Part shown: positions 1 through 64,000 of the stretch, in pieces | Position numbering within the stretch: position 1 is the stretch's first letter | How the letters are laid out: the number at the start of each line of letters is the position of its first letter | DNA from: a virus | Length of the DNA stretch: 64,000 nucleotides | IMG/VR virus record: IMGVR_UViG_3300044837_000077 | Location: 1-64,000 of that record | Strand: one strand, 5' to 3' | Made by a program: the position numbers and the translations under genes | The notes under the pieces: model-generated | What the model was told of the DNA's origin: nothing | The model's database searches: none | What the model saw: the letters and a program-made list of their open reading frames with translations, nothing else

Positions 1-28
1 GCCATTCGCACTTCTTTTTTGCACTGCA

Positions 29-415
29 ATGAAGAGGCTGCCCCACCGAAAATCGCCGAAACAGCGCTCGAGCGCGACGATTACGACGCAAAAGGCTGAC
101 GCAGATCCCCGTAGCCGGCTGACTGAATACCTGTTGAGCGTCATGGAGGACCCGAAGGCCGACCCAAAGCGCAGAGATGAGATGGCGGCCCATCTATCGA
201 AGGTCATGGCGTCTGCACAGCCGCGCGCTGGCCGACCGCCGGCCGCGCCGCGCGAGCCCGCGCAACCTCGTGTGTCGACCTACGTCAGTAAGAAGCGGCA
301 AGCCGAAACGCAGTCCAAGACAGCGCAGAAGAACTCCCCGTGGGACGGGCTCATCAACGGAAGTGCGCACCCGCCGTCGAACGGTCACGGCATTACCGAC
401 GAGGACGAGGCGTGA
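29..415 (+). CDS. terS: Terminase small subunit (putative)
   Basis: A 128-residue basic protein directly upstream of the large terminase. Small subunits bind the packaging site and recruit the large subunit during DNA packaging. Residues about 32-58 contain YLLSVMEDPKADPKRRDEMA, which resembles the 'MNDP..D..RRD.MA' helix of many phage small terminase subunits. The rest is Pro/Ala/Arg-rich and low in complexity. The stop overlaps the GTG of terL (GTGA), so the two are probably translationally coupled. The ATG lies 28 bases from the window edge with no clear ribosome site, so a start further upstream cannot be excluded. Confidence 0.7.
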   Translation: MKRLPHRKSPKQRSSATITTQKADADPRSRLTEYLLSVMEDPKADPKRRDEMAAHLSKVMASAQPRAGRPPAAPREPAQPRVSTYVSKKRQAETQSKTAQKNSPWDGLINGSAHPPSNGHGITDEDEA

Positions 416-3252
416 GCCGCGCCGCCCCTACAGTCCAGCGACGCTCGAAGCGGACGGCCAAGGTCGTATGCCCGCCGGCGGGCCCGACCGTCGACTTCTC
501 GACGATCTTGGATCTGTCGTGTCGGGACTGGGAGACGCGAATCCGTCAAGGCGCGTCATTGATGCCGCATGGGCTACGGCTCGACGCGGCGCGCTCTGAA
601 CGGGCGCGTCGCATGTTCGACCTACTGAAACTCCCCGACGTGACGGGAACCCCGACGTTCGGCGAGGTGGGCGGCGAGTGGTTCAAAGAGATCGTCGGCG
701 CCGTGTTCGGTACGTGGAACGGGGTGACGCGGGCGGTCAACGAGTTCTTCGTCATGGTGTCGAAAAAGAACTCCAAGGCGCTTGCGTTGGACACAATGGT
801 GGCGACGCCTGCGGGATTTACGACGATGGGCAGGCTCGCGATCGGCGATTGCGTCCTGGACGCCGATGGCATCCCGACGACGGTCACAGAGAAGAGCCCG
901 GTGTTCATTGGGCGCCGGTGCTTTGAGGTGGAGTTCAGCACGGGCGAGCGCGTGGTCTGCGACGCGGAGCACTTGTGGGTGACCGATGCGCATATCGATC
1001 GCGGCCGCAGCCGGAGCGACCGCAAAGTCGCTTATCCGTCTGTCAAGACTACCGAAGAGATTGCGCGCACGCTCTACGTCAAGAGCGGTAGCTTCACGAT
1101 CACAAACCACCGCACTCGCCTATGCAGTAGCCTGGATTTACCCGCAGTCTCGCTGCCCATCCCACCGTATGTGCTAGGCGCATGGCTTGGAGATGGCCAC
1201 GCGGCCTGCGCAAGAATCACATCAAGCAGGGAAGATGCCGAGCATCTCATTCAACAGATCACCGCATGTGGCCATTCCGCCGCAATAAAGGGATTCGACT
1301 CACGGTCCAATGCAGCGCGCATTTCAATTGGAGAACCGGGCGATCGCTCTGCGCATCTACCATACCGATTTAGGTCCGCCGCCATTAAGCTTAGGGTGCT
1401 CGGGAACAAGCACATCCCAGGGCAGTACCTACGATCGTCGCGCGCACAGCGACTGGATCTGCTACGCGGACTGATGGACACCGATGGATCGATCTCGATC
1501 AAAGGGCAGGCTTCGTATACAACGACGTCGCCGGCGCTGCGCGACGGTGTACTCGAACTGATAAATTCGCTGGGATTTAAGGCTAGTTTCTCTGAGCATC
1601 GCGCCATACTCAATGGCACTGACCACGGTCCCGTATGGAATGTGCAGTTCTGGCCGTTTGACGACGTTCCTGTTTTCACGATCCCAAGGAAGCTCGCGCG
1701 ACAGCGAACGAGCGTCGCCCGCAACGCGGCACGATCGAGGACTCGACAGATCGTCGCCGTCCGTGATATCGCCAGCGTACCGACCCAGTGCATCTCGGTG
1801 GCGAGTCAGACGCGGCAGTACCTCGTCACCCGCTCGTTCGTCCCGACGCACAACACGACCAACGCTGCCGGCATCATGGTGACGGCGATGATGGCGAGCG
1901 AACGGCCGCGGGCCGAGTTTCTGCTGATCGCACCGACGCAGCAGGTGGCGGAACTCGCGTTCAGCCAAGCGCTGGGCATGATCGAGGCGGATCCGGTCCT
2001 GCGCAAGATGTGCCAAATCAAGGACTACCAGAAGTTCATTCGGTTTCGTCCGACGGGTGCGTCGCTCAAGATCAAGAGCTTCGATCCGGCGGTGCTCACA
2101 GGTTCCAAGCCGGCCGGCGTGCTGCTCGACGAACTCCATGTCATTGCGGAGCACGCCAACGCCGACCGCGTCTTGGGGCAGCTGCGCGGCGGGTTGATCA
2201 GCAGCCCCGAGGCCTTCCTGATCACCATTACGACGCAATCCGAGCGCGTGCCCGTCGGCGTCTTTCGCACGGAGCTACAGAAGGCCCGCAAGGTTCGCGA
2301 CGGCGAGGTGAAACTCAAACTGCTGCCCATCCTGTACGAGTTCCCGGTCTCGATGGTCCAGGACGACTCATGGCGCGATTCGAAGAACTGGTGGATGGTC
2401 AACCCCAACAAAGATCGCAGCGTGACGATCCCTCGGCTTGTCGAGGACTATGAGAACGCGCGCTCGACCGGGGAAGAGGAACTGCGCCGCTGGGCGAGCC
2501 AGCACCTGAACATCGAGATCGGCCTGGCGCTGCACACCGATCACTGGGTCGGCGCACGCTTCTGGCAGAAGGGAGCGGTGCCGATGGACTTGGGTACGTT
2601 GCTCGAGCGATCCGAGACGGTCACGGTAGGGATCGACGGCGGCGGGTTGGACGATATGTTGGCGTTGACCGTATGTGGAAGGGACAAGGACACGCAGCGG
2701 TGGGTCGGCTGGACACGGGCCTGGATCCACGAGATTGCCATGGAGCGGCGCAAGAAGGACGCGCAGATCTACAAGGATTTCGCGCGCGACGGCGACCTCA
2801 TCATCGTCAAGAACATTGGCGATGACGTGACGGACTTAGGCGACGTCGTCGAGCAAATCGTCGACAGCGGCAAACTCGCCAAGGTTGGGATCGATCAGTC
2901 AGGGATCGGCAGCATCATCGATGAGTTGGTCTCCCGCGGTGTGCGCGGGCCCGACGACAAGGACTGCCAGATCGTCGGCATCCCTCAAGGCTGGCGCTTG
3001 ACGGCGGCAATCAAGACGGTCGAGCGCAAGCTCGCCGACGGTACGCTCACGCAGGCGATGCAACCCTTGACGCGCTGGTGCGCCGAGAACGCGCGCGTCG
3101 AGCCGCGCGGCAACGCGATCATCATCACGAAGCAGGCGTCGGGCTACGCAAAGATCGACCCCTTGATGTCGACGTTCAACGCGATCGAACTGATGTCGCG
3201 AAACCCCGCCCCGCAGAAGAAGTACGCAATGTTTTTTGTGGGAGGCGAGTGA
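412..3252 (+). CDS. terL: Terminase large subunit containing an intein
   Basis: DNA-packaging motor ATPase and nuclease. The precursor is 946 residues; removing the 359-residue intein leaves a 587-residue extein, normal for HK97/lambda-like TerL. The GTG at 412 was chosen because it follows a GAGG ribosome site and overlaps the terS stop. Joined exteins read SKKNSK-TTNAAGIMVTAM, the deviant Walker A of terminases, so the intein sits inside the ATP-binding loop. Walker B is GVLLDELHVI. The C-terminal RNase H-like nuclease starts at VGIDGGGLDDMLALTV, followed by a conserved DQSGIG segment. Packaging should depend on correct splicing. Family assignment is firm; nuclease residues are inferred by position. 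Confidence 0.95.
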   Translation: MSRAAPTVQRRSKRTAKVVCPPAGPTVDFSTILDLSCRDWETRIRQGASLMPHGLRLDAARSERARRMFDLLKLPDVTGTPTFGEVGGEWFKEIVGAVFGTWNGVTRAVNEFFVMVSKKNSKALALDTMVATPAGFTTMGRLAIGDCVLDADGIPTTVTEKSPVFIGRRCFEVEFSTGERVVCDAEHLWVTDAHIDRGRSRSDRKVAYPSVKTTEEIARTLYVKSGSFTITNHRTRLCSSLDLPAVSLPIPPYVLGAWLGDGHAACARITSSREDAEHLIQQITACGHSAAIKGFDSRSNAARISIGEPGDRSAHLPYRFRSAAIKLRVLGNKHIPGQYLRSSRAQRLDLLRGLMDTDGSISIKGQASYTTTSPALRDGVLELINSLGFKASFSEHRAILNGTDHGPVWNVQFWPFDDVPVFTIPRKLARQRTSVARNAARSRTRQIVAVRDIASVPTQCISVASQTRQYLVTRSFVPTHNTTNAAGIMVTAMMASERPRAEFLLIAPTQQVAELAFSQALGMIEADPVLRKMCQIKDYQKFIRFRPTGASLKIKSFDPAVLTGSKPAGVLLDELHVIAEHANADRVLGQLRGGLISSPEAFLITITTQSERVPVGVFRTELQKARKVRDGEVKLKLLPILYEFPVSMVQDDSWRDSKNWWMVNPNKDRSVTIPRLVEDYENARSTGEEELRRWASQHLNIEIGLALHTDHWVGARFWQKGAVPMDLGTLLERSETVTVGIDGGGLDDMLALTVCGRDKDTQRWVGWTRAWIHEIAMERRKKDAQIYKDFARDGDLIIVKNIGDDVTDLGDVVEQIVDSGKLAKVGIDQSGIGSIIDELVSRGVRGPDDKDCQIVGIPQGWRLTAAIKTVERKLADGTLTQAMQPLTRWCAENARVEPRGNAIIITKQASGYAKIDPLMSTFNAIELMSRNPAPQKKYAMFFVGGE
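778..1854 (+). other. Class 3-type intein with LAGLIDADG endonuclease
   Basis: Intein of 359 residues from Ala1 (ALALDTMVATPAGF) to the C-terminal THN, followed by Thr+1 of the C-extein. There is no Cys or Ser at position 1. The Trp-Cys-Thr set that marks class 3 inteins is present: Trp67 in EHLWVT (block B), Cys338 in TQCISV (block F) and Thr357 in VPTHN (block G). Class 3 inteins start splicing by attack of the block F Cys. A central LAGLIDADG homing endonuclease has two dodecapeptide-like motifs, LGAWLGDGHAA and LRGLMDTDGSIS. All motifs are intact and there is no frameshift, so splicing and homing look functional. Confidence 0.92.
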
Positions 3253-3464
3253 TGACGATGATACGCCAAATGCTCCCGCTGACTTACGGGCAGGCGCTCA
3301 CGCTGTTTCGCTATGCCGGTATCGGAAAGTGGCGTGTTCAAATTGGGAGCAGCGGCCCGCAGCGCTATCTAGGCGATTTCGATAGTAAGGAAGCCGCGGT
3401 CAGAGTAGCAACGCTTGCAAAAAGGGATCTTGGATTCCATCCGAATCACGGTGGCGACCGGTGA
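3252..3464 (+). CDS. Mini AP2-domain protein, HNH-deleted homing endonuclease remnant
   Basis: A 70-residue protein whose ATG overlaps the terL stop (TGATG). Residues about 10-22 (LTYGQALTLFRYA) match the start of the HNH-AP2 protein at 7240 (MTYEKARELFRYD). Residues about 24-70 (KWRVQIG...YLGDFDSKEAA...LGFHPNHG) match that protein's C-terminal AP2-like DNA-binding domain, including the shared ending LGFHPNHG. The central HNH catalytic segment is absent. It could be a decayed homing endonuclease or a short DNA-binding protein kept for another role. It is in frame and coupled to terL. Confidence 0.7.
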   Translation: MTMIRQMLPLTYGQALTLFRYAGIGKWRVQIGSSGPQRYLGDFDSKEAAVRVATLAKRDLGFHPNHGGDR

Positions 3465-4057
3465 TCCTCGCTGCGTCCATCAACGGTTCTGCCCTCGCTG
3501 ACGTCCTGAGCTTAATCGGGCCGAGCGCGGTGCTTAAAATCCACGCTGGCCCCATTCCCACTGACTGTGAGACGGCGTCGGGCGCATTGCTCGCGCGGAT
3601 CGCGCTGCCGAGCGTTTGGCTGACCGCTGGTGGTTCGAAAGTGGGCGAGTGGCGCGAGGTCAACGCCGACGGGACGGGCATCGCCAGTTATTTCAGGATC
3701 TACACCGCCAACGAGGCGACGTGCGGGCTTCAGGGCGTCATCGGCGCCGAGCTTCGGCTCGACGGGACGAGCTTCGTCGCGGGAGAGGACTTCACCGTCT
3801 CACGCTTCAGGCTAACGGACCGTGGGGGCGGGATGATCACGTGTGAGGCGCACGGCCAGTCGCTGTTCCGTCGCCTGATCCGGGAGATGTGTCGCGAGTC
3901 GGGCGGCACCCACGGTCTCGTGCGGTACCGGACACTGCTGCGAGACCTGAAGACGGCCCAGTCGATCCCGGCGAGCCGCGCTGGCAGCCTGTTGCTCGAG
4001 CGGGGCGGCGTGCTGACGACCGAGTCGGGCGTACCGTTTCAGCTGGAGGGCGCGTGA
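3461..4057 (+). CDS. Phage structural-region protein, unknown function
   Basis: A 198-residue protein with a GTG start overlapping the previous stop (GTGA). The N-terminal 130 residues (SAVLKIHAGPIPTDCETASG..LLARI..IASYFRIY, then a 'GEDFTVSRFRLTDRGG' ending) resemble a family of small phage virion-region proteins found beside capsid and fibre genes. I cannot assign a biochemical role. The C-terminus ends in LLLERGGVLTTESGVPFQLE, a strand-like repeat common in fibre-linked phage proteins. It overlaps the next gene by 4 bases and belongs to the late operon. Confidence 0.6.
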   Translation: MILAASINGSALADVLSLIGPSAVLKIHAGPIPTDCETASGALLARIALPSVWLTAGGSKVGEWREVNADGTGIASYFRIYTANEATCGLQGVIGAELRLDGTSFVAGEDFTVSRFRLTDRGGGMITCEAHGQSLFRRLIREMCRESGGTHGLVRYRTLLRDLKTAQSIPASRAGSLLLERGGVLTTESGVPFQLEGA

Positions 4058-4401
4058 GCGACGACTCCACCATCACAGGCCTCCAGAGCCGCCCGTCGAT
4101 CGCCGGGAACGAGAAGATCCCCTGCGCCTACGGCGACGACAACTGGGCGCTGACGCCCAACCAATTGCGGTCGTTCATCGGTACCGGTGGCGTCGGCAGC
4201 GGCTCGGACGTCGCCTTCGTCTTCGATCAAATGTCGGCGAGCGCGACGTGGTTGATCGCACATGGTCTGGGCAAGTACCCGTCGGTAACGATTGTCGACA
4301 GTTCGGGCGCCACGGTCGAGGGCGCCGTCGATTACGTGGACGCCAATTCGCTCACCGTCTCCTTCTCGGCCGCCTTCGCCGGTACGGCGTACCTCAACTA
4401 A
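4054..4401 (+). CDS. Small fibre-like virion protein
   Basis: A 115-residue protein with a GTG start in a GTGA overlap. The C-terminal half (SATWLIAHGLGKYPSVTIVD, then a VDANSLTVSFSAAFAGTAYLN ending) has the pattern 'W.i.HnLG.yPsVtivDs.G....v.y.d.nt..v.Fs..fsG.ayl' that recurs in phage fibre and tail-associated proteins. The 4417 gene has a related stretch near its end (ITHNLGTLDVTAALYN), suggesting the two proteins share a fold or assemble together. An unusual place for such genes is between terminase and the head protease. Confidence 0.6.
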   Translation: MSDDSTITGLQSRPSIAGNEKIPCAYGDDNWALTPNQLRSFIGTGGVGSGSDVAFVFDQMSASATWLIAHGLGKYPSVTIVDSSGATVEGAVDYVDANSLTVSFSAAFAGTAYLN

Positions 4402-4416
4402 CCGACAGGACTCACC

Positions 4417-5574
4417 ATGGCAGCACGCAAAATCCTGGTTCCCCTGGACCTGACGAAGAACGAGATCCAGAACGCGGTCATCCAGAATCTCGCGTCGGCG
4501 CCGAGTAGCCCGAGTGAGGGCCAGGTGTACTGGGACACGGTCGGCCATCGACAGTACTTTTGGAACGCGAACGCCTCCGCGTGGCAGAACAAGGGGACGG
4601 ACTCTGACCTGTTGCAAGGGCAGAACAGCGCCTATCACCTGAATCGAGCGAATCACACCGGGACGCAGACGGCGTCGACGGTTTCTGACCTCGCGACGGT
4701 CGTGAAAGCCTACACGCTGGACGCGTTCGCCGCCCCTGCGGGCGACGTCACTCTCAACGGGCACAAGCTGACGAATGGGGCCACGCCCACCGCGGCGACC
4801 GACTTCGTCATCAAGTCGTACGTCGACGCACTGGCACAGGGCCTGACGCCCAAGCCCACTGCGCAGGTCGCGACCGCCGCGGCGCTGCCGTCGAACGTCT
4901 ACGCTAACGGTACCGCCGGCGTGGGCGCCACGCTCACCGCGTCGGCCAACGGCGTGCTCACCGTCGATAGTTACGTGGTCTTGCTCAATGACCTGGTGCT
5001 CGTCAGGAACGAGGTCGCACAGGCGAACAACGGCCTATACCAGGTAACAACGCTGGGGACCGGTTCTGTCAAGTACGTGCTGACGCGCCATCCGGACATG
5101 GACTCTGCCGCCGAGTTCAACGGCTCGTTCGTGCCGGTCGAGAGCAACGGTACGGCGACAGCGAACTCTCTATGGCTATGTAACAGCATAGTCGCGACGG
5201 TAGGTACGACAGCAGTCGCGTTCACGCAGCTCAACTCGCCGACGAGTCTCACGCAGGGTAACGGCATATCGATATCGGCGAACGTCGTCTCCGTTGTCGC
5301 CGATACCGGCATTACGGTATCAGGTTCCGGTGTCAAGCTCGATACCACGATCGCGGTGCGCAAGTACGCGGTGGATGTGGGCGATGCGTCGAGCACGTCG
5401 ATCGTCATCACGCACAATCTAGGAACGCTCGATGTGACGGCGGCTCTCTACAACAAGAGCACCCCATTCTCGGAAGCCGACTGCGACGTGCAGCACACCA
5501 GCACCAATACGATCACGCTGGTGTTCGCGGTTGCGCCCACGGCCGCTCAGTACCGCGTCGTGGTGCATGGATGA
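4417..5574 (+). CDS. Fibre/appendage protein (putative)
   Basis: A 385-residue protein starting at ATG after AGGACTCACC. The N-terminus (MAARKILVPLDLTKNEIQNA, then SPSEGQVYWDT..HRQYFW) and the following NHTGTQTASTVSDL segment are typical of phage tail and head fibre proteins. The centre is Thr/Ser/Ala-rich with beta-strand character (VVLLNDLVLVRNEVAQANNG), as in trimeric fibres. The end carries the IVITHNLGTLDVT motif shared with the preceding gene. Host recognition or head-fibre function is inferred from composition and neighbours only. Confidence 0.65.
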   Translation: MAARKILVPLDLTKNEIQNAVIQNLASAPSSPSEGQVYWDTVGHRQYFWNANASAWQNKGTDSDLLQGQNSAYHLNRANHTGTQTASTVSDLATVVKAYTLDAFAAPAGDVTLNGHKLTNGATPTAATDFVIKSYVDALAQGLTPKPTAQVATAAALPSNVYANGTAGVGATLTASANGVLTVDSYVVLLNDLVLVRNEVAQANNGLYQVTTLGTGSVKYVLTRHPDMDSAAEFNGSFVPVESNGTATANSLWLCNSIVATVGTTAVAFTQLNSPTSLTQGNGISISANVVSVVADTGITVSGSGVKLDTTIAVRKYAVDVGDASSTSIVITHNLGTLDVTAALYNKSTPFSEADCDVQHTSTNTITLVFAVAPTAAQYRVVVHG

Positions 5575-6215
5575 CCCGCTTAGCTCTCGACGGATTGGGA
5601 TTCCCGGTAGTGACCACACTGCCGGCCGCCGCGTCGAACAGCGGTGTGATCCTGCAAGGTCCCAATGGCATCTTGTTTTTCAGCAACGGCACGACATGGA
5701 TACCGCTCAATCAGCAGTTTCCCTCATCCGCGATCAGTGCGTCCTCGGGATCGATTGTGTCCTCGGAAACCTATGTCTCCGCAGCGTTTCAGATTCCGGC
5801 CAACTCGCTCGCCGTCAAGATGGTGTTTCGGATCAAGGCCTATGGGGTCGCTACCTCGTCCTCGGCTAAGTCGGCAACGTTCAATGTTCGCATGGGCACG
5901 GCAGGGACGACCTCCGACACACTCGTGCTGGCGCTCGCGGCCACGTCGGCCACGTCGGGAACCTCCATCCCGTTCGAGTTCGAGGCGCTGGTCACGGTCC
6001 AGGCGCTGACCTCGAGCGGCAAGGCGGTGGCTGCAGCAAGGCTCATCAACAATGGCATCACGGGAATCAGCTCGGTTGCGACCGTGGTGGCGGGTGCCGG
6101 CGTGCAGGCGACCATCAATACGACCGTCGCACTCTTTTTAGGGCTCTCCTATACCTCGGCGGCGTCCGGGGCGAGCGTGATCTTCAACCAGGTCACGGTG
6201 GAGCAGGTCGAATGA
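5571..6215 (+). CDS. Beta-rich virion protein, unknown
   Basis: A 214-residue protein overlapping the end of the 4417 gene (ATGA). It has a short N-terminal region (PNGILFFSNGTTWIPLN) followed by a long Ala/Ser/Thr-rich beta-like stretch with alternating hydrophobic residues. No cysteine or catalytic motif stands out. Coupling to the two preceding fibre-like genes suggests a shared appendage. It overlaps the protease gene by 4 bases. Confidence 0.55.
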   Translation: MTRLALDGLGFPVVTTLPAAASNSGVILQGPNGILFFSNGTTWIPLNQQFPSSAISASSGSIVSSETYVSAAFQIPANSLAVKMVFRIKAYGVATSSSAKSATFNVRMGTAGTTSDTLVLALAATSATSGTSIPFEFEALVTVQALTSSGKAVAAARLINNGITGISSVATVVAGAGVQATINTTVALFLGLSYTSAASGASVIFNQVTVEQVE

Positions 6216-7243
6216 CGAACCTATCCGGTAAGGAGTGTGATCAGATGCTTATTCTCAAGACGGTAGTGAGCGCCAAAGGCGAGGCTTTCGCCATGGACCA
6301 GATAGCGGCCGGCAAGGTCAACAAGTCGAGCGACTGGTCTTTCACAGACGACGACAGCGATGCCCTGCTGGGCGATGACGCGGACTGGTCAAGTTACTCG
6401 AACTGGTTCTTGGGCTCAGAACCCGGCGCCGATCCCGAGACAAAGGCCTATCACACGTACCCGACTGGCAAGGACGGCGTCGTACACCGGTCGGCTCTCG
6501 TCGAAGCCCGATCGCAGGCCGCGCAAAATGACGACGGCGCAATCTTCGGTGCTGCGGGTCGGTTGATGGACGCGATCGACGGAGGCAAGAGCTACAGCGG
6601 TGCGAAGGCATTGCCGATGAGGCAGCAGGCATGGTCAAAGTTCGATCTTAAGGCCATGACGGAGACCGACACGCACTACGAACTCTCAGGCATCGCGACT
6701 ACGCCGACGCCAGATCGCATGCAGGACATCGTCGAGCCTATGGGGTGCGATTACGAGGTGCCGATCCCACTGCTGTGGCAGCACGACTCCGACCAGCCTG
6801 TCGGCGAGGTGTTCGACGCGAAGCCAGGACCCAAGGGCATCCCCGTGCAGTTTCGCATCCCGAAGTTCTCGATTCCCGGCCTGTTGAAGGACCGGCTCGA
6901 CCTAGCGATCCAGAGCATCACGCTCAAACTCGTGCGCGGCCTGTCGATCGGCTTCGCGCCCGTCGAGTACTCGTACATGGAAGAGACCGGCGGCTACCGG
7001 TTTATCAAGTGGCTGTGGCTCGAGCTGTCGTGCGTGACCATTCCGGCGAATGCCGAGGCGACGATCGACGTCATCAAGAGCATGGACATCCGCAAGGCGA
7101 CGCCCGTCGTACGGCTGAGCCGCAAGTCGCTGATGGTGACGACATCTGCGCCCGAGGCGCGCCGCAAACACCAGGACTGGTGCGATACGTCCTCAGAATC
7201 GGTCGACGAGATCCTTGCAGAGCGCGAGCGGATGCTGCGATGA
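6212..7243 (+). CDS. HK97-type prohead protease with N-terminal extension
   Basis: Maturation protease (peptidase U35) that cleaves capsid delta domains inside the prohead. Residues about 145-290 form the protease. PLLWQHDSDQPVGEV has the expected catalytic His, LVRGLSIGFAPVEY the Ser segment, and WLELSCVTIPANAEA the usual closing motif. Ahead of it lies about 130 residues (SSDWSFTDDDSDALLGDDAD..WFLG..ETKAYHTYP, then GRLMDAIDGG) that recurs in phage protein N-termini but is not part of the minimal protease. The protein is 343 residues, longer than the usual roughly 200. It sits before the capsid gene, as expected. ATGA overlaps occur on both sides. Confidence 0.88.
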   Translation: MTNLSGKECDQMLILKTVVSAKGEAFAMDQIAAGKVNKSSDWSFTDDDSDALLGDDADWSSYSNWFLGSEPGADPETKAYHTYPTGKDGVVHRSALVEARSQAAQNDDGAIFGAAGRLMDAIDGGKSYSGAKALPMRQQAWSKFDLKAMTETDTHYELSGIATTPTPDRMQDIVEPMGCDYEVPIPLLWQHDSDQPVGEVFDAKPGPKGIPVQFRIPKFSIPGLLKDRLDLAIQSITLKLVRGLSIGFAPVEYSYMEETGGYRFIKWLWLELSCVTIPANAEATIDVIKSMDIRKATPVVRLSRKSLMVTTSAPEARRKHQDWCDTSSESVDEILAERERMLR

Positions 7244-7770
7244 CCGAGCGCGCTGGAATGACCTACGAGAAAGCAAGGGAGTTGTTTCGGTACGATCCAA
7301 TATCGGGGAAGCTCTACTGGAAAGTTAGATCGGCGCACTGCGTGAAGATAGGGGACGAAGTCGGGGCTGTTGTTCGATACGGCGCGCGCCGGTATAGGCA
7401 ATGCAACGTCGGAAATAGGCGTCTTCTTGTGCATCGGATCATTTGGTTATTGATATATGGAAGATGGCCAGAGAACGATATCGACCACGAAGACCATGAT
7501 GGGTTGAATAATCGCCGCGTCAATTTAAGGGATGTTGAGCGTCCGATTGGCAACAGAAATCTATCTTTACGTAGCGATAATACTAGTGGTTATCCAGGTG
7601 TTCATTGGTGTAATACCAAGAGCCGATGGACGGCTCGCGCGAAGATCGGCGGAAAGATTACCCATTTGGGTCTGTTTGTAAAGAAGAAGGCCGCTATTGA
7701 AGCATCGAAGCTCTCCCATGAGCAGTTGGGATTTCATCCTAACCACGGTAAGCAGAGAAAGTTGGCTTAG
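7240..7770 (+). CDS. HNH homing endonuclease with C-terminal AP2 domain
   Basis: A 176-residue free-standing homing endonuclease. LVHRIIWLLIYGRWPENDIDHEDHDGLNNRRVNL contains the HNH core (His, then IDHEDHDG, then N..VNLR); quoted in pieces, the key residues are H in VHRIIW, D-H in DIDHEDHDG and N in GLNNRRVNLR. NTSGYPGVHWCNTKSRWTAR starts the AP2 DNA-binding domain, ending LGFHPNHGKQRK. The gene is visibly more AT-rich than its neighbours, with many TTA/ATA codons, consistent with recent insertion. The ATG at 7240 overlaps the protease stop; ATG 7258 is an alternative. Confidence 0.9.
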   Translation: MTERAGMTYEKARELFRYDPISGKLYWKVRSAHCVKIGDEVGAVVRYGARRYRQCNVGNRRLLVHRIIWLLIYGRWPENDIDHEDHDGLNNRRVNLRDVERPIGNRNLSLRSDNTSGYPGVHWCNTKSRWTARAKIGGKITHLGLFVKKKAAIEASKLSHEQLGFHPNHGKQRKLA

Positions 7771-7772
7771 CC

Positions 7773-8156
7773 ATGGAGCGTTACGCAGTTACGGACTCAA
7801 GAATTTTTCTTGAGCTAGACGACAAGGACCCGGAGGCAAGGTCCGACTACGAGATTGACTTCGCGGCCCTCATTGACGCCGGCTACGAGCTGACGGGCAC
7901 GCCCATGGTCGAGATCGAGTCTGCCGGAAACGGCGAAAGCCCTGTCGAACTATCGTCAGCGGACGAGACGCTTTCAGCTCCTAGCGGCTCGCAAGGTTCG
8001 CCACCGCTCGCAACGGCGGTGTCGTTCTGGCTTGAGGGCGGGACGAGCGGAGTCAGGTATCAGGGAAAGATCAAGTGTGAGACGACCGGATCCGGTTCGC
8101 CAGCGCCAGTAAAGACGCTGGTGAAACGGTTCTACATCGTAGCGAGATTGACGTGA
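7773..8156 (+). CDS. Phage protein near capsid gene (phage_TTP-like small protein)
   Basis: A 127-residue protein beginning two bases after the HNH stop. The segment ELDDKDPEARSDYEIDFAAL..LTGTPMVEIES followed by an FWLEGGTSGVRYQGKIKCET beta segment matches a common phage pattern ('DP.e..dY.iDw...L..Gdti..s....') seen beside head genes. These proteins are thought to be virion components, but no function is established that I can name. It ends 99 bases before the capsid start. Confidence 0.6.
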   Translation: MERYAVTDSRIFLELDDKDPEARSDYEIDFAALIDAGYELTGTPMVEIESAGNGESPVELSSADETLSAPSGSQGSPPLATAVSFWLEGGTSGVRYQGKIKCETTGSGSPAPVKTLVKRFYIVARLT

Positions 8157-8255
8157 TGGACGGATGGCGAGTTTGCCTCGTTGGGCAACCAGGACTCGGA
8201 TTACGTCGTGGCATTTCCCAGTCGGGATCAATGTTCGACACCAACAGAGGCAGAC

Positions 8256-9740
8256 ATGAAACTTTCAGAGCGTATCAAGCAATTTATCGCGGAGCGGGCG
8301 GCGAAAGTCTCCGCGCTCGAGGGCGTCCAGGAGAAGGCGCTCAAGGACGGGCGCAGCAAGGACAAGCAGGAACAGGAGCAGTTCGACGAGCTGATGGGCG
8401 AGATCGAGGCGATCGACAAGGAATTGTCCGACCTGCGCCGCATGGAGAAACTGCAGGTCGCCCAGGCGACCACGGTCGATCCGGGCAACGAGGATGATGA
8501 GGAGGAGATCGAGGCCGGCGAGCAGCGTACCCCGAGGGTTAAGACGGTCGACGGCGGCAGCGCGGTCGAAGGACGAGGACGGGTGAGCGTCGCGGTGGGC
8601 AAGAAACTCGCGAAGGGCATCCTGTTCGCTCGCTACGTGAAGTGCCTGGGCGCCGCTCGCGGCGACTTGGCGAATGCGTTCACGCTCGCTAAGCTGCACT
8701 ACAGCGACACGCCGCAGATCGCCATGGTGCTCAAGGCCGGGCTATCGGGTGGCCTGCTGGGCGACATCATGCACAAGACAGCAGTCGCTGGCGGGACCAC
8801 GACCGATGCAACGTGGGCACTTCCACTGGTGCAGTACAACCAGTTCGCGGGTGACTTCATTGAGTACCTGCGCCCCAAGACCATCCTGGGCCAGTTTGGT
8901 GTAGGCAACATCCCGGGGCTTCGCATGGTGCCGTTCAACATCCACATCCGTGGACAGACGAGCGGCGGCGCGGGTTATTGGGTCGGTCAGGGTAAGGCCA
9001 AGCCGTTGACCAAGGTCGATTTCAACGACACCTACCTCGGGTGGTCGAAGGCCGCGGCGATCGCGGTGCTATCGGAAGACCTGCTACGGTTCAGCAACCC
9101 ATCGGCCGAGACGCTCGTCCGCGATGCTCTAGGCGAGGCGATCATCGCGCGGCTCGACACGGATTTCGTCGATCCGACGAAGATTGCGGTGGCGAACGTG
9201 TCACCGGCGTCGATCACTCAAGGGTCGACGACCCATCACTCAGCTGGTGCGACCGCGGCGGACTGCCGCGCGGATATCGCAACGCTGATGGGTGGTTTCA
9301 TCTCGGCCAACATCTCGCCGACGACGGCGGTTTGGATCATGCAGGCGACGACTGCCCTGCAGTTGTCGCTGTTGCGTAATGCCTTCGGGCAGCGGGAGTT
9401 CCCAGACATCACGATGAACGGCGGCATGCTGGAAGGCGTACCGGTCATCACGTCGCAGTACGTCCCGAACGAGTCGGGCGGCGCGATGATGATCCTCGTC
9501 AACGCGTCAGACATCTGGCTCGCAGATGACGGCGCCGTGACGATCGATGCGAGCCGCGAGGCTTCGCTCGAGATGAGCGACGCTCCTGCCAATGATGCCG
9601 GCGCGCCGACCGCGGCGCAGATGGTGTCGATGTTCCAAACGAACTCGGTGGCCTTACGCGCCGAGCGGTTCATCAACTGGCAGAAGCGCCGGGCCGCCGC
9701 GGTGCAGATCATCGACGACGTCAGTTATACGGGAGGTTGA
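8256..9740 (+). CDS. HK97-fold major capsid protein
   Basis: A 494-residue major head protein. ATG 8256 was chosen for the AGAGG ribosome site 6 bases upstream; an in-frame start at 8181 lacks one. Residues 1-75 are charged and helical (delta/scaffold domain, MKLSERIKQFIAERAAKVSA...), then an acidic linker (NEDDEEEIEAGEQ). The HK97 fold follows (AGLSGGLLGDIMHKTAVAGG..., PKTILGQFGV, RGQTSGGAGYWVGQGKAKPL, ILVNASDIWLADDGAVTIDA, AERFINWQKRR). Cleavage by the 6212 protease probably occurs between the linker and about residue 115; this is inferred. Confidence 0.92.
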   Translation: MKLSERIKQFIAERAAKVSALEGVQEKALKDGRSKDKQEQEQFDELMGEIEAIDKELSDLRRMEKLQVAQATTVDPGNEDDEEEIEAGEQRTPRVKTVDGGSAVEGRGRVSVAVGKKLAKGILFARYVKCLGAARGDLANAFTLAKLHYSDTPQIAMVLKAGLSGGLLGDIMHKTAVAGGTTTDATWALPLVQYNQFAGDFIEYLRPKTILGQFGVGNIPGLRMVPFNIHIRGQTSGGAGYWVGQGKAKPLTKVDFNDTYLGWSKAAAIAVLSEDLLRFSNPSAETLVRDALGEAIIARLDTDFVDPTKIAVANVSPASITQGSTTHHSAGATAADCRADIATLMGGFISANISPTTAVWIMQATTALQLSLLRNAFGQREFPDITMNGGMLEGVPVITSQYVPNESGGAMMILVNASDIWLADDGAVTIDASREASLEMSDAPANDAGAPTAAQMVSMFQTNSVALRAERFINWQKRRAAAVQIIDDVSYTGG

Positions 9741-9762
9741 TCGATCGCTATTGAACGGATAG

Positions 9763-9794
9763 GGGCGGGTCGCGAAAACCGGCTCGCCCTTTTT
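9763..9794 (+). terminator. Probable intrinsic terminator after capsid gene
   Basis: The arms GGGCGGGTC (9763-9771) and GGCTCGCCC (9781-9789) pair over 9 bp with two G-U pairs and are followed by TTTTT (9790-9794). It lies in the only sizeable gap in the head operon. It would lower expression of portal and later genes relative to capsid, fitting the copy numbers needed. Confidence 0.7.
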
Positions 9795-9823
9795 AAAAAT
9801 TCTTTGTGAGAAGGAAATCGCGC

Positions 9824-10213
9824 ATGCTGATCACAGTTAGACAAACAAAGCTCGTGCTGGGTCGCACTGTCTATCATCGCGGCGACGTGTTCGAATGTCG
9901 CGACGCGGAGGCAAAGTTACTCATCGCCGGTAAAATGGTGACGAAGTCTGCGGAGGACGCAAAGGCGACCAAGGGCGCGCCGACCGCGCCGACGACAGGC
10001 ATGTCGAGCAAGCCAGGAACGCTCAAGGGTTCACGTGAGACTCCCGCACCGAGCGTGGGTCGCGCTAAGCGCATCCCGACGCTGACGTCGTCGGTAGCTC
10101 CGGCCCCACTGTCAACCGCACCGGAAGCCAAGCCAGTCGGCGCGATGACGACGACTGACGAGCCTGCGCTTATGCGTGTGACGACTTCGCCTGCGATCAC
10201 GCCCAAGGCTTAA
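9824..10213 (+). CDS. Small protein between capsid and portal
   Basis: A 129-residue protein with ATG 9824 after GAGAAGGA. Residues 1-45 (MLITVRQTKLVLGRTVYHRG, then DVFECRDAEAKLLIAGKMV) look like a compact small beta domain seen in phage head-region proteins. The remainder is Pro/Thr/Ala-rich and low in complexity, likely disordered. The role is unknown; head decoration or joining is possible from position only. Confidence 0.55.
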   Translation: MLITVRQTKLVLGRTVYHRGDVFECRDAEAKLLIAGKMVTKSAEDAKATKGAPTAPTTGMSSKPGTLKGSRETPAPSVGRAKRIPTLTSSVAPAPLSTAPEAKPVGAMTTTDEPALMRVTTSPAITPKA

Positions 10214-10218
10214 GACCC

Positions 10219-11640
10219 GTGCGCCTATTTGGCCTAGACATCAGCGTTCGTAAGTCAGCGGACGATGTCGCGCACTGGACGGAGGAGTCCGGCGGATGGT
10301 GGCCGATCATTCGCGAGGGCTACGCTGGCGCGTGGCAGCAGAACATCACGATTCGCCGCGAGACGCTGCTTGCGTTCACGCCCGTCTATGCCTGCATGAT
10401 TCGCATCTCGACCGACACTGGCAAGATGCCGATGCAGCTGGTCGAGCAGACCGACGACGATATCTGGGTCAAGGTCAGGCGGTATTCCCCCTTGGGTGCG
10501 GTCATCCGCAAACCCAACGACTATCAGACGCAGAGCCAGTTCCTGCAGCAGTGGATGATATCGAAGCTCCTGGCTGGTAACGCGTACATCTTGAAGCAGC
10601 GGGACAACCGCGGCGTCGTCGTGAAACTCTTCCCCTTAGACCCGACGCGCGTGCGCCCATTGATCACACCCGACGGCAGCATCTACTACAACCTCGGCAT
10701 GGATCCGCTCTCGGAGCTCACCGACGGGGTAACCACAGCACCCTCGAGCGAGATCATCCACGATCGCATGCCCGGCCTGTTCCACCCGCTGATCGGCACG
10801 TCGCCGATCTTCGCGTGCTCTCTGCCCGCCGCTCAAGGTCACGCGATGCAGCGGGCGTCTGCCGCATTCTTCAAGAACATGGCGCAACCGTCGGGCGTGC
10901 TGACCGCGCCCGGCGCGATCTCCAACGACACGGCGGACCGGCTCAAGAAAGAGTGGGCTGAAAAGTTCACGGGAAAAAACGTCGGGCGCGTGGCTATCTT
11001 AGGCGACGGCTTGAAGTTCGATCCCATCACAATTACGGCTCAGGCCGCGCAGGCGACCGAGCAACTGCGACTCACGGGCGAGCAGGTCTGCACGGCGTTC
11101 GGCGTTCCCGCGTTTATGGTCGGCGTCGCGCCCGCCCCCGCGATCCCGGGCATCGAGGCGCTCACCCAACTGTATTGGAGCCAGTGCCTGCAGACGCATA
11201 TGGAGGGCATTGAATGCGCAATGACCGAGGGCCTGGAACTCTACGACGCGACCACGCACCTCGATGTCGCGGTCAAGCTCGACCTGTCGGTCCTCCTGCG
11301 GATGGACACCTCGACGCGCTACGCGGCTTGGAAGGCGGCCATCAGCGGCGGATGGCTCGCGCCCAACGAGGCGAGAAAACGCGAGAACCTGAAACCCGTC
11401 AAGGGCGGTGAGACGCCGTATCTGCAGGTCCAGAACTACTCGCTGGCTGCGCTGGCTGCGCGCGACGCCGCGGGACCTCCCACATCGGTCCCCACGCCGC
11501 CTTCGTTACCAGCGCCGGCAGATAACTCCAATCCAGACGATGGCGACGGCAACGATCTCGAGGACGCGCAAGACGCCGAGCTCGATTTTGCGAAGGGCGT
11601 CGAGTCACTGCGGCAACGCTTACTACTGGAAACCGCCTAA
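10219..11640 (+). CDS. HK97-family portal protein
   Basis: A 473-residue portal forming the dodecameric ring for DNA entry and tail attachment. Family features are VYACMIRISTDTGKMPMQLV, GNAYILKQRDNRGVVVKLFPL, SEIIHDRMPG.FHPLIGTSPI, FFKNMAQPSGVLTAPGAI, GRVAILGDGLKFDPI and the VPAFMVGVAPAP/QLYWSQCLQTHME region. The C-terminal 60 residues are Pro/Asp-rich and disordered. It starts at GTG 10219 with a weak ribosome site. It lies downstream of the capsid gene, the reverse of the usual terL-portal-protease-capsid order. Confidence 0.93.
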   Translation: MRLFGLDISVRKSADDVAHWTEESGGWWPIIREGYAGAWQQNITIRRETLLAFTPVYACMIRISTDTGKMPMQLVEQTDDDIWVKVRRYSPLGAVIRKPNDYQTQSQFLQQWMISKLLAGNAYILKQRDNRGVVVKLFPLDPTRVRPLITPDGSIYYNLGMDPLSELTDGVTTAPSSEIIHDRMPGLFHPLIGTSPIFACSLPAAQGHAMQRASAAFFKNMAQPSGVLTAPGAISNDTADRLKKEWAEKFTGKNVGRVAILGDGLKFDPITITAQAAQATEQLRLTGEQVCTAFGVPAFMVGVAPAPAIPGIEALTQLYWSQCLQTHMEGIECAMTEGLELYDATTHLDVAVKLDLSVLLRMDTSTRYAAWKAAISGGWLAPNEARKRENLKPVKGGETPYLQVQNYSLAALAARDAAGPPTSVPTPPSLPAPADNSNPDDGDGNDLEDAQDAELDFAKGVESLRQRLLLETA

Positions 11641-12609
11641 ATGAAAACCGACTTCCAGCGACTGTTCAAGGCGATTGGCGATGTGATGCTCGAGGCCTTG
11701 AGGCCGATCACGGCGAAGCTCGCCGAGCTCGAGGCTCTAAAGCCTGAGAAAGGAGAGAGGGGCGAGCCGGGTGTCAAGGGCGAGCCTGGCGGACCTGGGT
11801 TGCGTGGCCAACACGGTGAACCCGGCGTCAAGGGCGATACGGGCGAGCGGGGCGAGAAGGGCATTGTAGGCGAACGCGGTGAGCCTGGAGCCAAGGGCGA
11901 TGTTGGCATGCGCGGAGAACTTGGCGAGCGTGGACTGAAAGGCGATCCAGGCGAGCGGGGCGAGAAGGGCGTCAAGGGTGACGTCGGCGAGCGGGGCGAG
12001 CTGGGCGCGAAAGGTGAACCCGGCGGACTCGGCGAACGAGGCGCGCACGGTGAGAAAGGGATAGCGGGCGAGCGGGGCGAGAAGGGCGTCAAGGGTGACG
12101 TCGGCGAGCGGGGATCTCAAGGCGATCCCGGCGTGAAGGGCGACCTCGGCGTCGACGGTAAAAACGGGAATGACGGGATCGACGGCAAGGACGGCAAGTC
12201 AGTAACGATCGACGACGTTTTGCCTGCGTTGGATGGCGCTGTCGCGAAATGGATGCTCGAGGTCGAGCGACGCATCATGGACATGGCGCAGCGCGCGATC
12301 GAGGCGATGCCGAGACCCTGCGACGGCAAGGACGGAGTCGATGGGCTCAATGCCGACGAGTTCCACTTCAGCTTCGATCAGGAGTCGCGTCGGTTTACGG
12401 TAACGCATAAGGATCGCGTCGTGATATCGCAGCGCATACCGTATCCGAAGTATATCGACGTCTGGACGGAGAATTTCGGCCAGTACGAGGAAGGCTTTGT
12501 CGTTACGTTCGGCGGTCACGGTTGGATCGCGAAGCGCGACACGGCGTCGAAGCCCGGCACGGACGACTCATGGCAACTGTTCGTCAAGAAGGGGAGGGAC
12601 GGCAAATGA
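11641..12609 (+). CDS. Collagen-like virion protein
   Basis: A 322-residue protein. Residues about 38-185 are uninterrupted Gly-X-Y triplets rich in GEP, GEK, GER and VKGD, forming a predicted collagen triple helix. The N-terminal 37 residues (DFQRLFKAIGDVMLEALRPI) may be a trimerising or anchoring helix. The C-terminus (PYPKYIDVWTENFGQYEEGF, then GHGWIAKRDTASKPGTDDSW) is a domain repeatedly seen in phage collagen-like proteins next to portals. It begins one base after the portal stop and overlaps the connector by ATGA. It is probably a virion fibre or adhesive; Lys/Glu-rich triplets would help stability without hydroxyproline. Confidence 0.85.
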   Translation: MKTDFQRLFKAIGDVMLEALRPITAKLAELEALKPEKGERGEPGVKGEPGGPGLRGQHGEPGVKGDTGERGEKGIVGERGEPGAKGDVGMRGELGERGLKGDPGERGEKGVKGDVGERGELGAKGEPGGLGERGAHGEKGIAGERGEKGVKGDVGERGSQGDPGVKGDLGVDGKNGNDGIDGKDGKSVTIDDVLPALDGAVAKWMLEVERRIMDMAQRAIEAMPRPCDGKDGVDGLNADEFHFSFDQESRRFTVTHKDRVVISQRIPYPKYIDVWTENFGQYEEGFVVTFGGHGWIAKRDTASKPGTDDSWQLFVKKGRDGK

Positions 12610-13001
12610 GTCGGTGGGACGACGATGACACGCGGGCACAACCAGTCACGCCTATCGTCCGGGCTGTCCCGCTGAACCTGGTCACTTTTACTGCCGCCAA
12701 AGCGCAGCTCAACGTCGACCACGATCTCGATGACGATATAATCAACGGAATGCGCACGCGCGCGTCAGGTTCCGTCATCAACTACTGTAAGATCGATGTC
12801 GGCGAGTCAGCGTTCAACTGGGTCGACCTGTTCGGTGAGCCGATCTCAGATAACGTCCCGCCGGAGGTCGCCGCGGCCGTGCTGCTCATGATCGGCGCCA
12901 TGTACGAGAACCGTGACGGCGACGTATTCCGCTCACCCCAGCCTCTCTCGCAACCCGTGATGGACCTACTATGGCGCCACCGCGATCCGGCCATGGCGTG
13001 A
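12606..13001 (+). CDS. Head-tail connector (HK97 gp6-like)
   Basis: A 131-residue connector forming the ring below the portal. The family pattern is present: a short N-terminus, then VTFTAAKAQLNVDHDLDDDI (the 'l..aK.hLrvd...dD..i..li.aA' pattern), then PPEVAAAVLLMIGAMYENRD. ATGA coupling to the upstream collagen-like gene and a 1-base overlap downstream support its place in the neck operon. Confidence 0.85.
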   Translation: MSRWDDDDTRAQPVTPIVRAVPLNLVTFTAAKAQLNVDHDLDDDIINGMRTRASGSVINYCKIDVGESAFNWVDLFGEPISDNVPPEVAAAVLLMIGAMYENRDGDVFRSPQPLSQPVMDLLWRHRDPAMA

Positions 13002-13735
13002 TGGACTGGACTTCAAGAAAGCTCTGGGCTGGACAGACCTGCGCGGTGCTGGCGAGCGGGCCCAGCATGGCGCGCGAGATAGCTCAGGCCGTGCGCGAGA
13101 GCGGGTGCCGCGTCATCGCCGTCAACGACCAGGGAATCGACAAGAACGGCAAGCCCGCGATGGCGCCCTGGGCCGACATTCTGTATGCGTCTGACGCGAC
13201 CTGGTGGCTCAACAGTAAGCGCGATGCGCTCAAGTTCGCCGGACGCAAGGTGACCATCGCGCAGCAGAGCAACGTGAAACCCAACGTGATATCGGACGAC
13301 GTCCACGTCATGGGCCATGGCGGAGTGGCCGGGTTCGACGATCGACTGACGCACCTGCGCACGGGCAGCAATTCCGGCTACGCGGCGACACACCTCGCGA
13401 TACACCTCGGCGCGACGCGGATCGTTCTGTGCGGCTTTGACATGAGAGTCGTCGGCGACAAGGCGCATTGGTTTGGCGATCACCACTGGCGCGGTCCGCA
13501 TCGCACCGATTACTCGATATTCCTCTACCACTTTCGGAACGCCGCGCAGGAGTTCCTGAAACGGGCGCAAGTCATCAACGCGACGCCTGGCTCGGCGCTC
13601 AAGTGTTTCCCATCGATGGATCTGAAGGAGGCTCTGCATGGCGTGCAAGACGTGCGCGAAAGTGAGGCGTGTGTTGCCGCCCCTGTTGAGGCGGCCGTTC
13701 GAGAGGCTGGAGCAGCGCAGGAAGCAGGACGGTGA
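13001..13735 (+). CDS. DUF115/MptE-like Rossmann protein in the neck operon
   Basis: A 244-residue protein. The order CAVLASGPSMAREIAQAVRE, RVIAVNDQG, WADILYASDATWW, HLRTGSNSGYAATHLAIHLG and RIVLCGFDMR matches phage homologues of DUF115/Maf-like Rossmann proteins, a group linked to glycosyl transfer on surface structures. A second member lies at 38547-39167 in the glycan island. The last 30 residues are Ala/Glu-rich and overlap a second reading frame (13638). Glycan modification is inferred from the family; no substrate is known. A GTG at 12998 is an alternative start. Confidence 0.7.
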   Translation: MDWTSRKLWAGQTCAVLASGPSMAREIAQAVRESGCRVIAVNDQGIDKNGKPAMAPWADILYASDATWWLNSKRDALKFAGRKVTIAQQSNVKPNVISDDVHVMGHGGVAGFDDRLTHLRTGSNSGYAATHLAIHLGATRIVLCGFDMRVVGDKAHWFGDHHWRGPHRTDYSIFLYHFRNAAQEFLKRAQVINATPGSALKCFPSMDLKEALHGVQDVRESEACVAAPVEAAVREAGAAQEAGR

Positions 13736-13829
13736 GCGTAATACTAGGACCCAAGGGAACTTACTCGGTCCAGGCGGGCCGGTTTCGTCATCGGGTGACG
13801 ATCCAGCGAAAGACGGTGGGCCGCGATAG
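13638..13829 (+). CDS. Small CxxC protein overlapping two genes
   Basis: A 63-residue protein with an excellent ribosome site (AAGGAGG, then CTCTGC, then ATG). It starts MACKTCAKVRRVLPPLLRRP: a CKTC motif then an amphipathic basic helix, as in tiny phage proteins of the head-tail region. It is read in a different frame inside the end of the 13001 gene and the start of the 13732 gene. The true end may be nearer the first 32 residues functionally, because the remainder is the alternate frame of the head-closure gene. Confidence 0.5.
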   Translation: MACKTCAKVRRVLPPLLRRPFERLEQRRKQDGERNTRTQGNLLGPGGPVSSSGDDPAKDGGPR

Positions 13830-14112
13830 CGCCGGCGGCGTGACGGAGAGTTGGACAGACTTTGCCAAGAACGTGAACGCCGCCATTGACACGGTGACGG
13901 GAAGCGAATCGACGAGCGCGCAGCAGATTACATCGAGCGTTACCACGGAGATATCGATCCGCTGGCGACCGGGAATCACCGAGACGATGCGCGTGCTTCA
14001 CGGTAGCGATACCTACAATATTGTGGGCGTGATCGCCGACAGCGAATCGGGTCGCAAGATCATCACGCTGATGTGCGTGCAAAGAAACGCGGATGGGTTC
14101 CGAGATGGCTAA
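13732..14112 (+). CDS. Head closure / head-tail joining protein
   Basis: A 126-residue neck protein of the SPP1 gp16/HK97 gp9 type. The family pattern is AGRFRHRVTIQRKTVGRDSA, then ESWTDFAKNVNAAID, SVTTEISIRWRPGITETMRV and YNIVGVIADSESGRKIITLM. It starts at GTG in a GTGA overlap with the 13001 gene. Role: closing the portal channel after packaging. Confidence 0.87.
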   Translation: MSVILGPKGTYSVQAGRFRHRVTIQRKTVGRDSAGGVTESWTDFAKNVNAAIDTVTGSESTSAQQITSSVTTEISIRWRPGITETMRVLHGSDTYNIVGVIADSESGRKIITLMCVQRNADGFRDG

Positions 14113-14578
14113 CGACCAGGCACTCCAGGGCGTCGCTCAATTGATCGCTAAGTTACGCGATATCAAATCGCTCGACGATGGCAAAGCGCTGCGCGCCGGT
14201 GTGCGTGCCGGTATGCGACCGGCGTTGCTCGCCGCAAGGTCCAAGATCCCTATAGCCAAGAAGCAGTACAAATTGGCCAAAACGTACGGCGGGGGTGTAG
14301 TGCAGCCGGGATACGCGCAGAAGGCGATACGCGTCATCACGACGGTGAGCCCGGATAAGCAGCAGGCGTCCGCGTTGATGAGCGTACGTAAGGCGGCGTT
14401 CTACGCGGTTAACTTCGTCGAGATCGGCACCAGCAAGATGGCCGCACAGCCGTGGCTTCGTCCCGCGTTCTACTCGACGCAGGATGCGCAGAAGCAGGCG
14501 CTCGCCGACAAGCTCAAAGCGTACCTCGAGAAGGTGTCGGCTAGCAGTGGCGCCGGAAATGTGAGCTCAGATCCATGA
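14105..14578 (+). CDS. HK97 gp10-like neck/tail-completion protein
   Basis: A 157-residue protein. The segments AGVRAGMRPALLAARSKIPI, ALMSVRKAAFYAVNFVEIGT and AAQPWLRPAFYSTQDAQKQA fit the gp10 family ('..yA..vEfGT....a.PFlrPA...'). ATG 14105 (MANDQ) is preferred; 14093 would add four residues. It overlaps the next gene by 4 bases. Confidence 0.85.
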   Translation: MANDQALQGVAQLIAKLRDIKSLDDGKALRAGVRAGMRPALLAARSKIPIAKKQYKLAKTYGGGVVQPGYAQKAIRVITTVSPDKQQASALMSVRKAAFYAVNFVEIGTSKMAAQPWLRPAFYSTQDAQKQALADKLKAYLEKVSASSGAGNVSSDP

Positions 14579-14961
14579 TTGAGGACGCGCTCTATGGCCG
14601 GCTATCGCAGGATGCGACCCTGACCGGGCTCATCGCTGGCCGCGTCTATCCCGTGATGGCGCCGCAGGGTGTCGCCGCGCCGTACCTCGTTTTCTTAAAA
14701 GTCGTCGAGATGGCGAGCGGGACACTGTGCGCGCAGGACCCGATGGTCCGCGACCTGTTCCAGTTCGACAGTTACGCGAAGACCTTTAGTCAGGCGCTCA
14801 CCGTCGCTAAGGCGATGCGCGATTCATTGATTGATTTTCGAGGGGCGATGGACGGCATTCACGTCGCCTCGATCCGGCTGGACACGGAGATGCACGTTCT
14901 CGAGCCAGAACCGGGGCTTTTTCGAGTGTCAACGTCACTATTCATATGGCATGGAGATTAA
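14575..14961 (+). CDS. Tail completion protein (DUF3168, gp17/U-like)
   Basis: A 128-residue protein of the DUF3168 family, the tail terminator group. Hallmarks are IEDALYGRLSQDATLTGLIA, then VYPVMAPQGVAAPYLVFLKV, and DLFQFDSYAKTFSQALTVAK. The protein is expected to cap the tail tube and join it to the head. It overlaps the preceding stop (ATGA) and is followed after 4 bases by the tube protein gene. Confidence 0.85.
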   Translation: MIEDALYGRLSQDATLTGLIAGRVYPVMAPQGVAAPYLVFLKVVEMASGTLCAQDPMVRDLFQFDSYAKTFSQALTVAKAMRDSLIDFRGAMDGIHVASIRLDTEMHVLEPEPGLFRVSTSLFIWHGD

Positions 14962-14965
14962 ATAA

Positions 14966-15403
14966 ATGAGCGAACCTGCATCGAGTTTTACCCGTATCGG
15001 CAACGAGTTCACGTTCCAAATAGGATCGGGTTCGCCGCCGTCGTTCTCTAACTTCTGCGCCGTGGTCGACACCGGATCGATCGGCGAGAGCAAGCCGCAG
15101 ATTGATGTCACCTCGCTGTGCGATGACGCCCGCGTCTATCGCGCCGGCCTTGCTGACGGCGCGCAGATCACCCTGAAGTGCAACTACCTGTCAGGCGACT
15201 CTGTGATCCTATCGCTGTATCAGGCATTCAAGAATCACACCGTCGAGGTGTTTCGTCTATTGGCAGATGATACGTCGCCGCCGGAAGCGTTCGAGTTTCA
15301 CGCGACGCTTCTTGGTTGGAATGTGACGACGCCGGTGGGCGCCAAGGCGGAAGTGGCCTTCGTACTGAAGATCACGGGCGATGTCACTGTACCGACGGTG
15401 TAA
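14966..15403 (+). CDS. Major tail tube protein
   Basis: A 145-residue tail tube subunit. The order VDTGSIGESKPQIDVTSLCD, then ARVYRAGLADGAQITLKCNY and FEFHATLLGWNVTTPVGAKA fits small lambda gpV-like tube proteins. Position between the tail terminator and the tail assembly chaperones supports this. Confidence 0.82.
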   Translation: MSEPASSFTRIGNEFTFQIGSGSPPSFSNFCAVVDTGSIGESKPQIDVTSLCDDARVYRAGLADGAQITLKCNYLSGDSVILSLYQAFKNHTVEVFRLLADDTSPPEAFEFHATLLGWNVTTPVGAKAEVAFVLKITGDVTVPTV

Positions 15404-15433
15404 CGCTAATCACACTTGCGAGAGAGCACAACA

Positions 15434-15715
15434 ATGAAATTCAAACTAAAAGAAGACGTAGTGACGGTTCGTGACGAGACGATTCACATTCGTGAACTGA
15501 CTCACGCCGAGCGACTTCAGTGGGTGAAACACGCGACCGAAGATCGGTTTCGCGGTCCTGCACTGCTGATATCGCTCGGCGTCACCGATCCCGCGGTTAC
15601 GGAGGACGACGCGGGAACATGGCCGGCGGACGTTGTGACGACGGTGTCGGACGCCATCATGAAAATATCCAACATGAACGCGAAGAAGGAGAACCCCGCC
15701 GAAAAACAACCCTGA
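15434..15715 (+). CDS. Tail assembly chaperone G-like
   Basis: A 93-residue protein beginning MKFKLKEDVVTVRDETIHIR, followed by ELTHAERLQWVKHATEDRF. It is equivalent in position to lambda gpG, which coats the tape measure during tail assembly. It ends KKENPAEKQP. The following reading frame (-1) continues without its own start codon, so the end of this gene is the probable frameshift site. Confidence 0.75.
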   Translation: MKFKLKEDVVTVRDETIHIRELTHAERLQWVKHATEDRFRGPALLISLGVTDPAVTEDDAGTWPADVVTTVSDAIMKISNMNAKKENPAEKQP

Positions 15716-16023
15716 CGCCGGCTGAACTTTTTGCGTGTCGTGTCGGACTGGCGTATGGAATTGCACCTTCGGAGGTTGCCGAGATGGGCTGTGCCGACTA
15801 CGACCTGTTGCTGCGCTACTGGGCAGAGGAGCCGTGGGGTTCGTACCGTGACAACGTGCATGCCGCGATCATCGCCCGCGAGGTTCGGCGAGGGACGATC
15901 AAGGGCGCGCACGCCATCAAGGACTTCTTGTTGCAGACCGCCGAGAGAAAGGCGCAGGAGGACCGCGGCGGCTTCTTCGGGGCATTTAGGGCGATGGTAA
16001 CGGGGAAGCGCAAAGATGGCTGA
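15704..16023 (+). CDS. Tail assembly chaperone T extension, by -1 frameshift
   Basis: An open frame in -1 relative to the 15434 gene. It encodes TTLTPAELFACRVGLAYGIA, then PSEVAEMGCADYDLLLRYWA, the usual T-domain look ('tp.e....l....G..p.e...m...e...w..y'). No start codon lies before the conserved part. A slip on the five As in GCC GAA AAA CAA (15698-15709) gives ..NPAEK-TTLTPAE.. and a roughly 196-residue G-T fusion. The heptamer is not a textbook X-XXY-YYZ signal, so the exact site is uncertain. It overlaps the tape measure start by 8 bases. Confidence 0.7.
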
Positions 16024-19000
16024 TTTAAGTTCGCTTATTGTTCGGCTTGAGGCGGAAACGAGCCAGTATAACGCCGCGATTACGAAAGCCACCGAGCAGA
16101 TCAGTAGTTTCTCAGACACCGTCGGCTCGTCGATTCGAGACGTCGCGAAGGATCTACTCAGCCTCGAGGCGCTCAAGCAGGTCTTCGACTTCACCGATAA
16201 CATCGTCAAGTCGATGGCGAGCTTCGAGAACCTGTCGCATGCCGTGGGCGTGACGACCGAGTCGCTGTCGCAGTTGAGTTTTGCCGCGAAACTCTCAGGC
16301 GTCGATGACATCAGCAGCGCCCTGGAGAAAATGGCGCGCTCCGCAGGCTTGGCGGAGACGGGTAATGCCAAGCTACAGGGCACGTTCGCTGCGCTGGGCG
16401 TGAGCCTCACCGATTCGAGCGGCAAGGTAAAGTCCAGCGACCAACTGTTCCTCGATATCGCGGATGCGGTATCGAAATACAACGACGGCCTCGCGAAGAC
16501 CTCCGCCGTGCAAGCGATCTTCGGCCGCAGTGGCGCGGAGTACATCGCGTTCCTCGATCAAGGCGCAGCGGCGATCAACGCAGCCAAGCTGGAGGCGATC
16601 GCCCTCGGGGTGGATGTGTCGAGCTCGGCGGCGAAGGCGGCGGACGAGTTCGAGAAGGACATGGTGCGCATCGGCGCGGCCGGCAAGGGCGTCTTCAATA
16701 AGGCGCTGGAGGACGTGCTGCCGCAATTCGATGCGCTCACTAAGCAGATCATCGCGTTCGCGGAAGAGACAGGCAACACGGATCTCTACGTCGAGCAGCT
16801 CGCGGCCGGCTTCAAGGTCATTGGTACCGTGTTGGTCTTCGTCGGTACGGTATTCGAGGCTGTCGGTCAGACGATCGCCTCGGTTCTATTTAGTGTCGTC
16901 AGAGAGACCACAGCTGTTGCTGATTTCCTGACGACCGTGTGGACTGATCCGATCGGCGCGATTAAGAACTATGTCGGTGCGCAGGGGGAGATTCTTAGCA
17001 CCTACGCCGACGTGTTCAAAACGATCGATGCGGGTGGCAAAGCGATCGAGGCTATCTGGGACACGAAGTCGATCAACGCATGGGGAATCGCGCTCGACGG
17101 TGCGTGGGACGACATAAAGAAAAAGCCGGATCTCGATCTCATCGACCAGACTCAGATCAAGGCGATGGAGGCCGCGATCGACGCTCTCGCCAAGCTCGAC
17201 GACACGCTCAAACAGCAGGTCGCGACATATGGCTTAAGTGGCGCAGCGGCGACGGTCTATGACGTGACGCTCGGCAAACTGAGCGCGAGCGTCGCCGAAG
17301 TAGACAAGATGAATCCAGTCCAGGCGCAGCAGGCGCTGGCGGCGCTTGAGAAACAGGGCAAGTTATCGGCCGCTTCGATCGACGAGATCAACGCGGCCGT
17401 CGCGGCCGGCGTGCCGATCGGCGATGCGTTCAAGAAGTCAATCATCGATGAAGCGACCGCGCTCGATCAGCTCAAGGCCGTCGACCTTTTGTCGAAGCTA
17501 GACTCCCAGCTGCTGACGATGACTGGGCACCTCGAGGAAGCAAGTAAAGCCGCGTTCGACCTCGCCAACCGTCCGCTGCAGGTCAACATCCAGACGCAGC
17601 AGGATAAAACGACGTTCTCCGGGCTGGACAACTCGCAGGCCGCTGCCCTCGCGGTGTCGCAGCTCAACGACCTGAACGCCCAAGCGATCACGATCGAGGA
17701 CGCACTGGGTAAGAAGATCGCCGACGTCGACGCGGCTGGCGCCGCAGCGGGCGAGAGCAACCTGCAAATAGCAGGTGAGGAGGCCGTCGCGCGTCAAGGC
17801 GCGATATCGCAGCTCGAGGCCCTGTACGTCAAGGCGCAGGCGCTCGCGGAGGCGACGGGTTTTGCGTCGGCGACCGAAGAAGCGAAGATGCTGCAGGGCG
17901 CGATCGGTGCGATCCAGTTCAATCCGAAGATCGTTGATGACGTCAACGCGTTGACCGAGGCGCAGAAGAAGCTCCTCGATGTGACCGCCAAAGAGAAGGT
18001 TGCGAACGACGATTTGGCGCAGACGATGGCCGACCTCGCCAAGCAGAACTCTCAAGGCGCGCTCACCGATCTTGACTACATGGCGAAGCAGGACGATGCG
18101 CGCCAGAAGGCGATCGATCAGCTAACGGAACTCGAGAAAGCGGCGAAGGCCGTCAGCGACGCTAATCCTAACAACGCTGAGGATCTCGACAAATGGAAGA
18201 AACTCGGCGTTGAGATCACTAACCTACAGACGCAGATGGGTCAGCTCGCGAAGACGGTCCGCACTGACCTCACTGACGACCTGACAAGCGCCTTTGTGGA
18301 CTTCGCTGATGGGACTAAGTCAGCAAAATCGGCGCTCCAGTCTTTTGCCGCCGATTTCGAAAAACAGATGCTCACGCTCGCTGCGAAGGATCTGTTCCAG
18401 AAGCTGTTCGAGTCGACGGGTATCTCGGCCGGTATCGACTCGCTGTTTGGCGGCGCGACAAAGGCGGCGAGCGGACTAGCGGGTTCGACTGCCGCAGCGA
18501 CGACGATATCGACCGCAATGACGACGGCTGCGACGGCGGGTGCCACTGCGCTGGGTACGGGCATCACAACCGGTACGACGGCCGGCGCCACTGAGTTGGG
18601 CGCAGGCATCACGACTGCTGCTACGGCGGCTGCAGCAGAGATGGGGACCGCAATCACGACTGCGGGTACCGCGGCTGCGGCTGAGATGGCCGCAGCAATC
18701 GCCGGTGGCTCGGCGGCTGGTTCAGGCGTCTCTGCTGGTACAGCGCTCGCGGCCTCAGCCGCAGCCGGCGGCGGCCCGATCCCGGCGAATCAGTTGACCC
18801 TAGTCGGCGAGAAGGGGCCCGAGCTCTACGTCAGCGACTTAGGCGCTCAGACGGCCGCAGCGGCGACGAAGGCCGGCACGGCCATCCCTGAGGACCTGAC
18901 GCACGCGCACGTCATCGGCGCGGACGGGCCGGAGTACATCAGGCCCAACGCCAGCGGGTTCGTCGTCCCGAGCGATGTGTTTCTGTCCGCGCTCGCCGAG

Positions 19001-21211
19001 CGTACGGCGCCCCAGGCGCCCGCGCCGCTCGCCGCGGGACCGGACGTCAGGGCAGATGTCGCTTCGCCTCAGGGAGAACGCCAAAGCGCTCCAGACGGCG
19101 GCTTTCCGACGATATCCGAGGTTCAGGCAACGGCGCCGGCCATCGCGCAGCCGTCTGCCGCTGCTAACCGTCCAGAATCGGCGGCGTTCCCGCCGCCCGA
19201 CGCCGAGGCGGCAGCGCCGACGTCTGCGACCATCGGCCAGATTGTGCCACCGGTGCCACGATCTGACGTTGGGGCCGCGCCGACCGCCACTGACATTGAG
19301 CGTCAAGGCGCTACTGGAGGCGTTGTCGGACCCCTGGACCAGCCGCTACGGATCGGTGAGGCAACGTCGTCGTTTCCGGATATACGCGCGCTCGCACCGG
19401 TCATCGACCTCTCGTCGCTGATCGCCGCGCGTCTGCCTGCCCAGCAGACCCGTCTGTTCTCCCCGCCGGAGACGACGGCTGCGGAGCGCTATCCGGCATC
19501 GAACGTGATCGCCTTTCCGGCGGCGGCGCAAGGCGGTCCTGTTTACGGAGGACAGACGGTCTACGTCGGTGAGCAGGGTCCAGAACTTCTGGTCAGCGAC
19601 TCGGGTGGCCAGCGGGCGTCGTCGGCGACGAGCAACGGGACGCAGGTCCCGCGAGACTTTGCCAGTTCACAGCTCATTGGCGTCAACGGTCCCGCGTACC
19701 TCACGCCGGCGACGGACGGATTCATCCTACCGACCGACGTGTTCGCGTCGCAGATACCGGCACAGCAGCAGATCGGGGGCGCATCAGCCTTTCCGAATGC
19801 CGCCAGCTATACGATGAACATCAACGGTATCGATACGCCGATCGGGCTCACCGAAACCTTTACGACCGATGCACAGGGTGTTACGTCCATCGGCGAGAAC
19901 GTGAACGCCTATGTCGGGATGATATTGCCAGCAGGCACAGTGACCGCATCTGGCGGTACGACCATCACGGCGAGCGACATCACTTACCCTCCGGGAAACC
20001 TGTCGCCAGATGAGTTTCTCGGTATCTACCAAGCCGGATCCGCTGCAGCACAACAGCAGCAGATGGGCGTTACGTTAGCGAGCTACGCCGCGGAGTTTAG
20101 CAATCCCCCTGAAAACAGCACACCGGGATCAGCAGCGGGATATTCACAGACCGGCGGTGGCAGTGTCGATAGCGGAGGATTAGCGGCGCCCGAGTCTCCG
20201 CTAGCGAGTACCGCGCAGTTCATCGGCCAACTGGAGAAGCGCGCAACTGGCGGCCCTGTCAGCGCCGGCAAGCCTTACTTGGTCGGCGAGACGGGACCCG
20301 AGTTCATTGTTCCGGCGACATCAGGGACAGTCCTTCCGGCTACGACCACGGCGGCTGCGCTTACCGCTGCAACTGCGGCGACAGTGGCAGCGACCGCTAA
20401 GGCGACCACAGAACTTTCCAGTCCAGCGACAAAAACCGACGTGGAAAAAGCTGCGTCCGATATCAAATCGCACATGGACAAAGAGTTCAAAGCCGAAATG
20501 ATCGGCTCAATTATCGGGGCGCTCGCGCCAATGATCATAGGAGCCGTCGCGGGCAGTAGTGGCTCCAGTATCGCTTCGCTCGCGGCGGTTGCGGCGTTTG
20601 CTGATGGCGGCCCCTTTACAGGCGGAGCGCCGATCCTGGTTGGCGAGAACGGCCCTGAGCTCATCGTTCCCGATGCATCAGGTACCGTCATTCCGAACCA
20701 CGCGATCTCGCAAGACTATATCCGCCAGCTATCGAACGCCACGGCGCCATCACCGCAATCAGTGACCGGGCAATCGGCCGCAGAGCGATCAAACGTGATC
20801 GCGTTCCCATCGCCCGCCACCTCCACTGCGTCGCAGCTCGACCAACCGACGTCAGCAATGATCGTCAAGATCGAGAACGTCATCAAGCAAGAGCAGCCGA
20901 TGCTGAGCGCACACGAATACGACGCGCTTCTCACCGACCGGTACTTGCAGAAGCGCGCGAGCGGCGGCCCGGTCAGCGCCGGTAAGCCTTACTTGGTCGG
21001 CGAGAACGGGCCTGAGCTGATGGTTCCAGACTCTGCCGGCACGGTGATGAACTCATGGGACGATTCGCAGAGCAACCGGTCGACGGTCGTTCATCAGTAC
21101 CTGAACTTCACGGTCAACACCCCGACGGGCAAGGTGGATCGCGCCTCGCAGGGTCAGATCGCGGCCAGGACATTGATGGCGGCCCAGATGGCGGGCGGAA
21201 GAAATAACTGA
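16016..21211 (+). CDS. Tail tape measure protein with repeated C-terminal motif
   Basis: A 1731-residue protein setting tail length. Residues 1-250 (LIVRLEAETSQYNAAITKAT..., FENLSHAVGVTTESLSQLSF, QAIFGRSGAEYIAFLDQGAA) are the phage minor-tail/tape-measure domain. A helical middle with hydrophobic segments around residues 270-310 follows. Around residues 820-915 are Ala/Thr repeats of about 14 residues (TTAGATELGAGI type). The C-terminal half carries the tape-measure tail motif GGPxxxGxxxxVGExGPElxV five times (about residues 918, 1172, 1412, 1531, 1650) plus two looser IGxxGPxY copies. Most tape measures carry it once or twice. Confidence 0.88.
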   Translation: MADLSSLIVRLEAETSQYNAAITKATEQISSFSDTVGSSIRDVAKDLLSLEALKQVFDFTDNIVKSMASFENLSHAVGVTTESLSQLSFAAKLSGVDDISSALEKMARSAGLAETGNAKLQGTFAALGVSLTDSSGKVKSSDQLFLDIADAVSKYNDGLAKTSAVQAIFGRSGAEYIAFLDQGAAAINAAKLEAIALGVDVSSSAAKAADEFEKDMVRIGAAGKGVFNKALEDVLPQFDALTKQIIAFAEETGNTDLYVEQLAAGFKVIGTVLVFVGTVFEAVGQTIASVLFSVVRETTAVADFLTTVWTDPIGAIKNYVGAQGEILSTYADVFKTIDAGGKAIEAIWDTKSINAWGIALDGAWDDIKKKPDLDLIDQTQIKAMEAAIDALAKLDDTLKQQVATYGLSGAAATVYDVTLGKLSASVAEVDKMNPVQAQQALAALEKQGKLSAASIDEINAAVAAGVPIGDAFKKSIIDEATALDQLKAVDLLSKLDSQLLTMTGHLEEASKAAFDLANRPLQVNIQTQQDKTTFSGLDNSQAAALAVSQLNDLNAQAITIEDALGKKIADVDAAGAAAGESNLQIAGEEAVARQGAISQLEALYVKAQALAEATGFASATEEAKMLQGAIGAIQFNPKIVDDVNALTEAQKKLLDVTAKEKVANDDLAQTMADLAKQNSQGALTDLDYMAKQDDARQKAIDQLTELEKAAKAVSDANPNNAEDLDKWKKLGVEITNLQTQMGQLAKTVRTDLTDDLTSAFVDFADGTKSAKSALQSFAADFEKQMLTLAAKDLFQKLFESTGISAGIDSLFGGATKAASGLAGSTAAATTISTAMTTAATAGATALGTGITTGTTAGATELGAGITTAATAAAAEMGTAITTAGTAAAAEMAAAIAGGSAAGSGVSAGTALAASAAAGGGPIPANQLTLVGEKGPELYVSDLGAQTAAAATKAGTAIPEDLTHAHVIGADGPEYIRPNASGFVVPSDVFLSALAERTAPQAPAPLAAGPDVRADVASPQGERQSAPDGGFPTISEVQATAPAIAQPSAAANRPESAAFPPPDAEAAAPTSATIGQIVPPVPRSDVGAAPTATDIERQGATGGVVGPLDQPLRIGEATSSFPDIRALAPVIDLSSLIAARLPAQQTRLFSPPETTAAERYPASNVIAFPAAAQGGPVYGGQTVYVGEQGPELLVSDSGGQRASSATSNGTQVPRDFASSQLIGVNGPAYLTPATDGFILPTDVFASQIPAQQQIGGASAFPNAASYTMNINGIDTPIGLTETFTTDAQGVTSIGENVNAYVGMILPAGTVTASGGTTITASDITYPPGNLSPDEFLGIYQAGSAAAQQQQMGVTLASYAAEFSNPPENSTPGSAAGYSQTGGGSVDSGGLAAPESPLASTAQFIGQLEKRATGGPVSAGKPYLVGETGPEFIVPATSGTVLPATTTAAALTAATAATVAATAKATTELSSPATKTDVEKAASDIKSHMDKEFKAEMIGSIIGALAPMIIGAVAGSSGSSIASLAAVAAFADGGPFTGGAPILVGENGPELIVPDASGTVIPNHAISQDYIRQLSNATAPSPQSVTGQSAAERSNVIAFPSPATSTASQLDQPTSAMIVKIENVIKQEQPMLSAHEYDALLTDRYLQKRASGGPVSAGKPYLVGENGPELMVPDSAGTVMNSWDDSQSNRSTVVHQYLNFTVNTPTGKVDRASQGQIAARTLMAAQMAGGRNN

Positions 21212-21846
21212 TGCCGACGATCACCGCTGATACCGAGTACGCGACGTTCCCTGAGTGCCCGGGATTCGGTTTCACGGTTGAGCCCCGGTATATGACCAAG
21301 GCGATCGATGGGGAAGGGGGTCAGGAACGGATCGATCGACGGTGGGACAAGCCGCTCTCATTTTTCACGGCCGTTCCAACGGGAAATCGCGACGCCGATG
21401 TGGTTCAGAACCTACTCAACTTCTGGCATGCCGTGGGAGGGACGAGCAATCGTTTCCGGTTCAAGGATTGGACTGATTACAAGAGTTGCAAGACCAATCA
21501 GACGCCTACGGCGATAGATCAGCCATTCGAGGTGGTCGTCGGTAGTGGGTACCAGATGATTAAACAGTACGTCGCGGGACTGAGGACGCAGAATCGTGAG
21601 ATCTATCGTCCCGTCGGTTCCACTATCGTTGTGGCGAATACGCTTGGCGCGACGCAGACAGACTGGATACTCGACGAATCGACAGGGATTCTGACGCCAG
21701 GTGTCGGGTTTGTCGGCACCCCTGGGTCATGGGGTGGTGAGTTCGACCTTCCCTGCAGGTTTCTCACGGACTATTCGCTCACTGTCGAGGACGGCGTCGA
21801 TATTCAGAGCGGATCGTTCACCTTGCGTGAATGTAGGCCGAATTAA
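21211..21846 (+). CDS. DUF2460 distal tail protein
   Basis: A 211-residue protein of the DUF2460 family, found in phages and gene transfer agents as the distal tail component joining tube and hub. Features include FPECPGFGFTVEPRYMTKAI, NLLNFWHAVGGTSNRFRFKD-W, and GSWGGEFDLPCRFLTDYSLT. The start overlaps the tape measure stop by one base. The next gene begins with a second, diverged copy of the whole domain. Confidence 0.88.
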   Translation: MPTITADTEYATFPECPGFGFTVEPRYMTKAIDGEGGQERIDRRWDKPLSFFTAVPTGNRDADVVQNLLNFWHAVGGTSNRFRFKDWTDYKSCKTNQTPTAIDQPFEVVVGSGYQMIKQYVAGLRTQNREIYRPVGSTIVVANTLGATQTDWILDESTGILTPGVGFVGTPGSWGGEFDLPCRFLTDYSLTVEDGVDIQSGSFTLRECRPN

Positions 21847-21848
21847 AA

Positions 21849-24800
21849 ATGATCATACTTGCCGATACGACGTATGAGAAGTTTCCCGAGTGTCCCGGGT
21901 TTGGCTTCACGGTCGAACCCAGGTACCTGACGAAGGCCATCGAGCGCGAGGGCGGCCAGGAGCGCGTCGATCGACGATGGGATCGACCGTTGGCGTTCTT
22001 TACTGCCGTGCCGACGAGCAACCGCGACGCTGACGTCATCCAGAATTTGCTCATCTTCTGGCACGCCGTCGGCGGGACTGCCGGGCACTTTAGGTTCACG
22101 GACTGGACCGACTACAAGAGCTGTAAGACGAACGAGACGCCCACCGCATTGGATCAGCCTTTTGAGGTTGTCGGCGGCGCGTACCAGATGATCAAACGGT
22201 ATACAGCCGGCCCGATGTCGCAGGATCGCGAGATTTATTGCCCTGTTGGCTCGACGATCGTCGTGGCTAATACTCTGGGCGCAGTGCAGACGGACTGGAC
22301 GCTCGACGAGGCGACGGGCCTGTTGACGCCGGGCGGCGGATTCGTCGGCACGCCAGGCTCGTGGGGTGGGGAATTCGACTTGCCTTGTAGGTTTCTGACG
22401 GACTACACGGTCACCGTCGTTGACGGCAAGGACATTCAGAGCGGTTCGTTTACTTTGCGCGAGCGACGGCCGAATGAAGGCGGAAGCAGCGGCGGTGGTG
22501 GCGGTGGCGGTGGTGGCGGTGGTGGTGGTGGTGACGGTGGCGGTGGCGGTGGCGGTGGCGGTGGCGGTGGTAGCCCGAGTCTGCCGTTCACGATGCCCGA
22601 TCTGGCGACATTGTTTGCATCGCCGAAAGTGGTGTTCGCGCACTACTTCTACACGTTCCCGCTATCTATCGACAACCGAGCGTCGGCGGTCGATTACTAC
22701 AACGTCCAGTTACTCACGATCGGTGGCGAGAGCGGCAGTCATGCGCTCTATGGTGGATACCTGCGACAACGACCACTGCCCGTGCCCATCGGTAGTCCTA
22801 CGACGTTCAAACAGGACAACATGCAGACCGAGGTCGCGACGGCGATGGCGCGTGGCATCACGGCGTTCGCCATCGATATCCTGAACCTCGCCGATGCGCT
22901 AGACGCGAATGGCCACTTGCAACAACTGTTGTTAGCGGCGGCGGCCGTCGATAGCAGATTTAAGGTCATGGTCATGCTGGATATGTCCAATGGAAACTTG
23001 AGCAGCTTTGCTGACGCGGCTTCTGTCATCCAGGCTGTTGCGACCTCGCCGGCGATATTTACATTGCCGACTGGCGAGATTCTGTTTTCCGCGTACCAAG
23101 CCGATGCGCAAAGCGTGTCGTGGTGGACGTCGATGATAGGGGTTTTGACGACCGCAGGTATCGCCACGAAGTTCATGCCGGTCTTGCTCGGTGGCGCGTC
23201 GGACGCCGGCTCGCTTGACCCTGTCAGCTACGCTGTCGGCGCCTGGGGCACGGCGATTGTGTCCGCAGCCACGAGTCTCGTCACAGCGCCGGCGACCGCG
23301 CACGGTAACGGTCTCAAATACATGCTGCCCATCCTGCCGCAGCAGTTCCGGCCGAAGGATCAGAAATACTGGGAAGCCGGCAACAGTCAGACGTTCCGCG
23401 CATCATGGAAGTCGGCGATCGATGGTGACTCGGATTATGTACAGGTTGTGACGTGGAGTGATTTCTCCGAGTCTGGGCAGGTCGAGCCGTGCACGGATGC
23501 GACGCTCAACCTCAACATCGGTACCGGGTTCTACGATCTCAACGCGTATTTTGCCGCGTGGTATCTGACAGGCACAGCGCCGACCATTACTGAGGATCGG
23601 TTGTACTGGTTCCATCGCCGCATGCCGCTCAATGCAGCTCATCCTGATCAGGTTGACAACTTCACCTGTGAAGGCGGTACGCCGTCCGATCTCATCGAGG
23701 TGGTGGCGTTCCTGACCGCACCAGGAACGGTGACGATCAGCGTGGGCACGACATCGGCGTCGTTCGCCGCGTTAGCCGGAGTGAGCTCGCACACGCTGCC
23801 GCTCGCGGCCGGCATACCGGTATTCAGTCTTACCCGCAGTGGGACGACGGTGATCTCACAGTCGGGACCGATGCAGATTTACGGCTCGGGTGGTGATCCT
23901 ACGGGAACGCTCGACTTCACCTACTGGAGCGGGAGCGTATCGGGCGTTGCAGGCGGTGGGATTGGTGGGGGTGGAGGCGGCGGAGGCGTCGCAACGCCGG
24001 TGTTCAACTTCGCGAACTTCTCTGGTGCTCCCAGCACGATCGCGCTTTCTGGCAATGCTATTTTTAGCGGCGCTGACATTAGGCTGCTCAACGTTTCTCA
24101 GCACGATTCGTGCAGTGCGTGGTACACGACAAAGCAAGCGCCAGCCGCATTCACGACGCAATTTACGTTTACACCCACCGGGATCACCAACACCCCGGCA
24201 CAAGCAGGCATCACGTTCTGCATCCAGAACACTACGTTTCCACCAGGAGCATCGGGTGCTGTAGGGCTCACTTATCGCGGCGATGCGAACATGTGCGGAT
24301 ATGGGGGAGCGAACAACCAAAACCCGCCAGTCGATGCGATTGCCATCAAATTCGACGCGAGCAGCATCAGCAATCAGGGCTATCCGGCCGGTGGAGTCCC
24401 TGCCTCAACGGGCCTGTATTTAAACGGCGGCCCCAACATTATTCCGGGCGGCAATCTCGGATTGGTGCCGTACAACGATTTAAGCCACACCGGGATTAAC
24501 TTCTATAGTGGCCATACCTTTGCGGTCACTATCGTCTATGACGGTAGTTTGATCACGATGGTGATTCGGGACACCACGACGGGCGCTCAGGCGCGCAACG
24601 TGTGGCCGCTGAATCTCGCCAACACCACGAACCCTTCAGGAAACTTTGTAGGCTTCACCTGTGGAACGGCTACGACCGGTGACGGGACATGGGTACTGGA
24701 TAGTTGGGCCTATTGGACGGGCTTCAACACGCGCCTCGCGACGCCCGCGCTGAGCCCAGTGCCTGGATCATATTCAGGCACGCAAGGCGTCTCGATCAGC

Positions 24801-25652
24801 GGCCCTTCCGGCGCATCGCTGTATTACACGACGGATGGAACGCTGCCGACCAGTTCATCGACTCAGTACACTGGAACGCCGATCTCTATAGCGGCAAACC
24901 AAGTCATCCAGGTTGTCGCGATCGAATCGGGCTTCACGGATAGCTTAGTCGGGGGCGGCAACTACCAGATCAGCACGTCGAACCGGATCAATTTCCCGAG
25001 CGGATTCTCTGCGGGTAACTTAATCACGGGCGGCTTCGCCTACCTGAGTGGGTCTGCCTATCGCGTTAGCGATACCACCACCAACACCGTCGGCGCTGTT
25101 TGGTTTCCTGCGCCGGTTCCGGTTTCGTCTTTCTCAACGGCCTTCACGCTGCAATGGGGATCGTCGGGGCAAGGCATGGGATTTGTCCTTCAGAACAGTC
25201 CTCAAGCCTATGCCAGCTTGAGCAACGCAATGAATGTGCCGGGTGGACCGACAGTGGTTGGCCAAAGTGGCGGCTCTGCGGGTTACGGGGGAGTGAACAA
25301 TTCTGCCGGCATGCTCAATAGCATCGCGCTATTTTTCAATCAATGGGCGGGTGGTTCTGATCCTGGTAACAGCGTCGGCCTTTATACCGCTGGCGCTTTC
25401 CCGACCGGGAATCAAATTGCTACCGCACTCACTTTCAGCAGCGGTCACGCCTTCAATTGCGTGCTGACTTACAGCGGGACGACGCTCACGCTGTCCATGA
25501 CGGACGCCACGACCAGCGCTAACTTCACGCATAGCTGGACGGTGAACATTCCGTCCGCTGTCGGTGCAAGCACTGCCTATGCGGGTTTCGTGGGCGGCAC
25601 CGGTGGCGCAGCTTCGATTGCGTCACTCATCAAGTGGACATATGCAGCTTAA
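21849..25652 (+). CDS. DUF2460-polyGly-GH71-lectin fusion, putative tail-tip depolymerase
   Basis: A 1267-residue protein. Residues 1-208 are a full second DUF2460 domain (FPECPGFGFTVEPRYLTKAI). Residues about 212-242 are a Gly linker. Residues about 260-570 look like a GH71/GH99-type (beta/alpha)8 glycosidase: KVVFAHYFYTF, GITAFAIDILNLADAL, RFKVMVMLDMSNGNLSSFAD and EILFSAYQADAQSVSWW parallel the 'vFaHy', 'GidaFaLni' and 'FKlf.s.D' motifs of alpha-1,3-glucanases. A beta sandwich precedes a second Gly run near 705. Residues 715-955 and 1045-1267 are related L-type-lectin-like domains, flanking a chitobiase-C-terminal-like module (YYTTDGTLPTSSSTQYTGTP). Attachment plus polysaccharide hydrolysis is inferred. 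Confidence 0.8.
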   Translation: MIILADTTYEKFPECPGFGFTVEPRYLTKAIEREGGQERVDRRWDRPLAFFTAVPTSNRDADVIQNLLIFWHAVGGTAGHFRFTDWTDYKSCKTNETPTALDQPFEVVGGAYQMIKRYTAGPMSQDREIYCPVGSTIVVANTLGAVQTDWTLDEATGLLTPGGGFVGTPGSWGGEFDLPCRFLTDYTVTVVDGKDIQSGSFTLRERRPNEGGSSGGGGGGGGGGGGGGDGGGGGGGGGGGGSPSLPFTMPDLATLFASPKVVFAHYFYTFPLSIDNRASAVDYYNVQLLTIGGESGSHALYGGYLRQRPLPVPIGSPTTFKQDNMQTEVATAMARGITAFAIDILNLADALDANGHLQQLLLAAAAVDSRFKVMVMLDMSNGNLSSFADAASVIQAVATSPAIFTLPTGEILFSAYQADAQSVSWWTSMIGVLTTAGIATKFMPVLLGGASDAGSLDPVSYAVGAWGTAIVSAATSLVTAPATAHGNGLKYMLPILPQQFRPKDQKYWEAGNSQTFRASWKSAIDGDSDYVQVVTWSDFSESGQVEPCTDATLNLNIGTGFYDLNAYFAAWYLTGTAPTITEDRLYWFHRRMPLNAAHPDQVDNFTCEGGTPSDLIEVVAFLTAPGTVTISVGTTSASFAALAGVSSHTLPLAAGIPVFSLTRSGTTVISQSGPMQIYGSGGDPTGTLDFTYWSGSVSGVAGGGIGGGGGGGGVATPVFNFANFSGAPSTIALSGNAIFSGADIRLLNVSQHDSCSAWYTTKQAPAAFTTQFTFTPTGITNTPAQAGITFCIQNTTFPPGASGAVGLTYRGDANMCGYGGANNQNPPVDAIAIKFDASSISNQGYPAGGVPASTGLYLNGGPNIIPGGNLGLVPYNDLSHTGINFYSGHTFAVTIVYDGSLITMVIRDTTTGAQARNVWPLNLANTTNPSGNFVGFTCGTATTGDGTWVLDSWAYWTGFNTRLATPALSPVPGSYSGTQGVSISGPSGASLYYTTDGTLPTSSSTQYTGTPISIAANQVIQVVAIESGFTDSLVGGGNYQISTSNRINFPSGFSAGNLITGGFAYLSGSAYRVSDTTTNTVGAVWFPAPVPVSSFSTAFTLQWGSSGQGMGFVLQNSPQAYASLSNAMNVPGGPTVVGQSGGSAGYGGVNNSAGMLNSIALFFNQWAGGSDPGNSVGLYTAGAFPTGNQIATALTFSSGHAFNCVLTYSGTTLTLSMTDATTSANFTHSWTVNIPSAVGASTAYAGFVGGTGGAASIASLIKWTYAA
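22482..22575 (+). repeat. Polyglycine-coding GGY triplet repeat
   Basis: About 30 consecutive GGT/GGC codons interrupted by AGC and one GAC link DUF2460 to the glycosidase. The tract is prone to length change by slippage. It may set the reach of the enzyme from the tail tip. A second shorter Gly tract lies at 23953-23987, before the first lectin-like domain. Confidence 0.9.
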
Positions 25653-25664
25653 ACGAGCGCAGAC

Positions 25665-26570
25665 ATGAAGACTATTCCAGGTCCGCTGCAGGCTCACCTT
25701 AACGGCGATACGACGACGCTCGCGCTGTGCTGGGCGATCCTGAAACGTAACGGCGATTATATCCGTGGTACGACGCACGATCGCGACGTTCCGGTTGCCT
25801 CGGGTATTTACGCTGGAATATACGAGGCAAGCTCCAACATCACGCCGTCTAACGTCAAAAGCAATAGCGACCTGGCGGTCGATAATCTCGACATAGCCGG
25901 CGCGTGGGCTGATAACACGATACGTGTCGACATCACGCGCGCCGACATCGAGGCGCGGAACCTCGACTTTGCTTCCGTTCGGACGTTCTTCGTGAACTGG
26001 GCTGCGCCTGACGATGGACAGGTTCCGATGCGGAGCGGGTTTTTAGGTCCGATCACCTACGATTCGAACGGCGGTTATAGCACCCAGGTTCGTGGGCTTG
26101 CGCAATTGCTCCAGCAAAACATTGTGCAGACGTACTCTGACCGATGCATAGTGAAACGCTTAGGCGATGCGCGCTGCGGGGTCGACGTGGCGTCGCTGTC
26201 GATCGCGGCGACGGTGATGACGGTCGTCTCGCGGCGGGAGTTCATCGTCAGTGGGATCGGCGCGCAACCCGCCGGGTACTTCTCGCTCGGCAACCTGACC
26301 GGTCTGACGGGTGACAACATCGGGTTCCTGCGTCAGATTCGACTTGACGACGTCTCGTCGGAGACGGGGCACCTGAGTCTGTTCGAGCCTTTCCCGGAGG
26401 ATATTCTTGTCGGTGACACGTTCACGATGTCTCCGGGCTGCGATCGCCTTTTGCAGACGTGCATCACGAAATTCGACAACCTGCGCAACAACCGCGCCTA
26501 TGGCGTCCTGATCCCGGGCATCGACCTGTTGCTCGCAGGTCCTGCCGGCCAGATGTCGACGCCGTCATGA
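25665..26570 (+). CDS. DUF2163/BR0599-family tail-tip protein
   Basis: A 301-residue protein of the phage/GTA family with DUF2163 N-terminal and BR0599 C-terminal parts. LALCWAILKRNGDYIRGTTH and IYEASSNITPSNVKSNSDLA mark the N-terminal domain. DRCIVKRLGDARCGVDV and SPGCDRLLQTCITKFDNLRN carry four conserved Cys that could bind a metal or Fe-S cluster, as in related tail-tip proteins. Final NNRAYGVLIPGIDLL is typical. In GTAs this is part of the hub beneath the distal protein. Confidence 0.87.
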   Translation: MKTIPGPLQAHLNGDTTTLALCWAILKRNGDYIRGTTHDRDVPVASGIYAGIYEASSNITPSNVKSNSDLAVDNLDIAGAWADNTIRVDITRADIEARNLDFASVRTFFVNWAAPDDGQVPMRSGFLGPITYDSNGGYSTQVRGLAQLLQQNIVQTYSDRCIVKRLGDARCGVDVASLSIAATVMTVVSRREFIVSGIGAQPAGYFSLGNLTGLTGDNIGFLRQIRLDDVSSETGHLSLFEPFPEDILVGDTFTMSPGCDRLLQTCITKFDNLRNNRAYGVLIPGIDLLLAGPAGQMSTPS

Positions 26571-27013
26571 CGCCCGTGTCCAAGGAATCACTCATCGCGG
26601 AGGCGCAGCGCCTGGTCGGCGTCCCGTTCGTTCACCAGGGGCGCAGCGTTCATGGGGTGGATTGCATCGGGGCGATCGCGCTCGCAGCGATCAACGCGGG
26701 GCTCGACCCCGAGCAGGCGACGGGCCTGAAGGACACGCGAGATTACGAACGTACGACGACGTCTGAGATGCTAGACAAGATGAGTCGCGTGTGCATCCGC
26801 GTACGACAGGCCGAGCCTGGACTTCTCGTGTTGTTCAGGTTCCCAGAAGAGAAGCACCCGCAGCACTTCGCCATACTGACGGACAGGCGCACGATCGTCC
26901 ACGCCGATCAGAAGCAGGGACGCGTCGTCGAGCACGGGTACCGGGGACAGTGGCTGCGCTGGACGCATAGCCTGTGGCGCATACCCGGGGTGACGTATGA
27001 CGCCGCACCGTAA
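26567..27013 (+). CDS. NlpC/P60 tail-tip peptidase
   Basis: A 148-residue NlpC/P60-type cysteine peptidase. GVPFVHQGRSVHGVDCIGAI carries the catalytic Cys, and PQHFAILTDRRTIVHAD the His. In phages and GTAs this gene between DUF2163 and hub encodes a peptidoglycan hydrolase helping tail penetration. It has an ATGA overlap with the upstream gene. No signal peptide, consistent with virion incorporation. Confidence 0.88.
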   Translation: MTPVSKESLIAEAQRLVGVPFVHQGRSVHGVDCIGAIALAAINAGLDPEQATGLKDTRDYERTTTSEMLDKMSRVCIRVRQAEPGLLVLFRFPEEKHPQHFAILTDRRTIVHADQKQGRVVEHGYRGQWLRWTHSLWRIPGVTYDAAP

Positions 27014-27485
27014 CCTCGCCGCGTTCGTGCGGTGGTTCTGCGAGATGCCGCTTGTGCGGCTGATGCCGCCCGACGCGGTCATCGCTCGTTTCACGGGACA
27101 ATCGATCGCGCCTGCCGAGTCGCCCGCGAACGTCATCGGCACAATCCTTCACCGCGATGGCGCGTACCAGGCCGAGATGTTCAGTTTCGCGGCGACGCAG
27201 CGCGGAGGGTCATTCGCCGAGCACCGGCACCCAGACGTCGATAGCGTAGAGCTTTACTTAAGCGGCGACATTGAGTTCAACGTCCTCAGGCGCGGACGCA
27301 ACGAAACCTACCGTGGACGCCGCAACTCTCCCCTCTGGATCGCTGCCGAGGATTTCCACGGCGGGAAGATTGGTCCGGCCGGCGCCGCGTTCGTCTCACT
27401 GCAGCGCTGGCGAACCGGAACGGCGACGTCGAGTATCGGGCACAACTGGATCGGCGATCCACACGAGACGGCGACGAAACCATGA
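26997..27485 (+). CDS. Cupin-like protein in the tail-tip operon
   Basis: A 162-residue protein overlapping the NlpC/P60 gene by 17 bases. FAEHRHPDVDSVELYLSGDI looks like cupin motif 1 (two His, then Glu, then Gly), and a later AAEDFHGGKIG segment could supply the second His. Cupins bind metals or sugars; here the role could be structural. The function is not known to me and the fold call is tentative. Confidence 0.5.
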   Translation: MTPHRNLAAFVRWFCEMPLVRLMPPDAVIARFTGQSIAPAESPANVIGTILHRDGAYQAEMFSFAATQRGGSFAEHRHPDVDSVELYLSGDIEFNVLRRGRNETYRGRRNSPLWIAAEDFHGGKIGPAGAAFVSLQRWRTGTATSSIGHNWIGDPHETATKP

Positions 27486-30400
27486 GCAACGCCGGTCAAG
27501 CTGCGCTAATTATCATCGGCGCCGTCGCCGGCTATTTTCTCGGTCCGGCCGGAAGTGGCGCGACGTACGCATTATTGGGTGCTGCTCTCGGCTCTGCGGC
27601 TGGTCAGGCTCTGTTTCCTACAGTGCTTCCGCCAACCACTGGACCGCACATCGGTGATAAACAGACGACGACGTCTGCGCTGGGCGACCCCGTCATCATC
27701 GGTTACGGAACGTTCATGTCATCGGGGACCGTGAATTTCCTGGGCGAGTTGATCGAGACGCCTACGACGACGACGCAGGGCGGATCGGGCGGACCGGTCC
27801 AGACATCGACGACGTTCAGTTACACGCAGTCGATCGGTATCGGCCTGTGCGAGACGACGAGCATGAACGGCGTCAACGTGCCCATCATAGGCATCCAGCG
27901 GGCGTGGGAGAACGGCGAACTCGTCTACGATACTCGAGCGCAGCAACCGGGCGAGTCGGACGCTGACTATACGAAGCGCGTGGCGTATTCAGTGAAGTAC
28001 GCCGGCACGTTCGTGCTCTACTTGGGAACGGAGGATCAGGAGCCTGATCCCACGATCGAGCTGCAGCAGGGCGCCAACGCGCCGTTCTTCAGGGGGATCG
28101 CCTACGTCGTGTATCCCGACCGTGTGCTTCGCAGCGACCAGGGTATACGGCACCCGACGTTCAAGTTCGAGATACTCAAAGCTGCGACGTTTGCACCAGA
28201 GGTGATTTTTCCGACGTTTCTGACTGGCGCCCATAACGCGAGCCTGCAGATCAATATGCTGGCTTCCGACCTAACGAATGGCCGCTACTACGTGTTCGAC
28301 GGGTCCGGCGCAATCCTCGGGTTTAACATGCTCAATAACACTCAGTTCGCTGAGAACGACGCGCTTCCCGAATATGCTTCACTGGGTGGCGTCAGTCTCG
28401 CCGTCGCACCCGACGGATTCTTGTTAGCTACGTGGTTTAACAGCGGGTCGACTGCCGTGATCGTCAGGCTCGATCCACTGACGCTCGCTCTTGCGGGTGG
28501 ACCCGCAAGTTACGATCCCTATGGCGTCGATTGGCAGAGCTATGCGACGGCTACGGTTAACTTCGGGATGGGCCCGACGTATATCTTAGCGGCGGTCGGT
28601 CTACTCAAACATATCAACCTGACGGACTGCGTGTCGCTTACTAATATCGCGACTTACGCGTTTACGAATTCTCCGAGCATCGCGGCGGCCCCTAACGAGT
28701 CGGGTAGCGCCGTGTTCTGGGTCATCTCGAACACCCCCTCGTCGGGACCGACGGGTGGCAACGTCGCGGTCAACAAGCTCACCGTCGGTACCGGTAGCGT
28801 CGCAGTGAACGTGGTGACGCACACCTTCGCCCCCGCGGAGTTCGACCCTCTCTGGACCTGGGTTGGCGGCATCGGCGATATGCTCGTCGATCCCAGCGAC
28901 GGGCACGTCATGTTTCGTGTGACCGGCAACGGATCGGGTGCGACGAACACGGCTTACATCTTGAAGTTCAACGGCAACACCGGCGTGATCGACTGGACCA
29001 CTCCCGTTTCTACGGGTCCAAACTACAACTACGCGACGAGTCAGAATCAGATCGCGAATAATACCTGGTGGCTGGCCGATAACCCACCGGGTCTTTCTGG
29101 CTACTACCGCATCAACGTCGTGACTGGTGACATCACGGTCGTGAGCCTGTCATCGATGGGTGCAGGCTCGCAGGTCGGCGCCACTGTGACCGCCTCGTGC
29201 CTGAGCGGCGGGGCCATCCTGGCGCCTCTCACGGGCGGCCCGCCGGGTAGCTCGCCGGGCTGGACGCTGCTCTTGCCTGAGGCGGCAACGCCGGGCAAAG
29301 TTCTTATTTCCGACATCGTCGCCGACCTGTGCGCGCGGTCAAACGCGCCCCACGACACATCGGCGATGGGAACGGAGACGGTCGACGGCTATATGATTGC
29401 GAGTACGCCGATGACGGGTCGCGACGCGATGGTGCCCCTGCGCTCGGTGGGCTTCTTCGATTCGTGCGAGACGGGTGACACGATACGGTTCGTCAGGCGC
29501 GGCGGTGCGCCGGCGCTCACCCTCGTTACCACGGACCTGGGCGCATACGAGACGGGCACGTCCACCGATCCTGCCCCGGCTAACGCGGTCGCCACGCAGA
29601 TGGAATCGGATCTTCCCTTCCAGCTTCGCCTCTCATATACGTCGCCCTCGCGAGATTACCAGCCCGGGCAGCAGCTCTCCCTCCCGCGTTTCGACACGAT
29701 GTCGGACCAGCTGACGGACGTTCAGCTCGGCGGCGTGTGCCTCGACGACGACCAGGCGATCCAGGTTGCCGAGATCCTATGGAACGACGCGTGGGCATCC
29801 GATCACACCTACACATTCGCGGTCGATCAAAGCAAGGCGGCGCTCGAGCCGACCGACGTTGTGCTCGTCCCGATGGTTGATACACTCATGCGCGTGCGCA
29901 TCGTCTCGATAGACGACGCGTCCCAGATCCTGCGCTCGCTGACGGCGGTGAGCGACGACGACGGTAACTACGTCTCATCAGCGATAGCCGCTCCTGTCCC
30001 CTACAAGGTGACGATGCGCTTCTACGCCGGAAGCGCCCTGATACTGATTGACGCTCCCTTGCTCTTAGACTCGAACGACACGGGCCGAACGAGCGCGCCG
30101 CTCTATTCGGTCGTCTATCCGACCAACACGGATACGTGGACGGGCGCGGCGGTCCTGGAGTCCAACGATTCAGGTGCGACGTTCACGAACGTGGCGACGG
30201 CGACCGGGGCACCGGCGACCGGGCAGGCGACGACGGCCCTGGGCGATGTGGCTAATCCGTTCCTGACCGATGTCACGAACAGCGTGACGGTCAAGATGCA
30301 GCCCGGGTCGACGCTGCCGGCGTCTGTGACGACGGCGCAGCTCCTGAACGGGGCCAACGGAGCCGCCCTCATCAACGCGGACGGAAGCGTCGAGATATTC

Positions 30401-31003
30401 CAATTCCGTGACGTGGCCGTCGTCAGCTCTGACACGGTGACGCTCTCCTATCTGCTGCGCGGTCGGCGCGGCAGCGATGAGATGACCGGCGGGCACTCGA
30501 TCGGCAATCGTTTCGTCATGCTCAATGTGCCGGGTACGGTGCAGAAGACGAACATCGCCATCACCGATCTGAATTCGTCGCTGCTGTGGAAGGCGGTCGG
30601 CTCTCGCGACACGATAGCGAGCGTCCCCACCGTCCCTTTTACGACCATCGGCCGTTCGTTGATGCCGCGCGCCCCGTGGAACACGCGCACCAGCCTGTCG
30701 GGGTCCGACATCCTGATCGACGCCGACCGGCGATCGCGCATCGAGAACGACACGTCGATCAGCTTCGCGAGTCCGACACTCGCGCTCAACGAGGACAGCG
30801 AGGCGTACCAGGTCGATGTCTATTCCGGCAGCAGCCTCGTCAGGACGCTTAGCGGGACCGCGCTTCCAATCACCTATCCGGCCGCCGCAGTCACCGCCGA
30901 CTTTGGCAGCACGCCAGCTACGCTGAAACTCGCGGTCTATCAAATGTCGGGCGAAGTTGGCAGGGGCTTCACCCATCTAGTTACAGTAGGAGTGCCGACG
31001 TAA
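27482..31003 (+). CDS. Tail hub / host-specificity protein (GTA gp15-like) with insertion
   Basis: An 1173-residue tail protein. Residues 1-240 are the family N-terminus (hydrophobic Gly/Ala segment, then IGDKQTTTSALGDPVIIGYG and GIQRAWENGELVYDTRAQQP). Residues about 600-1173 are the hub C-terminal part (LISDIVADLCARSN, RDAMVPLRSVGFFDSCETGD, LRLSYTSPSRDYQPGQQLSL, YLLRGRRGSDEM). Between them, about residues 245-600, is beta-rich sequence with repeated 'W/Y..DG..G' units (YVFDGSGAILGFN, GGIGDMLVDPSDGHVMFRVT), resembling a beta-propeller. It may act in receptor binding. The gene overlaps its neighbours by 1-4 bases. Confidence 0.8.
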   Translation: MSNAGQAALIIIGAVAGYFLGPAGSGATYALLGAALGSAAGQALFPTVLPPTTGPHIGDKQTTTSALGDPVIIGYGTFMSSGTVNFLGELIETPTTTTQGGSGGPVQTSTTFSYTQSIGIGLCETTSMNGVNVPIIGIQRAWENGELVYDTRAQQPGESDADYTKRVAYSVKYAGTFVLYLGTEDQEPDPTIELQQGANAPFFRGIAYVVYPDRVLRSDQGIRHPTFKFEILKAATFAPEVIFPTFLTGAHNASLQINMLASDLTNGRYYVFDGSGAILGFNMLNNTQFAENDALPEYASLGGVSLAVAPDGFLLATWFNSGSTAVIVRLDPLTLALAGGPASYDPYGVDWQSYATATVNFGMGPTYILAAVGLLKHINLTDCVSLTNIATYAFTNSPSIAAAPNESGSAVFWVISNTPSSGPTGGNVAVNKLTVGTGSVAVNVVTHTFAPAEFDPLWTWVGGIGDMLVDPSDGHVMFRVTGNGSGATNTAYILKFNGNTGVIDWTTPVSTGPNYNYATSQNQIANNTWWLADNPPGLSGYYRINVVTGDITVVSLSSMGAGSQVGATVTASCLSGGAILAPLTGGPPGSSPGWTLLLPEAATPGKVLISDIVADLCARSNAPHDTSAMGTETVDGYMIASTPMTGRDAMVPLRSVGFFDSCETGDTIRFVRRGGAPALTLVTTDLGAYETGTSTDPAPANAVATQMESDLPFQLRLSYTSPSRDYQPGQQLSLPRFDTMSDQLTDVQLGGVCLDDDQAIQVAEILWNDAWASDHTYTFAVDQSKAALEPTDVVLVPMVDTLMRVRIVSIDDASQILRSLTAVSDDDGNYVSSAIAAPVPYKVTMRFYAGSALILIDAPLLLDSNDTGRTSAPLYSVVYPTNTDTWTGAAVLESNDSGATFTNVATATGAPATGQATTALGDVANPFLTDVTNSVTVKMQPGSTLPASVTTAQLLNGANGAALINADGSVEIFQFRDVAVVSSDTVTLSYLLRGRRGSDEMTGGHSIGNRFVMLNVPGTVQKTNIAITDLNSSLLWKAVGSRDTIASVPTVPFTTIGRSLMPRAPWNTRTSLSGSDILIDADRRSRIENDTSISFASPTLALNEDSEAYQVDVYSGSSLVRTLSGTALPITYPAAAVTADFGSTPATLKLAVYQMSGEVGRGFTHLVTVGVPT

Positions 31004-33024
31004 TGGGCAACAAGAGTCTCCCGACAATCGCATCGGGACAGCTTCAACCGTATCAGACGTCTAACGACGCGGACGACGCGCTCGATCTAGCGTTTTCCGA
31101 CCTGCTAACGGTCGATATGTCGAGTGGCGACCACGCGCTCACCAGTGCCGAATTTACGCGAGCGGTCTGTTTTGCGACTACGGGTAACTCCGTGTTGCGT
31201 ACGCTGACTATTCCCGCGACGAAGAGTCTGTTCATCGTTAATAACGGCGGTAGCCATGCACTCAACGTGACTCGTGGTTCTACGACGGTATCGCTGATTG
31301 CTGGCGACGTCGGCCTTTTCTACACAGACGGCACGACCAACGGGCTGTTATCGCTTGGCGTCAGCGGCGGCGGTGGTGGCGCGGCAGGCGGCGACCTTGC
31401 CGGGACGTATCCCAACCCGACGATCAAGACTTCCGTAGCGCTCGGCGGTTCTCCGACTACCACGACGCAGTCGCCTAGCGATAACTCGACCAAGATTTCG
31501 ACCACGGCTTTCGTGACGGCGGCGATAGCCGCCATCGTGGGAGGAGTGGTTTATAAGGGAACATGGAACGCCACCACGAATAGCCCAGCGATCACCTCGG
31601 GTTCCGGCACCCTAGGATGGTTCTACAAGGTGGCCACGGCAGGCACCACGACCGTTGATGGCAATTCGTCCTGGATAGTCGGAGACATCCTTCTATTTGA
31701 CGGCACCGCCTGGGATAAGCTCGACGGTAACCCGGGCGAAGTGATCAGCGTCGCGGGCCGCACTGGAGCGGTCACCCTGGCAGTAGGCGACGTATCGGGC
31801 GCCGCGCCGCTAGCTAACCCGACGTTTACTGGCGATCCGCAGGCGCCCACTCCTTCACCCGGCGATAACGATACCTCGATCGCCACGACTGCTTTCGTCA
31901 CTGCAGCTATCGGCAGCGGGGCGCCTCCCTCAGGCTCTGCCGGCGGCGATCTGTCGGGCACGTTCCCGAATCCCACGGTGGCAAAAGTGAACGGCGCCAT
32001 CGTGCCCACGAGCGCAGTCGCTGTGGCGAGTAACGGAAGCGCGCAGTTGATCGCCGCGACTACGACTGGATCTGGTAGCACGGTGGTTCTCGCGACCGGA
32101 CCGACGCTCACTAACCCTATCGTTGGCACGCAGTCGCCTGGCGATAACTCCACCAAAGCGGCGAGCACCGCTTATGCCGATGCGGCAGTCGCGGCAGTAG
32201 TTGGTGGAATGGTGTTCAAGGGAACATGGAACGCCACGACGAACTCGCCGACTATCACCTCTGGTTCGGGCACGCTCGGCTGGTTTTACAAGGTCGCGAC
32301 CGCGGGAACGACGACCGTAGACGGTAACTCGTCTTGGATCATTGGCGACCTGTTGCTCTACGACGGGTCAGCGTGGCTCAAGATCGACGGGAACACGACC
32401 GAGGTCACGAGCGTCTTCGGTCGGGTAGGCGCCGTGGTGCTGGCACTGACTGATATTCCGGCGCAGGCCGACGGGACGATCCTAGCAAACATCTCTGGCG
32501 GTTCGTCGACCCCGCTGGCCGACACGCTAACCGCGATCCTCGACCACGTCATGGGATCGACGCGCGGCATGATCTTGTACCGCGGCGCGTCGGCCTGGGC
32601 AGCGCTGGCGGCGGGTACGGCGGGACAGTTCTTGCAGACGCAAGGGACCAGCGGAGATCTGTTGTGGGTGAGCGAGCCGTATGTTGTCAGCGGCTACTTT
32701 TCGGGCATGCCTACGGCTTCCGCGAGCAAGGTGCTCCTATCTGTCCCCATCACGCAGGCGGTCACGTTCGCGGCGAACTTCGCGGGCTGCTACATGAAGC
32801 TGCGCGGTACGACAGCGACCGCATCGACAGCTGTTGATATCCAAAAGAATGGCTCCAGCATCGGCACTGCAACGTTCGCTATCAGCGGCAGTTCGGCCAC
32901 GTTCACATCAACCGGTGGGTTAGCGCAGTCGTTCGCGGCAGGTGATCTGTTTGCGCTGGTCTTACCGGCTACGCCGGATGCGACTGCCGATAATATGGGC
33001 TGGGCCTTCACGAGCACACGCTGA
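31003..33024 (+). CDS. Tail fibre with internal duplication
   Basis: A 673-residue fibre-type protein: Gly/Ser/Thr-rich, with GGDLAGTYPNPTI and GGDLSGTFPNPTV repeats and several QSPGDNSTKAASTAYADAAV-type segments common in phage fibres. A block of 61 residues (FKGTWNATTNSPTITSGSGT, then LGWFYKVATAGTTTVDGNSS) occurs twice. The C-terminal 110 residues (VSGYFSGMPTASASKVLLSV...) look like a knob domain. It begins one base before the end of the hub gene, as expected for an adhesin. Confidence 0.75.
   Translation: MGNKSLPTIASGQLQPYQTSNDADDALDLAFSDLLTVDMSSGDHALTSAEFTRAVCFATTGNSVLRTLTIPATKSLFIVNNGGSHALNVTRGSTTVSLIAGDVGLFYTDGTTNGLLSLGVSGGGGGAAGGDLAGTYPNPTIKTSVALGGSPTTTTQSPSDNSTKISTTAFVTAAIAAIVGGVVYKGTWNATTNSPAITSGSGTLGWFYKVATAGTTTVDGNSSWIVGDILLFDGTAWDKLDGNPGEVISVAGRTGAVTLAVGDVSGAAPLANPTFTGDPQAPTPSPGDNDTSIATTAFVTAAIGSGAPPSGSAGGDLSGTFPNPTVAKVNGAIVPTSAVAVASNGSAQLIAATTTGSGSTVVLATGPTLTNPIVGTQSPGDNSTKAASTAYADAAVAAVVGGMVFKGTWNATTNSPTITSGSGTLGWFYKVATAGTTTVDGNSSWIIGDLLLYDGSAWLKIDGNTTEVTSVFGRVGAVVLALTDIPAQADGTILANISGGSSTPLADTLTAILDHVMGSTRGMILYRGASAWAALAAGTAGQFLQTQGTSGDLLWVSEPYVVSGYFSGMPTASASKVLLSVPITQAVTFAANFAGCYMKLRGTTATASTAVDIQKNGSSIGTATFAISGSSATFTSTGGLAQSFAAGDLFALVLPATPDATADNMGWAFTSTR
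31549..32396 (+). repeat. Intragenic direct repeat in fibre gene
   Basis: Two copies of about 183 bases, at 31549-31731 and 32214-32396. The proteins are over 85% alike by eye, but many third-codon positions differ. That suggests an old duplication held at the protein level, rather than a recent copy. Confidence 0.85.
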
Positions 33025-34025
33025 TGACAGACTTCGCCCCGCACACACTGACTAACAACTATTCGACGTCTCCGTACCTTGCGCATGCGTCGGATTCTGA
33101 TATCAATTTCCACGCTTTCCACGCTTTTGATGGAAACCTAAGCGTTCCATGGGCGGGGGATACCGCTGGCGTCGGATGGCTCGGGATCGATTTAGGATTG
33201 GGACTTGCCCCTTTTGCGCCGCGTAACATGTCGAGCAATACGGCGCCCAGTCCCTATGTGGCGTCTGCGTCAAGCGTATACGACGCCACCAATACTGCTG
33301 CTTGGCACGCGTTCGACGGGATCACTACTGGCTTCGGTACTTATTGGTTAGGGACAGGCGCTGGCGTCGATTGGTTGGAACTCGATTTGGGTTCAGGTAC
33401 CACGAAAATCCTCGGGGTGTACGACGTACAGATTATGACGCTAGCATTTCCCGGTGAAGCGCCGAAAAACTGGACGATGCAGGGATCGAACAATGGCAGC
33501 ACCTGGACCACGGTCGACACGCGAACTAACGAAACGTCATGGGGGCCTGGCGAGATCCGCTCATACACGGCCGCGACACAGACGACGGCCTATCGTTATT
33601 TCCGCTTGAACATCACCGCCAACAACGGAGATCCGTACACAAATGTTGATGAGCTATGGCTCTATGAAGCCGGAACGAGTCCCGGTGTAGGCGCTTACTC
33701 GCAACAACTCGGCAGTTACGCGATTAAATTCGATACATCGGGTACCACTAACGTCAATTCGGCGCCCAAAAGCTGGACCGTAGATGGCTCCAATGACGGC
33801 AAGACCTGGACCACGGTCGATACTCGCACCAGTGAAACGTCTTGGACGAGCGGGCAACTGCGCACCTACACCTGCGGCAGCCCGAGTGGCACCGCGTTTC
33901 GATTTTGGCGGATCAATATCACCGCGAACAACGGCAATTCGACGAACACCACGATTGGCGAGTTATATCTATACACGCCGGTTTCGGTGGCCGCTACGCA
34001 GCCCGTTATTTTCACGGCAACCTAG
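33024..34025 (+). CDS. Discoidin (F5/8 type C)-like adhesin
   Basis: A 333-residue protein of discoidin-like sugar-binding modules. It has a partial N-terminal repeat (NNYSTSPYLAHASDSD, FHAFDG), a full central module (APSPYVASASSVYDATNTAA, WHAFDG, NWTMQGSNNGSTWTTVDTRT, YRYFRLNITANNG) and a C-terminal part-module (SWTVDGSNDGKTWTTVDTRT, FRFWRINITANNG). The first and last parts could complete one another, giving two domains. It is the last gene of the tail/adhesin block, overlapping the fibre gene by a base. Carbohydrate binding is inferred. Confidence 0.75.
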   Translation: MTDFAPHTLTNNYSTSPYLAHASDSDINFHAFHAFDGNLSVPWAGDTAGVGWLGIDLGLGLAPFAPRNMSSNTAPSPYVASASSVYDATNTAAWHAFDGITTGFGTYWLGTGAGVDWLELDLGSGTTKILGVYDVQIMTLAFPGEAPKNWTMQGSNNGSTWTTVDTRTNETSWGPGEIRSYTAATQTTAYRYFRLNITANNGDPYTNVDELWLYEAGTSPGVGAYSQQLGSYAIKFDTSGTTNVNSAPKSWTVDGSNDGKTWTTVDTRTSETSWTSGQLRTYTCGSPSGTAFRFWRINITANNGNSTNTTIGELYLYTPVSVAATQPVIFTAT

Positions 34026-34035
34026 GGAGAAGCGT

Positions 34036-34209
34036 GTGACTGATTTCGAAAAGCAGGCCGAGGCAGCGCTGGCCAAGGAAACGCTGAAGGCAAAGAGTTG
34101 GTGGGCGACGAACCGCGAGGAAGCGATCGCGCTTATCTGTATAGCGCTCGCAGTAGGACTCTTGCTGGGGACGCTGGTCGGCTACCTACTGCGCGGGCCG
34201 CACGCGTGA
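34036..34209 (+). CDS. Small single-pass membrane protein before endolysin
   Basis: A 57-residue protein: a charged N-terminus (VTDFEKQAEAALAKETLKAK) then one membrane helix (AIALICIALAVGLLLGTLVG). GTG start with AGGGAGA upstream. The stop overlaps the endolysin GTG. It may serve in lysis (holin or antiholin-type), but one helix and position are the only evidence. Confidence 0.65.
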   Translation: MTDFEKQAEAALAKETLKAKSWWATNREEAIALICIALAVGLLLGTLVGYLLRGPHA

Positions 34210-34757
34210 TCCTGGCCAGCGACATCATCGACGGCATCCTGGCGCGCGAGGGACTCAAGTTCACCGACCGGCCCGACGATAAGGGCGGTCCCACCTTTTG
34301 CGGGATCACACTGGCCACGCTGCGCGCTTGGAGGGCGCCAGCCGCGACTTCGGTTGATGACCTTAAATCGCTGGACCCGCAGACGGTGCGCTCCATCTAC
34401 CAGCACATGTATGTGACTGCGCCCGGATTCGGCCAGATCGCCGACCAGGCGCTGCAAGCGCTCGTCGTCGACGCAGGCGTACAGCACAGTCAGGAGGAGG
34501 CCGCCAAGATGGTCCAGCGGGCCGTCGGGGTCATCGTCGACGGGCATTTGGGCGCGGTGTCACTCTCCGCGATCAATTCTCACGAGGCGACGTCGCTGCG
34601 GATGCTGGTGTGTGGCGCCCGAATCCGTCTTTACGGCGCGTTGGTCGCGCACGATCCAAAGCTCACCCTGGCGCGTGCCGCCGGGTACGAGCTCCAAGCC
34701 GACAACGCCTTAGGCTGGGCCAACAGAATCGCGCAATTTGTTGAGATAATTACGTGA
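34206..34757 (+). CDS. Endolysin, GH108 muramidase
   Basis: A 183-residue lysozyme of the GH108 family with a C-terminal peptidoglycan-binding_3-type part. IIDGILAREGLKFTDRPDDK, then GGPTFCGITLATLRAW, matches the family start; the Glu in REG is the expected catalytic acid. QIADQALQALVVDAGVQHSQ and later AVGVIVDGHLGAVSLSAINS are also typical. No signal sequence is seen, so release would need a holin. GTG start in GTGA overlap. Confidence 0.87.
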   Translation: MILASDIIDGILAREGLKFTDRPDDKGGPTFCGITLATLRAWRAPAATSVDDLKSLDPQTVRSIYQHMYVTAPGFGQIADQALQALVVDAGVQHSQEEAAKMVQRAVGVIVDGHLGAVSLSAINSHEATSLRMLVCGARIRLYGALVAHDPKLTLARAAGYELQADNALGWANRIAQFVEIIT

Positions 34758-34783
34758 ACCACGGCAAAGCCGGCCTGCGAAAA

Positions 34784-34811
34784 AGACGCTATAAAGCAGC
34801 GTCTATTTTAC
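34784..34811 (+). terminator. Hairpin with short U-run between endolysin and holin candidate
   Basis: AGACGCT (34784-34790) pairs with AGCGTCT (34798-34804), with a 7-base loop, followed by ATTTTAC. The stem is short and the U-run weak, so partial termination or mRNA processing is as likely as full termination. Confidence 0.4.
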
Positions 34812-34823
34812 AGACGGTGCCGC

Positions 34824-35063
34824 ATGAAAATAGTCTATCGCTACCTCGTCGACCATCTCACCAAAGCGCTCGGCGCGCTCGGCACGGCCATTATGGGACT
34901 CGCCTTGCTCGATCCGGCCACGGTTCACCAAGCGGCGGTGACGTATCTGGGCGACAAATCGTTGCCGAAGATCGGCATAGCTCTATTTGTTATGGTCATC
35001 TTTCGGGGCTGGTATACGGGGAACAAGGCCAAGCAGTCTCAGGCTGCCCCGCCAACAGCGTAG
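34824..35063 (+). CDS. Holin-like small membrane protein
   Basis: A 79-residue protein with two hydrophobic stretches (ALGALGTAIMGLALLDPAT and PKIGIALFVMVIFRGWYTG) and a polar C-terminus. Size, topology and place after the endolysin fit a class II holin. I do not recognise a specific holin family. Confidence 0.6.
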   Translation: MKIVYRYLVDHLTKALGALGTAIMGLALLDPATVHQAAVTYLGDKSLPKIGIALFVMVIFRGWYTGNKAKQSQAAPPTA

Positions 35064-35087
35064 CGACGAAGGCGTGGGTAGTAGCCC

Positions 35088-35471
35088 GTGGATGAAAGCG
35101 AGGACTTCGGTTCCACCACGTCAGTTCTCATCGAGCGCGCTCCGGGACTTGCCTGGTTGCCGCGAGCATTCAGGCAGCGCCTCACCCCTGCCGCGCTCGC
35201 GAGCGCTATCACCGCGTTATGCATAGCCATCGCGTATGTCATCAACGCGCAGCACGACATACACAACGCGCAGAATGACGTTCACCGGCTCCAGGAGTCC
35301 GTTGCAAGTCTTGAGCAGGATCGAGAGGTTCTGCACAAAATCGACACGCAGCTAGCGGTCATGAACGGTAAAGTAGACACCATTGCGGACGAAGTGGATA
35401 GGCAAAGGCAGTGGCGTGAGCATGTTGAAACGGTGGCCGAAACGCCTTCATATGCGAGGAGACGACGTTGA
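35088..35471 (+). CDS. Membrane-anchored coiled-coil protein of lysis region
   Basis: A 127-residue protein. A membrane helix at about residues 35-52 (AALASAITALCIAIAYVINA) is followed by a coiled coil (DIHNAQNDVHRLQESVASLE...). GTG 35088 is used; ATG is not available nearby. Similar membrane-plus-coil proteins occur near lysis genes. The stop overlaps the next gene's TTG. Confidence 0.6.
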   Translation: MDESEDFGSTTSVLIERAPGLAWLPRAFRQRLTPAALASAITALCIAIAYVINAQHDIHNAQNDVHRLQESVASLEQDREVLHKIDTQLAVMNGKVDTIADEVDRQRQWREHVETVAETPSYARRRR

Positions 35472-35749
35472 CAGACCCCACCAAGGACGACGGGAATGAG
35501 GATTTGAACACCGCGCGTCATCGGGAAATCCTGGACCGCTTGCAGAACAATCGCGAGAAAAGCGCGCAGGAACACGGCGCCATCGTCACCGTCGTAAATG
35601 AGCAGAACCGCGAGACGAGGGCGCATATCGCGAGCGAGGTCGGGGCGGTCTCTAAGGAAATGCGTTTTTTCAAGAACTTCCAGGAGCGGATGCTCAAAGC
35701 GATGAAGCGATTCTTAAACCGCCACGGCATCGGGAGTGATGACATATGA
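35468..35749 (+). CDS. Small helical protein of lysis region
   Basis: A 93-residue, charged, helical protein (HREILDRLQNNREKSAQEHG) without a membrane segment. It uses a TTG start overlapping the preceding stop. The last codons overlap the Rz ATG. Function unknown; conserved order with spanin genes suggests a late role. Confidence 0.5.
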   Translation: MTDPTKDDGNEDLNTARHREILDRLQNNREKSAQEHGAIVTVVNEQNRETRAHIASEVGAVSKEMRFFKNFQERMLKAMKRFLNRHGIGSDDI

Positions 35750-36225
35750 CGCCTCTGCTGTACGCCAAGATTGGGGGCGTCATGATGCTGATCGCGCTGC
35801 TATTCGGCGCCGGCTATCACCTCGGCGGACTCTCGGCGGACGACAAGCTGAATGCGTATAAAACCGCCGTGGAAGCGCAACACGCGGCGCAGTTGCAGGC
35901 CGTCGTCACGACTATGGATGAACACGATCACCAGGCAGCGCTTGAGCGTATGGCGAACCAGAAGGTAATTGACACCTATGACCTACAAAAGAACCTGCCT
36001 CCTATTACTGCTGGCCTCGTTGAGCGCATGCGCCTCGTTGAAGCCGCCGCCGCCTGCGCCGATGATAGTGGACTGCCAAAAACCGGAGCCGTGGCCGGCG
36101 GAGCTCAAGCAGCCAGCGGAATTCCCCGCAGCGATCCAGAAGCTGAACGACTACTACAAGCTGCGCTCGACGCAGCCGATAGGGATTCCGGGCGGCTCAA
36201 CGCCGCCGTGAAGCTCGCGCCGTGA
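35746..36225 (+). CDS. Rz: i-spanin (Rz-like)
   Basis: A 159-residue inner-membrane spanin. Residues about 8-28 form a single N-terminal membrane helix (KIGGVMMLIALLFGAGYHLG), followed by an alpha-helical periplasmic domain (AVEAQHAAQLQAVVTTMDEH). It works with Rz1 to disrupt the outer membrane in the last step of lysis. The Rz1 gene is nested in another frame, the classic layout. Confidence 0.82.
   Translation: MTPLLYAKIGGVMMLIALLFGAGYHLGGLSADDKLNAYKTAVEAQHAAQLQAVVTTMDEHDHQAALERMANQKVIDTYDLQKNLPPITAGLVERMRLVEAAAACADDSGLPKTGAVAGGAQAASGIPRSDPEAERLLQAALDAADRDSGRLNAAVKLAP
35978..36211 (+). CDS. Rz1: o-spanin (Rz1-like lipoprotein), nested in Rz
   Basis: A 77-residue lipoprotein read in a second frame inside Rz. 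MTYKRTCLLLLLASLSACAS shows a signal peptide with lipobox LSAC, then a Pro-rich stretch (LKPPPPAPMIVDCQKPEPWP). ATG 35969 would add three residues. A nested Rz1 implies a host with an outer membrane. Confidence 0.85.
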   Translation: MTYKRTCLLLLLASLSACASLKPPPPAPMIVDCQKPEPWPAELKQPAEFPAAIQKLNDYYKLRSTQPIGIPGGSTPP

Positions 36226-36404
36226 AAGAAACGCGCGCCAGATCGCTCCATTACGGCAATATGTATTACCTGGGTACGGTCGAGGTCGAACGCTGGCACG
36301 CCGCGATCGCCACCATCTGCGCTGCGCGCCTCGTGGCCGAGCGGCGACGCATCTATGTCCGCTTGCCAGAGCCACGTCCCACGGCAATGCAATTGGCGGT
36401 GTAG
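36222..36404 (+). CDS. Small protein after spanins, unknown
   Basis: A 60-residue basic protein with GTG start overlapping the Rz stop. Contains HAAIATICAARLVAERRRIY. No motif recognised. Overlap and codon pattern support it. Confidence 0.4.
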   Translation: MKETRARSLHYGNMYYLGTVEVERWHAAIATICAARLVAERRRIYVRLPEPRPTAMQLAV

Positions 36405-36407
36405 CCC

Positions 36408-36686
36408 GTGCTCGTGCATTTGGATCGCGATCTTGAATTGGATTTTATTCGCGAGTTTGCGGTATGCGGCGAGATGTTCGGCGGCCTGAGCGCCGATGAC
36501 CGGCGCGAACGGATCCGAGTCGCGATCTTCACCCACAAACTCGCGCACGCGCCGTTCAGGGATACCGGCATGAACTACGCCTCGGCGTACCAAAAATGCT
36601 ACGGGCGCCCGATTGAAATGCGTCGCACGCCGCGCAGTGCGCCGCAGCATGTCGCCGTGCCGTCGGAGGAAGACGACAATGAGTAG
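36408..36686 (+). CDS. Small protein, unknown
   Basis: A 92-residue protein. FIREFAVCGEMFGGLSADDR and NYASAYQKCYGRPIEMRRTP look like folded sequence but match no family I know. GTG start four bases after the 36222 gene. Terminal acidic tail. Confidence 0.45.
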   Translation: MLVHLDRDLELDFIREFAVCGEMFGGLSADDRRERIRVAIFTHKLAHAPFRDTGMNYASAYQKCYGRPIEMRRTPRSAPQHVAVPSEEDDNE

Positions 36687-36721
36687 CGCGGCATGCCCGA
36701 TAGACGGAATAACGGAGGCGG

Positions 36722-36901
36722 ATGCAGAGTCTGCTGTCGATGCAGCCGTCATTTCAACAGGTCGATCATTACACGCTGCTCGCATACGCCAGAGCGGAAC
36801 TCAAGCTCCTGCGCGCCGAGACTCGCGATGAGCGATTGGTTCGACTACCAAGCCAAGAAGACCGCGCCAAAGCCATCCCGCAAGCGCAAGCCTCCGGCTA
36901 A
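36722..36901 (+). CDS. Small helical protein, unknown
   Basis: A 59-residue protein starting MQSLLSMQPSFQQVDHYTLL, then AYARAELKLLRAETRDERLV. GGAGG lies 3 bases before the ATG. Its composition is more protein-like than the competing frame from 36679. It overlaps the start of the next gene in another frame. Confidence 0.5.
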   Translation: MQSLLSMQPSFQQVDHYTLLAYARAELKLLRAETRDERLVRLPSQEDRAKAIPQAQASG

Positions 36902-37013
36902 GCCCACGCAAGAATACACACCGAAGGATAACGAGTCGGGGATGAAGGTCGAGGAAGCGGACAGCAGTCCGTCGATGATCCAGCGCATTTTCGGTAAGAG
37001 GCAGGACTGGTAA
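36829..37013 (+). CDS. Small Lys/Pro-rich protein, last late gene
   Basis: A 61-residue basic protein (MSDWFDYQAKKTAPKPSRKR) with an acidic middle and a C-terminal IQRIFGKRQDW amphipathic end. It is the last gene before the late terminator. Function unknown. Confidence 0.5.
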
Positions 37014-37070
37014 AGGCCCAATCTCGATGCGCGGTTTCTTCGTCTTCTTTTACCGCGTGTCGGGCCCTTC

Positions 37071-37108
37071 GGCCCCGCGGTCCTCAACTGGAGGCGGGGC
37101 TGCTTTTT
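37071..37108 (+). terminator. Strong late-operon terminator
   Basis: GGCCCCGC (37071-37078) pairs with GCGGGGC (37094-37100), extended by an inner CCTC/GAGG stem, followed by TGCTTTTT. It ends the rightward late operon just before the convergent glycan island. It may act on both strands. Confidence 0.85.
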
Positions 37109-37120
37109 GCGTCTCCCCGA

Positions 37121-37837
37121 CTAGCGATAATGTTCGCGTATCCATGCATGCTTAATTTTCACTGCGTCCGACCAAGGATCCGAATGGCCGTGCATGATTA
37201 CGATCTTCGCTCTAGAGGGAAGTATCCCGCTTGGCATGATCTCGTTTCGGTACGAGTAGACGCCCTCGAGCATCGTGAACCTGGCCTCATCAGGTCCCAG
37301 GCACGCACCGATCCAGGCCTGATCCGATCCGATGTAGCGTAGCTTTCTCGCCATCGCGGGCGATGTCTTAGGGTCGAACTTCTCCCAAAGCTGCGTCCGC
37401 GTACCGGCACGGTGATAGATCAGCGAGCCGTTGTACGGCGTGCCGCGCGCGGTGTCCCCATAGATCTTGAAGTCCAGGTCGGTCTCGAAGAGATCGGTAA
37501 TCTCCCGGCATATGACGACGTCTAGGTCGATCGAACAGATGCGAGGTCCGAACTGTGCAGCCGCCTCGCGGGAGAACATCTTCAGGCGCCGGTAACAGGA
37601 TGGATATGCCTGACCGTGCGGCGAGAGTACGTTGGCGTGGTCGCTCCACAACTCGATCGTACGCACGGCGGGAACTATGCCTCGCGGATCGTCCGTGACG
37701 CAGACGAGTTCGAAAGGTTTCAGGTAGTGTCGCGTCAGCATAGAGTGCAGCACGTTCACTGTGGCTGCGTCGAATTTCGAGCGGTAGCCGGAAGGCGGTT
37801 TCCATTTGAAGCACACGAAGACCAGATGCTGGCTCAC
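37121..37837 (-). CDS. Glycosyltransferase (GT8-like/phage GT)
   Basis: A 238-residue cytosolic protein with GTG start overlapping the next gene's stop. HLVFVCFKWKPPSGYRSKFD, RHYLKPFELVCVTDDPRGIV, ICSIDLDVVICREITDLFET (DxD at SIDLDVV) and GSDQAWIGACLG are characteristic of a GT-A family common in phages and rhizobial/beta-proteobacterial polysaccharide loci. Sugar donor and acceptor are unknown. Last gene in a five-gene leftward block. Confidence 0.75.
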   Translation of the reverse strand: MSQHLVFVCFKWKPPSGYRSKFDAATVNVLHSMLTRHYLKPFELVCVTDDPRGIVPAVRTIELWSDHANVLSPHGQAYPSCYRRLKMFSREAAAQFGPRICSIDLDVVICREITDLFETDLDFKIYGDTARGTPYNGSLIYHRAGTRTQLWEKFDPKTSPAMARKLRYIGSDQAWIGACLGPDEARFTMLEGVYSYRNEIMPSGILPSRAKIVIMHGHSDPWSDAVKIKHAWIREHYR

Positions 37838-38565
37838 GGGTAGATCCTGCGATACGGGAACGACAGGGCGAGCGGTTTCCAGTTCTTGACGCCCGCACGC
37901 TCGGCCTTGACGCGTCGGATGCCGACCTTGTCCTCCGGCTGCTTTCGCAGATAGTGGGTCGTGGATGCATCGGCTTGAGTCTCGCGCGGCACGCGAACGA
38001 GGTGCTCTGGAAGCGTGATGAAGTCTGTGCAGACGTCGCGCAGACGGTCTCGAAAGTCGGCATCGGTCCCATAGAAGCCGGCGAAGCGCTCGTCGTAACC
38101 GCCGGTGCGCCAGTACATCTGCTTGGTCACGCCCCACGAGTTCGGGTGGGGTTTATAGGGCGTCGTCTCGATCAGTCCGTCCTGCGTGCGCTCGAGGGTG
38201 GTGCGCGCAAACCGATAGACGTAGTCCTTTCGAAGTTTGTGCATGACCAGGCGCGCGACGGTGTCCTGCGGGATCAGATGATCGATGTCGGTCAGCAGCA
38301 GCCAGGGCGTCTCAGCGTGATGTGCCGCGATGTTGCGGGCGGCGTCCTGGTTCCAGCGCACATCGACACCGATCTTGAAGATGGCCAGCGGGCAGCCGAT
38401 GTCCCACCCCTTGGCATCGCCGTCCGGCGAGCCGTCGTCCACCACAATCACGGCTATTCTGGACAGCACATCATGGCTCATTGATCTGATACGCTCGAAC
38501 TGCAGTTCGAGTTGGCCGGCGTTGCGATAATAAGGCAGACAGATCGTCAGGGTTCGCTTTGCCAT
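37834..38565 (-). CDS. Family 2-type glycosyltransferase
   Basis: A 243-residue GT-A protein. TLTICLPYYRNAGQLELQFE is the start, VIVVDDGSPDGDA holds the nucleotide-binding Asp residues, ETPWLLLTDIDHLIPQDTVA the DxD-like TDID, and GGYDERFAGFYGTDADFRDR the acceptor-side motif. The nearest start with sense is ATG 38565, overlapping the previous gene's end by 19 bases. Confidence 0.82.
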   Translation of the reverse strand: MAKRTLTICLPYYRNAGQLELQFERIRSMSHDVLSRIAVIVVDDGSPDGDAKGWDIGCPLAIFKIGVDVRWNQDAARNIAAHHAETPWLLLTDIDHLIPQDTVARLVMHKLRKDYVYRFARTTLERTQDGLIETTPYKPHPNSWGVTKQMYWRTGGYDERFAGFYGTDADFRDRLRDVCTDFITLPEHLVRVPRETQADASTTHYLRKQPEDKVGIRRVKAERAGVKNWKPLALSFPYRRIYP

Positions 38566-39167
38566 GCTGTCTTCAGGCCTTCTCGGTCGATCTTGTTGAA
38601 ACACCGGACGCTCGACGCGCCGTACATCCACACCTCGATGCCGGCGCTGCGCAGCTGCGTCGCGGCGGTATCGTACTGCTTCGACCACTCGGCGATCTTG
38701 GCGGGCTTCGAGCCGCCGCCGTTCTTCCAGGCGTAGTCTGGGAACCAATGTCGTTCGCCTTTAGGGCCCGGCCGGGAGTCCAGGCCGACGAGGTAGAGAC
38801 GGCGCGGGCGCAGCAGGTAGGCTAAATTTAGGGCGCAGAAGCCGGAGTGGGTGCCGTTGAGCGTGTCCGGCGTGACTGATAGCGTCGTCGAGGTGTGATC
38901 GCAGTCGAACGCGGTCACGCGAGGCACGTCCTGCCATCTGACGATATTGCGCAGCGTCGAGCGCCGTAGCCATAGCGACTTGCCAAACTTCACGACCCGC
39001 GCGAAACGAGCCTCGACCCACATCCGGTCCATGCTGACGACGAAGTCAACGCGAGGTGCGTAGATTGCCGCGTCGTTCACCGCGATGACCTTACCCGGCA
39101 GCCAGTGCAGGTCAACGCCCGACGCCGACCAGCCGCCCGCCAGGAGCGTGATCGCGCTCGCGCTCAC
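38547..39167 (-). CDS. DUF115/MptE-like Rossmann protein (paralogue of 13001)
   Basis: A 206-residue protein. ITLLAGGWSASGVDLHWLPG, KVIAVNDAAIYAPRVDFVVS, GTHSGFCALNLAYLLRPRRL and YLVGLDSRPGP parallel the neck-operon protein at 13001 (VLASGPSMA, VIAVND, NSGYAATHLA, IVLCGFD). GTG start overlaps the upstream stop. It is probably a surface-sugar modifying enzyme; the reaction is not established. Confidence 0.68.
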   Translation of the reverse strand: MSASAITLLAGGWSASGVDLHWLPGKVIAVNDAAIYAPRVDFVVSMDRMWVEARFARVVKFGKSLWLRRSTLRNIVRWQDVPRVTAFDCDHTSTTLSVTPDTLNGTHSGFCALNLAYLLRPRRLYLVGLDSRPGPKGERHWFPDYAWKNGGGSKPAKIAEWSKQYDTAATQLRSAGIEVWMYGASSVRCFNKIDREGLKTAWQSEP

Positions 39168-39787
39168 GCGCGAAACCAGAAGGTGCTGAACTTCGGACCG
39201 TGGTAAATCACGCGCGCCTGGGCGAACGTGCGCTCGAGTAAATGCGCCCACTCTGGACGATCGCGTCGCACATCGACGATCAATTGCGTCTGTCCGCGGA
39301 TGACACAGCCGATAACTAAGTCGAGATAGGTTTCGGGCGGGTAGTGAAAGCACCAGCTCTTGAGGGAGATCACCAGATCGAAAAAGCTCGGCGCTGTCGG
39401 GTGCACATGCCCGGCGTCGATCGAGCGCACGTCGCGCACGCCATTGAGGTGTAGAAAATCGCGCGCGACGTCGAAATTCGAGAATGTTTGCGAGTGCCGC
39501 ACCATCCGAGGCTCGTCGTGCGTCCCGTCGAGCAGCGTGACCGAGCAATCGCCACCATAATGATGATTGAGCAGCACATTGATACCACCCATTCCGCCGC
39601 CGATGTCCAAGATGGCGTCGCACTGCTCAGGCAGATACGGCTCGAAGCACGCAAATTCGCTTGCCAGCATGTCGGCGTAACGTCCGCACCAGATCGCGGG
39701 ATCATCCTTCATGTCATCGATCGCGCCTCGCTGGGCCACCAGATATGGGTACACGGTCTCGGATATCACGAGCGATGGCGGGCTCAT
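39164..39787 (-). CDS. SAM-dependent methyltransferase (sugar-type)
   Basis: A 207-residue Rossmann methyltransferase. CDAILDIGGGMGGINVLLNH is the SAM-binding motif I, then VTLLDGTHDEPRMVRHSQTF and FFDLVISLKSWCFHYPPETY. Similar enzymes appear with phage glycosyltransferases and are annotated as putative sugar O-methyltransferases. ATGA overlap with the gene upstream. Confidence 0.78.
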   Translation of the reverse strand: MSPPSLVISETVYPYLVAQRGAIDDMKDDPAIWCGRYADMLASEFACFEPYLPEQCDAILDIGGGMGGINVLLNHHYGGDCSVTLLDGTHDEPRMVRHSQTFSNFDVARDFLHLNGVRDVRSIDAGHVHPTAPSFFDLVISLKSWCFHYPPETYLDLVIGCVIRGQTQLIVDVRRDRPEWAHLLERTFAQARVIYHGPKFSTFWFRA

Positions 39788-40968
39788 TTCACCGCCCAGA
39801 TATTCACGTTCTTCTTGACTTCGCTACGCGCGATCGTCCAGCCGACGTTTTTCAGCTTTTCAATCCATTGATCGGGACTTAAAAGGCAAATATGCGCATT
39901 GCGCCCGTCGGGGAGTACGGCGCGAGCGGGCTTAACGCTGATCGAGAAGTACGCCCCCTTGCCGGTCAGCCGCCAGATGTGGTCGAGCACGGCGTCGAGC
40001 TTCTCCGGTTCAACGTGTTCGAGGACGTCTGAGCAGACCAAGAGATCGCACGGCTTGGGCATCCCGGCCCGGTCGGGGATGCCGGGATCGTAGCCCGAGA
40101 CGCGGCGCGGCGGACTGCGCTTCGCCATCGCGTCGCTGAGCGTGTTTCTGCCGCAGCCGTAATCGAGGATAGTCTTCGCATCGAGCTCGGCCGAGTACGC
40201 ATCCACGGCTTCGACGTGCGTCGCGCCATCTGTGCCCCATCGCGTGCTGGCGTGCAGCGTGGTGATCTGCGCCCTATAATCGGTGCTCGTCAGGTCGTCG
40301 AGCGAATACCGGTACGCCCCAGCGTGGCGCATGAACATGCCAATGTGCCCGAGATCGAGCGCGTGGATGCCCTTCTTCGACAGCCGCCAGGCGAGCACCG
40401 TTGCGGCGGCGCCCAGGCATAGCAGGACACGCGCGCTCGTCTTGCCGATCTCTTCCTCGATGCGGTCGATCTCGGCGTAAGCGTGCTGACGCGGGCCGGT
40501 CACCTCTCGCACCGACTTCGCTTGATCGCCGATCATCTCCGTCGTGATCGATTTCTTGTCGCCAACGACAAGGACGACGTCCTGATCTCGCCACAGCGCC
40601 CAGACGCCCTCCCAGTAGGCCGGCGTATCGATCCACGGCGCATTGTCCGGCCGCGTGATGAAGCTAGACCAGTAGGCACGCTTGTCCTGCGCAAGCAGCG
40701 ACGCGAACTTGGGCTCCGTGTACTTGATCCAACTCTCGCGCCGGGGCGCGTCCGGGTGAAACGGGTTCGGTATGCCGACCATGCACCCGTCGTCTTCGGC
40801 CTGGAGGACCGTCTGCAGCTCGCGTGCGAGTTTCGGATCCGGCCGCTGGCTGGTGCAGCCGCCGCCCACGGCGCAGCGCCACTCGCCGTCGCCAAATCTG
40901 GCGATCGACTTGACCGAGCAGTTGGCGAGCGTCGCCTCTTCGCTCATGATCTGTGGATATCGCTTCAT
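39784..40968 (-). CDS. GT-D glycosyltransferase fused to methyltransferase
   Basis: A 394-residue two-domain enzyme. Residues 1-225 are GT-D-like: SIARFGDGEWRC, YWSSFITRPDNAPW, ARVLLCLGAAATVLAWRLSK, GIHALDLGHIGMFMR. Residues 260-394 are a class I methyltransferase: KTILDYGCGRNTLSDAMAKR, VSGYDPGI, CDLLVCSDVLEHVEPEKLDA. Coupling of glycosyl transfer and methylation suggests a capped or terminal methylated sugar. It overlaps the upstream gene (ATGA). First enzyme of the leftward block. Confidence 0.82.
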   Translation of the reverse strand: MKRYPQIMSEEATLANCSVKSIARFGDGEWRCAVGGGCTSQRPDPKLARELQTVLQAEDDGCMVGIPNPFHPDAPRRESWIKYTEPKFASLLAQDKRAYWSSFITRPDNAPWIDTPAYWEGVWALWRDQDVVLVVGDKKSITTEMIGDQAKSVREVTGPRQHAYAEIDRIEEEIGKTSARVLLCLGAAATVLAWRLSKKGIHALDLGHIGMFMRHAGAYRYSLDDLTSTDYRAQITTLHASTRWGTDGATHVEAVDAYSAELDAKTILDYGCGRNTLSDAMAKRSPPRRVSGYDPGIPDRAGMPKPCDLLVCSDVLEHVEPEKLDAVLDHIWRLTGKGAYFSISVKPARAVLPDGRNAHICLLSPDQWIEKLKNVGWTIARSEVKKNVNIWAVK

Positions 40969-41165
40969 CAGGTTGTGTCCGTCAGGATGACAAGCAGGGC
41001 GAGATGGCAGAAGCGTCGTACCTCATCCTCGTCAGGCGGCGGTTTGAGCGTTCCCTTCTTCCACGCCACGTAGCGTTCGATGTCCTGGCGCCCGAAACCC
41101 CAGGCGTCGAGCTCGTCGACGTGGCACGTCAGGGCGTAGTCGATCGGCGGTCTGGGGAGCGTCAC
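40968..41165 (-). CDS. Small protein upstream of glycan genes
   Basis: A 65-residue protein starting with GTG, overlapping both neighbours. DYALTCHVDELDAWGFGRQD then IERYVAWKKGTLKPPPDEDE is well composed. Function unknown. Confidence 0.5.
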   Translation of the reverse strand: MTLPRPPIDYALTCHVDELDAWGFGRQDIERYVAWKKGTLKPPPDEDEVRRFCHLALLVILTDTT

Positions 41166-41290
41166 GATCGTTTGACGACCCGCCGGGACAACGGATCGCG
41201 CACTGTCACCGGCATCTGCTTGCCCGGAGTCAGCCTATTCGAAAGGGCGGCTCGCTTGTGTTTCGGTTTTGATTTCTGTTTCGCGGCCAT
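41162..41290 (-). CDS. Short basic protein
   Basis: A 42-residue Lys/Arg-rich protein (MAAKQKSKPKHKRAALSNRL) with a GAGGA ribosome site 7 bases upstream of ATG 41290; ATG 41317 is an alternative overlapping the upstream stop. Possibly nucleic-acid binding; unknown. Confidence 0.45.
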   Translation of the reverse strand: MAAKQKSKPKHKRAALSNRLTPGKQMPVTVRDPLSRRVVKRS

Positions 41291-41313
41291 CGTGTGTCCT
41301 CGTGGGGTGAGAT

Positions 41314-41715
41314 TCATAGCGACTTCTTCAGCAATCCATCGATGTCCGGCGGTGCCGGCGGCGGCATGTAGGCATGCGCCGCCAGGAACCGGGCAGCGTC
41401 GTCCCACAACGCGTCATGAGCCGCGTCGTCGGACTGGATCGTGACAGCCTGGTAGCGGACCAACAGGTTGATCGCCTCGGTCAGTCTCTGCAGCGTAGGA
41501 TTAGCCTGGTCGGTCGGTTGACTGGTCGTCTCTCCCGTGAATGCCGCCGCCTCGTCGACCTCGGCCTGCGAGCAGTGCAGGATCTGCGCGGCCGCGGCTA
41601 GGAAGTCGCCCTCGCGCTCTTGGCTGTCGCCGTAGATCGTGATCTCGGTCAGGCCGGCGACGGTGAACAGCGGGTTGTCCTGCCGGAGTTTCACCATCCT
41701 CTCTTTGAGCGTCAC
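41314..41715 (-). CDS. Helical protein, unknown
   Basis: A 133-residue protein starting GTG after GGAGAA. LKERMVKLRQDNPLFTVAGL and LQRLTEAINLLVRYQAVTIQ suggest a helical fold. No recognised family. Upstream gene of the small-protein group that leads into the glycan island. Confidence 0.5.
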   Translation of the reverse strand: MTLKERMVKLRQDNPLFTVAGLTEITIYGDSQEREGDFLAAAAQILHCSQAEVDEAAAFTGETTSQPTDQANPTLQRLTEAINLLVRYQAVTIQSDDAAHDALWDDAARFLAAHAYMPPPAPPDIDGLLKKSL

Positions 41716-41809
41716 GTCGTCTTCTCCCGTGCACCATCGCTGTGTCCGGTTAGTGCTATGGAATAGCAGAAAGTGACCGTGAGTTTAGTAGCTAACGCAG
41801 CCGCTAGAT

Positions 41810-41995
41810 TTACAGAAGAGTTAGCCCTAACCAGGCGAGAACGCCGAGCGCAATGGCGACGAGCCACAGGTCCCAACGGAATATGAGACGTCGCGACACT
41901 TTCGCGTCGCTGGTGCATTGAGGGCATGCCGTCGCTTCGGCGCTGAGGTCGCCGCCGCATTCCTTGCATTTGAGCACCGCGACTCTCCCTGTCAT
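41810..41995 (-). CDS. Zinc-ribbon membrane protein
   Basis: A 61-residue protein with a zinc ribbon (CKECGGDLSAEATACPQC) followed by a membrane helix (WDLWLVAIALGVLAWLGLTL). Such double-domain small proteins are common and of unknown role. Nearest gene to attP on the late side. Confidence 0.6.
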   Translation of the reverse strand: MTGRVAVLKCKECGGDLSAEATACPQCTSDAKVSRRLIFRWDLWLVAIALGVLAWLGLTLL

Positions 41996-42065
41996 TGCGA
42001 TGCGGCACTGTAGTCGAGACGCGAGTCAGGGTGTCCATGCTTTGACTTAAGGGTGGGCTAAAAAG

Positions 42066-42299
42066 CTTTGGAATATTACGAACATAGTTCCATGTGGAAC
42101 AACGGCTTACCTGATCGCCAGCTCCAAAAATATTCCAAACCGCGACACCATCATTCGTCAGCCAATTCAGCAGCTTACGCGCGAGAGAACGCCTCCCTAC
42201 GAACCAGGAGGCCGGGAGTTCGAATCTCTCCGGGCGCACCATATTTCGCTCACCCGTTTGGAATATTTTCATATCTTTGGAATATCCGAACCTAGTTCC
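42066..42299. other. attP: attP region with integrase arm-type sites
   Basis: Repeated TTTGGAATATT elements flank the tRNA-like core: 42066-42091 (CTTTGGAATATTACGAACAT, then AGTTCC), 42275-42299 (CTTTGGAATATCCGAACC, then TAGTTCC), 42256-42267 (GTTTGGAATATT) and its exact inverse at 42129-42140 (AATATTCCAAAC). They are likely arm-binding sites for the integrase just to the right. The region is more AT-rich than its surroundings, as is usual for attP. Confidence 0.75.
42197..42241 (+). other. attP core: 3' half of tRNA-Arg(ACG)
   Basis: CTACGAA is a complete anticodon loop with anticodon ACG. It is followed by CCAGG (3' anticodon stem), the variable loop, a T arm (GGGAG-TTCGAAT-CTCTC), the acceptor strand CGGGCGC, A and CCA. 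The 5' half is missing: upstream sequence CGCCTCC cannot pair as an anticodon stem with CCAGG. So the phage carries the 3' half that restores the host tRNA gene after integration. The host site is predicted to be a tRNA-Arg(ACG) gene with 5' acceptor GCGCCCG. Confidence 0.85.
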
Positions 42300-42484
42300 C
42301 GCTCGATGTCCTCGATGATTGTCGGGTCACTCAGAGCGCCGTTCCGTTCATCGGAGGCCGCCTCCGCCCAGCGCAAATCTGGAAGCGCCCGTCGCAATAG
42401 CTCCCGCAACCGCGTGTAAGCTTCCGCCTCGACGTAGTCCCAGAACGGCTCAGTATCTTTGCCTTTGACAAATGGATCTTCCAT
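42269..42484 (-). CDS. Small protein coupled to integrase
   Basis: A 71-residue acidic helical protein (AEAYTRLRELLRRALPDLRW). Its ATG overlaps the integrase stop (TAATG). Its 3' end runs into the attP arm site 42275-42299, so coding and attachment sequence overlap. Role unknown; possibly linked with integration or excision. Confidence 0.55.
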   Translation of the reverse strand: MEDPFVKGKDTEPFWDYVEAEAYTRLRELLRRALPDLRWAEAASDERNGALSDPTIIEDIERELGSDIPKI

Positions 42485-43470
42485 TAGGACCTCGGCTTCG
42501 CCTTCGTAACCCCTCTCCGATAGAACCGCCGCGTGGTCGCGACGTCCCTATGCCCCAGCCGATCGCGCGCCTCCTCGTCCGTTTCCGCTCCGTCCGCCGA
42601 CACGCTACGCAGGTCGTGGAACGTGAACCACACGCCACCGGCCTTCATGTGCTTGATCATGACGCGCCGCCAGATCTGATAGAACCCCGATGAGCTGTAC
42701 GGCTTGCCTTTGCGCGTGCGTATCAAGTAGTCGCCCGGGATCTGCGGCGCCATCGCCTTCAGCTCCGCGACGACCGCCTCGAGGTCCGGGCTCCATTCGA
42801 TCAGCACCCGCGCGCCGCCTTTCCCCTGCTGGATATAGATCCCCTCGGCCGTCAGATGTTCACGCCTGACTTTCAGCAGATCCCCTTTGCGCTGGCCGAT
42901 TGCCACCGCGAGATCGATCGCAGCCCGCATGCGCCCATTCGCCAGCTTCTTGACCGCCGCGACCTGCTCCATCGTGACCTGCGCGCGTTTCGGGCTGCGC
43001 GGCCCCAGGTCAAGGCCTAGCGCCGGATTCCTCGACGCCTTGCCCCAGCGGTTTGCCTTAGCGAACAAGTGCCGCAGGAGTTCAACTTCGTGTCGTGCGG
43101 CGACCGGGACTAGCTCGCCATCCTCCGAGCGCCTACCGTCCTGATAGGCGTAGCACATCTGCGCCGTGATGTTGTCGGGCAGCATGGCCCCGAAGGCGAC
43201 TTTCAGCCGGTCGAGCTGCTTACCCTGGTCGCGGCGGGTGGACTTGGAGCGTTTGAGTGGCAGCACCTCAGTCCGATACCGGTCTATCACATCGCCCAAG
43301 GTGTTGCCGGTCCAGGTATTGCCAATGAGGCCGGCGTATTGGGACAGAGCGGCGGCAAGATCGTGGCCGAGATTGACCGGTTTGCCGATCTTCGGCCGAA
43401 AGTAATAGGAGCCGTGAACCAGGTAGACGCGCCGCGGGAGATGATTATCCTGCTTTCTTTTTCGTCCCAT
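42484..43470 (-). CDS. int: Tyrosine recombinase integrase
   Basis: A 328-residue phage integrase. ATG 43470 (MGRKRKQDNHLPRRVYLVHG) lies inside the end of the DUF4224 gene. A core-binding domain spans about residues 60-170. Catalytic signatures are IGQRKGDLLKV (Arg I), FTFHDLRSVSA (His-x-x-Arg), LGHRDVATTRRFYRRGV (His and the nucleophile Tyr). Adjacent attP confirms its role in tRNA-Arg integration. Confidence 0.93.
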   Translation of the reverse strand: MGRKRKQDNHLPRRVYLVHGSYYFRPKIGKPVNLGHDLAAALSQYAGLIGNTWTGNTLGDVIDRYRTEVLPLKRSKSTRRDQGKQLDRLKVAFGAMLPDNITAQMCYAYQDGRRSEDGELVPVAARHEVELLRHLFAKANRWGKASRNPALGLDLGPRSPKRAQVTMEQVAAVKKLANGRMRAAIDLAVAIGQRKGDLLKVRREHLTAEGIYIQQGKGGARVLIEWSPDLEAVVAELKAMAPQIPGDYLIRTRKGKPYSSSGFYQIWRRVMIKHMKAGGVWFTFHDLRSVSADGAETDEEARDRLGHRDVATTRRFYRRGVTKAKPRS

Positions 43471-43669
43471 TGATCGCATCCCAGTCGAAATTGGGTTCTT
43501 GGATGCCTGCGGCCTTCCCGCCCACCATGTGCCGATTGAACTCATCTAGGGCGACGATCGGCTCTCCGAGGGCGTTCACGGTAAACCGCCAGCCGTGCCG
43601 ACGCAACCAGCGCGCCTGGGCGGAGGCTCGGACGTAGCCGGTCAGAGCCTTGACGTCGGAGCGGGGCAT
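43445..43669 (-). CDS. DUF4224-family protein, partner of integrase
   Basis: A 74-residue protein. VKALTGYVRASAQARWLRRH followed by GWRFTVNALGEPIVALDEFN matches the DUF4224 pattern ('elTG...pkaQi.wLr..g..f.v...G.p.v'). DUF4224 genes usually sit directly upstream of integrases and may help integration or excision. It overlaps int by 26 bases. Confidence 0.8.
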   Translation of the reverse strand: MPRSDVKALTGYVRASAQARWLRRHGWRFTVNALGEPIVALDEFNRHMVGGKAAGIQEPNFDWDAINGTKKKAG

Positions 43670-43671
43670 GA

Positions 43672-43827
43672 TCACTTCCCCGTCTCCTTCGCTACCCGCT
43701 TCTCCTCCTCCATCTCCCCGCCACACGCGCATCGCTGATTATTGCGTAACGCACGAGTGAGGCCGGAGATCTTGCGGCGGCATTTGACGCAGACCAGGAT
43801 GACGCTCGCGGCTTTGTTGTCAGCCAT
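43672..43827 (-). CDS. Small zinc-ribbon protein
   Basis: A 51-residue protein with CVKC ... CAC paired cysteines (VCVKCRRKISGLTRALRNNQ). ATG 43827 overlaps the preceding gene. Typical small phage early zinc-ribbon protein of unknown role. Confidence 0.5.
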   Translation of the reverse strand: MADNKAASVILVCVKCRRKISGLTRALRNNQRCACGGEMEEEKRVAKETGK

Positions 43828-44038
43828 GGTCGGCGCCGGCATCATCGAGTTCAGTGGCAACTAAGGGAACGTCGCGCCATTCGGCTTCGCGCGGAACATC
43901 TCTCAAGTAAAGTTGTTGCAATATCTTGTGCCCGTTCTCCTCAATGAATCGTAGCGGTGCCGCGGCATACCATTCCTGTCCCCACGCGCCGCCGTCTAAA
44001 CTGATGCGTCGCTTGCCCTTGCGGGTTCGAGCGCTCAT
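43820..44038 (-). CDS. Small protein, unknown
   Basis: A 72-residue protein: basic N-terminus (MSARTRKGKRRISLDGGAWG), then QEWYAAAPLRFIEENGHKIL. Overlaps the zinc-ribbon gene by 8 bases. Function unknown. Confidence 0.45.
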   Translation of the reverse strand: MSARTRKGKRRISLDGGAWGQEWYAAAPLRFIEENGHKILQQLYLRDVPREAEWRDVPLVATELDDAGADHG

Positions 44039-44066
44039 TTAGGCTCCGCGGGCGGAATAATGGGGC

Positions 44067-44243
44067 ATGGCCAAGAAGGTCGACCTCATCGAGCGCTTCC
44101 GTCGACACGTCGAGTACAGCCAGAAGCGCGATACGTACGCCCGCCGCGCGATCGAGCTGCTCGACCAGGGCGAAGACAAAGCCGGGATGCGGGCCGCAGC
44201 GAAGGCGGAACTTTGGGACCTCAAGGCGAAGTCCCTGGAGTGA
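44067..44243 (+). CDS. Lone rightward small helical protein
   Basis: A 58-residue protein (MAKKVDLIERFRRHVEYSQK, then RDTYARRAIELLDQGEDKAG) encoded on the opposite strand to all genes around it. It fills the gap between minus-strand genes at 44038 and 44221. It is basic and helical with heptad-like spacing. Leftward frames here are poor. An excision or regulatory role is possible but unproven. Confidence 0.55.
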   Translation: MAKKVDLIERFRRHVEYSQKRDTYARRAIELLDQGEDKAGMRAAAKAELWDLKAKSLE

Positions 44244-44475
44244 CCGCTGCGGCCTTGGGAGTAGCCCAATAGCGATTTTCTTCTTGGGTCGGTGCATCGA
44301 CCGGCCTTTCCTCCGTGTCGTAACACACTTCGCCGTGGTCGCCAGTTCCGACCCGTCCGTCTCGCGTGAGCCACACATGCTCTATGCCGGTTCGTAGGTG
44401 GCCGTCCCATAAATGGAGCACTTCGGCGTCCGCCGGCATATTCTGCAAACGTTCGATTAGTTCGGATACCTTCAT
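44221..44475 (-). CDS. Small early protein, unknown
   Basis: An 84-residue protein beginning MKVSELIERLQNMPADAEVL, then HLWDGHLRTGIEHVWLTRDG. This pattern ('v.eLi..L...p.da.V......') is seen in many phage early proteins of unknown role. Overlaps the upstream gene by 4 bases. Its end overlaps the rightward gene 44067. Confidence 0.6.
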   Translation of the reverse strand: MKVSELIERLQNMPADAEVLHLWDGHLRTGIEHVWLTRDGRVGTGDHGEVCYDTEERPVDAPTQEENRYWATPKAAAVTPGTSP

Positions 44476-44657
44476 TGCTTTTCTCCGGTATCACTAGCGA
44501 AGCGTTCCGGCTTGCACACCTTAACGGCCTCACAGAGATCCAAAAATTCAAATCCAGAAGCCTTCCCGGATTCGCGGGACAATACATACGCCACGGCTGT
44601 CTCTACGACCCGTTCGCGCTTCGCCAGGGTACGCATGAGAGTTCGGCCGCGACTCAT
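44472..44657 (-). CDS. Small early protein, unknown
   Basis: A 61-residue helical protein (RTLAKRERVVETAVAYVLSR). ATGA-type overlaps on both sides. No recognised domain. Confidence 0.5.
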   Translation of the reverse strand: MSRGRTLMRTLAKRERVVETAVAYVLSRESGKASGFEFLDLCEAVKVCKPERFASDTGEKQ

Positions 44658-44920
44658 TCCGCGCCTCCCCTATCATTCGTAGAGCGCTTAAGGGGTATAG
44701 GGCGGTCGGTCCTTGTGCCGTCCTTGCTGACTTCCGCTATGCGCAGTTCGCCACCGCACCGATCACAGCCCATCTCAGCCGCCAAGCCGCTCACCGCGCA
44801 CACGGGCGCCATGAAGCCGCAGCGGTCTATGGGGCGACCGTAGGTACGCGGGCACCAAACCTGAAATTCGCCAGGCTGCAACCAATGCGCGGGCGATCCG
44901 CTAGGCAAGTCCTCGTTCAT
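44654..44920 (-). CDS. Zinc-ribbon-like early protein
   Basis: An 88-residue protein with GFMAPVCAVSGLAAEMGCDR then CGGELRIA: a CxxCGG knuckle at the end. Overlaps both neighbours by 4 bases. Function unknown. Confidence 0.5.
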   Translation of the reverse strand: MNEDLPSGSPAHWLQPGEFQVWCPRTYGRPIDRCGFMAPVCAVSGLAAEMGCDRCGGELRIAEVSKDGTRTDRPIPLKRSTNDRGGAE

Positions 44921-45825
44921 TTGGCTGTTCCCCTATCAGACTGTGAGGTGACGCGGTAATCCTTGGCGACAATGCCGTTGACCATCGTCCCGACCGAGTG
45001 CATACGAACCCAACAATTCTTGCCAGTCGGTAGCCGTCTGATATGTCCACGGCGGAAATGAAATCGAGGGCTCGCATGCGTTCCCACTGCAACGTCCTCG
45101 CCGCTGGCAGTCTTGTTCGGTAGGTCTAGAATCTTGTACACCAGGAACCGGCCGCGATGCTTGCGGGCATCCTGTTCACGTTTAAATCGCGATATCGGGG
45201 CGTCCCGCACGTCAACATTCGAACAAGACAGGAGACATAAAAAGTCAGCGGCAATGCGTGTGAAGAACGCCCAGCATGGCCGGAATTTTGGATCTTCATC
45301 AGTTATACCGAGCGGCGCGCGTTGGACCGGACCGGAAAACGTGCATTCATCAAAGCCGGTAACCTGAAGATCGAGGCCTTTTGGCACTCTAAGAATCTCG
45401 TCGCACCATCCCCACGTACCTGTCAATTCGAGCCAGCAAGCCGCCATCGAGATGCAAAAATCGTTATCGTTATCCCAATCATCCATCAAGAATATTGTCG
45501 CCGCTGAAAAGTTTTTCGCCTTGGCAAATTCGTTAGTGAACTTGAATTCAAGCGCGGTTACCGGATATGGCGGTCGCAGCTCGCCCATCATGATCGACCG
45601 CTTCCCTTCAAGACCAAGATCCCCGTTGTGAGGCATTAGGAATGGCTGGGCTTCCGCACAGAGTGCTCGATAGAACGTCGCTTCCTTTGCTAACAGGCGA
45701 TCCTGTTCTTGAGTGTTTGTGCTCGAAAACTTGCCTCGCTCGGCGTTGCGAAACATGCGGGCCATATCGTTCAGCAGTAGCCGCCCCGGCAGTTCGGTAG
45801 CCTCACCCATGCTTTGCTCCTCCAT
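44917..45825 (-). CDS. Early operon protein, 302 residues, unknown
   Basis: A 302-residue protein. ATFYRALCAEAQPFLMPHNG, then FSAATIFLMDDWDNDNDFCI and CWAFFTRIAADFLCLLSCSN, and a C-terminal FHFRRGHIRRLPTGKNCWVR. The final motif ('H.RrGH.r...tG...wV......G') is a widespread ending in phage early proteins of unknown biochemical function. It starts 11 bases after the 45837 gene. Confidence 0.6.
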   Translation of the reverse strand: MEEQSMGEATELPGRLLLNDMARMFRNAERGKFSSTNTQEQDRLLAKEATFYRALCAEAQPFLMPHNGDLGLEGKRSIMMGELRPPYPVTALEFKFTNEFAKAKNFSAATIFLMDDWDNDNDFCISMAACWLELTGTWGWCDEILRVPKGLDLQVTGFDECTFSGPVQRAPLGITDEDPKFRPCWAFFTRIAADFLCLLSCSNVDVRDAPISRFKREQDARKHRGRFLVYKILDLPNKTASGEDVAVGTHASPRFHFRRGHIRRLPTGKNCWVRMHSVGTMVNGIVAKDYRVTSQSDRGTAK

Positions 45826-45836
45826 CGATACCGTAG

Positions 45837-46313
45837 CTAGTGAAACTCAAGGGGTTCTCCCGCGGCTGCGGCAGCCCGCAGCCCGTCAATGAACTGCTTG
45901 GTCTTGTCCTTCCAATTGCCGATATGTCCGAGCCCGTCGGTGTCCGGTAGCAGCGGCATGAGCTTTTCCAGTTCGTCGGCGATCGGCCCGCAGCTGTCTG
46001 CCGGTATCTCTCCGTCGCAGTCCGAGTGATATAGCAGCTCGTGGAGCGGCGACGGCTTGAGGCATTCCCATTTGATGGGAAGCGACTCTTCGAACCGCTT
46101 GATGCAATTGCGCGTCATCTCGTCGGTGTGCGGTCCAAGGTATATCGTCGGGATCTGGCCGTTCCAACTCGATTCTGAGACCCGGAGGGGCGTGTAGAAT
46201 CCCTCCATGAATTGCAGCGGCGGTAGTCCGGCCACCTGGGCGATCTTCTCGCGCCAGCGCATGAACGACGAGTAGCCGCCATGCCAAGCGTCGTGAGACG
46301 TATCAAGTCCCAT
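45837..46313 (-). CDS. Conserved phage early protein (MGLDTSH family)
   Basis: A 158-residue protein starting MGLDTSHDAWHGGYSSFMRW. The family begins the same way in many proteobacterial phages. Contains FMEGFYTPLRVSESSWNG, LPIKWECLKPSPLHELLYHSD and ADELEKLMPLLPD. The His/Asp motifs could bind metal. Function not known. The start at ATG 46313 overlaps the upstream gene. Confidence 0.65.
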   Translation of the reverse strand: MGLDTSHDAWHGGYSSFMRWREKIAQVAGLPPLQFMEGFYTPLRVSESSWNGQIPTIYLGPHTDEMTRNCIKRFEESLPIKWECLKPSPLHELLYHSDCDGEIPADSCGPIADELEKLMPLLPDTDGLGHIGNWKDKTKQFIDGLRAAAAAGEPLEFH

Positions 46314-46608
46314 GCTTCTCTCCTGTGTCGGCAGTAAGGGCGGTTCGCAAATCAGCGCAGTCCGGGCACGACACAACGTTCGAACTGAAACAGTCCGGTC
46401 CAGCGACGGTCGTCAACCCAGTGCCCACACACGAGCAGCAAAGAGCGGCTCGCTCGCGGATCGCCGCCTCCAGATGTTGGATGTGCTTTTGCAGCCCGGC
46501 AATGTGGACACCTACCGCCCTGGCGTTCGCCCTGGCGATCTCGTTTGTATTGGTCTTCGGGTTGACCCACGAATCCAGCCAGAACAGCGCCTGCTCATTC
46601 AGCTTCAC
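46303..46608 (-). CDS. Coiled-coil/zinc-ribbon early protein
   Basis: A 101-residue protein. A helical middle (HIAGLQKHIQHLEAAIRERA) precedes CCSCVGTG...CPDCADL, two CxxC pairs. GTG start in GTGA overlap. A protein of similar layout is encoded at 54320. Function unknown. Confidence 0.5.
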   Translation of the reverse strand: MKLNEQALFWLDSWVNPKTNTNEIARANARAVGVHIAGLQKHIQHLEAAIRERAALCCSCVGTGLTTVAGPDCFSSNVVSCPDCADLRTALTADTGEKHGT

Positions 46609-46820
46609 GTCGACTTTCCTTCTGTTTCAGCCTGAAAGTCTGTGATCAGACCAAACCGCTTAGCAATCTCCTGGTAGCAATCCTCGCAGACGCACGCCGT
46701 ATCTTCTGGCGGCAGATCCGCGAAACCATTGGCTGCCTGCTCGGCGCGAGCCTGCTCTTCAGTCCATCCGCGCTCGAACACGCCGCCACATTCGGCACAC
46801 TGATATTCGTTATCTTTCAC
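46605..46820 (-). CDS. Zinc-ribbon early protein
   Basis: A 71-residue protein. VKDNEYQCAECGGVFERGWT followed by DTACVCEDCYQEIAKRFGL gives two CxxC knuckles. GTG 46820. Common phage early type of unknown role. Confidence 0.55.
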   Translation of the reverse strand: MKDNEYQCAECGGVFERGWTEEQARAEQAANGFADLPPEDTACVCEDCYQEIAKRFGLITDFQAETEGKST

Positions 46821-46845
46821 TCGACACCTTTGGATGTATGCGATG

Positions 46846-47286
46846 TCATTTCCGAAACTCCACGACCTTCGGACTCGTATCCGGTGGCGGTAGCAGGCCC
46901 GCGGCGTTTGCTGCATCGATGACACGCCGGCCATCGGCCAAGACCATGTGCGGCAGGAACGCCGTGTCGAAGCTTAAGACCCCGCACTCTATGGCGGTCG
47001 TCTGCCCCTTGACCCAATCCCGCAGGATCGAATAGACCGCCCGCCTGGCGTGCTCTAATGCGTCCTCACGCTTCCAACCGCTTTTGGTTATGAGCGCCTG
47101 GGCGTATCCCGACCAACTCGCCTCGAGTTGCACCTGTCGATCGCGCCACTTGAATACGACGATTGCGACTTGGCGGTCGTTGTCGGTCATTGTCCCGAAG
47201 GACTGGCAACCGAAGGCCGCGAGAGTCTTGGTGATCTCTCGCATAGCGTCGGTTTTCAGCTTCACGTGCTCATAGGGAATCGGCAT
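46846..47286 (-). CDS. Early protein, unknown
   Basis: A 146-residue protein. REITKTLAAFGCQSFGTMTD then DNDRQVAIVVFKWRDRQVQL and VYSILRDWVKGQTTAIECGV. This order (strand-rich 'F.w...v...' then 'i.iKakle.ve.G' type region) is common in phage early proteins of unknown function. Ends PDTSPKVVEFRK. Overlaps the 47270 gene by 17 bases. Confidence 0.55.
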   Translation of the reverse strand: MPIPYEHVKLKTDAMREITKTLAAFGCQSFGTMTDNDRQVAIVVFKWRDRQVQLEASWSGYAQALITKSGWKREDALEHARRAVYSILRDWVKGQTTAIECGVLSFDTAFLPHMVLADGRRVIDAANAAGLLPPPDTSPKVVEFRK

Positions 47287-47476
47287 GCGGCACTCCGGAA
47301 GTATTTTCTGTCAGAACGCCGTCCACACTGACCTTGAACGGCGCGATCTCAATTCGAGTCGTGGCCCGGTAAAGCAGGTCGGCGTAATGGGCCTTGTGAA
47401 CCATGATGTAATCGGCAGGGTCGTAGTAGCCCTTCGGGATGACCGGTTTCGGTGCGGTTCGCGTCTTTCGCTTCAT
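47270..47476 (-). CDS. Small early protein, unknown
   Basis: A 68-residue protein (MKRKTRTAPKPVIPKGYYDP, then DYIMVHKAHYADLLYRATTR). Basic N-terminus, mixed C-terminus. Function unknown. Confidence 0.45.
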   Translation of the reverse strand: MKRKTRTAPKPVIPKGYYDPADYIMVHKAHYADLLYRATTRIEIAPFKVSVDGVLTENTSGVPHADSL

Positions 47477-47501
47477 TTGTCAGCCCCTGAAGTAGATTGT
47501 G

Positions 47502-48260
47502 TCACGCGAAGCACCCGCAACCGCCGATGTCGAACATGTCGACTTGTTCGCCGGCCTCGATGCGCAATCGCAATGTCCGCATGGTTAGCGGCTTCTTTTT
47601 GCCATCGCCTGTGCGGTCGGTCATCATCGATACGTCTTTGCCTAGATAGGCGCGTAGCGATTGTTCTTCGGCTTCGTGCTCGGCGTAAAGCGTCGGCTTC
47701 GTCCGAAGCAGGTTAGCGAATTGCCCCTGCCCAGCTTTGCAGCAAAAACCGCCGCAATTGTTGTGCGAGAATCCTTCCGCATATAACCGTGGCGGCGCGA
47801 TCCCTTCGGCCTTGAGTTCTCGCAGCATGTCGGTTTTCAGGATGAACGGCGCCTCACAGAGCGGCGCCTTGTACGTCCATCCGTCTTTCGCTCGAAGGTC
47901 ACGCAGCCGTTTGAACCGATGTTCCTCGGTCCAGTCGATTCCAACGTAGATCGTCGTATCGGCCGGGTCACAGTTGGTTGAAAACCAACTGTCAGCTGGC
48001 TTGCGCTTGAGGATCGCCGAGCAGGGGTCGCGGCGGGAGTTACCCAGGAACCGACGATCCCGGTACACCTGCCACGGCGTGCGCCCCTCAGCGATGCGCA
48101 CCAGGTCGCCGCCGACGTTCGCAGCGGCTTCCTCAAGGAAGCGATATAGGTCGGCATCCTCAATCAAGGTATCGGTGAACAGCAGCGTTTTTGGGTTGGG
48201 CACGCGCCGTGCCGCAGCCCATGAGCCAATACCACCGCTGAACATGACGACGTGTTTCAT
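47502..48260 (-). CDS. PAPS reductase-like PP-loop protein
   Basis: A 252-residue protein of the adenine nucleotide alpha-hydrolase fold. VVMFSGGIGSWAAA is the PP-loop that adenylates substrates. DPCSAILKRKPADSWFSTN and YVGIDWTEEHRFKRL follow the phage PAPS-reductase-like pattern. C-terminal cysteine clusters NNCGGFCCKAGQGQF and IGGCGCF may bind metal or an Fe-S cluster. Phage members are suspected in nucleic-acid thiolation or sulfur metabolism. No partner thiolation genes are visible. Overlaps the recombinase fragment gene (ATGA). Confidence 0.8.
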   Translation of the reverse strand: MKHVVMFSGGIGSWAAARRVPNPKTLLFTDTLIEDADLYRFLEEAAANVGGDLVRIAEGRTPWQVYRDRRFLGNSRRDPCSAILKRKPADSWFSTNCDPADTTIYVGIDWTEEHRFKRLRDLRAKDGWTYKAPLCEAPFILKTDMLRELKAEGIAPPRLYAEGFSHNNCGGFCCKAGQGQFANLLRTKPTLYAEHEAEEQSLRAYLGKDVSMMTDRTGDGKKKPLTMRTLRLRIEAGEQVDMFDIGGCGCFA

Positions 48261-48475
48261 CTGAGCGGTTCGACTTTCCGCCGCGCTCTGTCGTATACGC
48301 GCCGCGTCATCTTGATATCGATATGCCCCGCAAGCAGGTAGGCCGAATCCAGGCTCAGGTTGTCGGAGATCGACTTCGCCCTGAGATCATGGAAATGGAA
48401 GCGCGCGTTCCCGGCCTTCTCCCATGTCCTGCAATAGCGCTGCCACATAGCCCGGAAGCCGTCAGGGCTACTCAT
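48257..48475 (-). CDS. Tyrosine recombinase C-terminal fragment
   Basis: A 72-residue protein with only the end of a tyrosine recombinase catalytic domain: ARFHFHDLRAKSISDNLSLD (HxxR) and LLAGHIDIKMTRRVYDRARR (His, Tyr nucleophile). The N-terminal domains and Arg I are absent. ATG 48475 has AGGAGA upstream and overlaps the end of the HNH gene. It could be the remnant left when an HNH gene entered an integrase gene, or a kept truncated protein. A full integrase exists at 42484. Confidence 0.75.
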   Translation of the reverse strand: MSSPDGFRAMWQRYCRTWEKAGNARFHFHDLRAKSISDNLSLDSAYLLAGHIDIKMTRRVYDRARRKVEPLR

Positions 48476-48953
48476 CTGGGTGTCTCCTATCCCGATAGTC
48501 GCGTCCATACTTTATGCTCCGCGCACGTCGTTCTTCCTTTTTAGCCTCGCTGCGTCTCGGCATTGGTACCCCGAAATGGAGATGCAGCAACGTGGCGCTG
48601 GAGACCTTGAGGCGCTCCATCCAGACCTTCATCGGCGCAGTCTCGCCGTCGATGGTTATAAGTCGTGTCCGTCGCGTGTTGCACGCCTGTTCTTGCTTCG
48701 TGGCCCAGCGGCAATTGGACGGCTCATAATTGCCGTTGTTATTGATCCTCTCAAGTGTATGCGCTGGCGTAGGCTTCGGCCCCATATCAGCCACGAAGGT
48801 GGCAAAGCTCGCCCAGCGTTCGCACACCTTGATACCTCTGGCACCATACCGAAAATAGCTTTCATCTCTAGGATTGTTGCAGCGATCTCGCATGCTGCAC
48901 CATGTGGAGTAAAGAGGCTTGCCGCGGTTCTTGTTCGGGTAAGAGCGCTTCAT
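48468..48953 (-). CDS. HNH-type endonuclease-like protein
   Basis: A 161-residue protein of the phage HNH-like family. YSTWCSMRDRCNNPRDESYF, then RYGARGIKVCERWASFATFV, then LERINNNGNYEPSNCRWATK and QEQACNTRR. The last part is a family signature ('RiDn.G.Y.p.NcRWat..eQ..N'). The C-terminal 50 residues look like a DNA-binding helical part (APMKVWMERLKVSSATLLHL). ATGA coupled to the 48950 gene. Confidence 0.8.
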   Translation of the reverse strand: MKRSYPNKNRGKPLYSTWCSMRDRCNNPRDESYFRYGARGIKVCERWASFATFVADMGPKPTPAHTLERINNNGNYEPSNCRWATKQEQACNTRRTRLITIDGETAPMKVWMERLKVSSATLLHLHFGVPMPRRSEAKKEERRARSIKYGRDYRDRRHPDE

Positions 48954-49108
48954 TTGCGCGTCTCTCGCCATGCCGCTAGATCGTCCACCGGCGCCCACAG
49001 ATGGCCATTCGGCGAATAGCAGATCGGCGTCGAAAGCTCCCCCTGAGTTTCCTTCAATTCGTCGGCTTCCGCCTCGTCCGTAACCTCCGTCCATTTTTCC
49101 TTGACCAT
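48950..49108 (-). CDS. Small early protein, unknown
   Basis: A 52-residue protein (MVKEKWTEVTDEAEADELKE, ending VDDLAAWRETRK). AAGGGGA precedes the ATG. Its stop overlaps the HNH start (ATGA). It was probably an original operon gene beside the HNH insertion point. Confidence 0.6.
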   Translation of the reverse strand: MVKEKWTEVTDEAEADELKETQGELSTPICYSPNGHLWAPVDDLAAWRETRK

Positions 49109-49182
49109 TGAAATCCCCTTGTTTCAAAGAGGATTCCAATATTAATGACGAATCAGCTCCGAAAATTCCAGAGGTGAAGCAT

Positions 49183-49197
49183 GGCGCAAATTGCGCC
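49183..49197. repeat. Inverted repeat in AT-rich gap
   Basis: GGCGCAA-A-TTGCGCC, perfect 7-base arms with a 1-base centre, in a 134-base AT-rich gap (49109-49242) between early genes. It may be a protein-binding site. No terminator U-run follows on the minus strand. I see no coding sequence in the gap. Confidence 0.4.
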
Positions 49198-49242
49198 GAT
49201 TTATCAAAGACTTGCGAGGCAACTATTTGCATTTTTTCTGCA

Positions 49243-49650
49243 TCACTTGAAAAACGAAGCATGGAATTCACTAGACTTTCCTCCCTCACTCGGTTCTGTC
49301 ACGCCGACGCAAGCTAGAACGCGACGGTATTTCTCTGGCGTGTCGTGGCCGTCCCACGTCCCTTCGTATGCCGGTAACTTGCTGAACAGCCATGCTTGCG
49401 AATCATGGTAATGCCAAGACACCTGGCCTGTTGGCAGGTCGATGTACACGCACCCGTGCCAATCTGTCGACCAGCCTTCAATGGCCGTCCTAGCGGTTCC
49501 TGTGCGGTATCCCAACTCCAAAGCCGTGCGCGCCATGAACGCAACGCACTTATTGCGCTCAAGATATGCGCCGTCCTTTTCCTTTTTCATCACCAGCCAC
49601 GCATCTAGCGCGATGCCGGCGGCCGGATTGATTTCCCTGATATCGCTCAC
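49243..49650 (-). CDS. Conserved phage early protein (WDGH type)
   Basis: A 135-residue protein. KCVAFMARTALELGYRTGTA, then DWHGCVYIDLPTGQVSWHYH and LPAYEGTWDGHDTPEKYRRV. The 'vsWH.hd.....f..lP.y...WDGH.t..ky.R' block occurs in many phage early proteins of unknown role. GTG 49650 is preferred because it has GGGGAG upstream. Confidence 0.65.
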   Translation of the reverse strand: MSDIREINPAAGIALDAWLVMKKEKDGAYLERNKCVAFMARTALELGYRTGTARTAIEGWSTDWHGCVYIDLPTGQVSWHYHDSQAWLFSKLPAYEGTWDGHDTPEKYRRVLACVGVTEPSEGGKSSEFHASFFK

Positions 49651-49666
49651 TTGGCTGCTCCCCCGG

Positions 49667-49834
49667 TCAACGATGGACGCATGTGGCATATGCCTTCGCC
49701 ATTTGGTTATTGGACACGCTTTGTTGCCAGAGCAGTGCGGCCTTTACGCAATCGTCTTGGCTGGCGAACCCGTCGATATGTTCGAGCCGCGCTGATTCGC
49801 CGGCATAGAGCAAGGTCAAAAGTAGAATCCACAT
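49667..49834 (-). CDS. Small exported or membrane protein
   Basis: A 55-residue protein. MWILLLTLLYAGESARLEHI resembles a short signal peptide or membrane anchor. Two later Cys (DDC, ATC) could form a disulfide in the periplasm. GGAGAGAAG precedes the ATG, which overlaps the upstream stop (TAATG). Confidence 0.6.
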   Translation of the reverse strand: MWILLLTLLYAGESARLEHIDGFASQDDCVKAALLWQQSVSNNQMAKAYATCVHR

Positions 49835-50220
49835 TACTTCTCTCCCCGGTCAGACTGAAACGTATCGGCCAGACGTTGGGCCTCGGCATCCGAAGCCTCG
49901 GCGTAATGCTCATGACCGAGTACTTGTTCGCCATCGGACGGATTCACCATGTCATAGGTCGCGAGAAAGATAGTTCGCTTGCACGGGTACAATTCGCCCT
50001 TCACCCCGCAGATTACCCAGTCATCTTGGGTCGCGTACATGGTGCCTTCCATCGTTCTGATGGCGATGCTCTCGGCGTTGAAGACCACGCCACCGGCATC
50101 GTAAGCGTCCTTGACCTGGTCCGGCAGACTGCTCCAGACGGTCTTGGCGTATTGCAGGAGCCGTTTCATCGGCCAAGCGTCAATCACTACCGGCTTCTTG
50201 CGGAATTTAGCCACCTTCAT
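49834..50220 (-). CDS. Conserved phage protein (FRKKPVVIDA family)
   Basis: A 128-residue protein with the hallmark start MKVAKFRKKPVVIDAWPMKR. Later it has MYATQDDWVICGVKGELYPC and KRTIFLATYDMV. The family ('v.G.W.i.G..GE.ypc....F...Ye') is very common in phages; the function is unknown. Overlaps the HNH gene by 14 bases. Confidence 0.75.
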   Translation of the reverse strand: MKVAKFRKKPVVIDAWPMKRLLQYAKTVWSSLPDQVKDAYDAGGVVFNAESIAIRTMEGTMYATQDDWVICGVKGELYPCKRTIFLATYDMVNPSDGEQVLGHEHYAEASDAEAQRLADTFQSDRGEK

Positions 50221-50782
50221 CTCCCGTGAAGTCTGGTCGCTGGCCGACCTTCTGCGCTGGAATCCAGAGCAAGTGCTCAGGCCATCCCGCGCGACGCCGA
50301 AGGCTCGCACGTTGGCATGCCTTACAGGCTCGCCATGTTCCAGACAGACCTTTGAAGTTGCGCCCATGCTCGGCGTAGGGATGCCCACGCTTGCAATGCG
50401 TATGATGGCTCGGATGGAACTGCTGCTTGCCGCGGGCTATGCAATCGGCAATGTTCTCTTTCTGTGTGCCGCTCAGTAGATGGTCGGGATTGCAGCAGCA
50501 CTGGTTATCGCACGTGTGCCGAATCACGTGACCTTCCGGGATCGGCCCTTTGGCCAAATGGAAGGCGAGCCGGTTGGTCCGCCAGTTTTTGCACCGATAG
50601 CTCATGGTGCCGTAGCCACTGCCACCCTTCCACGCGCGGGACTGATGGCGGAACCCTCGGAACTCCCAGCAGCCAGCCTCGGTGATGTTGCACCGGAACT
50701 TGAGCTTTGCCAGGTAGTCGGCATCGGTCCACAGGGAGTTATGCCGCGGGCGCAAGATCGGCTCTTTCGGTGGCTGCCTCAT
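50207..50782 (-). CDS. HNH homing endonuclease
   Basis: A 191-residue HNH (HNH_3-like) homing endonuclease. NITEAGCWEFRGFRHQSRAW, HLAKGPIPEGHVIRHTCDNQ, then CCCNPDHLLSGTQKENIADC carries the catalytic His and Asn residues plus zinc-like Cys. A C-terminal Cys/His finger (HTHCKRGHPYAEHG, CKACQRASLRRR) likely helps bind DNA. Overlaps on both sides fit insertion in an operon of coupled genes. Confidence 0.85.
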   Translation of the reverse strand: MRQPPKEPILRPRHNSLWTDADYLAKLKFRCNITEAGCWEFRGFRHQSRAWKGGSGYGTMSYRCKNWRTNRLAFHLAKGPIPEGHVIRHTCDNQCCCNPDHLLSGTQKENIADCIARGKQQFHPSHHTHCKRGHPYAEHGRNFKGLSGTWRACKACQRASLRRRAGWPEHLLWIPAQKVGQRPDFTGDEGG

Positions 50783-50991
50783 TTACCATGCTCCGAAAAC
50801 GTTTCCGATTGAGATGCGAGAGCTAATTCCGCCTCGCGCATAACTTTAGGCCACGCGTAATCCTTGGCCGTCCCAAAGCCTGCTTGGAGGCACTCGTGAT
50901 GCAAGCCCCGCAGCGCCGCCTCCAACGCCTCGATGCGGGCTTCGAGTTCTGCCACTCTGCCAATGGCGTAATCCAGTTGAGCCTTGTTCAC
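50779..50991 (-). CDS. Coiled-coil early protein
   Basis: A 70-residue protein: VNKAQLDYAIGRVAELEARI then EALEAALRGLHHECLQAG, a coiled coil. GTG 50991 with GAGAGG upstream. Function unknown. Confidence 0.5.
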   Translation of the reverse strand: MNKAQLDYAIGRVAELEARIEALEAALRGLHHECLQAGFGTAKDYAWPKVMREAELALASQSETFSEHGK

Positions 50992-51022
50992 TTGCCAACC
51001 TCTCTTTGCAAAGAAGAGCACA

Positions 51023-52120
51023 TCACGCCGCCGCCTCGTTTTCTTCGGGCGGCTCAAGCGTCGTCTCGAAATCTTTGTCGGTCGGCAGCGCATCAAGCGG
51101 CCACGTATGGACGTGCTTAATGGGGTAGTACTTCGTGTCGATACCCTTGTACTCGCGCTGCGGCAGGTCAGAGAAGCGCTCACCGGGCGGCACGGGATCA
51201 TGGTTGAAGCCTCGATAGGCCTCGAATGTGTTCTTGTCTAAGTCGATCACGTAGGCCCATTCGCACGACAGAGAGTCGGCGGCAAAGTCCGAATGATCCA
51301 TCAGATTGATAGGCCCCTCAGACTGCTGCACCAGATTGAGAATTTCCGCGCCGTGGTCCCGCGTGAGCAGCGGAAATGCCTCGCGGAACTTGTTGGCCAC
51401 CACATCGCCCACCCAGTCTGACTTGCCGTCATGGCCGGCCGCTTTGTAGCCCGCTTCGATTTCCTCTCGCGTCAGCCAATGGACCGCGCGCAGGCGTTCG
51501 AGGAACACCGGCCGGTACATCTTGTCACGAGCGAACGTCAGCGCTGTGCGGCCCTGGCCGCTCGGATAACCGTCCCATTGACCGTATTGCGCAATGGCCG
51601 GTTTGCCGTCGAGAATCACCATCGTCAAATTCCGCGTTCCCATCGAAATCTCCTTGTTTTGTAGTGCTTTCAAGCCTTTGCAAGAGGTAGACGGTCCGAT
51701 TAACTGCCGCGCACGCTTGCGGATATCGCAATACGCGCGGGCAAGATCGGCGCGGCGATCGTAATCACTGATCTGATAGTCCATGAATTCCTGGAGCAGG
51801 GCGACGATGGCGCTATAGTCCTTCAGCCCGCGTGCATAGCCCTTTTCTTCCTCACGTCGCAGCGCTACGGCGTGCTCGGCTTCCAGTTTATGGAATTGGC
51901 GGTGCAGGTCGGTATCTTCCTCGCGGTAGCGGCGCAATTGCCCTTCCATGTCCCGGAGGCGACGCGCGCTTATCTGACACTTGGGCTCGTCGTGAATGCT
52001 GGCGCCGAAGTGCCGCCGCGCGTCCTGGTGCCCAGCCATGGTGCCGGGGAACGTTTCGCCGCAATGAAAGCAGGTCCAGCCGTGTTCTGGCGTTGGATAG
52101 GTGTCGGGCTGTGCGCTCAT
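51023..52120 (-). CDS. In-frame fusion of two early proteins
   Basis: A 365-residue frame. Residues 1-150 are a phage protein with a finger (WTCFHCGETFPGTMAGHQDA, RRHFGASIHDEPKCQ) and a helical tail. Residues 160-365 begin MGTRNLTMVILDGKPAIAQY then GQWDGYPSGQG, a family normally encoded alone. A strong ribosome site (AAGGAGA) precedes the internal ATG at 51643. So two products are likely: the fusion and the shorter C-terminal protein. Both parts are of unknown function. Confidence 0.7.
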   Translation of the reverse strand: MSAQPDTYPTPEHGWTCFHCGETFPGTMAGHQDARRHFGASIHDEPKCQISARRLRDMEGQLRRYREEDTDLHRQFHKLEAEHAVALRREEEKGYARGLKDYSAIVALLQEFMDYQISDYDRRADLARAYCDIRKRARQLIGPSTSCKGLKALQNKEISMGTRNLTMVILDGKPAIAQYGQWDGYPSGQGRTALTFARDKMYRPVFLERLRAVHWLTREEIEAGYKAAGHDGKSDWVGDVVANKFREAFPLLTRDHGAEILNLVQQSEGPINLMDHSDFAADSLSCEWAYVIDLDKNTFEAYRGFNHDPVPPGERFSDLPQREYKGIDTKYYPIKHVHTWPLDALPTDKDFETTLEPPEENEAAA

Positions 52121-52147
52121 TCGGCTATACCTCTTTTCCCGACTGCG

Positions 52148-53197
52148 TCACGACTCGAATACCGGCGCGTAATCTTGCGGTCGTTTGAACGCGAGCGCCC
52201 CATCGGGCATGCGCCAGGTGGAAGCGACGGCCGCCAAGCAATCGCGCGAAGCTGCGCCGCCGTAGGCGTTCGGGTCCACGCGCAGTTGATATCGTTTCGT
52301 AGACCCATCGGGTTCTGGTGTCGAATTCAGCAGATCGATGATGACGATGGCCTCATCGCCCAGGACCTCTTTGCGCAGCAAGCGCGCGGTGCGAAGTCCC
52401 ACGATGTAATGATTCTCGGGCAACTCCTGCACCACGGTGGCGCCAGAATCGCTCATATAGCGCTTCGGGCCGTACAGGTCGATCATCACGCGGCGGATTT
52501 CGGAATTCGATTCCGCTTCAATGCGCGCAACCGTGATCGAGGCGCGATCCTCAATGATGTCTGCGGGCACTTGCACGCCATGCACGGCGTGGATTGCCCA
52601 GCCATCACGATACTTTAAAGCGGCTTCCGTAGTGCTGTGCAGCCGGCCTTGTTCGTCACGATGCATCGTCTCTGGGCGATCGGAGATCGCCGCTACCTCC
52701 GGCGCGTACCACACCCAGGAAGCGGATTGGGCTGCTAATTCATCGTTCGCGTAAGGGGCGAGCGAATCATCTTCCCATCCGCAGACGTCACGAAAAAATG
52801 AGACATATGCGTACCAGGAAGCCCAGAGATTGCCGCCGCGATAATCAGTCCAGCGCGACCCCACCTGCGACACCACCTGCGACCCCACCTGCGACCCCAC
52901 CTGCGACCCCACCTGCGACTCCACCTGCGACCGCACCTGCGACCCCACCTGCGACAAAATTTCGCGAAGATAGGCTTCCGCGAGAAAGCCGCCCATCACG
53001 GCGCCGTAGGGCGATGACATGTGGAGCACCACTTTCGGGGGTGCTAATTTCGTCACCGCATAGATATTGCGCACCGCCTGATCGGCGGTGTCGAAATCCG
53101 CAGGCTCAGTGGATAGACCGATCCGAGTCCATTTCTCGACCCATTCGGGGATACGCGCGATTTGCGCCGGCGTGAGCGATGTGATCTTGGCGGCCAT
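52148..53197 (-). CDS. DUF6745-like protein with SQVG repeats
   Basis: A 349-residue protein. The N-terminus is SLTPAQIARIPEWVEKWTRI, then VVLHMSSPYGAVMGGFLAEA. Residues about 105-140 are a four-residue repeat SQVGSQVRSQVESQVGSQVG, then VSQVGSRWTDY. The C-terminus (YGPKRYMSDSGATVVQEL, VDPNAYGGAASRDCLAAVAS) resembles DUF6745 proteins of bacteria and phages. No catalytic function is known. ATG 53197 sits directly beside the fused HNH gene. Confidence 0.7.
   Translation of the reverse strand: MAAKITSLTPAQIARIPEWVEKWTRIGLSTEPADFDTADQAVRNIYAVTKLAPPKVVLHMSSPYGAVMGGFLAEAYLREILSQVGSQVRSQVESQVGSQVGSQVGSQVVSQVGSRWTDYRGGNLWASWYAYVSFFRDVCGWEDDSLAPYANDELAAQSASWVWYAPEVAAISDRPETMHRDEQGRLHSTTEAALKYRDGWAIHAVHGVQVPADIIEDRASITVARIEAESNSEIRRVMIDLYGPKRYMSDSGATVVQELPENHYIVGLRTARLLRKEVLGDEAIVIIDLLNSTPEPDGSTKRYQLRVDPNAYGGAASRDCLAAVASTWRMPDGALAFKRPQDYAPVFES
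52861..52956 (-). repeat. 12-bp tandem repeat (8 units)
   Basis: Eight units of CCACCTGCGACC (plus-strand) with single-base variants. Each encodes four residues of the SQVG repeat in the 52148 gene. The units are almost identical at the DNA level, so copy number probably changes readily. Confidence 0.92.
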
Positions 53198-53198
53198 T

Positions 53199-54092
53199 TC
53201 AGTCAGCCACGCGCACGAGTTCTTTCGGGGTGTACTCCACCTGCTGCGGGATGAGCCACTTCCCCGCCGGCACCCGCGCGGTGGAATGCTCTTCGTGCAA
53301 AAGGTCGGCCGGCACCGAGACATCGAGATAGCGCGCTCCGCCGTGGGCCACGTAGAGCTTGATGCTCTGGGTTTGGTCTAAGAACTCGAAGCGGTGTTTG
53401 TGGCCGGTCACTTCCCCGTAAGCGAGAATGACTTCATTTTTAGACTCTTGTGCCACCGCATCACATGGAATCTTATCGATCGGAATCAGTAAAACATCGC
53501 CTTGCCGTATGGGAGATTTCTTCATGTCAATACCCTCAAAGCGCCATTGAAAACCGCCATGCCGTTTACGCTTCCCTAGGCAGCATGCGGATATATGTCG
53601 AAAACCGAGACCAGTGATTCTCGCGGCATCTGAGACGCCAGCAAAATACTTGCGGGTACCGTCGGAGGCTATTTGTACAACCGGCTTAGAATGCGGATTG
53701 TCAGCACCGAATTTTCCGAGCCATGGCTTAATGATCGCGTGCTTCACGCCGAGTACTCGGAATGCGTGTGTGACGTTCAGCGGGTCATTCGTCCATTCCA
53801 GATTCGCGGCTGTATTATTGGCCTTAACACCGTCTTGGTGGTTTACGTCGGTTTTATCCTGGGGTGGCTCGCCATTGAACGCTCGACACACGAGCCGATG
53901 GAGTAACGCGTTAACGTTCGTGCCGTCTCCGCGATACAAAACTACCGAAAAATAGCCGCCGGTATCTTCTCGCGCGGTGAGTATTCTCTCTCGATATACA
54001 TAACGGCGCGGCAAACTCTTGACGCGTCCGAGATTGGATATTTCGTACATTCCTTCAAAACCAGGAATGGGTTTCCACCTCTCAATTCCCAT
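53199..54092 (-). CDS. NUMOD4-HNH homing endonuclease fused in frame to phage protein
   Basis: A 297-residue frame from ATG 54092 (GGAGATATC upstream). Residues 1-185 are a homing endonuclease: NUMOD4 (WKPIPGFEGMYEISNLGRVK), HNH (LHRLVCRAFNG, VNHQDGVKANNTAANLEW) and a NUMOD1-like end (KPVVQIASDGTRKYFAGVSD). Residues 190-297 start MKKSPIRQGDVLLIPIDKIP and contain YGEVTGHKHRFEF, YLDVSVPADLLHEEH and WLIPQQVEYTPKELVRVAD, a common phage early protein normally encoded alone. Internal ATG 53525 follows a GAGG site, so the phage protein is probably also made by itself. Confidence 0.82.
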   Translation of the reverse strand: MGIERWKPIPGFEGMYEISNLGRVKSLPRRYVYRERILTAREDTGGYFSVVLYRGDGTNVNALLHRLVCRAFNGEPPQDKTDVNHQDGVKANNTAANLEWTNDPLNVTHAFRVLGVKHAIIKPWLGKFGADNPHSKPVVQIASDGTRKYFAGVSDAARITGLGFRHISACCLGKRKRHGGFQWRFEGIDMKKSPIRQGDVLLIPIDKIPCDAVAQESKNEVILAYGEVTGHKHRFEFLDQTQSIKLYVAHGGARYLDVSVPADLLHEEHSTARVPAGKWLIPQQVEYTPKELVRVAD

Positions 54093-54125
54093 ATCGATAT
54101 CTCCTGTTTGAAATTCATTCATACG

Positions 54126-54323
54126 TCACAAACTTTTCCCTTCGGCGTCGCGCGGCTTGCGATGCCGGTCAGCGTTAGGACATGTCGCAAAATGCGAGAT
54201 GTGCACGCCGGGCTTGAACACCTTATCGTCGGGCACGACGGTATCCGCATTCACCGGCATGAGGTGGCCGCGCTCCGTGCGCAGCCACACGATCTCGGCG
54301 TTGCAGCTGCTGCAAGTTGTCAC
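54126..54323 (-). CDS. Zinc-ribbon early protein
   Basis: A 65-residue protein: TTCSSCNAEIVWLRTERGHL, then MPVNADTV...FATCPNADRHR. This small family ('C..C...i.w..t..G..mPvd') is common in phages. GTG start overlapping the 54320 gene. Function unknown. Confidence 0.65.
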   Translation of the reverse strand: MTTCSSCNAEIVWLRTERGHLMPVNADTVVPDDKVFKPGVHISHFATCPNADRHRKPRDAEGKSL

Positions 54324-54529
54324 GCGAGAACCTCGCGCAGATCAGCGCATTCGGAACACGGCTCGACGCGCGCCGGCACGCTGTGGTCAGCATCGATCAT
54401 CGTCACGCAACCGGCCCCGTCGCAGCCCAAGCATTCCTTGGCGATCGACAGCAGTTTGTCGCGGTAGCGCAGATTCGCGGCGACCAGAGACGCGTACTCG
54501 TCGGCGTCGACTTCTAGGCGGGCGGTCAC
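54320..54529 (-). CDS. Small CxxC early protein
   Basis: A 69-residue protein. LEVDADEYASLVAANLRYRD then CLGCDGAGCVTMID and CSECADLREVLA. Similar layout to the 46303 product (helix then paired CxxC). Function unknown. Confidence 0.5.
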   Translation of the reverse strand: MTARLEVDADEYASLVAANLRYRDKLLSIAKECLGCDGAGCVTMIDADHSVPARVEPCSECADLREVLA

Positions 54530-55641
54530 GGCGTCGTTTGCTCGTCGATCCAGGTCTGAGCATCTGCATAAAGATTCGAGGGCAATTCCTCAATCCGGCC
54601 GATCTCATAATTGGCGAGGAACAGCGACGCGTCGACGCCTTCCTCGTTGAGTTTGTCGCGAAGTACCGTCGCCTGATCCATGCTCACCATGAGCGATGGC
54701 GCGAGGCGCTGCTGCGCGGCGTCTGATGCCTCTTTGAGCCGCTGCTTGTCAGCGCTGGGTAGCTTCTTCCATAGCGCGCCCCTGCGCTGCTCGAGCGCTG
54801 GCAGGTCATTCGAGCCACCGCATTTCGCATAGTCCGCGACAAGCGCATCGACATCCGGGTTACCCTTGACCCCGCCGGCCGCCCAAGTCGCAAGTTTCTC
54901 GCCGACCGCTTCGTCCAATTGCTGACCGCCTTGAGAATTGAACATCTCTCGAAACTGCGTGGGCAGCTTCATGACGGCGCGCTCGGATTCGAGGTCGGAC
55001 TGCCACGTGGGACGCCCTTCCGATCCGGGGAGCAAAAGCGCCTGCAGAACCATCTCGTACATAAACTCGTCCCCGCAAATCGGCTGCCAACCGAGCGGCT
55101 TGGGTTCCTTGCCCGCCACGATCTTGATTTTCTCCTTGGCTCGGAACGTCAGGATCAGGTTGACGTTGAGCTGCAACACCTCATTGATGAGCCGCCGGCG
55201 CGCCTGCTTAGGCGGATTCCACGCGGCCATCTGTGCCTTGTCCTTCGAACACTTCCACAGCGCGGCGAGCCGCTCGGTCTCGCGCTCGTGCCATTCGAGC
55301 ACGCCGCCGGGGCCTTCGTGCTCGTGTGACATGGAATCGATGAGGATCGTTTTGGACCCGCGACGGGCGCAAAAGCGGATTGCTTCGAGATAATCATCCG
55401 GCGAGAATGGCGCGCCGAAGCGCATATGATTGAACTTGAACGTATCCGCGTAGTAGAGCGCCCTGCCGTTCTCCGTATCGATCACATCGATATTTCCGCC
55501 GACAACGCGCTGGATGCCCGTCGCGATGCGCAGCGCCGAGAACGTCTTACCGCTGGATGATGGTCCGACCAGGCCGATCAATAGCCCGACGGTCTTGCGC
55601 ACTGCCGGTGCGATTTCAAATTGTCGTGGTTGCGCGCTCAT
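54526..55641 (-). CDS. Sak4-like AAA ATPase (recombination)
   Basis: A 371-residue P-loop ATPase. LLIGLVGPSSSGKTFSALRI holds the Walker A, NIDVIDTENGRALYYADTF a phage Sak4-type motif, KTILIDSMSHEHEGPGGVLE the Walker B (ILIDS), then LILTFRAKEKIKI. The C-terminal 130 residues are an extra helical region. Sak4-like proteins act in single-strand annealing or RecA-like pairing. It overlaps the RecE-like gene (ATGA), forming a recombination pair. Confidence 0.8.
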   Translation of the reverse strand: MSAQPRQFEIAPAVRKTVGLLIGLVGPSSSGKTFSALRIATGIQRVVGGNIDVIDTENGRALYYADTFKFNHMRFGAPFSPDDYLEAIRFCARRGSKTILIDSMSHEHEGPGGVLEWHERETERLAALWKCSKDKAQMAAWNPPKQARRRLINEVLQLNVNLILTFRAKEKIKIVAGKEPKPLGWQPICGDEFMYEMVLQALLLPGSEGRPTWQSDLESERAVMKLPTQFREMFNSQGGQQLDEAVGEKLATWAAGGVKGNPDVDALVADYAKCGGSNDLPALEQRRGALWKKLPSADKQRLKEASDAAQQRLAPSLMVSMDQATVLRDKLNEEGVDASLFLANYEIGRIEELPSNLYADAQTWIDEQTTP

Positions 55642-56501
55642 GCTGCTTCGTCTCCTAGTTCTTGGTTGATCACGTATTGCGGCGGCATCAGTGTGATTGC
55701 GCCGTCGGCGTATCCCGGCCACGGGAAACTACCTTCCGTTAAAAGCTTGTCCCAGAGCGCGAGCGCGCGATTCCAGCGACGCTGGCCGATCTCCTGGTGA
55801 TACCCGTCGAGTCGGGCGGCGACGACTTCGTAGGGCGGCTCGGTCTCGCAAAAGAGAAAAACGAAATCGCTGCGACCCAACGATTCGGGCACGAGCTGCT
55901 CATAAGCGCGGGTGTAGGCTACTTTCTGGATGTCATACCCGTATTCGACGATGCAGCGGGCGATGTCTTTCGGATTCGCCGATCGAACCTTTTTGATGTC
56001 ATAAATGACGTGATCACTGCGGACCTGGTCCATGCGGCAGCGACAGAGAACCTCCCTGTCTCGCTTCCACTGATCGGCGTAGTCGACGAACTCAATCGCT
56101 AGTTCCGAACGGCCGCCGAACGGAAAGCCCTGATCAGCGGCGTTTTTGTAGATGCGCTCGGCGGCCTTTTTCAGTTTTTCGAAATTGTGCGCGAGGATCG
56201 GGATCTTGCCGCCAGCAACGATCACATCGCGCGATTCCTTTGCCGCCTTCGTGCGCCAGTCATCCGCGACGACCATCTCGAAGTCAGCGCCAGCACCGAG
56301 CAATAACTTATGCAGGATCGCGCCTTCATCCATGGCCCGCGTGCTGGCGCGCTGCTGGCCGCCCAAGCGCGGATGTTCGAGCCATGCGTGGCGCGGCGAT
56401 TGGGTGATCAGTGTGTGAGCGATCGATTGTGAGAGCGAGGGCGTGACGCAGGGGTCTGCGTGGTACGCGGCCTCGGTGACTTCGAGAATTCTTGCGCCCA
56501 T
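55638..56501 (-). CDS. RecE-like PD-(D/E)XK exonuclease (DUF3799)
   Basis: A 287-residue nuclease. ITQSPRHAWLEHPRLGGQQR and MDEGAILHKLLLGAG form the usual N-terminus (His at AILHKLL). CRCRMDQVRSDHVIYDIKKV carries the Asp and Asp-x-Lys core; VEYGYDIQKVAYTRAYEQ is motif IV-like. Expected to resect double-stranded ends to give single strands for the adjacent ATPase. Confidence 0.82.
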   Translation of the reverse strand: MGARILEVTEAAYHADPCVTPSLSQSIAHTLITQSPRHAWLEHPRLGGQQRASTRAMDEGAILHKLLLGAGADFEMVVADDWRTKAAKESRDVIVAGGKIPILAHNFEKLKKAAERIYKNAADQGFPFGGRSELAIEFVDYADQWKRDREVLCRCRMDQVRSDHVIYDIKKVRSANPKDIARCIVEYGYDIQKVAYTRAYEQLVPESLGRSDFVFLFCETEPPYEVVAARLDGYHQEIGQRRWNRALALWDKLLTEGSFPWPGYADGAITLMPPQYVINQELGDEAA

Positions 56502-56515
56502 CGGATTCCTTGGGG

Positions 56516-56707
56516 TTATTCGGCCTGCCGCCGATGAAAAGCAGAGAGTTCAAGCACGTTGTCCGGCAACCGCCGCTCCGCCGGCTTGATGACGAAGTGC
56601 CCCGGGATGATCGTGTTGCTCACGGCGAACCCGGTGTACTGCAGGGCGCGCGCGAGATCCTGAATGCTGACGGTATCGTCGAGAATTAGGGTGATGGGGA
56701 TGCTCAT
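56516..56707 (-). CDS. Small early protein, unknown
   Basis: A 63-residue protein: MSIPITLILDDTVSIQDLAR, then ALQYTGFAVSNTIIPGHFVI. Ferredoxin-like length and pattern. Overlaps the 56704 gene (ATGA). Function unknown. Confidence 0.55.
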   Translation of the reverse strand: MSIPITLILDDTVSIQDLARALQYTGFAVSNTIIPGHFVIKPAERRLPDNVLELSAFHRRQAE

Positions 56708-57255
56708 GGCTTGGCGACCATCTCTTCGATAAAGAACGGCCCTCGAACACCAGCACTGAACGCTTCGGCGGTCGCCAGTGCCTCCGTTACTCTCGCTCGG
56801 GAATCGTTCCACTCGCGGGTTGATCGCAGCGAGCCGAGCGCTAACTGGTCGCCGCATCCGCAGGCATCAAACCCTTGCGTCGACTCGCCGACCTGGAAAT
56901 CATCCTGGATATGGAATAACCGGCCTTTGTAGCCGACCAGGAATGTGCCGCCCTCTTCGACAGAATCCTTGGTGCGCGCGTAGCCTCCCGCTTTCATTCG
57001 ACTTCTCACCGCATCAATAAAGTCCGTCACCATGTACTCCATCACGTCGACGCCGCTGCGCGGGGCGGGCGGCGAAAATCCGAAGGCGAGCAATTGACCC
57101 ATGCGGAATGACGACGTAAAGCCCATCACGAAAGGATCGTTTCGGAATACTTTGCGATCAGCGCGCACCACGAGCGAGTACCGTCCATCTACTCCTGCGC
57201 TATCGCCGCCGATGTAGACGTTCCCGTTCTTCACAATTCCGACGATGCAGGTCAT
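56704..57255 (-). CDS. Proteasome/HslV-like Ntn-hydrolase
   Basis: A 183-residue protein. It begins MTCIVGIVKNGNVYIGGDSA, with Thr2 as potential N-terminal nucleophile after Met removal, then a G-D-S motif and KVFRNDPFVMGFTSSFRMGQ. Later DFQVGESTQGFDACGCGDQL, ALGSLRST and ALATAEAFSAGVRGPFFIEE fit the proteasome beta fold ('G.g...a.g.l'). Phage members occur in early regions. Substrate unknown; no cognate ATPase is visible. Confidence 0.78.
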   Translation of the reverse strand: MTCIVGIVKNGNVYIGGDSAGVDGRYSLVVRADRKVFRNDPFVMGFTSSFRMGQLLAFGFSPPAPRSGVDVMEYMVTDFIDAVRSRMKAGGYARTKDSVEEGGTFLVGYKGRLFHIQDDFQVGESTQGFDACGCGDQLALGSLRSTREWNDSRARVTEALATAEAFSAGVRGPFFIEEMVAKP

Positions 57256-57265
57256 CGCAATATGC

Positions 57266-57595
57266 TCATGGCTGGCCCCGACGCACGTCCGGCAGCCGCA
57301 GCGGCCGGTGAACGCCCTTCACGTCGCGCATCGTCTTCGGGATGCTGAACTGCCCGGTCCGTTGCGCCGGGTCCAACGCGCTTCGCTCGATGTATAGATC
57401 CTTCTTCGGGTAGAACGGGGCCATTCCCCGGTCCTCGTACTCGCGCTCGTTCTTGCGCCGTGTGCGTTGCTGCATCAGGTGATCGTAGATATCGAAGAAT
57501 AGCGCCCACAGCAGCCAGCCGAGGAAGGCGGCGACGCTGATGCCGATGCAGCCGGCGAACCAGACAGCGAACACCAATTCCGTATGGGCGTTCAT
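57266..57595 (-). CDS. Membrane protein, unknown
   Basis: A 109-residue protein with one membrane helix (VAAFLGWLLWALFFDIYDHL) and N-terminal hydrophobic part (LVFAVWFAGCIGISVAAFLG), followed by a basic cytosolic tail (QQRTRRKNEREYEDR). It resembles early membrane proteins of temperate phages. Function unknown. Confidence 0.6.
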   Translation of the reverse strand: MNAHTELVFAVWFAGCIGISVAAFLGWLLWALFFDIYDHLMQQRTRRKNEREYEDRGMAPFYPKKDLYIERSALDPAQRTGQFSIPKTMRDVKGVHRPLRLPDVRRGQP

Positions 57596-57891
57596 TCGAG
57601 CCTCGCTATCGCCGCGCGCAGAACCCTCAGCATCTCGACCGGCTGGACCTGATCGTCGGGCGCGTTGCTATAGGCCACGAGCCAGTGCTCGGCCTGCTTG
57701 CACGCTTCAGCCAGATCGGGCGCGGCAGCCAGGAGCGGTCCCCATGCCTCGGCGCCGATCGCCACGTAGGCGATAGTCCGTTGCCCGCCCATTGGATGGT
57801 CATCGGTGACAATGGCGTCGCGGGTCTCGGTTTCTTCCACCCGCAATTTGCACTGGCCGGGTGCGGATTTGATGTTGGGCTTTGCGCTCAT
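57592..57891 (-). CDS. Early protein, unknown
   Basis: A 99-residue protein. RTIAYVAIGAEAWGPLLAAA then PDLAEACKQAEHWLVAYSNA: the 'LLAAAPDL..ac' helix is a well-known motif of small phage early proteins. No known function. Overlaps both neighbours. Confidence 0.6.
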   Translation of the reverse strand: MSAKPNIKSAPGQCKLRVEETETRDAIVTDDHPMGGQRTIAYVAIGAEAWGPLLAAAPDLAEACKQAEHWLVAYSNAPDDQVQPVEMLRVLRAAIARLE

Positions 57892-58100
57892 GCGCTCACC
57901 GGGTCGGTATGCGCCATGTGGTGCCGATGGCCGGTTTCCGTCTCGAAACACGTGGCGCAGCGGTAGCGAAAGATGCCCTGCACCTTGAACAGCAGCGCGT
58001 AATTCCATGTGCCGCTAGAATGCTGAGCGGCCTTGCAGGCATCGCCGCAGCAGATGCCGACGCGGGTCTCGGGCTCAGTGATTTGACGCCTGGCGCTCAT
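57888..58100 (-). CDS. Small Cys-rich early protein
   Basis: A 70-residue protein with CCGDACKAAQH and YRCATCFETETGHRHHM, a likely metal site. ATGA overlaps. Function unknown. Confidence 0.5.
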   Translation of the reverse strand: MSARRQITEPETRVGICCGDACKAAQHSSGTWNYALLFKVQGIFRYRCATCFETETGHRHHMAHTDPVSA

Positions 58101-58468
58101 ACGACACCGTGGTAGGCGATCAGCCCATCGCGCATCGCAATCGATGGCATGCCGTAGCCGCAATCCGAGTGCCGTTCGACCTTGCCGTGGTTGACGATCA
58201 CCCACTCGTAGGCGCCGTTTTCGGGCTGCCCGACGACCAGTACTTCAGCGTACATATCGACGTCGACAGACATCAGGACCTTGGCGTCACCGGTGTATTT
58301 GAAGCCGACAAACATTATTTCGCCGCCGATCAAGCGGGATCTGATAGACGGCTTCCCCGCGAATGCGTCACCCGAGATTGCTGGCGCGAGGTAAGCATTC
58401 GCCGGGCAGTCGATACCTTCTGCAGAGCGATCTAGAGAAGATCGTGCCGGCAATTTGCGGGGGCTCAT
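58097..58468 (-). CDS. Early protein, unknown
   Basis: A 123-residue protein; ATG 58468 overlaps the upstream stop. A shorter version from 58315 (MFVGFKYTGDAKVLMSVDVD) holds most of the ordered-looking sequence. Strand-rich. No family recognised. Confidence 0.5.
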   Translation of the reverse strand: MSPRKLPARSSLDRSAEGIDCPANAYLAPAISGDAFAGKPSIRSRLIGGEIMFVGFKYTGDAKVLMSVDVDMYAEVLVVGQPENGAYEWVIVNHGKVERHSDCGYGMPSIAMRDGLIAYHGVV

Positions 58469-58599
58469 GACGCACCGCCAACGGCCCGCGCTAGCTGCGC
58501 CAGCAGGTGCACGAAGAAGGCGCCGACGGGCAGAAACTCCACAGCCCCCGCGGCACAGACGAGAAGGCAGCCCCAGAATTCCAGGCGCGGCAGGCTCAT
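58465..58599 (-). CDS. Small membrane protein
   Basis: A 44-residue protein with a hydrophobic core (FWGCLLVCAAGAVEFLPVGA, then FFVHLLAQLARA). Start and stop overlap the neighbours as ATGA. Likely inserted in the inner membrane. Function unknown. Confidence 0.55.
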   Translation of the reverse strand: MSLPRLEFWGCLLVCAAGAVEFLPVGAFFVHLLAQLARAVGGAS

Positions 58600-58799
58600 G
58601 GAGTCTCTCCTTGAAGTGCCGTGGCGACGACGTATTTGATGGCGGCCAAACTTTCGCCCGGGCGAGCGGGCAGGTCCGCGAGTTCCTCGATGCGCATGAG
58701 TGCTTTCGTGAGGCGCGCGTTCTCAGCCTGCGCGGCGCCGCGCTTCTGGCGCTGGCGGGGGTGGATGGCGGGGACCTCGATGTGAGGAATCTTGCTCAT
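58596..58799 (-). CDS. Small helical early protein
   Basis: A 67-residue protein (MSKIPHIEVPAIHPRQRQKR, then ENARLTKALMRIEELADLPA). Basic and helical. Overlaps both neighbours by ATGA. Confidence 0.5.
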   Translation of the reverse strand: MSKIPHIEVPAIHPRQRQKRGAAQAENARLTKALMRIEELADLPARPGESLAAIKYVVATALQGETP

Positions 58800-59077
58800 G
58801 CCGCGTCCACATCCGAAAAGCCGTTCGTGTTCGCCTCGAACCAATGAGGCGGTCGGTCGTGGCCGGGCAGATCGGTGGGATCAAAGCGGCCGTTGTAGCG
58901 CATCGTGCCGATCAGCCGATTGCCCTGCTTGACCGGCCAGCCGCTGCCGACCTGCGAGCAACCATAGAACTCGCCGCGCTTGTTGCCGCCGTGAACCGCA
59001 GTCCATGCGGCCTCGCCGAGTGCGGGGATCGTGTCGGCGGTAACGGTGCCGACCTTGGGGATTTTGACGGTGAACAT
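58796..59077 (-). CDS. First gene of the leftward early operon
   Basis: A 93-residue protein (MFTVKIPKVGTVTADTIPAL, then GTMRYNGRFDPTDL and HWFEANTNGFSDVDAA). A perfect AAGGAGG lies upstream of the ATG and the PL-type promoter ends about 25 bases before it. Being first and strongly started, it is expected soon after infection. Function unknown. Confidence 0.6.
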   Translation of the reverse strand: MFTVKIPKVGTVTADTIPALGEAAWTAVHGGNKRGEFYGCSQVGSGWPVKQGNRLIGTMRYNGRFDPTDLPGHDRPPHWFEANTNGFSDVDAA

Positions 59078-59103
59078 AGCGCCTCCTTGAACCTGTGGAG
59101 GCG

Positions 59104-59146
59104 AGACTACACAACTGGCGTTGTGCTGTCAACAACGGCGGTTGTG
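59104..59146 (-). promoter_or_regulatory. Leftward early promoter with two operators (PL-like)
   Basis: On the minus strand, -35 TTGACA (59132-59127) and -10 TAGTCT (59109-59104) are spaced by exactly 17 bases. The 16-bp dyad CACAAC-TGGC-GTTGTG (59110-59125) fills the spacer. A second, AACAAC-GGCG-GTTGTG (59131-59146), overlaps the -35. Repressor bound here would block the whole leftward operon. Confidence 0.82.
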
Positions 59147-59190
59147 TTCTGCGGCGAGGCCCTATTTAATGGCCTAAAAACGCTGTTTAC

Positions 59191-59775
59191 TTAGAGAGAT
59201 TTGCCTTGCTGCGGTTTCGCCTCGGCGTCGCGCATCTTGGCCGCTTCGGGCGAATCGATGGTCACCGATCCCTGGTTGAGCTGGGCGAGCGCCCCGTCAA
59301 AGAGCACGGTAAGATTAGGAAGATTCCAGAGCGCGTGAATGACGTCGAAGCGCGCTCCGAAGCCGTTTTGCACCTGGACGGTTTTCCGTCTGGTGGGCTT
59401 TCCGTACTTTGCCGTGAGCTGATCGAGAATTCGTGTCTGATAAGAGATACCTGGCGTCAGAAACGACAATCCAATAAGTGCGCCGTTTTGATCTAGCATT
59501 AAATCCAGACCGAATGACGCCGTAGCGTTGTCAGAGGTGCTGAACTGGTCGACTATTGACGGTGTATCGGCAGAGCTAAAATACACGTAGTGGTGTGTGT
59601 CGCCAGGAAACTTGCCCTCCTTGGTCACGCATGTTTTTTGAACAAAAGGACTCGTAGATTCGCATTCCGGTAGTTGAACCGGTTTGCCGAACTCCAATCC
59701 GAATACTGCGAGATCTGCGCTTCGAGAGACATTGGCCAATAAGAAAAGCACTGCAATTAACGAGAGTTTATTCAT
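59191..59775 (-). CDS. Secreted protein expressed beside the repressor
   Basis: A 194-residue protein with a signal peptide (MNKLSLIAVLFLLANVSRSA) and a periplasmic body (DLAVFGLEFGKPVQLPECES, then LPECE...KTC for a possible disulfide). It lies 21 bases downstream of the repressor gene, same strand, and so is probably made in the lysogen. Candidate lysogenic-conversion or exclusion factor. No family recognised. Confidence 0.65.
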   Translation of the reverse strand: MNKLSLIAVLFLLANVSRSADLAVFGLEFGKPVQLPECESTSPFVQKTCVTKEGKFPGDTHHYVYFSSADTPSIVDQFSTSDNATASFGLDLMLDQNGALIGLSFLTPGISYQTRILDQLTAKYGKPTRRKTVQVQNGFGARFDVIHALWNLPNLTVLFDGALAQLNQGSVTIDSPEAAKMRDAEAKPQQGKSL

Positions 59776-59796
59776 TTCGGACGTTTATCCCTGAAT

Positions 59797-60216
59797 TCAT
59801 CGAGCGATACGACGTTCCCCTGGTGGACGTTCCCCTGATGGCTTGCTTTTTTTTGCAGGTAGGCCCCCATTATCGGCCTCGAAATCTTCGATCATTCTCA
59901 ATACAAGCCGCTCGATGCGCCTTCGTTCAATAGCGGAAACGTGAAGCCATCTGTCCTCGTCAAGAAATGGCCCCGATTTGTTCCCCGTCTTGTCTCCAAT
60001 CTCCCTATCTAACCATTCCGGGTTCACGCCGCACGCGATGGCAAACCACAAGGTGTATTCGCTTTTTCCACTTTTCAACGCCCTTGCGACAGTTTGTTGA
60101 GAAATAGAGGTTTTTACTCCATGCGCCGACAGCTTGTTTTTCACGCGCTCCGCAAGCTCACGCTGATTAATTTCGGCGTGGTCCATCGCCGCCTGGAGAC
60201 GTTTACCGTAGGTCAT
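59797..60216 (-). CDS. Phage repressor (HTH, CI-like)
   Basis: A 139-residue DNA-binding repressor. KRLQAAMDHAEINQRELAER, then a helix-turn-helix with ISQQTVARALKSGKS and FAIACGVNPEWLDREIG typical of phage CI proteins. There is no S24/LexA-type peptidase domain, so RecA-stimulated self-cleavage is unlikely. ATG 60216 is taken; the upstream operator at 60227-60242 lies 11 bases before it, so the transcript may have almost no leader. Confidence 0.82.
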   Translation of the reverse strand: MTYGKRLQAAMDHAEINQRELAERVKNKLSAHGVKTSISQQTVARALKSGKSEYTLWFAIACGVNPEWLDREIGDKTGNKSGPFLDEDRWLHVSAIERRRIERLVLRMIEDFEADNGGLPAKKSKPSGERPPGERRIAR

Positions 60217-60226
60217 TCCCTTAATG

Positions 60227-60291
60227 TACAACCGTTGTTGTAGGGCGCCTAACAATGCGGGTTGTTGCAAAAACAACGGCGGTTGTGTACT
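60227..60291 (+). promoter_or_regulatory. Right operator set and cro promoter
   Basis: Three 16-bp dyads with 6-4-6 spacing: TACAAC-CGTT-GTTGTA (60227-60242), AACAAT-GCGG-GTTGTT (60251-60266) and AACAAC-GGCG-GTTGTG (60272-60287). The third is identical to the left operator at 59131-59146. For the rightward promoter, TTGTTG (60262-60267) and TGTACT (60286-60291) are spaced by 18 bases; transcription would start 2-4 bases before the cro ATG. Confidence 0.78.
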
Positions 60292-60300
60292 CTCCGCTCC

Positions 60301-60537
60301 ATGGCAAAACTCAGGGCGATCGAACGGGCAGTACAGGCAGCGGGCGGACAGGCCGAGCTTGCGCGGCGTCTCACGATCATCATGTCCAAACCCGTCAAGC
60401 AACAGCACGTCTGGAACTGGCTCTACCGCGATTCCGAACTGCCCGCTGAGTACGTCATACCCATCGAGAAGGCCATCGAAAATGCCGTCACGCGGCATGA
60501 ACTGCGGTCCGATATTTACCCCGTAGAAGCCGCTTAG
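60301..60537 (+). CDS. cro: Cro/YdaS-like regulator
   Basis: A 78-residue HTH protein. RAIERAVQAAGGQAELARRL, KPVKQQHVWNWLYRDSELPA and EYVIPIEKAIE are typical of YdaS/Cro-type regulators opposing the repressor. No ribosome site precedes the ATG. The promoter position suggests leaderless or near-leaderless translation. Confidence 0.85.
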   Translation: MAKLRAIERAVQAAGGQAELARRLTIIMSKPVKQQHVWNWLYRDSELPAEYVIPIEKAIENAVTRHELRSDIYPVEAA

Positions 60538-60612
60538 TCGCCGCGCCTCACCGATGGGACAGGGATCTCTCAAACCACACGACGCGACATATTCGCGCTG
60601 GCCTTTTCCATA

Positions 60613-60840
60613 ATGGCAGACGAACTGCGCGACCTGCGGGCCAAAATCAGCGTGCAAACGGACGCGGCCTTAGATGCGCACAGTCGTGTGACGGGGCAGG
60701 ATCGATCGGAACTGGTGCGAGAAATTTTGCATAAGTGGTCACTCGAGCAAATAGCTATCTCCACTTTATTGCATGCTAGGTTGAGAGCCGAGGGAATGGC
60801 AGAGGATGGCGAGGGCGCGTCAGGGAGTGGGCGCCGATGA
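60613..60840 (+). CDS. Ribbon-helix-helix-like protein
   Basis: A 75-residue protein. LRAKISVQTDAALDAHSRVT then GQDRSELVREILHKWSLEQI matches the ribbon-helix-helix pattern. Likely an early transcription regulator. Overlaps the next gene (ATGATG). Confidence 0.65.
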   Translation: MADELRDLRAKISVQTDAALDAHSRVTGQDRSELVREILHKWSLEQIAISTLLHARLRAEGMAEDGEGASGSGRR

Positions 60841-61061
60841 TGCCTTGCGCCAACATCACCGTAGTCTGCCTATCGCCTGGGTGGTTCACCTGTCACCGCT
60901 GCGCCAATGAGTACGGATACGACGGGCGCGGATTTGCATGGCCGTACTACGAAGATTTCATCATCGGTGACGGCGAGCCTTGGCAAGAGCGGGGCGGCTT
61001 CGTGTCTGTCTGCCGTTGCTGCTATCTGGAATTGCTGGCGGCAGAGGCGGTCGCCGCATGA
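60837..61061 (+). CDS. Small Cys-rich early protein
   Basis: A 74-residue protein. SPGWFTCHRCANEYGYDGRG and VSVCRCCYLELLAA give two Cys pairs for a zinc site. Function unknown. Confidence 0.5.
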   Translation: MMPCANITVVCLSPGWFTCHRCANEYGYDGRGFAWPYYEDFIIGDGEPWQERGGFVSVCRCCYLELLAAEAVAA

Positions 61062-61260
61062 TTACGAATACACCTAGGGGCCTTTTGGATCTGCGCAGAT
61101 CCTGGGAAAGTCGGTTGGAAAGCGGCTCGTCTGTCGCCGACGAGTGCAACGGTCCGGTGGCTTCGGCTACGAGGATGCGTTGGGTAAGGGCGCATCCAGT
61201 GCGCTCCGATCAGGACATTGATCGCCACCAGGGAATCTCCTTCATTCAATCAAGGAGAGG

Positions 61261-61374
61261 ATGTCAATCACGCCGAAGCTGTCTGCACGGCGCCGCCAAT
61301 CCCCTGTATACCGTCCAGCCGGGGGTGCGGCACTTATCCAAATACTACGAGCGGGGCAGTCAATCGCAGTTTGA
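61261..61374 (+). CDS. Short frame with strong ribosome site (uncertain)
   Basis: A 37-residue frame (MSITPKLSARRRQSPVYRPA, ending AGQSIAV) after AAGGAGAGG. The same frame reopens after one TGA (61372-61374) and continues to 61680, so this could be an upstream piece of a broken gene. A competing frame (61058-61543) is Arg-rich and looks less protein-like. Coding in 61062-61422 is uncertain, and I see no other clear feature there. Confidence 0.35.
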   Translation: MSITPKLSARRRQSPVYRPAGGAALIQILRAGQSIAV

Positions 61375-61422
61375 GTATCGCCCAGCGGACCGGCGCAGGA
61401 GAAGGCTGACACGACGGCGAAT

Positions 61423-61680
61423 ATGTGCCGCAATTCGTCAGAACCTGTGTCGTGGCGAAAGGGACTCTGCGATGCGATCCCCTTTAGCAAGTCGTCCCCG
61501 CTGCACGGTGCTCCGTCAGCGGGTGCGGCTGTGGCCGATATGACGCCGGCCGCGATCGAACGGATGATTGAACGCTGCGGCCGCCTCATGATCCTGGCTG
61601 ACACCTACGACCGCCGATTGCACTGGTGGTATCGCGTGCAGCACTACGTCGGGCGCCGGCCGAAGGGAGCGCGACGATGA
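61423..61680 (+). CDS. Small early protein, unknown
   Basis: An 85-residue frame; the best part is MTPAAIERMIERCGRLMILA, then YDRRLHWWYRVQHYVGRR from ATG 61540. ATG 61423 or the shorter 61540 could be the start. The stop overlaps the next gene by 4 bases. Function unknown. Confidence 0.45.
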   Translation: MCRNSSEPVSWRKGLCDAIPFSKSSPLHGAPSAGAAVADMTPAAIERMIERCGRLMILADTYDRRLHWWYRVQHYVGRRPKGARR

Positions 61681-62177
61681 GCGCTCGGCTTAGACCCATC
61701 GAAACGGTTTATGCGGGCGTCCGTTTTAGGTCGCGGCAGGAGGCGCGATGGGCCATTCTGTTTGACCGACTGGGACTCGAATGGCAGTACGAGGCCGAAG
61801 GCTACCAACTGCCGTCTCAGTGGTATTTGCCGGATTTCTGGCTTCCGGGCATTCAATGCTTCGCCGAAATCAATGGCATCACGGCGCAGTGGACCACGGA
61901 GGCTTTGCGCAAAGCGACCGAACTTGCCATCGCATCCGGGAAGGTCGTCATTCTCTGCGACGAAATGGACCCCGTGCTCCCGCTCATTCCCGCACTTTGG
62001 CCGCACGCCGGCGAGGCCGATCGATATTTCATTGATCTCCCGCGATCAAGGGTCTGCGGGCGTCCCTGGCATGAACCAGATCCGGATGACTGGGGCCTAG
62101 ATACGGCCATGTTTTGCGCGCATTCGGATGAGTGGATTGCCGCTGTGGACGTCGCTCGTGCCGAGCAGTTCCGATGA
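61677..62177 (+). CDS. PD-(D/E)XK-like phage protein
   Basis: A 166-residue protein. YAGVRFRSRQEARWAILFDR, GLEWQYEAEGYQLPSQWYLP and DFWLPGIQCFAEINGI follow the phage nuclease-fold family ('fRSrlEArwA.f....g...ye.eg..l....Y.PDF.l.....iEvKg'). In the usual E-x-K position this protein has E-I-N, so the Lys is missing and activity may be lost or altered. Overlaps the replication gene. Confidence 0.7.
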   Translation: MSARLRPIETVYAGVRFRSRQEARWAILFDRLGLEWQYEAEGYQLPSQWYLPDFWLPGIQCFAEINGITAQWTTEALRKATELAIASGKVVILCDEMDPVLPLIPALWPHAGEADRYFIDLPRSRVCGRPWHEPDPDDWGLDTAMFCAHSDEWIAAVDVARAEQFR

Positions 62178-62971
62178 ATTTCTTTAAGTACCACATCGGC
62201 GACTACGCCAAAAAAACATCGCATCTGACCTGGGACGAGGACATGGCCTATACCCGGCTGATGCGGGCCTATTACGCGACCGAGAAACCGCTCCCGGCCG
62301 ATCTTGCAGCAGTGATCCGGTTGGCACGCGCCAGAACGAAGGCTCAGAAGACCGCCGTGGAGCAGGTGCTCAGAGAATTCTTCGAGCTGACGGACGCCGG
62401 CTGGAGCAATGGGCGCTGCGAGGAGGAGATAGAGGCGGCGAAAGAATCTTTCGATGAAACCGTGTCGCTCAAGAAAAACGAAAAGGAACGCCAACAGCGA
62501 CATCGAAAAGAGAGAAAGGAATTATTTTCAAGGTTGCGCGCCGCAGGGGTCGTCATGCCGTTCGATACTAACACCGAAACTCTGCGTTTAAGGCTCCAAT
62601 CTCTGAATGGTCACGGTGATGTCACGGTTGACAAGTCACGCTCGTCACGCGTACGTCACGCGAGCTTGTCACACCATGTCACGCGTGACGCAACGGCTAT
62701 CCAGACTCCAGATACCAGACTCCAGGAAGATTCCGAAAGAGAAACTCTTTCGGCTGCGGGGCAGCAGGGCGAGTCGGATCCTAGGAAGACGCTCTGGAGG
62801 TTGGCGGTCACCCTGCTTGGGGACGATTCACGGTCCGTTGTCGGCGCGGCCATCAAGAGGGTGGGTGAGTCCAAAGTCGGGGAAATACTCGGCTCAATGG
62901 CCGTCAAACCGCCAGCAGACCCGAAACCGTATTTCATCAAGGCGACCCAGGAGCGGGGCGTCGTCGTATGA
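62174..62971 (+). CDS. DUF1376-type replication protein
   Basis: A 265-residue protein. MNFFKYHIGDYAKKTSHLTW then DEDMAYTRLMRAYYATEKPL is the DUF1376 N-terminus found in phage replication proteins. A basic helical middle (SLKKNEKERQQRHRKERKEL) follows, then a segment encoded by GTCAC repeats, and a C-terminal helical part (TLWRLAVTLLGDDSRSVVGA). Its coding sequence probably holds the replication origin, as lambda O does. Coupled to the primase-helicase by ATGA. Confidence 0.8.
   Translation: MNFFKYHIGDYAKKTSHLTWDEDMAYTRLMRAYYATEKPLPADLAAVIRLARARTKAQKTAVEQVLREFFELTDAGWSNGRCEEEIEAAKESFDETVSLKKNEKERQQRHRKERKELFSRLRAAGVVMPFDTNTETLRLRLQSLNGHGDVTVDKSRSSRVRHASLSHHVTRDATAIQTPDTRLQEDSERETLSAAGQQGESDPRKTLWRLAVTLLGDDSRSVVGAAIKRVGESKVGEILGSMAVKPPADPKPYFIKATQERGVVV
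62610..62689. repeat. GTCAC iterons, candidate replication origin
   Basis: GTCAC(G) occurs at 62610, 62621, 62635, 62644, 62655, 62668 and 62678, spaced 9-14 bases (about one helical turn). An inverted GTGAC is at 62685. They lie inside the replication gene, where lambdoid iterons are found. Function as ori is inferred. Confidence 0.7.
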
Positions 62972-64000
62972 AAACCTTCGCGGATTTTCGGATCTCGGTA
63001 CCGGCGGCCGCCACGGCCGAATGCGACGTGGTCTGTCCTGAATGCTCACCTCAGCGCAAAAAGAAAAACGCCAAGTGCCTGTCGGTCAACGTCGCGAGCG
63101 GGACCTGGCACTGCCACCACTGCGGCTGGTCCGGCGGATTGCTTCAAGGCAGCCGCAACGACACTCCCGCATGGAATAAACCGACCTTTCGCAAGCCAGC
63201 GCCGATGGCGGAAAAGCGCGAGCCCACGCTGCTCGACTGGTTTGTCGGCCGCGGTATTCCGGCCACGGTGGTCGAGCGCAATCGCATCGGCTCGGTTCGT
63301 GTGTACATGCCGCAGGTCGAGGACCACGTGACTGCGGCCGCTTTCCCATACTTTCGCGGCGATGAATTGGTGAACGTTAAATACCGCGATCGTGACAAGA
63401 ACTTCCGCATGGAAACCGGCGCCGAACGGGTGCTCTATGGTCTGAGCGACATCGAGCCAAAGCGCTGCGTCATCGTCGAAGGCGAGATGGATAAGCTTTC
63501 GGTCGAGACCGCCGGCATCACGAGCTGCGTGTCCGTACCCGACGGTGCGCCGTCCGAGAACACCAAAAACTACGCCAGCAAATTCACGTTTCTAGATGCT
63601 GATGCCGAAACACTAGAAACCGTTGGCGAGTGGATTATCGCGGTCGATAACGACGCCCCCGGCAAGCGTCTCGCCGATGAACTCGCGCGGCGCTTAGGTC
63701 GCGAGAAATGCAAGATGGTCACATGGCCCGGTGACTGCAAGGATGCGAACGATGTGCTGCGTTCCTTCGGCGCAGAGACACTTCGCGAATGCATTGATCT
63801 CGCCACGCCGCTGCCCATCGAAGGTGTATTCAGCGTGCTCGATTTGTCCGAGAAAATTCAGCGTCTCTACGAACACGGCTGGGAAAAAGGCACGACGACG
63901 GGGTGGGGCGAGGTTGACCGGTTCTACACCGTACGACCTGGCGAATTCACCGTCATCACGGGCATGCCGAACTCTGGCAAATCCAACTGGCTCGATGCAC
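62968..64000 (+). CDS. Primase-helicase (partial, runs off window)
   Basis: A phage T7 gp4/Twinkle-like primase-helicase; the first 344 residues are present. An N-terminal zinc finger (CDVVCPEC ... WHCHHCGW), then a TOPRIM domain (RCVIVEGEMDKLSVE, EWIIAVDNDAPGKRLADELA) and the start of the helicase Walker A (VITGMPNSGKSNW). Start ATG overlaps the upstream stop (ATGA). The 3' end is not in the window. Confidence 0.88.
   Translation, partial: MKTFADFRISVPAAATAECDVVCPECSPQRKKKNAKCLSVNVASGTWHCHHCGWSGGLLQGSRNDTPAWNKPTFRKPAPMAEKREPTLLDWFVGRGIPATVVERNRIGSVRVYMPQVEDHVTAAAFPYFRGDELVNVKYRDRDKNFRMETGAERVLYGLSDIEPKRCVIVEGEMDKLSVETAGITSCVSVPDGAPSENTKNYASKFTFLDADAETLETVGEWIIAVDNDAPGKRLADELARRLGREKCKMVTWPGDCKDANDVLRSFGAETLRECIDLATPLPIEGVFSVLDLSEKIQRLYEHGWEKGTTTGWGEVDRFYTVRPGEFTVITGMPNSGKSNWLDA

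Follow-up and report, generated by a model that had tools for sequence, protein, structure and literature searches.

The gene for the terminase large subunit of an IMG/VR phage (record IMGVR_UViG_3300044837_000077, of which positions 1 to 64,000 were analysed and are referred to here as the window) is interrupted by a 359-residue insert, which, judging from residue alignments, a predicted structure and comparison with empty sites, is very probably a class 3 intein that is full-length and carries a LAGLIDADG endonuclease. It is located between the Lys and the Thr of the Walker A motif and is probably active. The insert occupies positions 778 to 1854 on the plus strand, which also carries the terminase parts and intein features given below. 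Class 3 inteins that carry an endonuclease are found commonly at the terminase P-loop of phages, those of proteobacteria included, and the window intein is ordinary in this respect.

The terminase open reading frame (412-3252) begins with a GTG codon at 412 and contains the intein in frame. The N-extein (412..777) ends with SKKNSK, which includes the Walker A lysine, and is recognized by the Pfam family TerL_ATPase over precursor residues 89-126. The originally predicted coordinates hold: the translation of 778-1854 comprises 359 residues without a stop, starts with ALALDT and ends with VPTHN, and is followed by Thr. This Thr, the +1 residue of the intein and at the same time the Walker A Thr, is the first residue of the C-extein (1855..3252), which constitutes the remaining terminase large subunit. 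The C-extein (1855-3249) matches the phrog_9 family "terminase large subunit" (4e-94), and its best matches to cultured phage terminases reach ~47% identity, in Salmonella, Escherichia and Pseudomonas phages. In mycobacteriophages, P-loop inteins of the TerL1-a type split the Walker A motif of the terminase between its Lys and its Thr (Kelley et al., 2016; PMC5050341), and the window intein, inserted between SKKNSK and TT in a protein with TerL_ATPase and phrog_9 matches, belongs to this type of insertion between the TerL Walker A Lys and Ser/Thr.

Terminases with an empty site were located by a search with the C-extein alone. The closest, termed L018, is 94% identical in the C-extein and 86% identical in the N-extein, and is uninterrupted across the site (..NEFFIMVPKKNSK TTNSAGIMVTAM..); further relatives (L019-L023) are also insert-free, and in all of them KKN(S/A)K is followed directly by TTN. 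Because these relatives read straight through, both intein junctions, namely Ala1 at the start and Asn359 at the end, are fixed, and the interruption falls exactly between SKKNSK and TTNAAG, in agreement with the original prediction. No second copy of the intein is present in the window's own 67 kb record, and none was found elsewhere in the records of the empty-site relatives, which are fragments.

The middle of the intein harbors a LAGLIDADG (DOD) homing endonuclease domain (1150..1707, ends approximate), with LGAWLGDG as the first and LLRGLMDTDG as the second motif, and with the acidic residues of both motifs, Asp139 and Asp236, kept. Pfam identifies LAGLIDADG_3 (2e-8) and Hom_end in the insert, while NCBIfam matches to the intein are weak and partial only. 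The AlphaFold model of the intein has a mean pLDDT of 89.3 and a pTM of 0.88, and the Foldseek ranking against the PDB is headed by PI-SceI, a two-domain intein with endonuclease (E 3e-20), followed by archaeal endonuclease-bearing inteins and then by class 3 DnaB inteins; the latter match the splicing domain of the model, for which a HINT fold is thereby predicted, with TM scores, by target length, of 0.81-0.88 (6rix and 6bs8 chains), and I-DmoI matches the endonuclease part. Within the viral library, the best match of the model is a mycobacteriophage terminase. Comparison with three related IMG/VR inteins (L015, L002 and L003) gives pN/pS values of ~0.2-0.5 in both the splicing and the endonuclease parts, and although synonymous sites are near saturation and the ratios are rough, this pattern does not look like decay. 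Taken with the conserved sequence, the motifs, the Pfam matches and the PI-SceI-like fold, the endonuclease thus looks intact, as had been proposed. A degenerate intein, which either splices with a dead endonuclease or is dead in both parts and leaves the terminase inactive, is very unlikely: the lower GC content of the middle of the intein (56-58%, compared to ~63% in the surroundings) could be taken as a sign of it, yet points to foreign origin rather than to decay, and the open frame, the presence of every splice residue and of both LAGLIDADG acids, the conservation of the endonuclease region and the confidently predicted fold all argue against it.

The assignment to class 3 is supported by the splicing residues as well as by the fold. 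By sequence, the nearest solved structures are class 3 inteins, namely 6rix/6riy (M. chimaera DnaB1) and 6bs8 (M. smegmatis DnaB), with E values of ~2e-23 to 3e-22, and the N-terminal splicing half (778..1122, end approximate), which contains blocks A and B with Cys48, Asp62, His65 and Trp67, aligns with these. The C-terminal splicing part (1735..1854) contains blocks F and G. In the alignment with 6rix_A (E 2e-23), Trp67, Cys338, Thr357, His358 and Asn359 fall on Trp67, Cys124, Thr143, His144 and Asn145, respectively, and the triplet Trp67/Cys338/Thr357 likewise matches the class 3 triplet Trp67/Cys118/Thr137 of the M. smegmatis DnaBi1 intein (PMC6195587). The class 3 signature consists of Trp at B:12, Cys at F:4 and Thr at G:5, a position 1 without a nucleophile and Ser/Thr at +1 (PMC5222942; PMC5050341). 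The window intein has Ala1 rather than Cys, Ser or Thr, Trp67 at B:12 (codon 976..978), Cys338 at F:4 (1789..1791), the predicted initiating nucleophile, and Thr357 at G:5, followed by His358 and Asn359 (1846..1854) and by Thr+1, with His65 also in place; both the class 3 positions and the residue numbering had been predicted correctly. In addition, Asp62 stands where class 1 inteins have the block B threonine, which class 3 inteins generally lack, and a role has been reported for the block B Asp (PMC6195587).

Conservation among relatives points in the same direction. His65, Trp67, Cys338, Thr357, His358 and Asn359 show no variation among 15 inteins that were aligned from viral as well as bacterial contigs and are 32-64% identical to the window intein, and the class residues Trp, Cys and Thr are found in 122/122 non-redundant viral inteins (window intein included), a set that was gathered with block B and C patterns, so that the Trp count is biased, while Cys338 and Thr357 are in no pattern. 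Since six positions are invariant at such low identity, and Cys338 and Thr357 are present in all 122 inteins, the catalytic set is not due to chance. A class 2 intein, in which the +1 residue attacks the N-terminal junction directly and Cys338 is non-catalytic, would likewise have Ala1 and lack the N-terminal nucleophile, but it should lack the Trp-Cys-Thr set, and the presence of this complete set in alignment with solved class 3 inteins, the invariance of Cys338 and a Thr at +1, as is usual in class 3 (PMC5222942), make this reading extremely improbable.

The splicing steps proposed for the class 3 intein of the window are those generally known for the intein family. Cys338, activated by His65 together with Thr357 and with Trp67 packed alongside, would attack the peptide bond between Lys and Ala1, leading to a branched intermediate at block F, from which the N-extein would be transferred to Thr+1. 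Asn359 would then cyclize with the aid of His358 and thereby release the intein, and a final acyl shift would yield the joined exteins SKKNSKTTNAAG. Because the intein divides the Walker A loop, the unspliced terminase should be unable to hydrolyze ATP. Terminase genes that lack the intein would be cleaved by the endonuclease at the insertion site, and homing would then copy the element into them.

The distribution of relatives argues for a mobile intein, since the closest intein sits in a more divergent terminase and the closest terminase is empty: the intein of L015 is 64% identical to that of the window with a C-extein of only 52% identity, and L018, with its C-extein of 94% identity, has no intein. 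Six IMG/VR terminase inteins (L015, L002, L003, L119, L120 and L044), which share site and class with the window intein at 55-64% identity and differ in being carried by other phages, form one clade with it (7 inteins, SH-aLRT 100) in a quickly built tree with many open forks, of which only this clade around the query was used. The clade, the dip in GC content and the empty nearest terminase fit an element that arrived at a conserved site through homing.

The phage itself encodes a portal, a prohead protease, an HK97-like capsid protein, a 1731-residue tape measure protein and an integrase, and therefore looks like a temperate siphophage. Its tail proteins include DUF2460, phiJL001 Gp84/BR0599 and Rcc01698 proteins; the relatives of the Gp84/BR0599 protein are mostly from Caulobacter, Rhodobacter and Roseobacter phages, and those of the capsid protein from Pseudomonas, Escherichia and Rhizobium phages. 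On account of these tail proteins and relatives, a proteobacterial, perhaps alphaproteobacterial, host is likely, which leaves the proposed proteobacterial siphophage plausible. One scan of genome contigs retrieved distant inteins only. Other genes of the window include a homing-type endonuclease gene of the HNH_3 type between the protease and capsid genes (7270-7767) and one of the NUMOD4/HNH_3 type on the minus strand (53199-54122). Directly after the terminase gene lies a 68-residue open reading frame (3258-3464), which resembles a stray AP2-type endonuclease tail and shares its LGFHPNHG ending with the HNH protein encoded at 7270-7767; L018 has an unrelated reading frame there. The C-terminal half of a minus-strand reading frame at 48468-49289 is HNH/AP2-like by eye (CNNP..YGARGIKVCERW), with no Pfam match. 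The DUF2460 gene is duplicated (21211-25652), the second copy having glycosyl hydrolase 71 and legume-type lectin domains as well as a poly-Gly linker, and a collagen-like repeat protein is encoded directly after the portal gene (11641-12609).

Cys48 (codon 919..921) occupies the same alignment position as Cys48 of the M. smegmatis DnaBi1 intein, where a disulfide between Cys48 and the catalytic Cys118 forms upon oxidation and splicing stops (PMC6195587). The authors of that study termed this cysteine non-conserved, and every Cys48 mutant failed to splice (PMC6195587). Among viral class 3 inteins (loci L002-L198), Cys48 is present in 93/122, or in 48/65 representatives after clustering at 50% identity, and it forms the second most conserved cysteine column; it is found in 68/77 inteins of the loose-scan IMG/VR set, where the patterns do not touch Cys48, and in 21 of the 41 members of a more distant IMG/VR set. 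By analogy with DnaBi1, the intein could act as a redox gate on DNA packaging, with a Cys48-Cys338 disulfide keeping the terminase as an ATP-inactive precursor until the cell is reducing again, but we regard this as unlikely; the conservation of Cys48 may reflect a structural need instead of redox control, and is a lead rather than a finding.

The original prediction called class 3 a minority class and considered an endonuclease-bearing member in a proteobacterial siphophage terminase worth recording; the rarity that this implies is overstated. Of 50,697 phage records, 738 were matched in a tblastn search with the intein, in 500 cases across at least 80% of the intein length, although not every one of these belongs to class 3, and a loose scan of IMG/VR gave at least 595 relatives among the 600 stretches listed. 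Within the IMG/VR set, which was collected by similarity to the window intein and is not a census, 97/122 non-redundant full-length class 3 inteins sit between Lys and Ser/Thr, and 26 of the 30 C-exteins tested (that of the window included) match the phrog_9 terminase large subunit. Among the phage inserts that were read, class 3 residues together with an endonuclease domain at the terminase P-loop are found in those of Mycobacterium phage NelitzaMV, Stenotrophomonas phage SOVA965 and Escherichia phage ECD7. The NelitzaMV intein shares the equivalent site, the Trp, Cys and Thr of class 3 and the LAGLIDADG domain, but is only ~41% identical, has a C-extein of only ~25% identity and comes from an actinobacterial phage. 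SOVA965 is, like the window phage, proteobacterial, whereas its intein is 39% identical and has Pro at position 1; with MLTDG in the second LAGLIDADG motif, the endonuclease of this intein may be weakened. The intein of ECD7 gp17, inserted between SRQLGK and TT, is 34% identical and resides in a T4-type terminase. The DnaB1 inteins of M. smegmatis and M. chimaera (6bs8, 6rix) share the class 3 residues at matching positions and Cys48, and that of M. smegmatis also the P-loop insertion, but they are mini-inteins in DnaB without endonuclease, in contrast to the endonuclease-bearing intein in the window terminase. Three terminase inserts were rejected as precedents: those of Klebsiella phage YX3973 and Aeromonas phage pIS4-A do not have the class 3 set, since the block F Cys is missing and their start is of the Cys type or unclear, and that of Vibrio phage JA-1 lacks the block B Trp. 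Pro occupies position 1 in 18/122 class 3 inteins; L010, L155, L160, L162, L174, L184, L185 and L187 seem to start with Pro rather than Ala, several of them at junctions of the type AAQVGA/P or AQVGK/P.

The prevalence of Cys48 opens the redox-toggle idea to wide testing. Most viral class 3 inteins examined retain this cysteine, so that redox gating, if the idea were true, could be a general feature of class 3 inteins in phages and not peculiar to one DnaB. The frequent occurrence of class 3 inteins at P-loops in phages agrees with the proposal that the class originated in phages. The window intein is one more example of a large class; what it contributes is a precisely defined natural empty site for a class 3 intein of full length, in a phage with a likely proteobacterial host.
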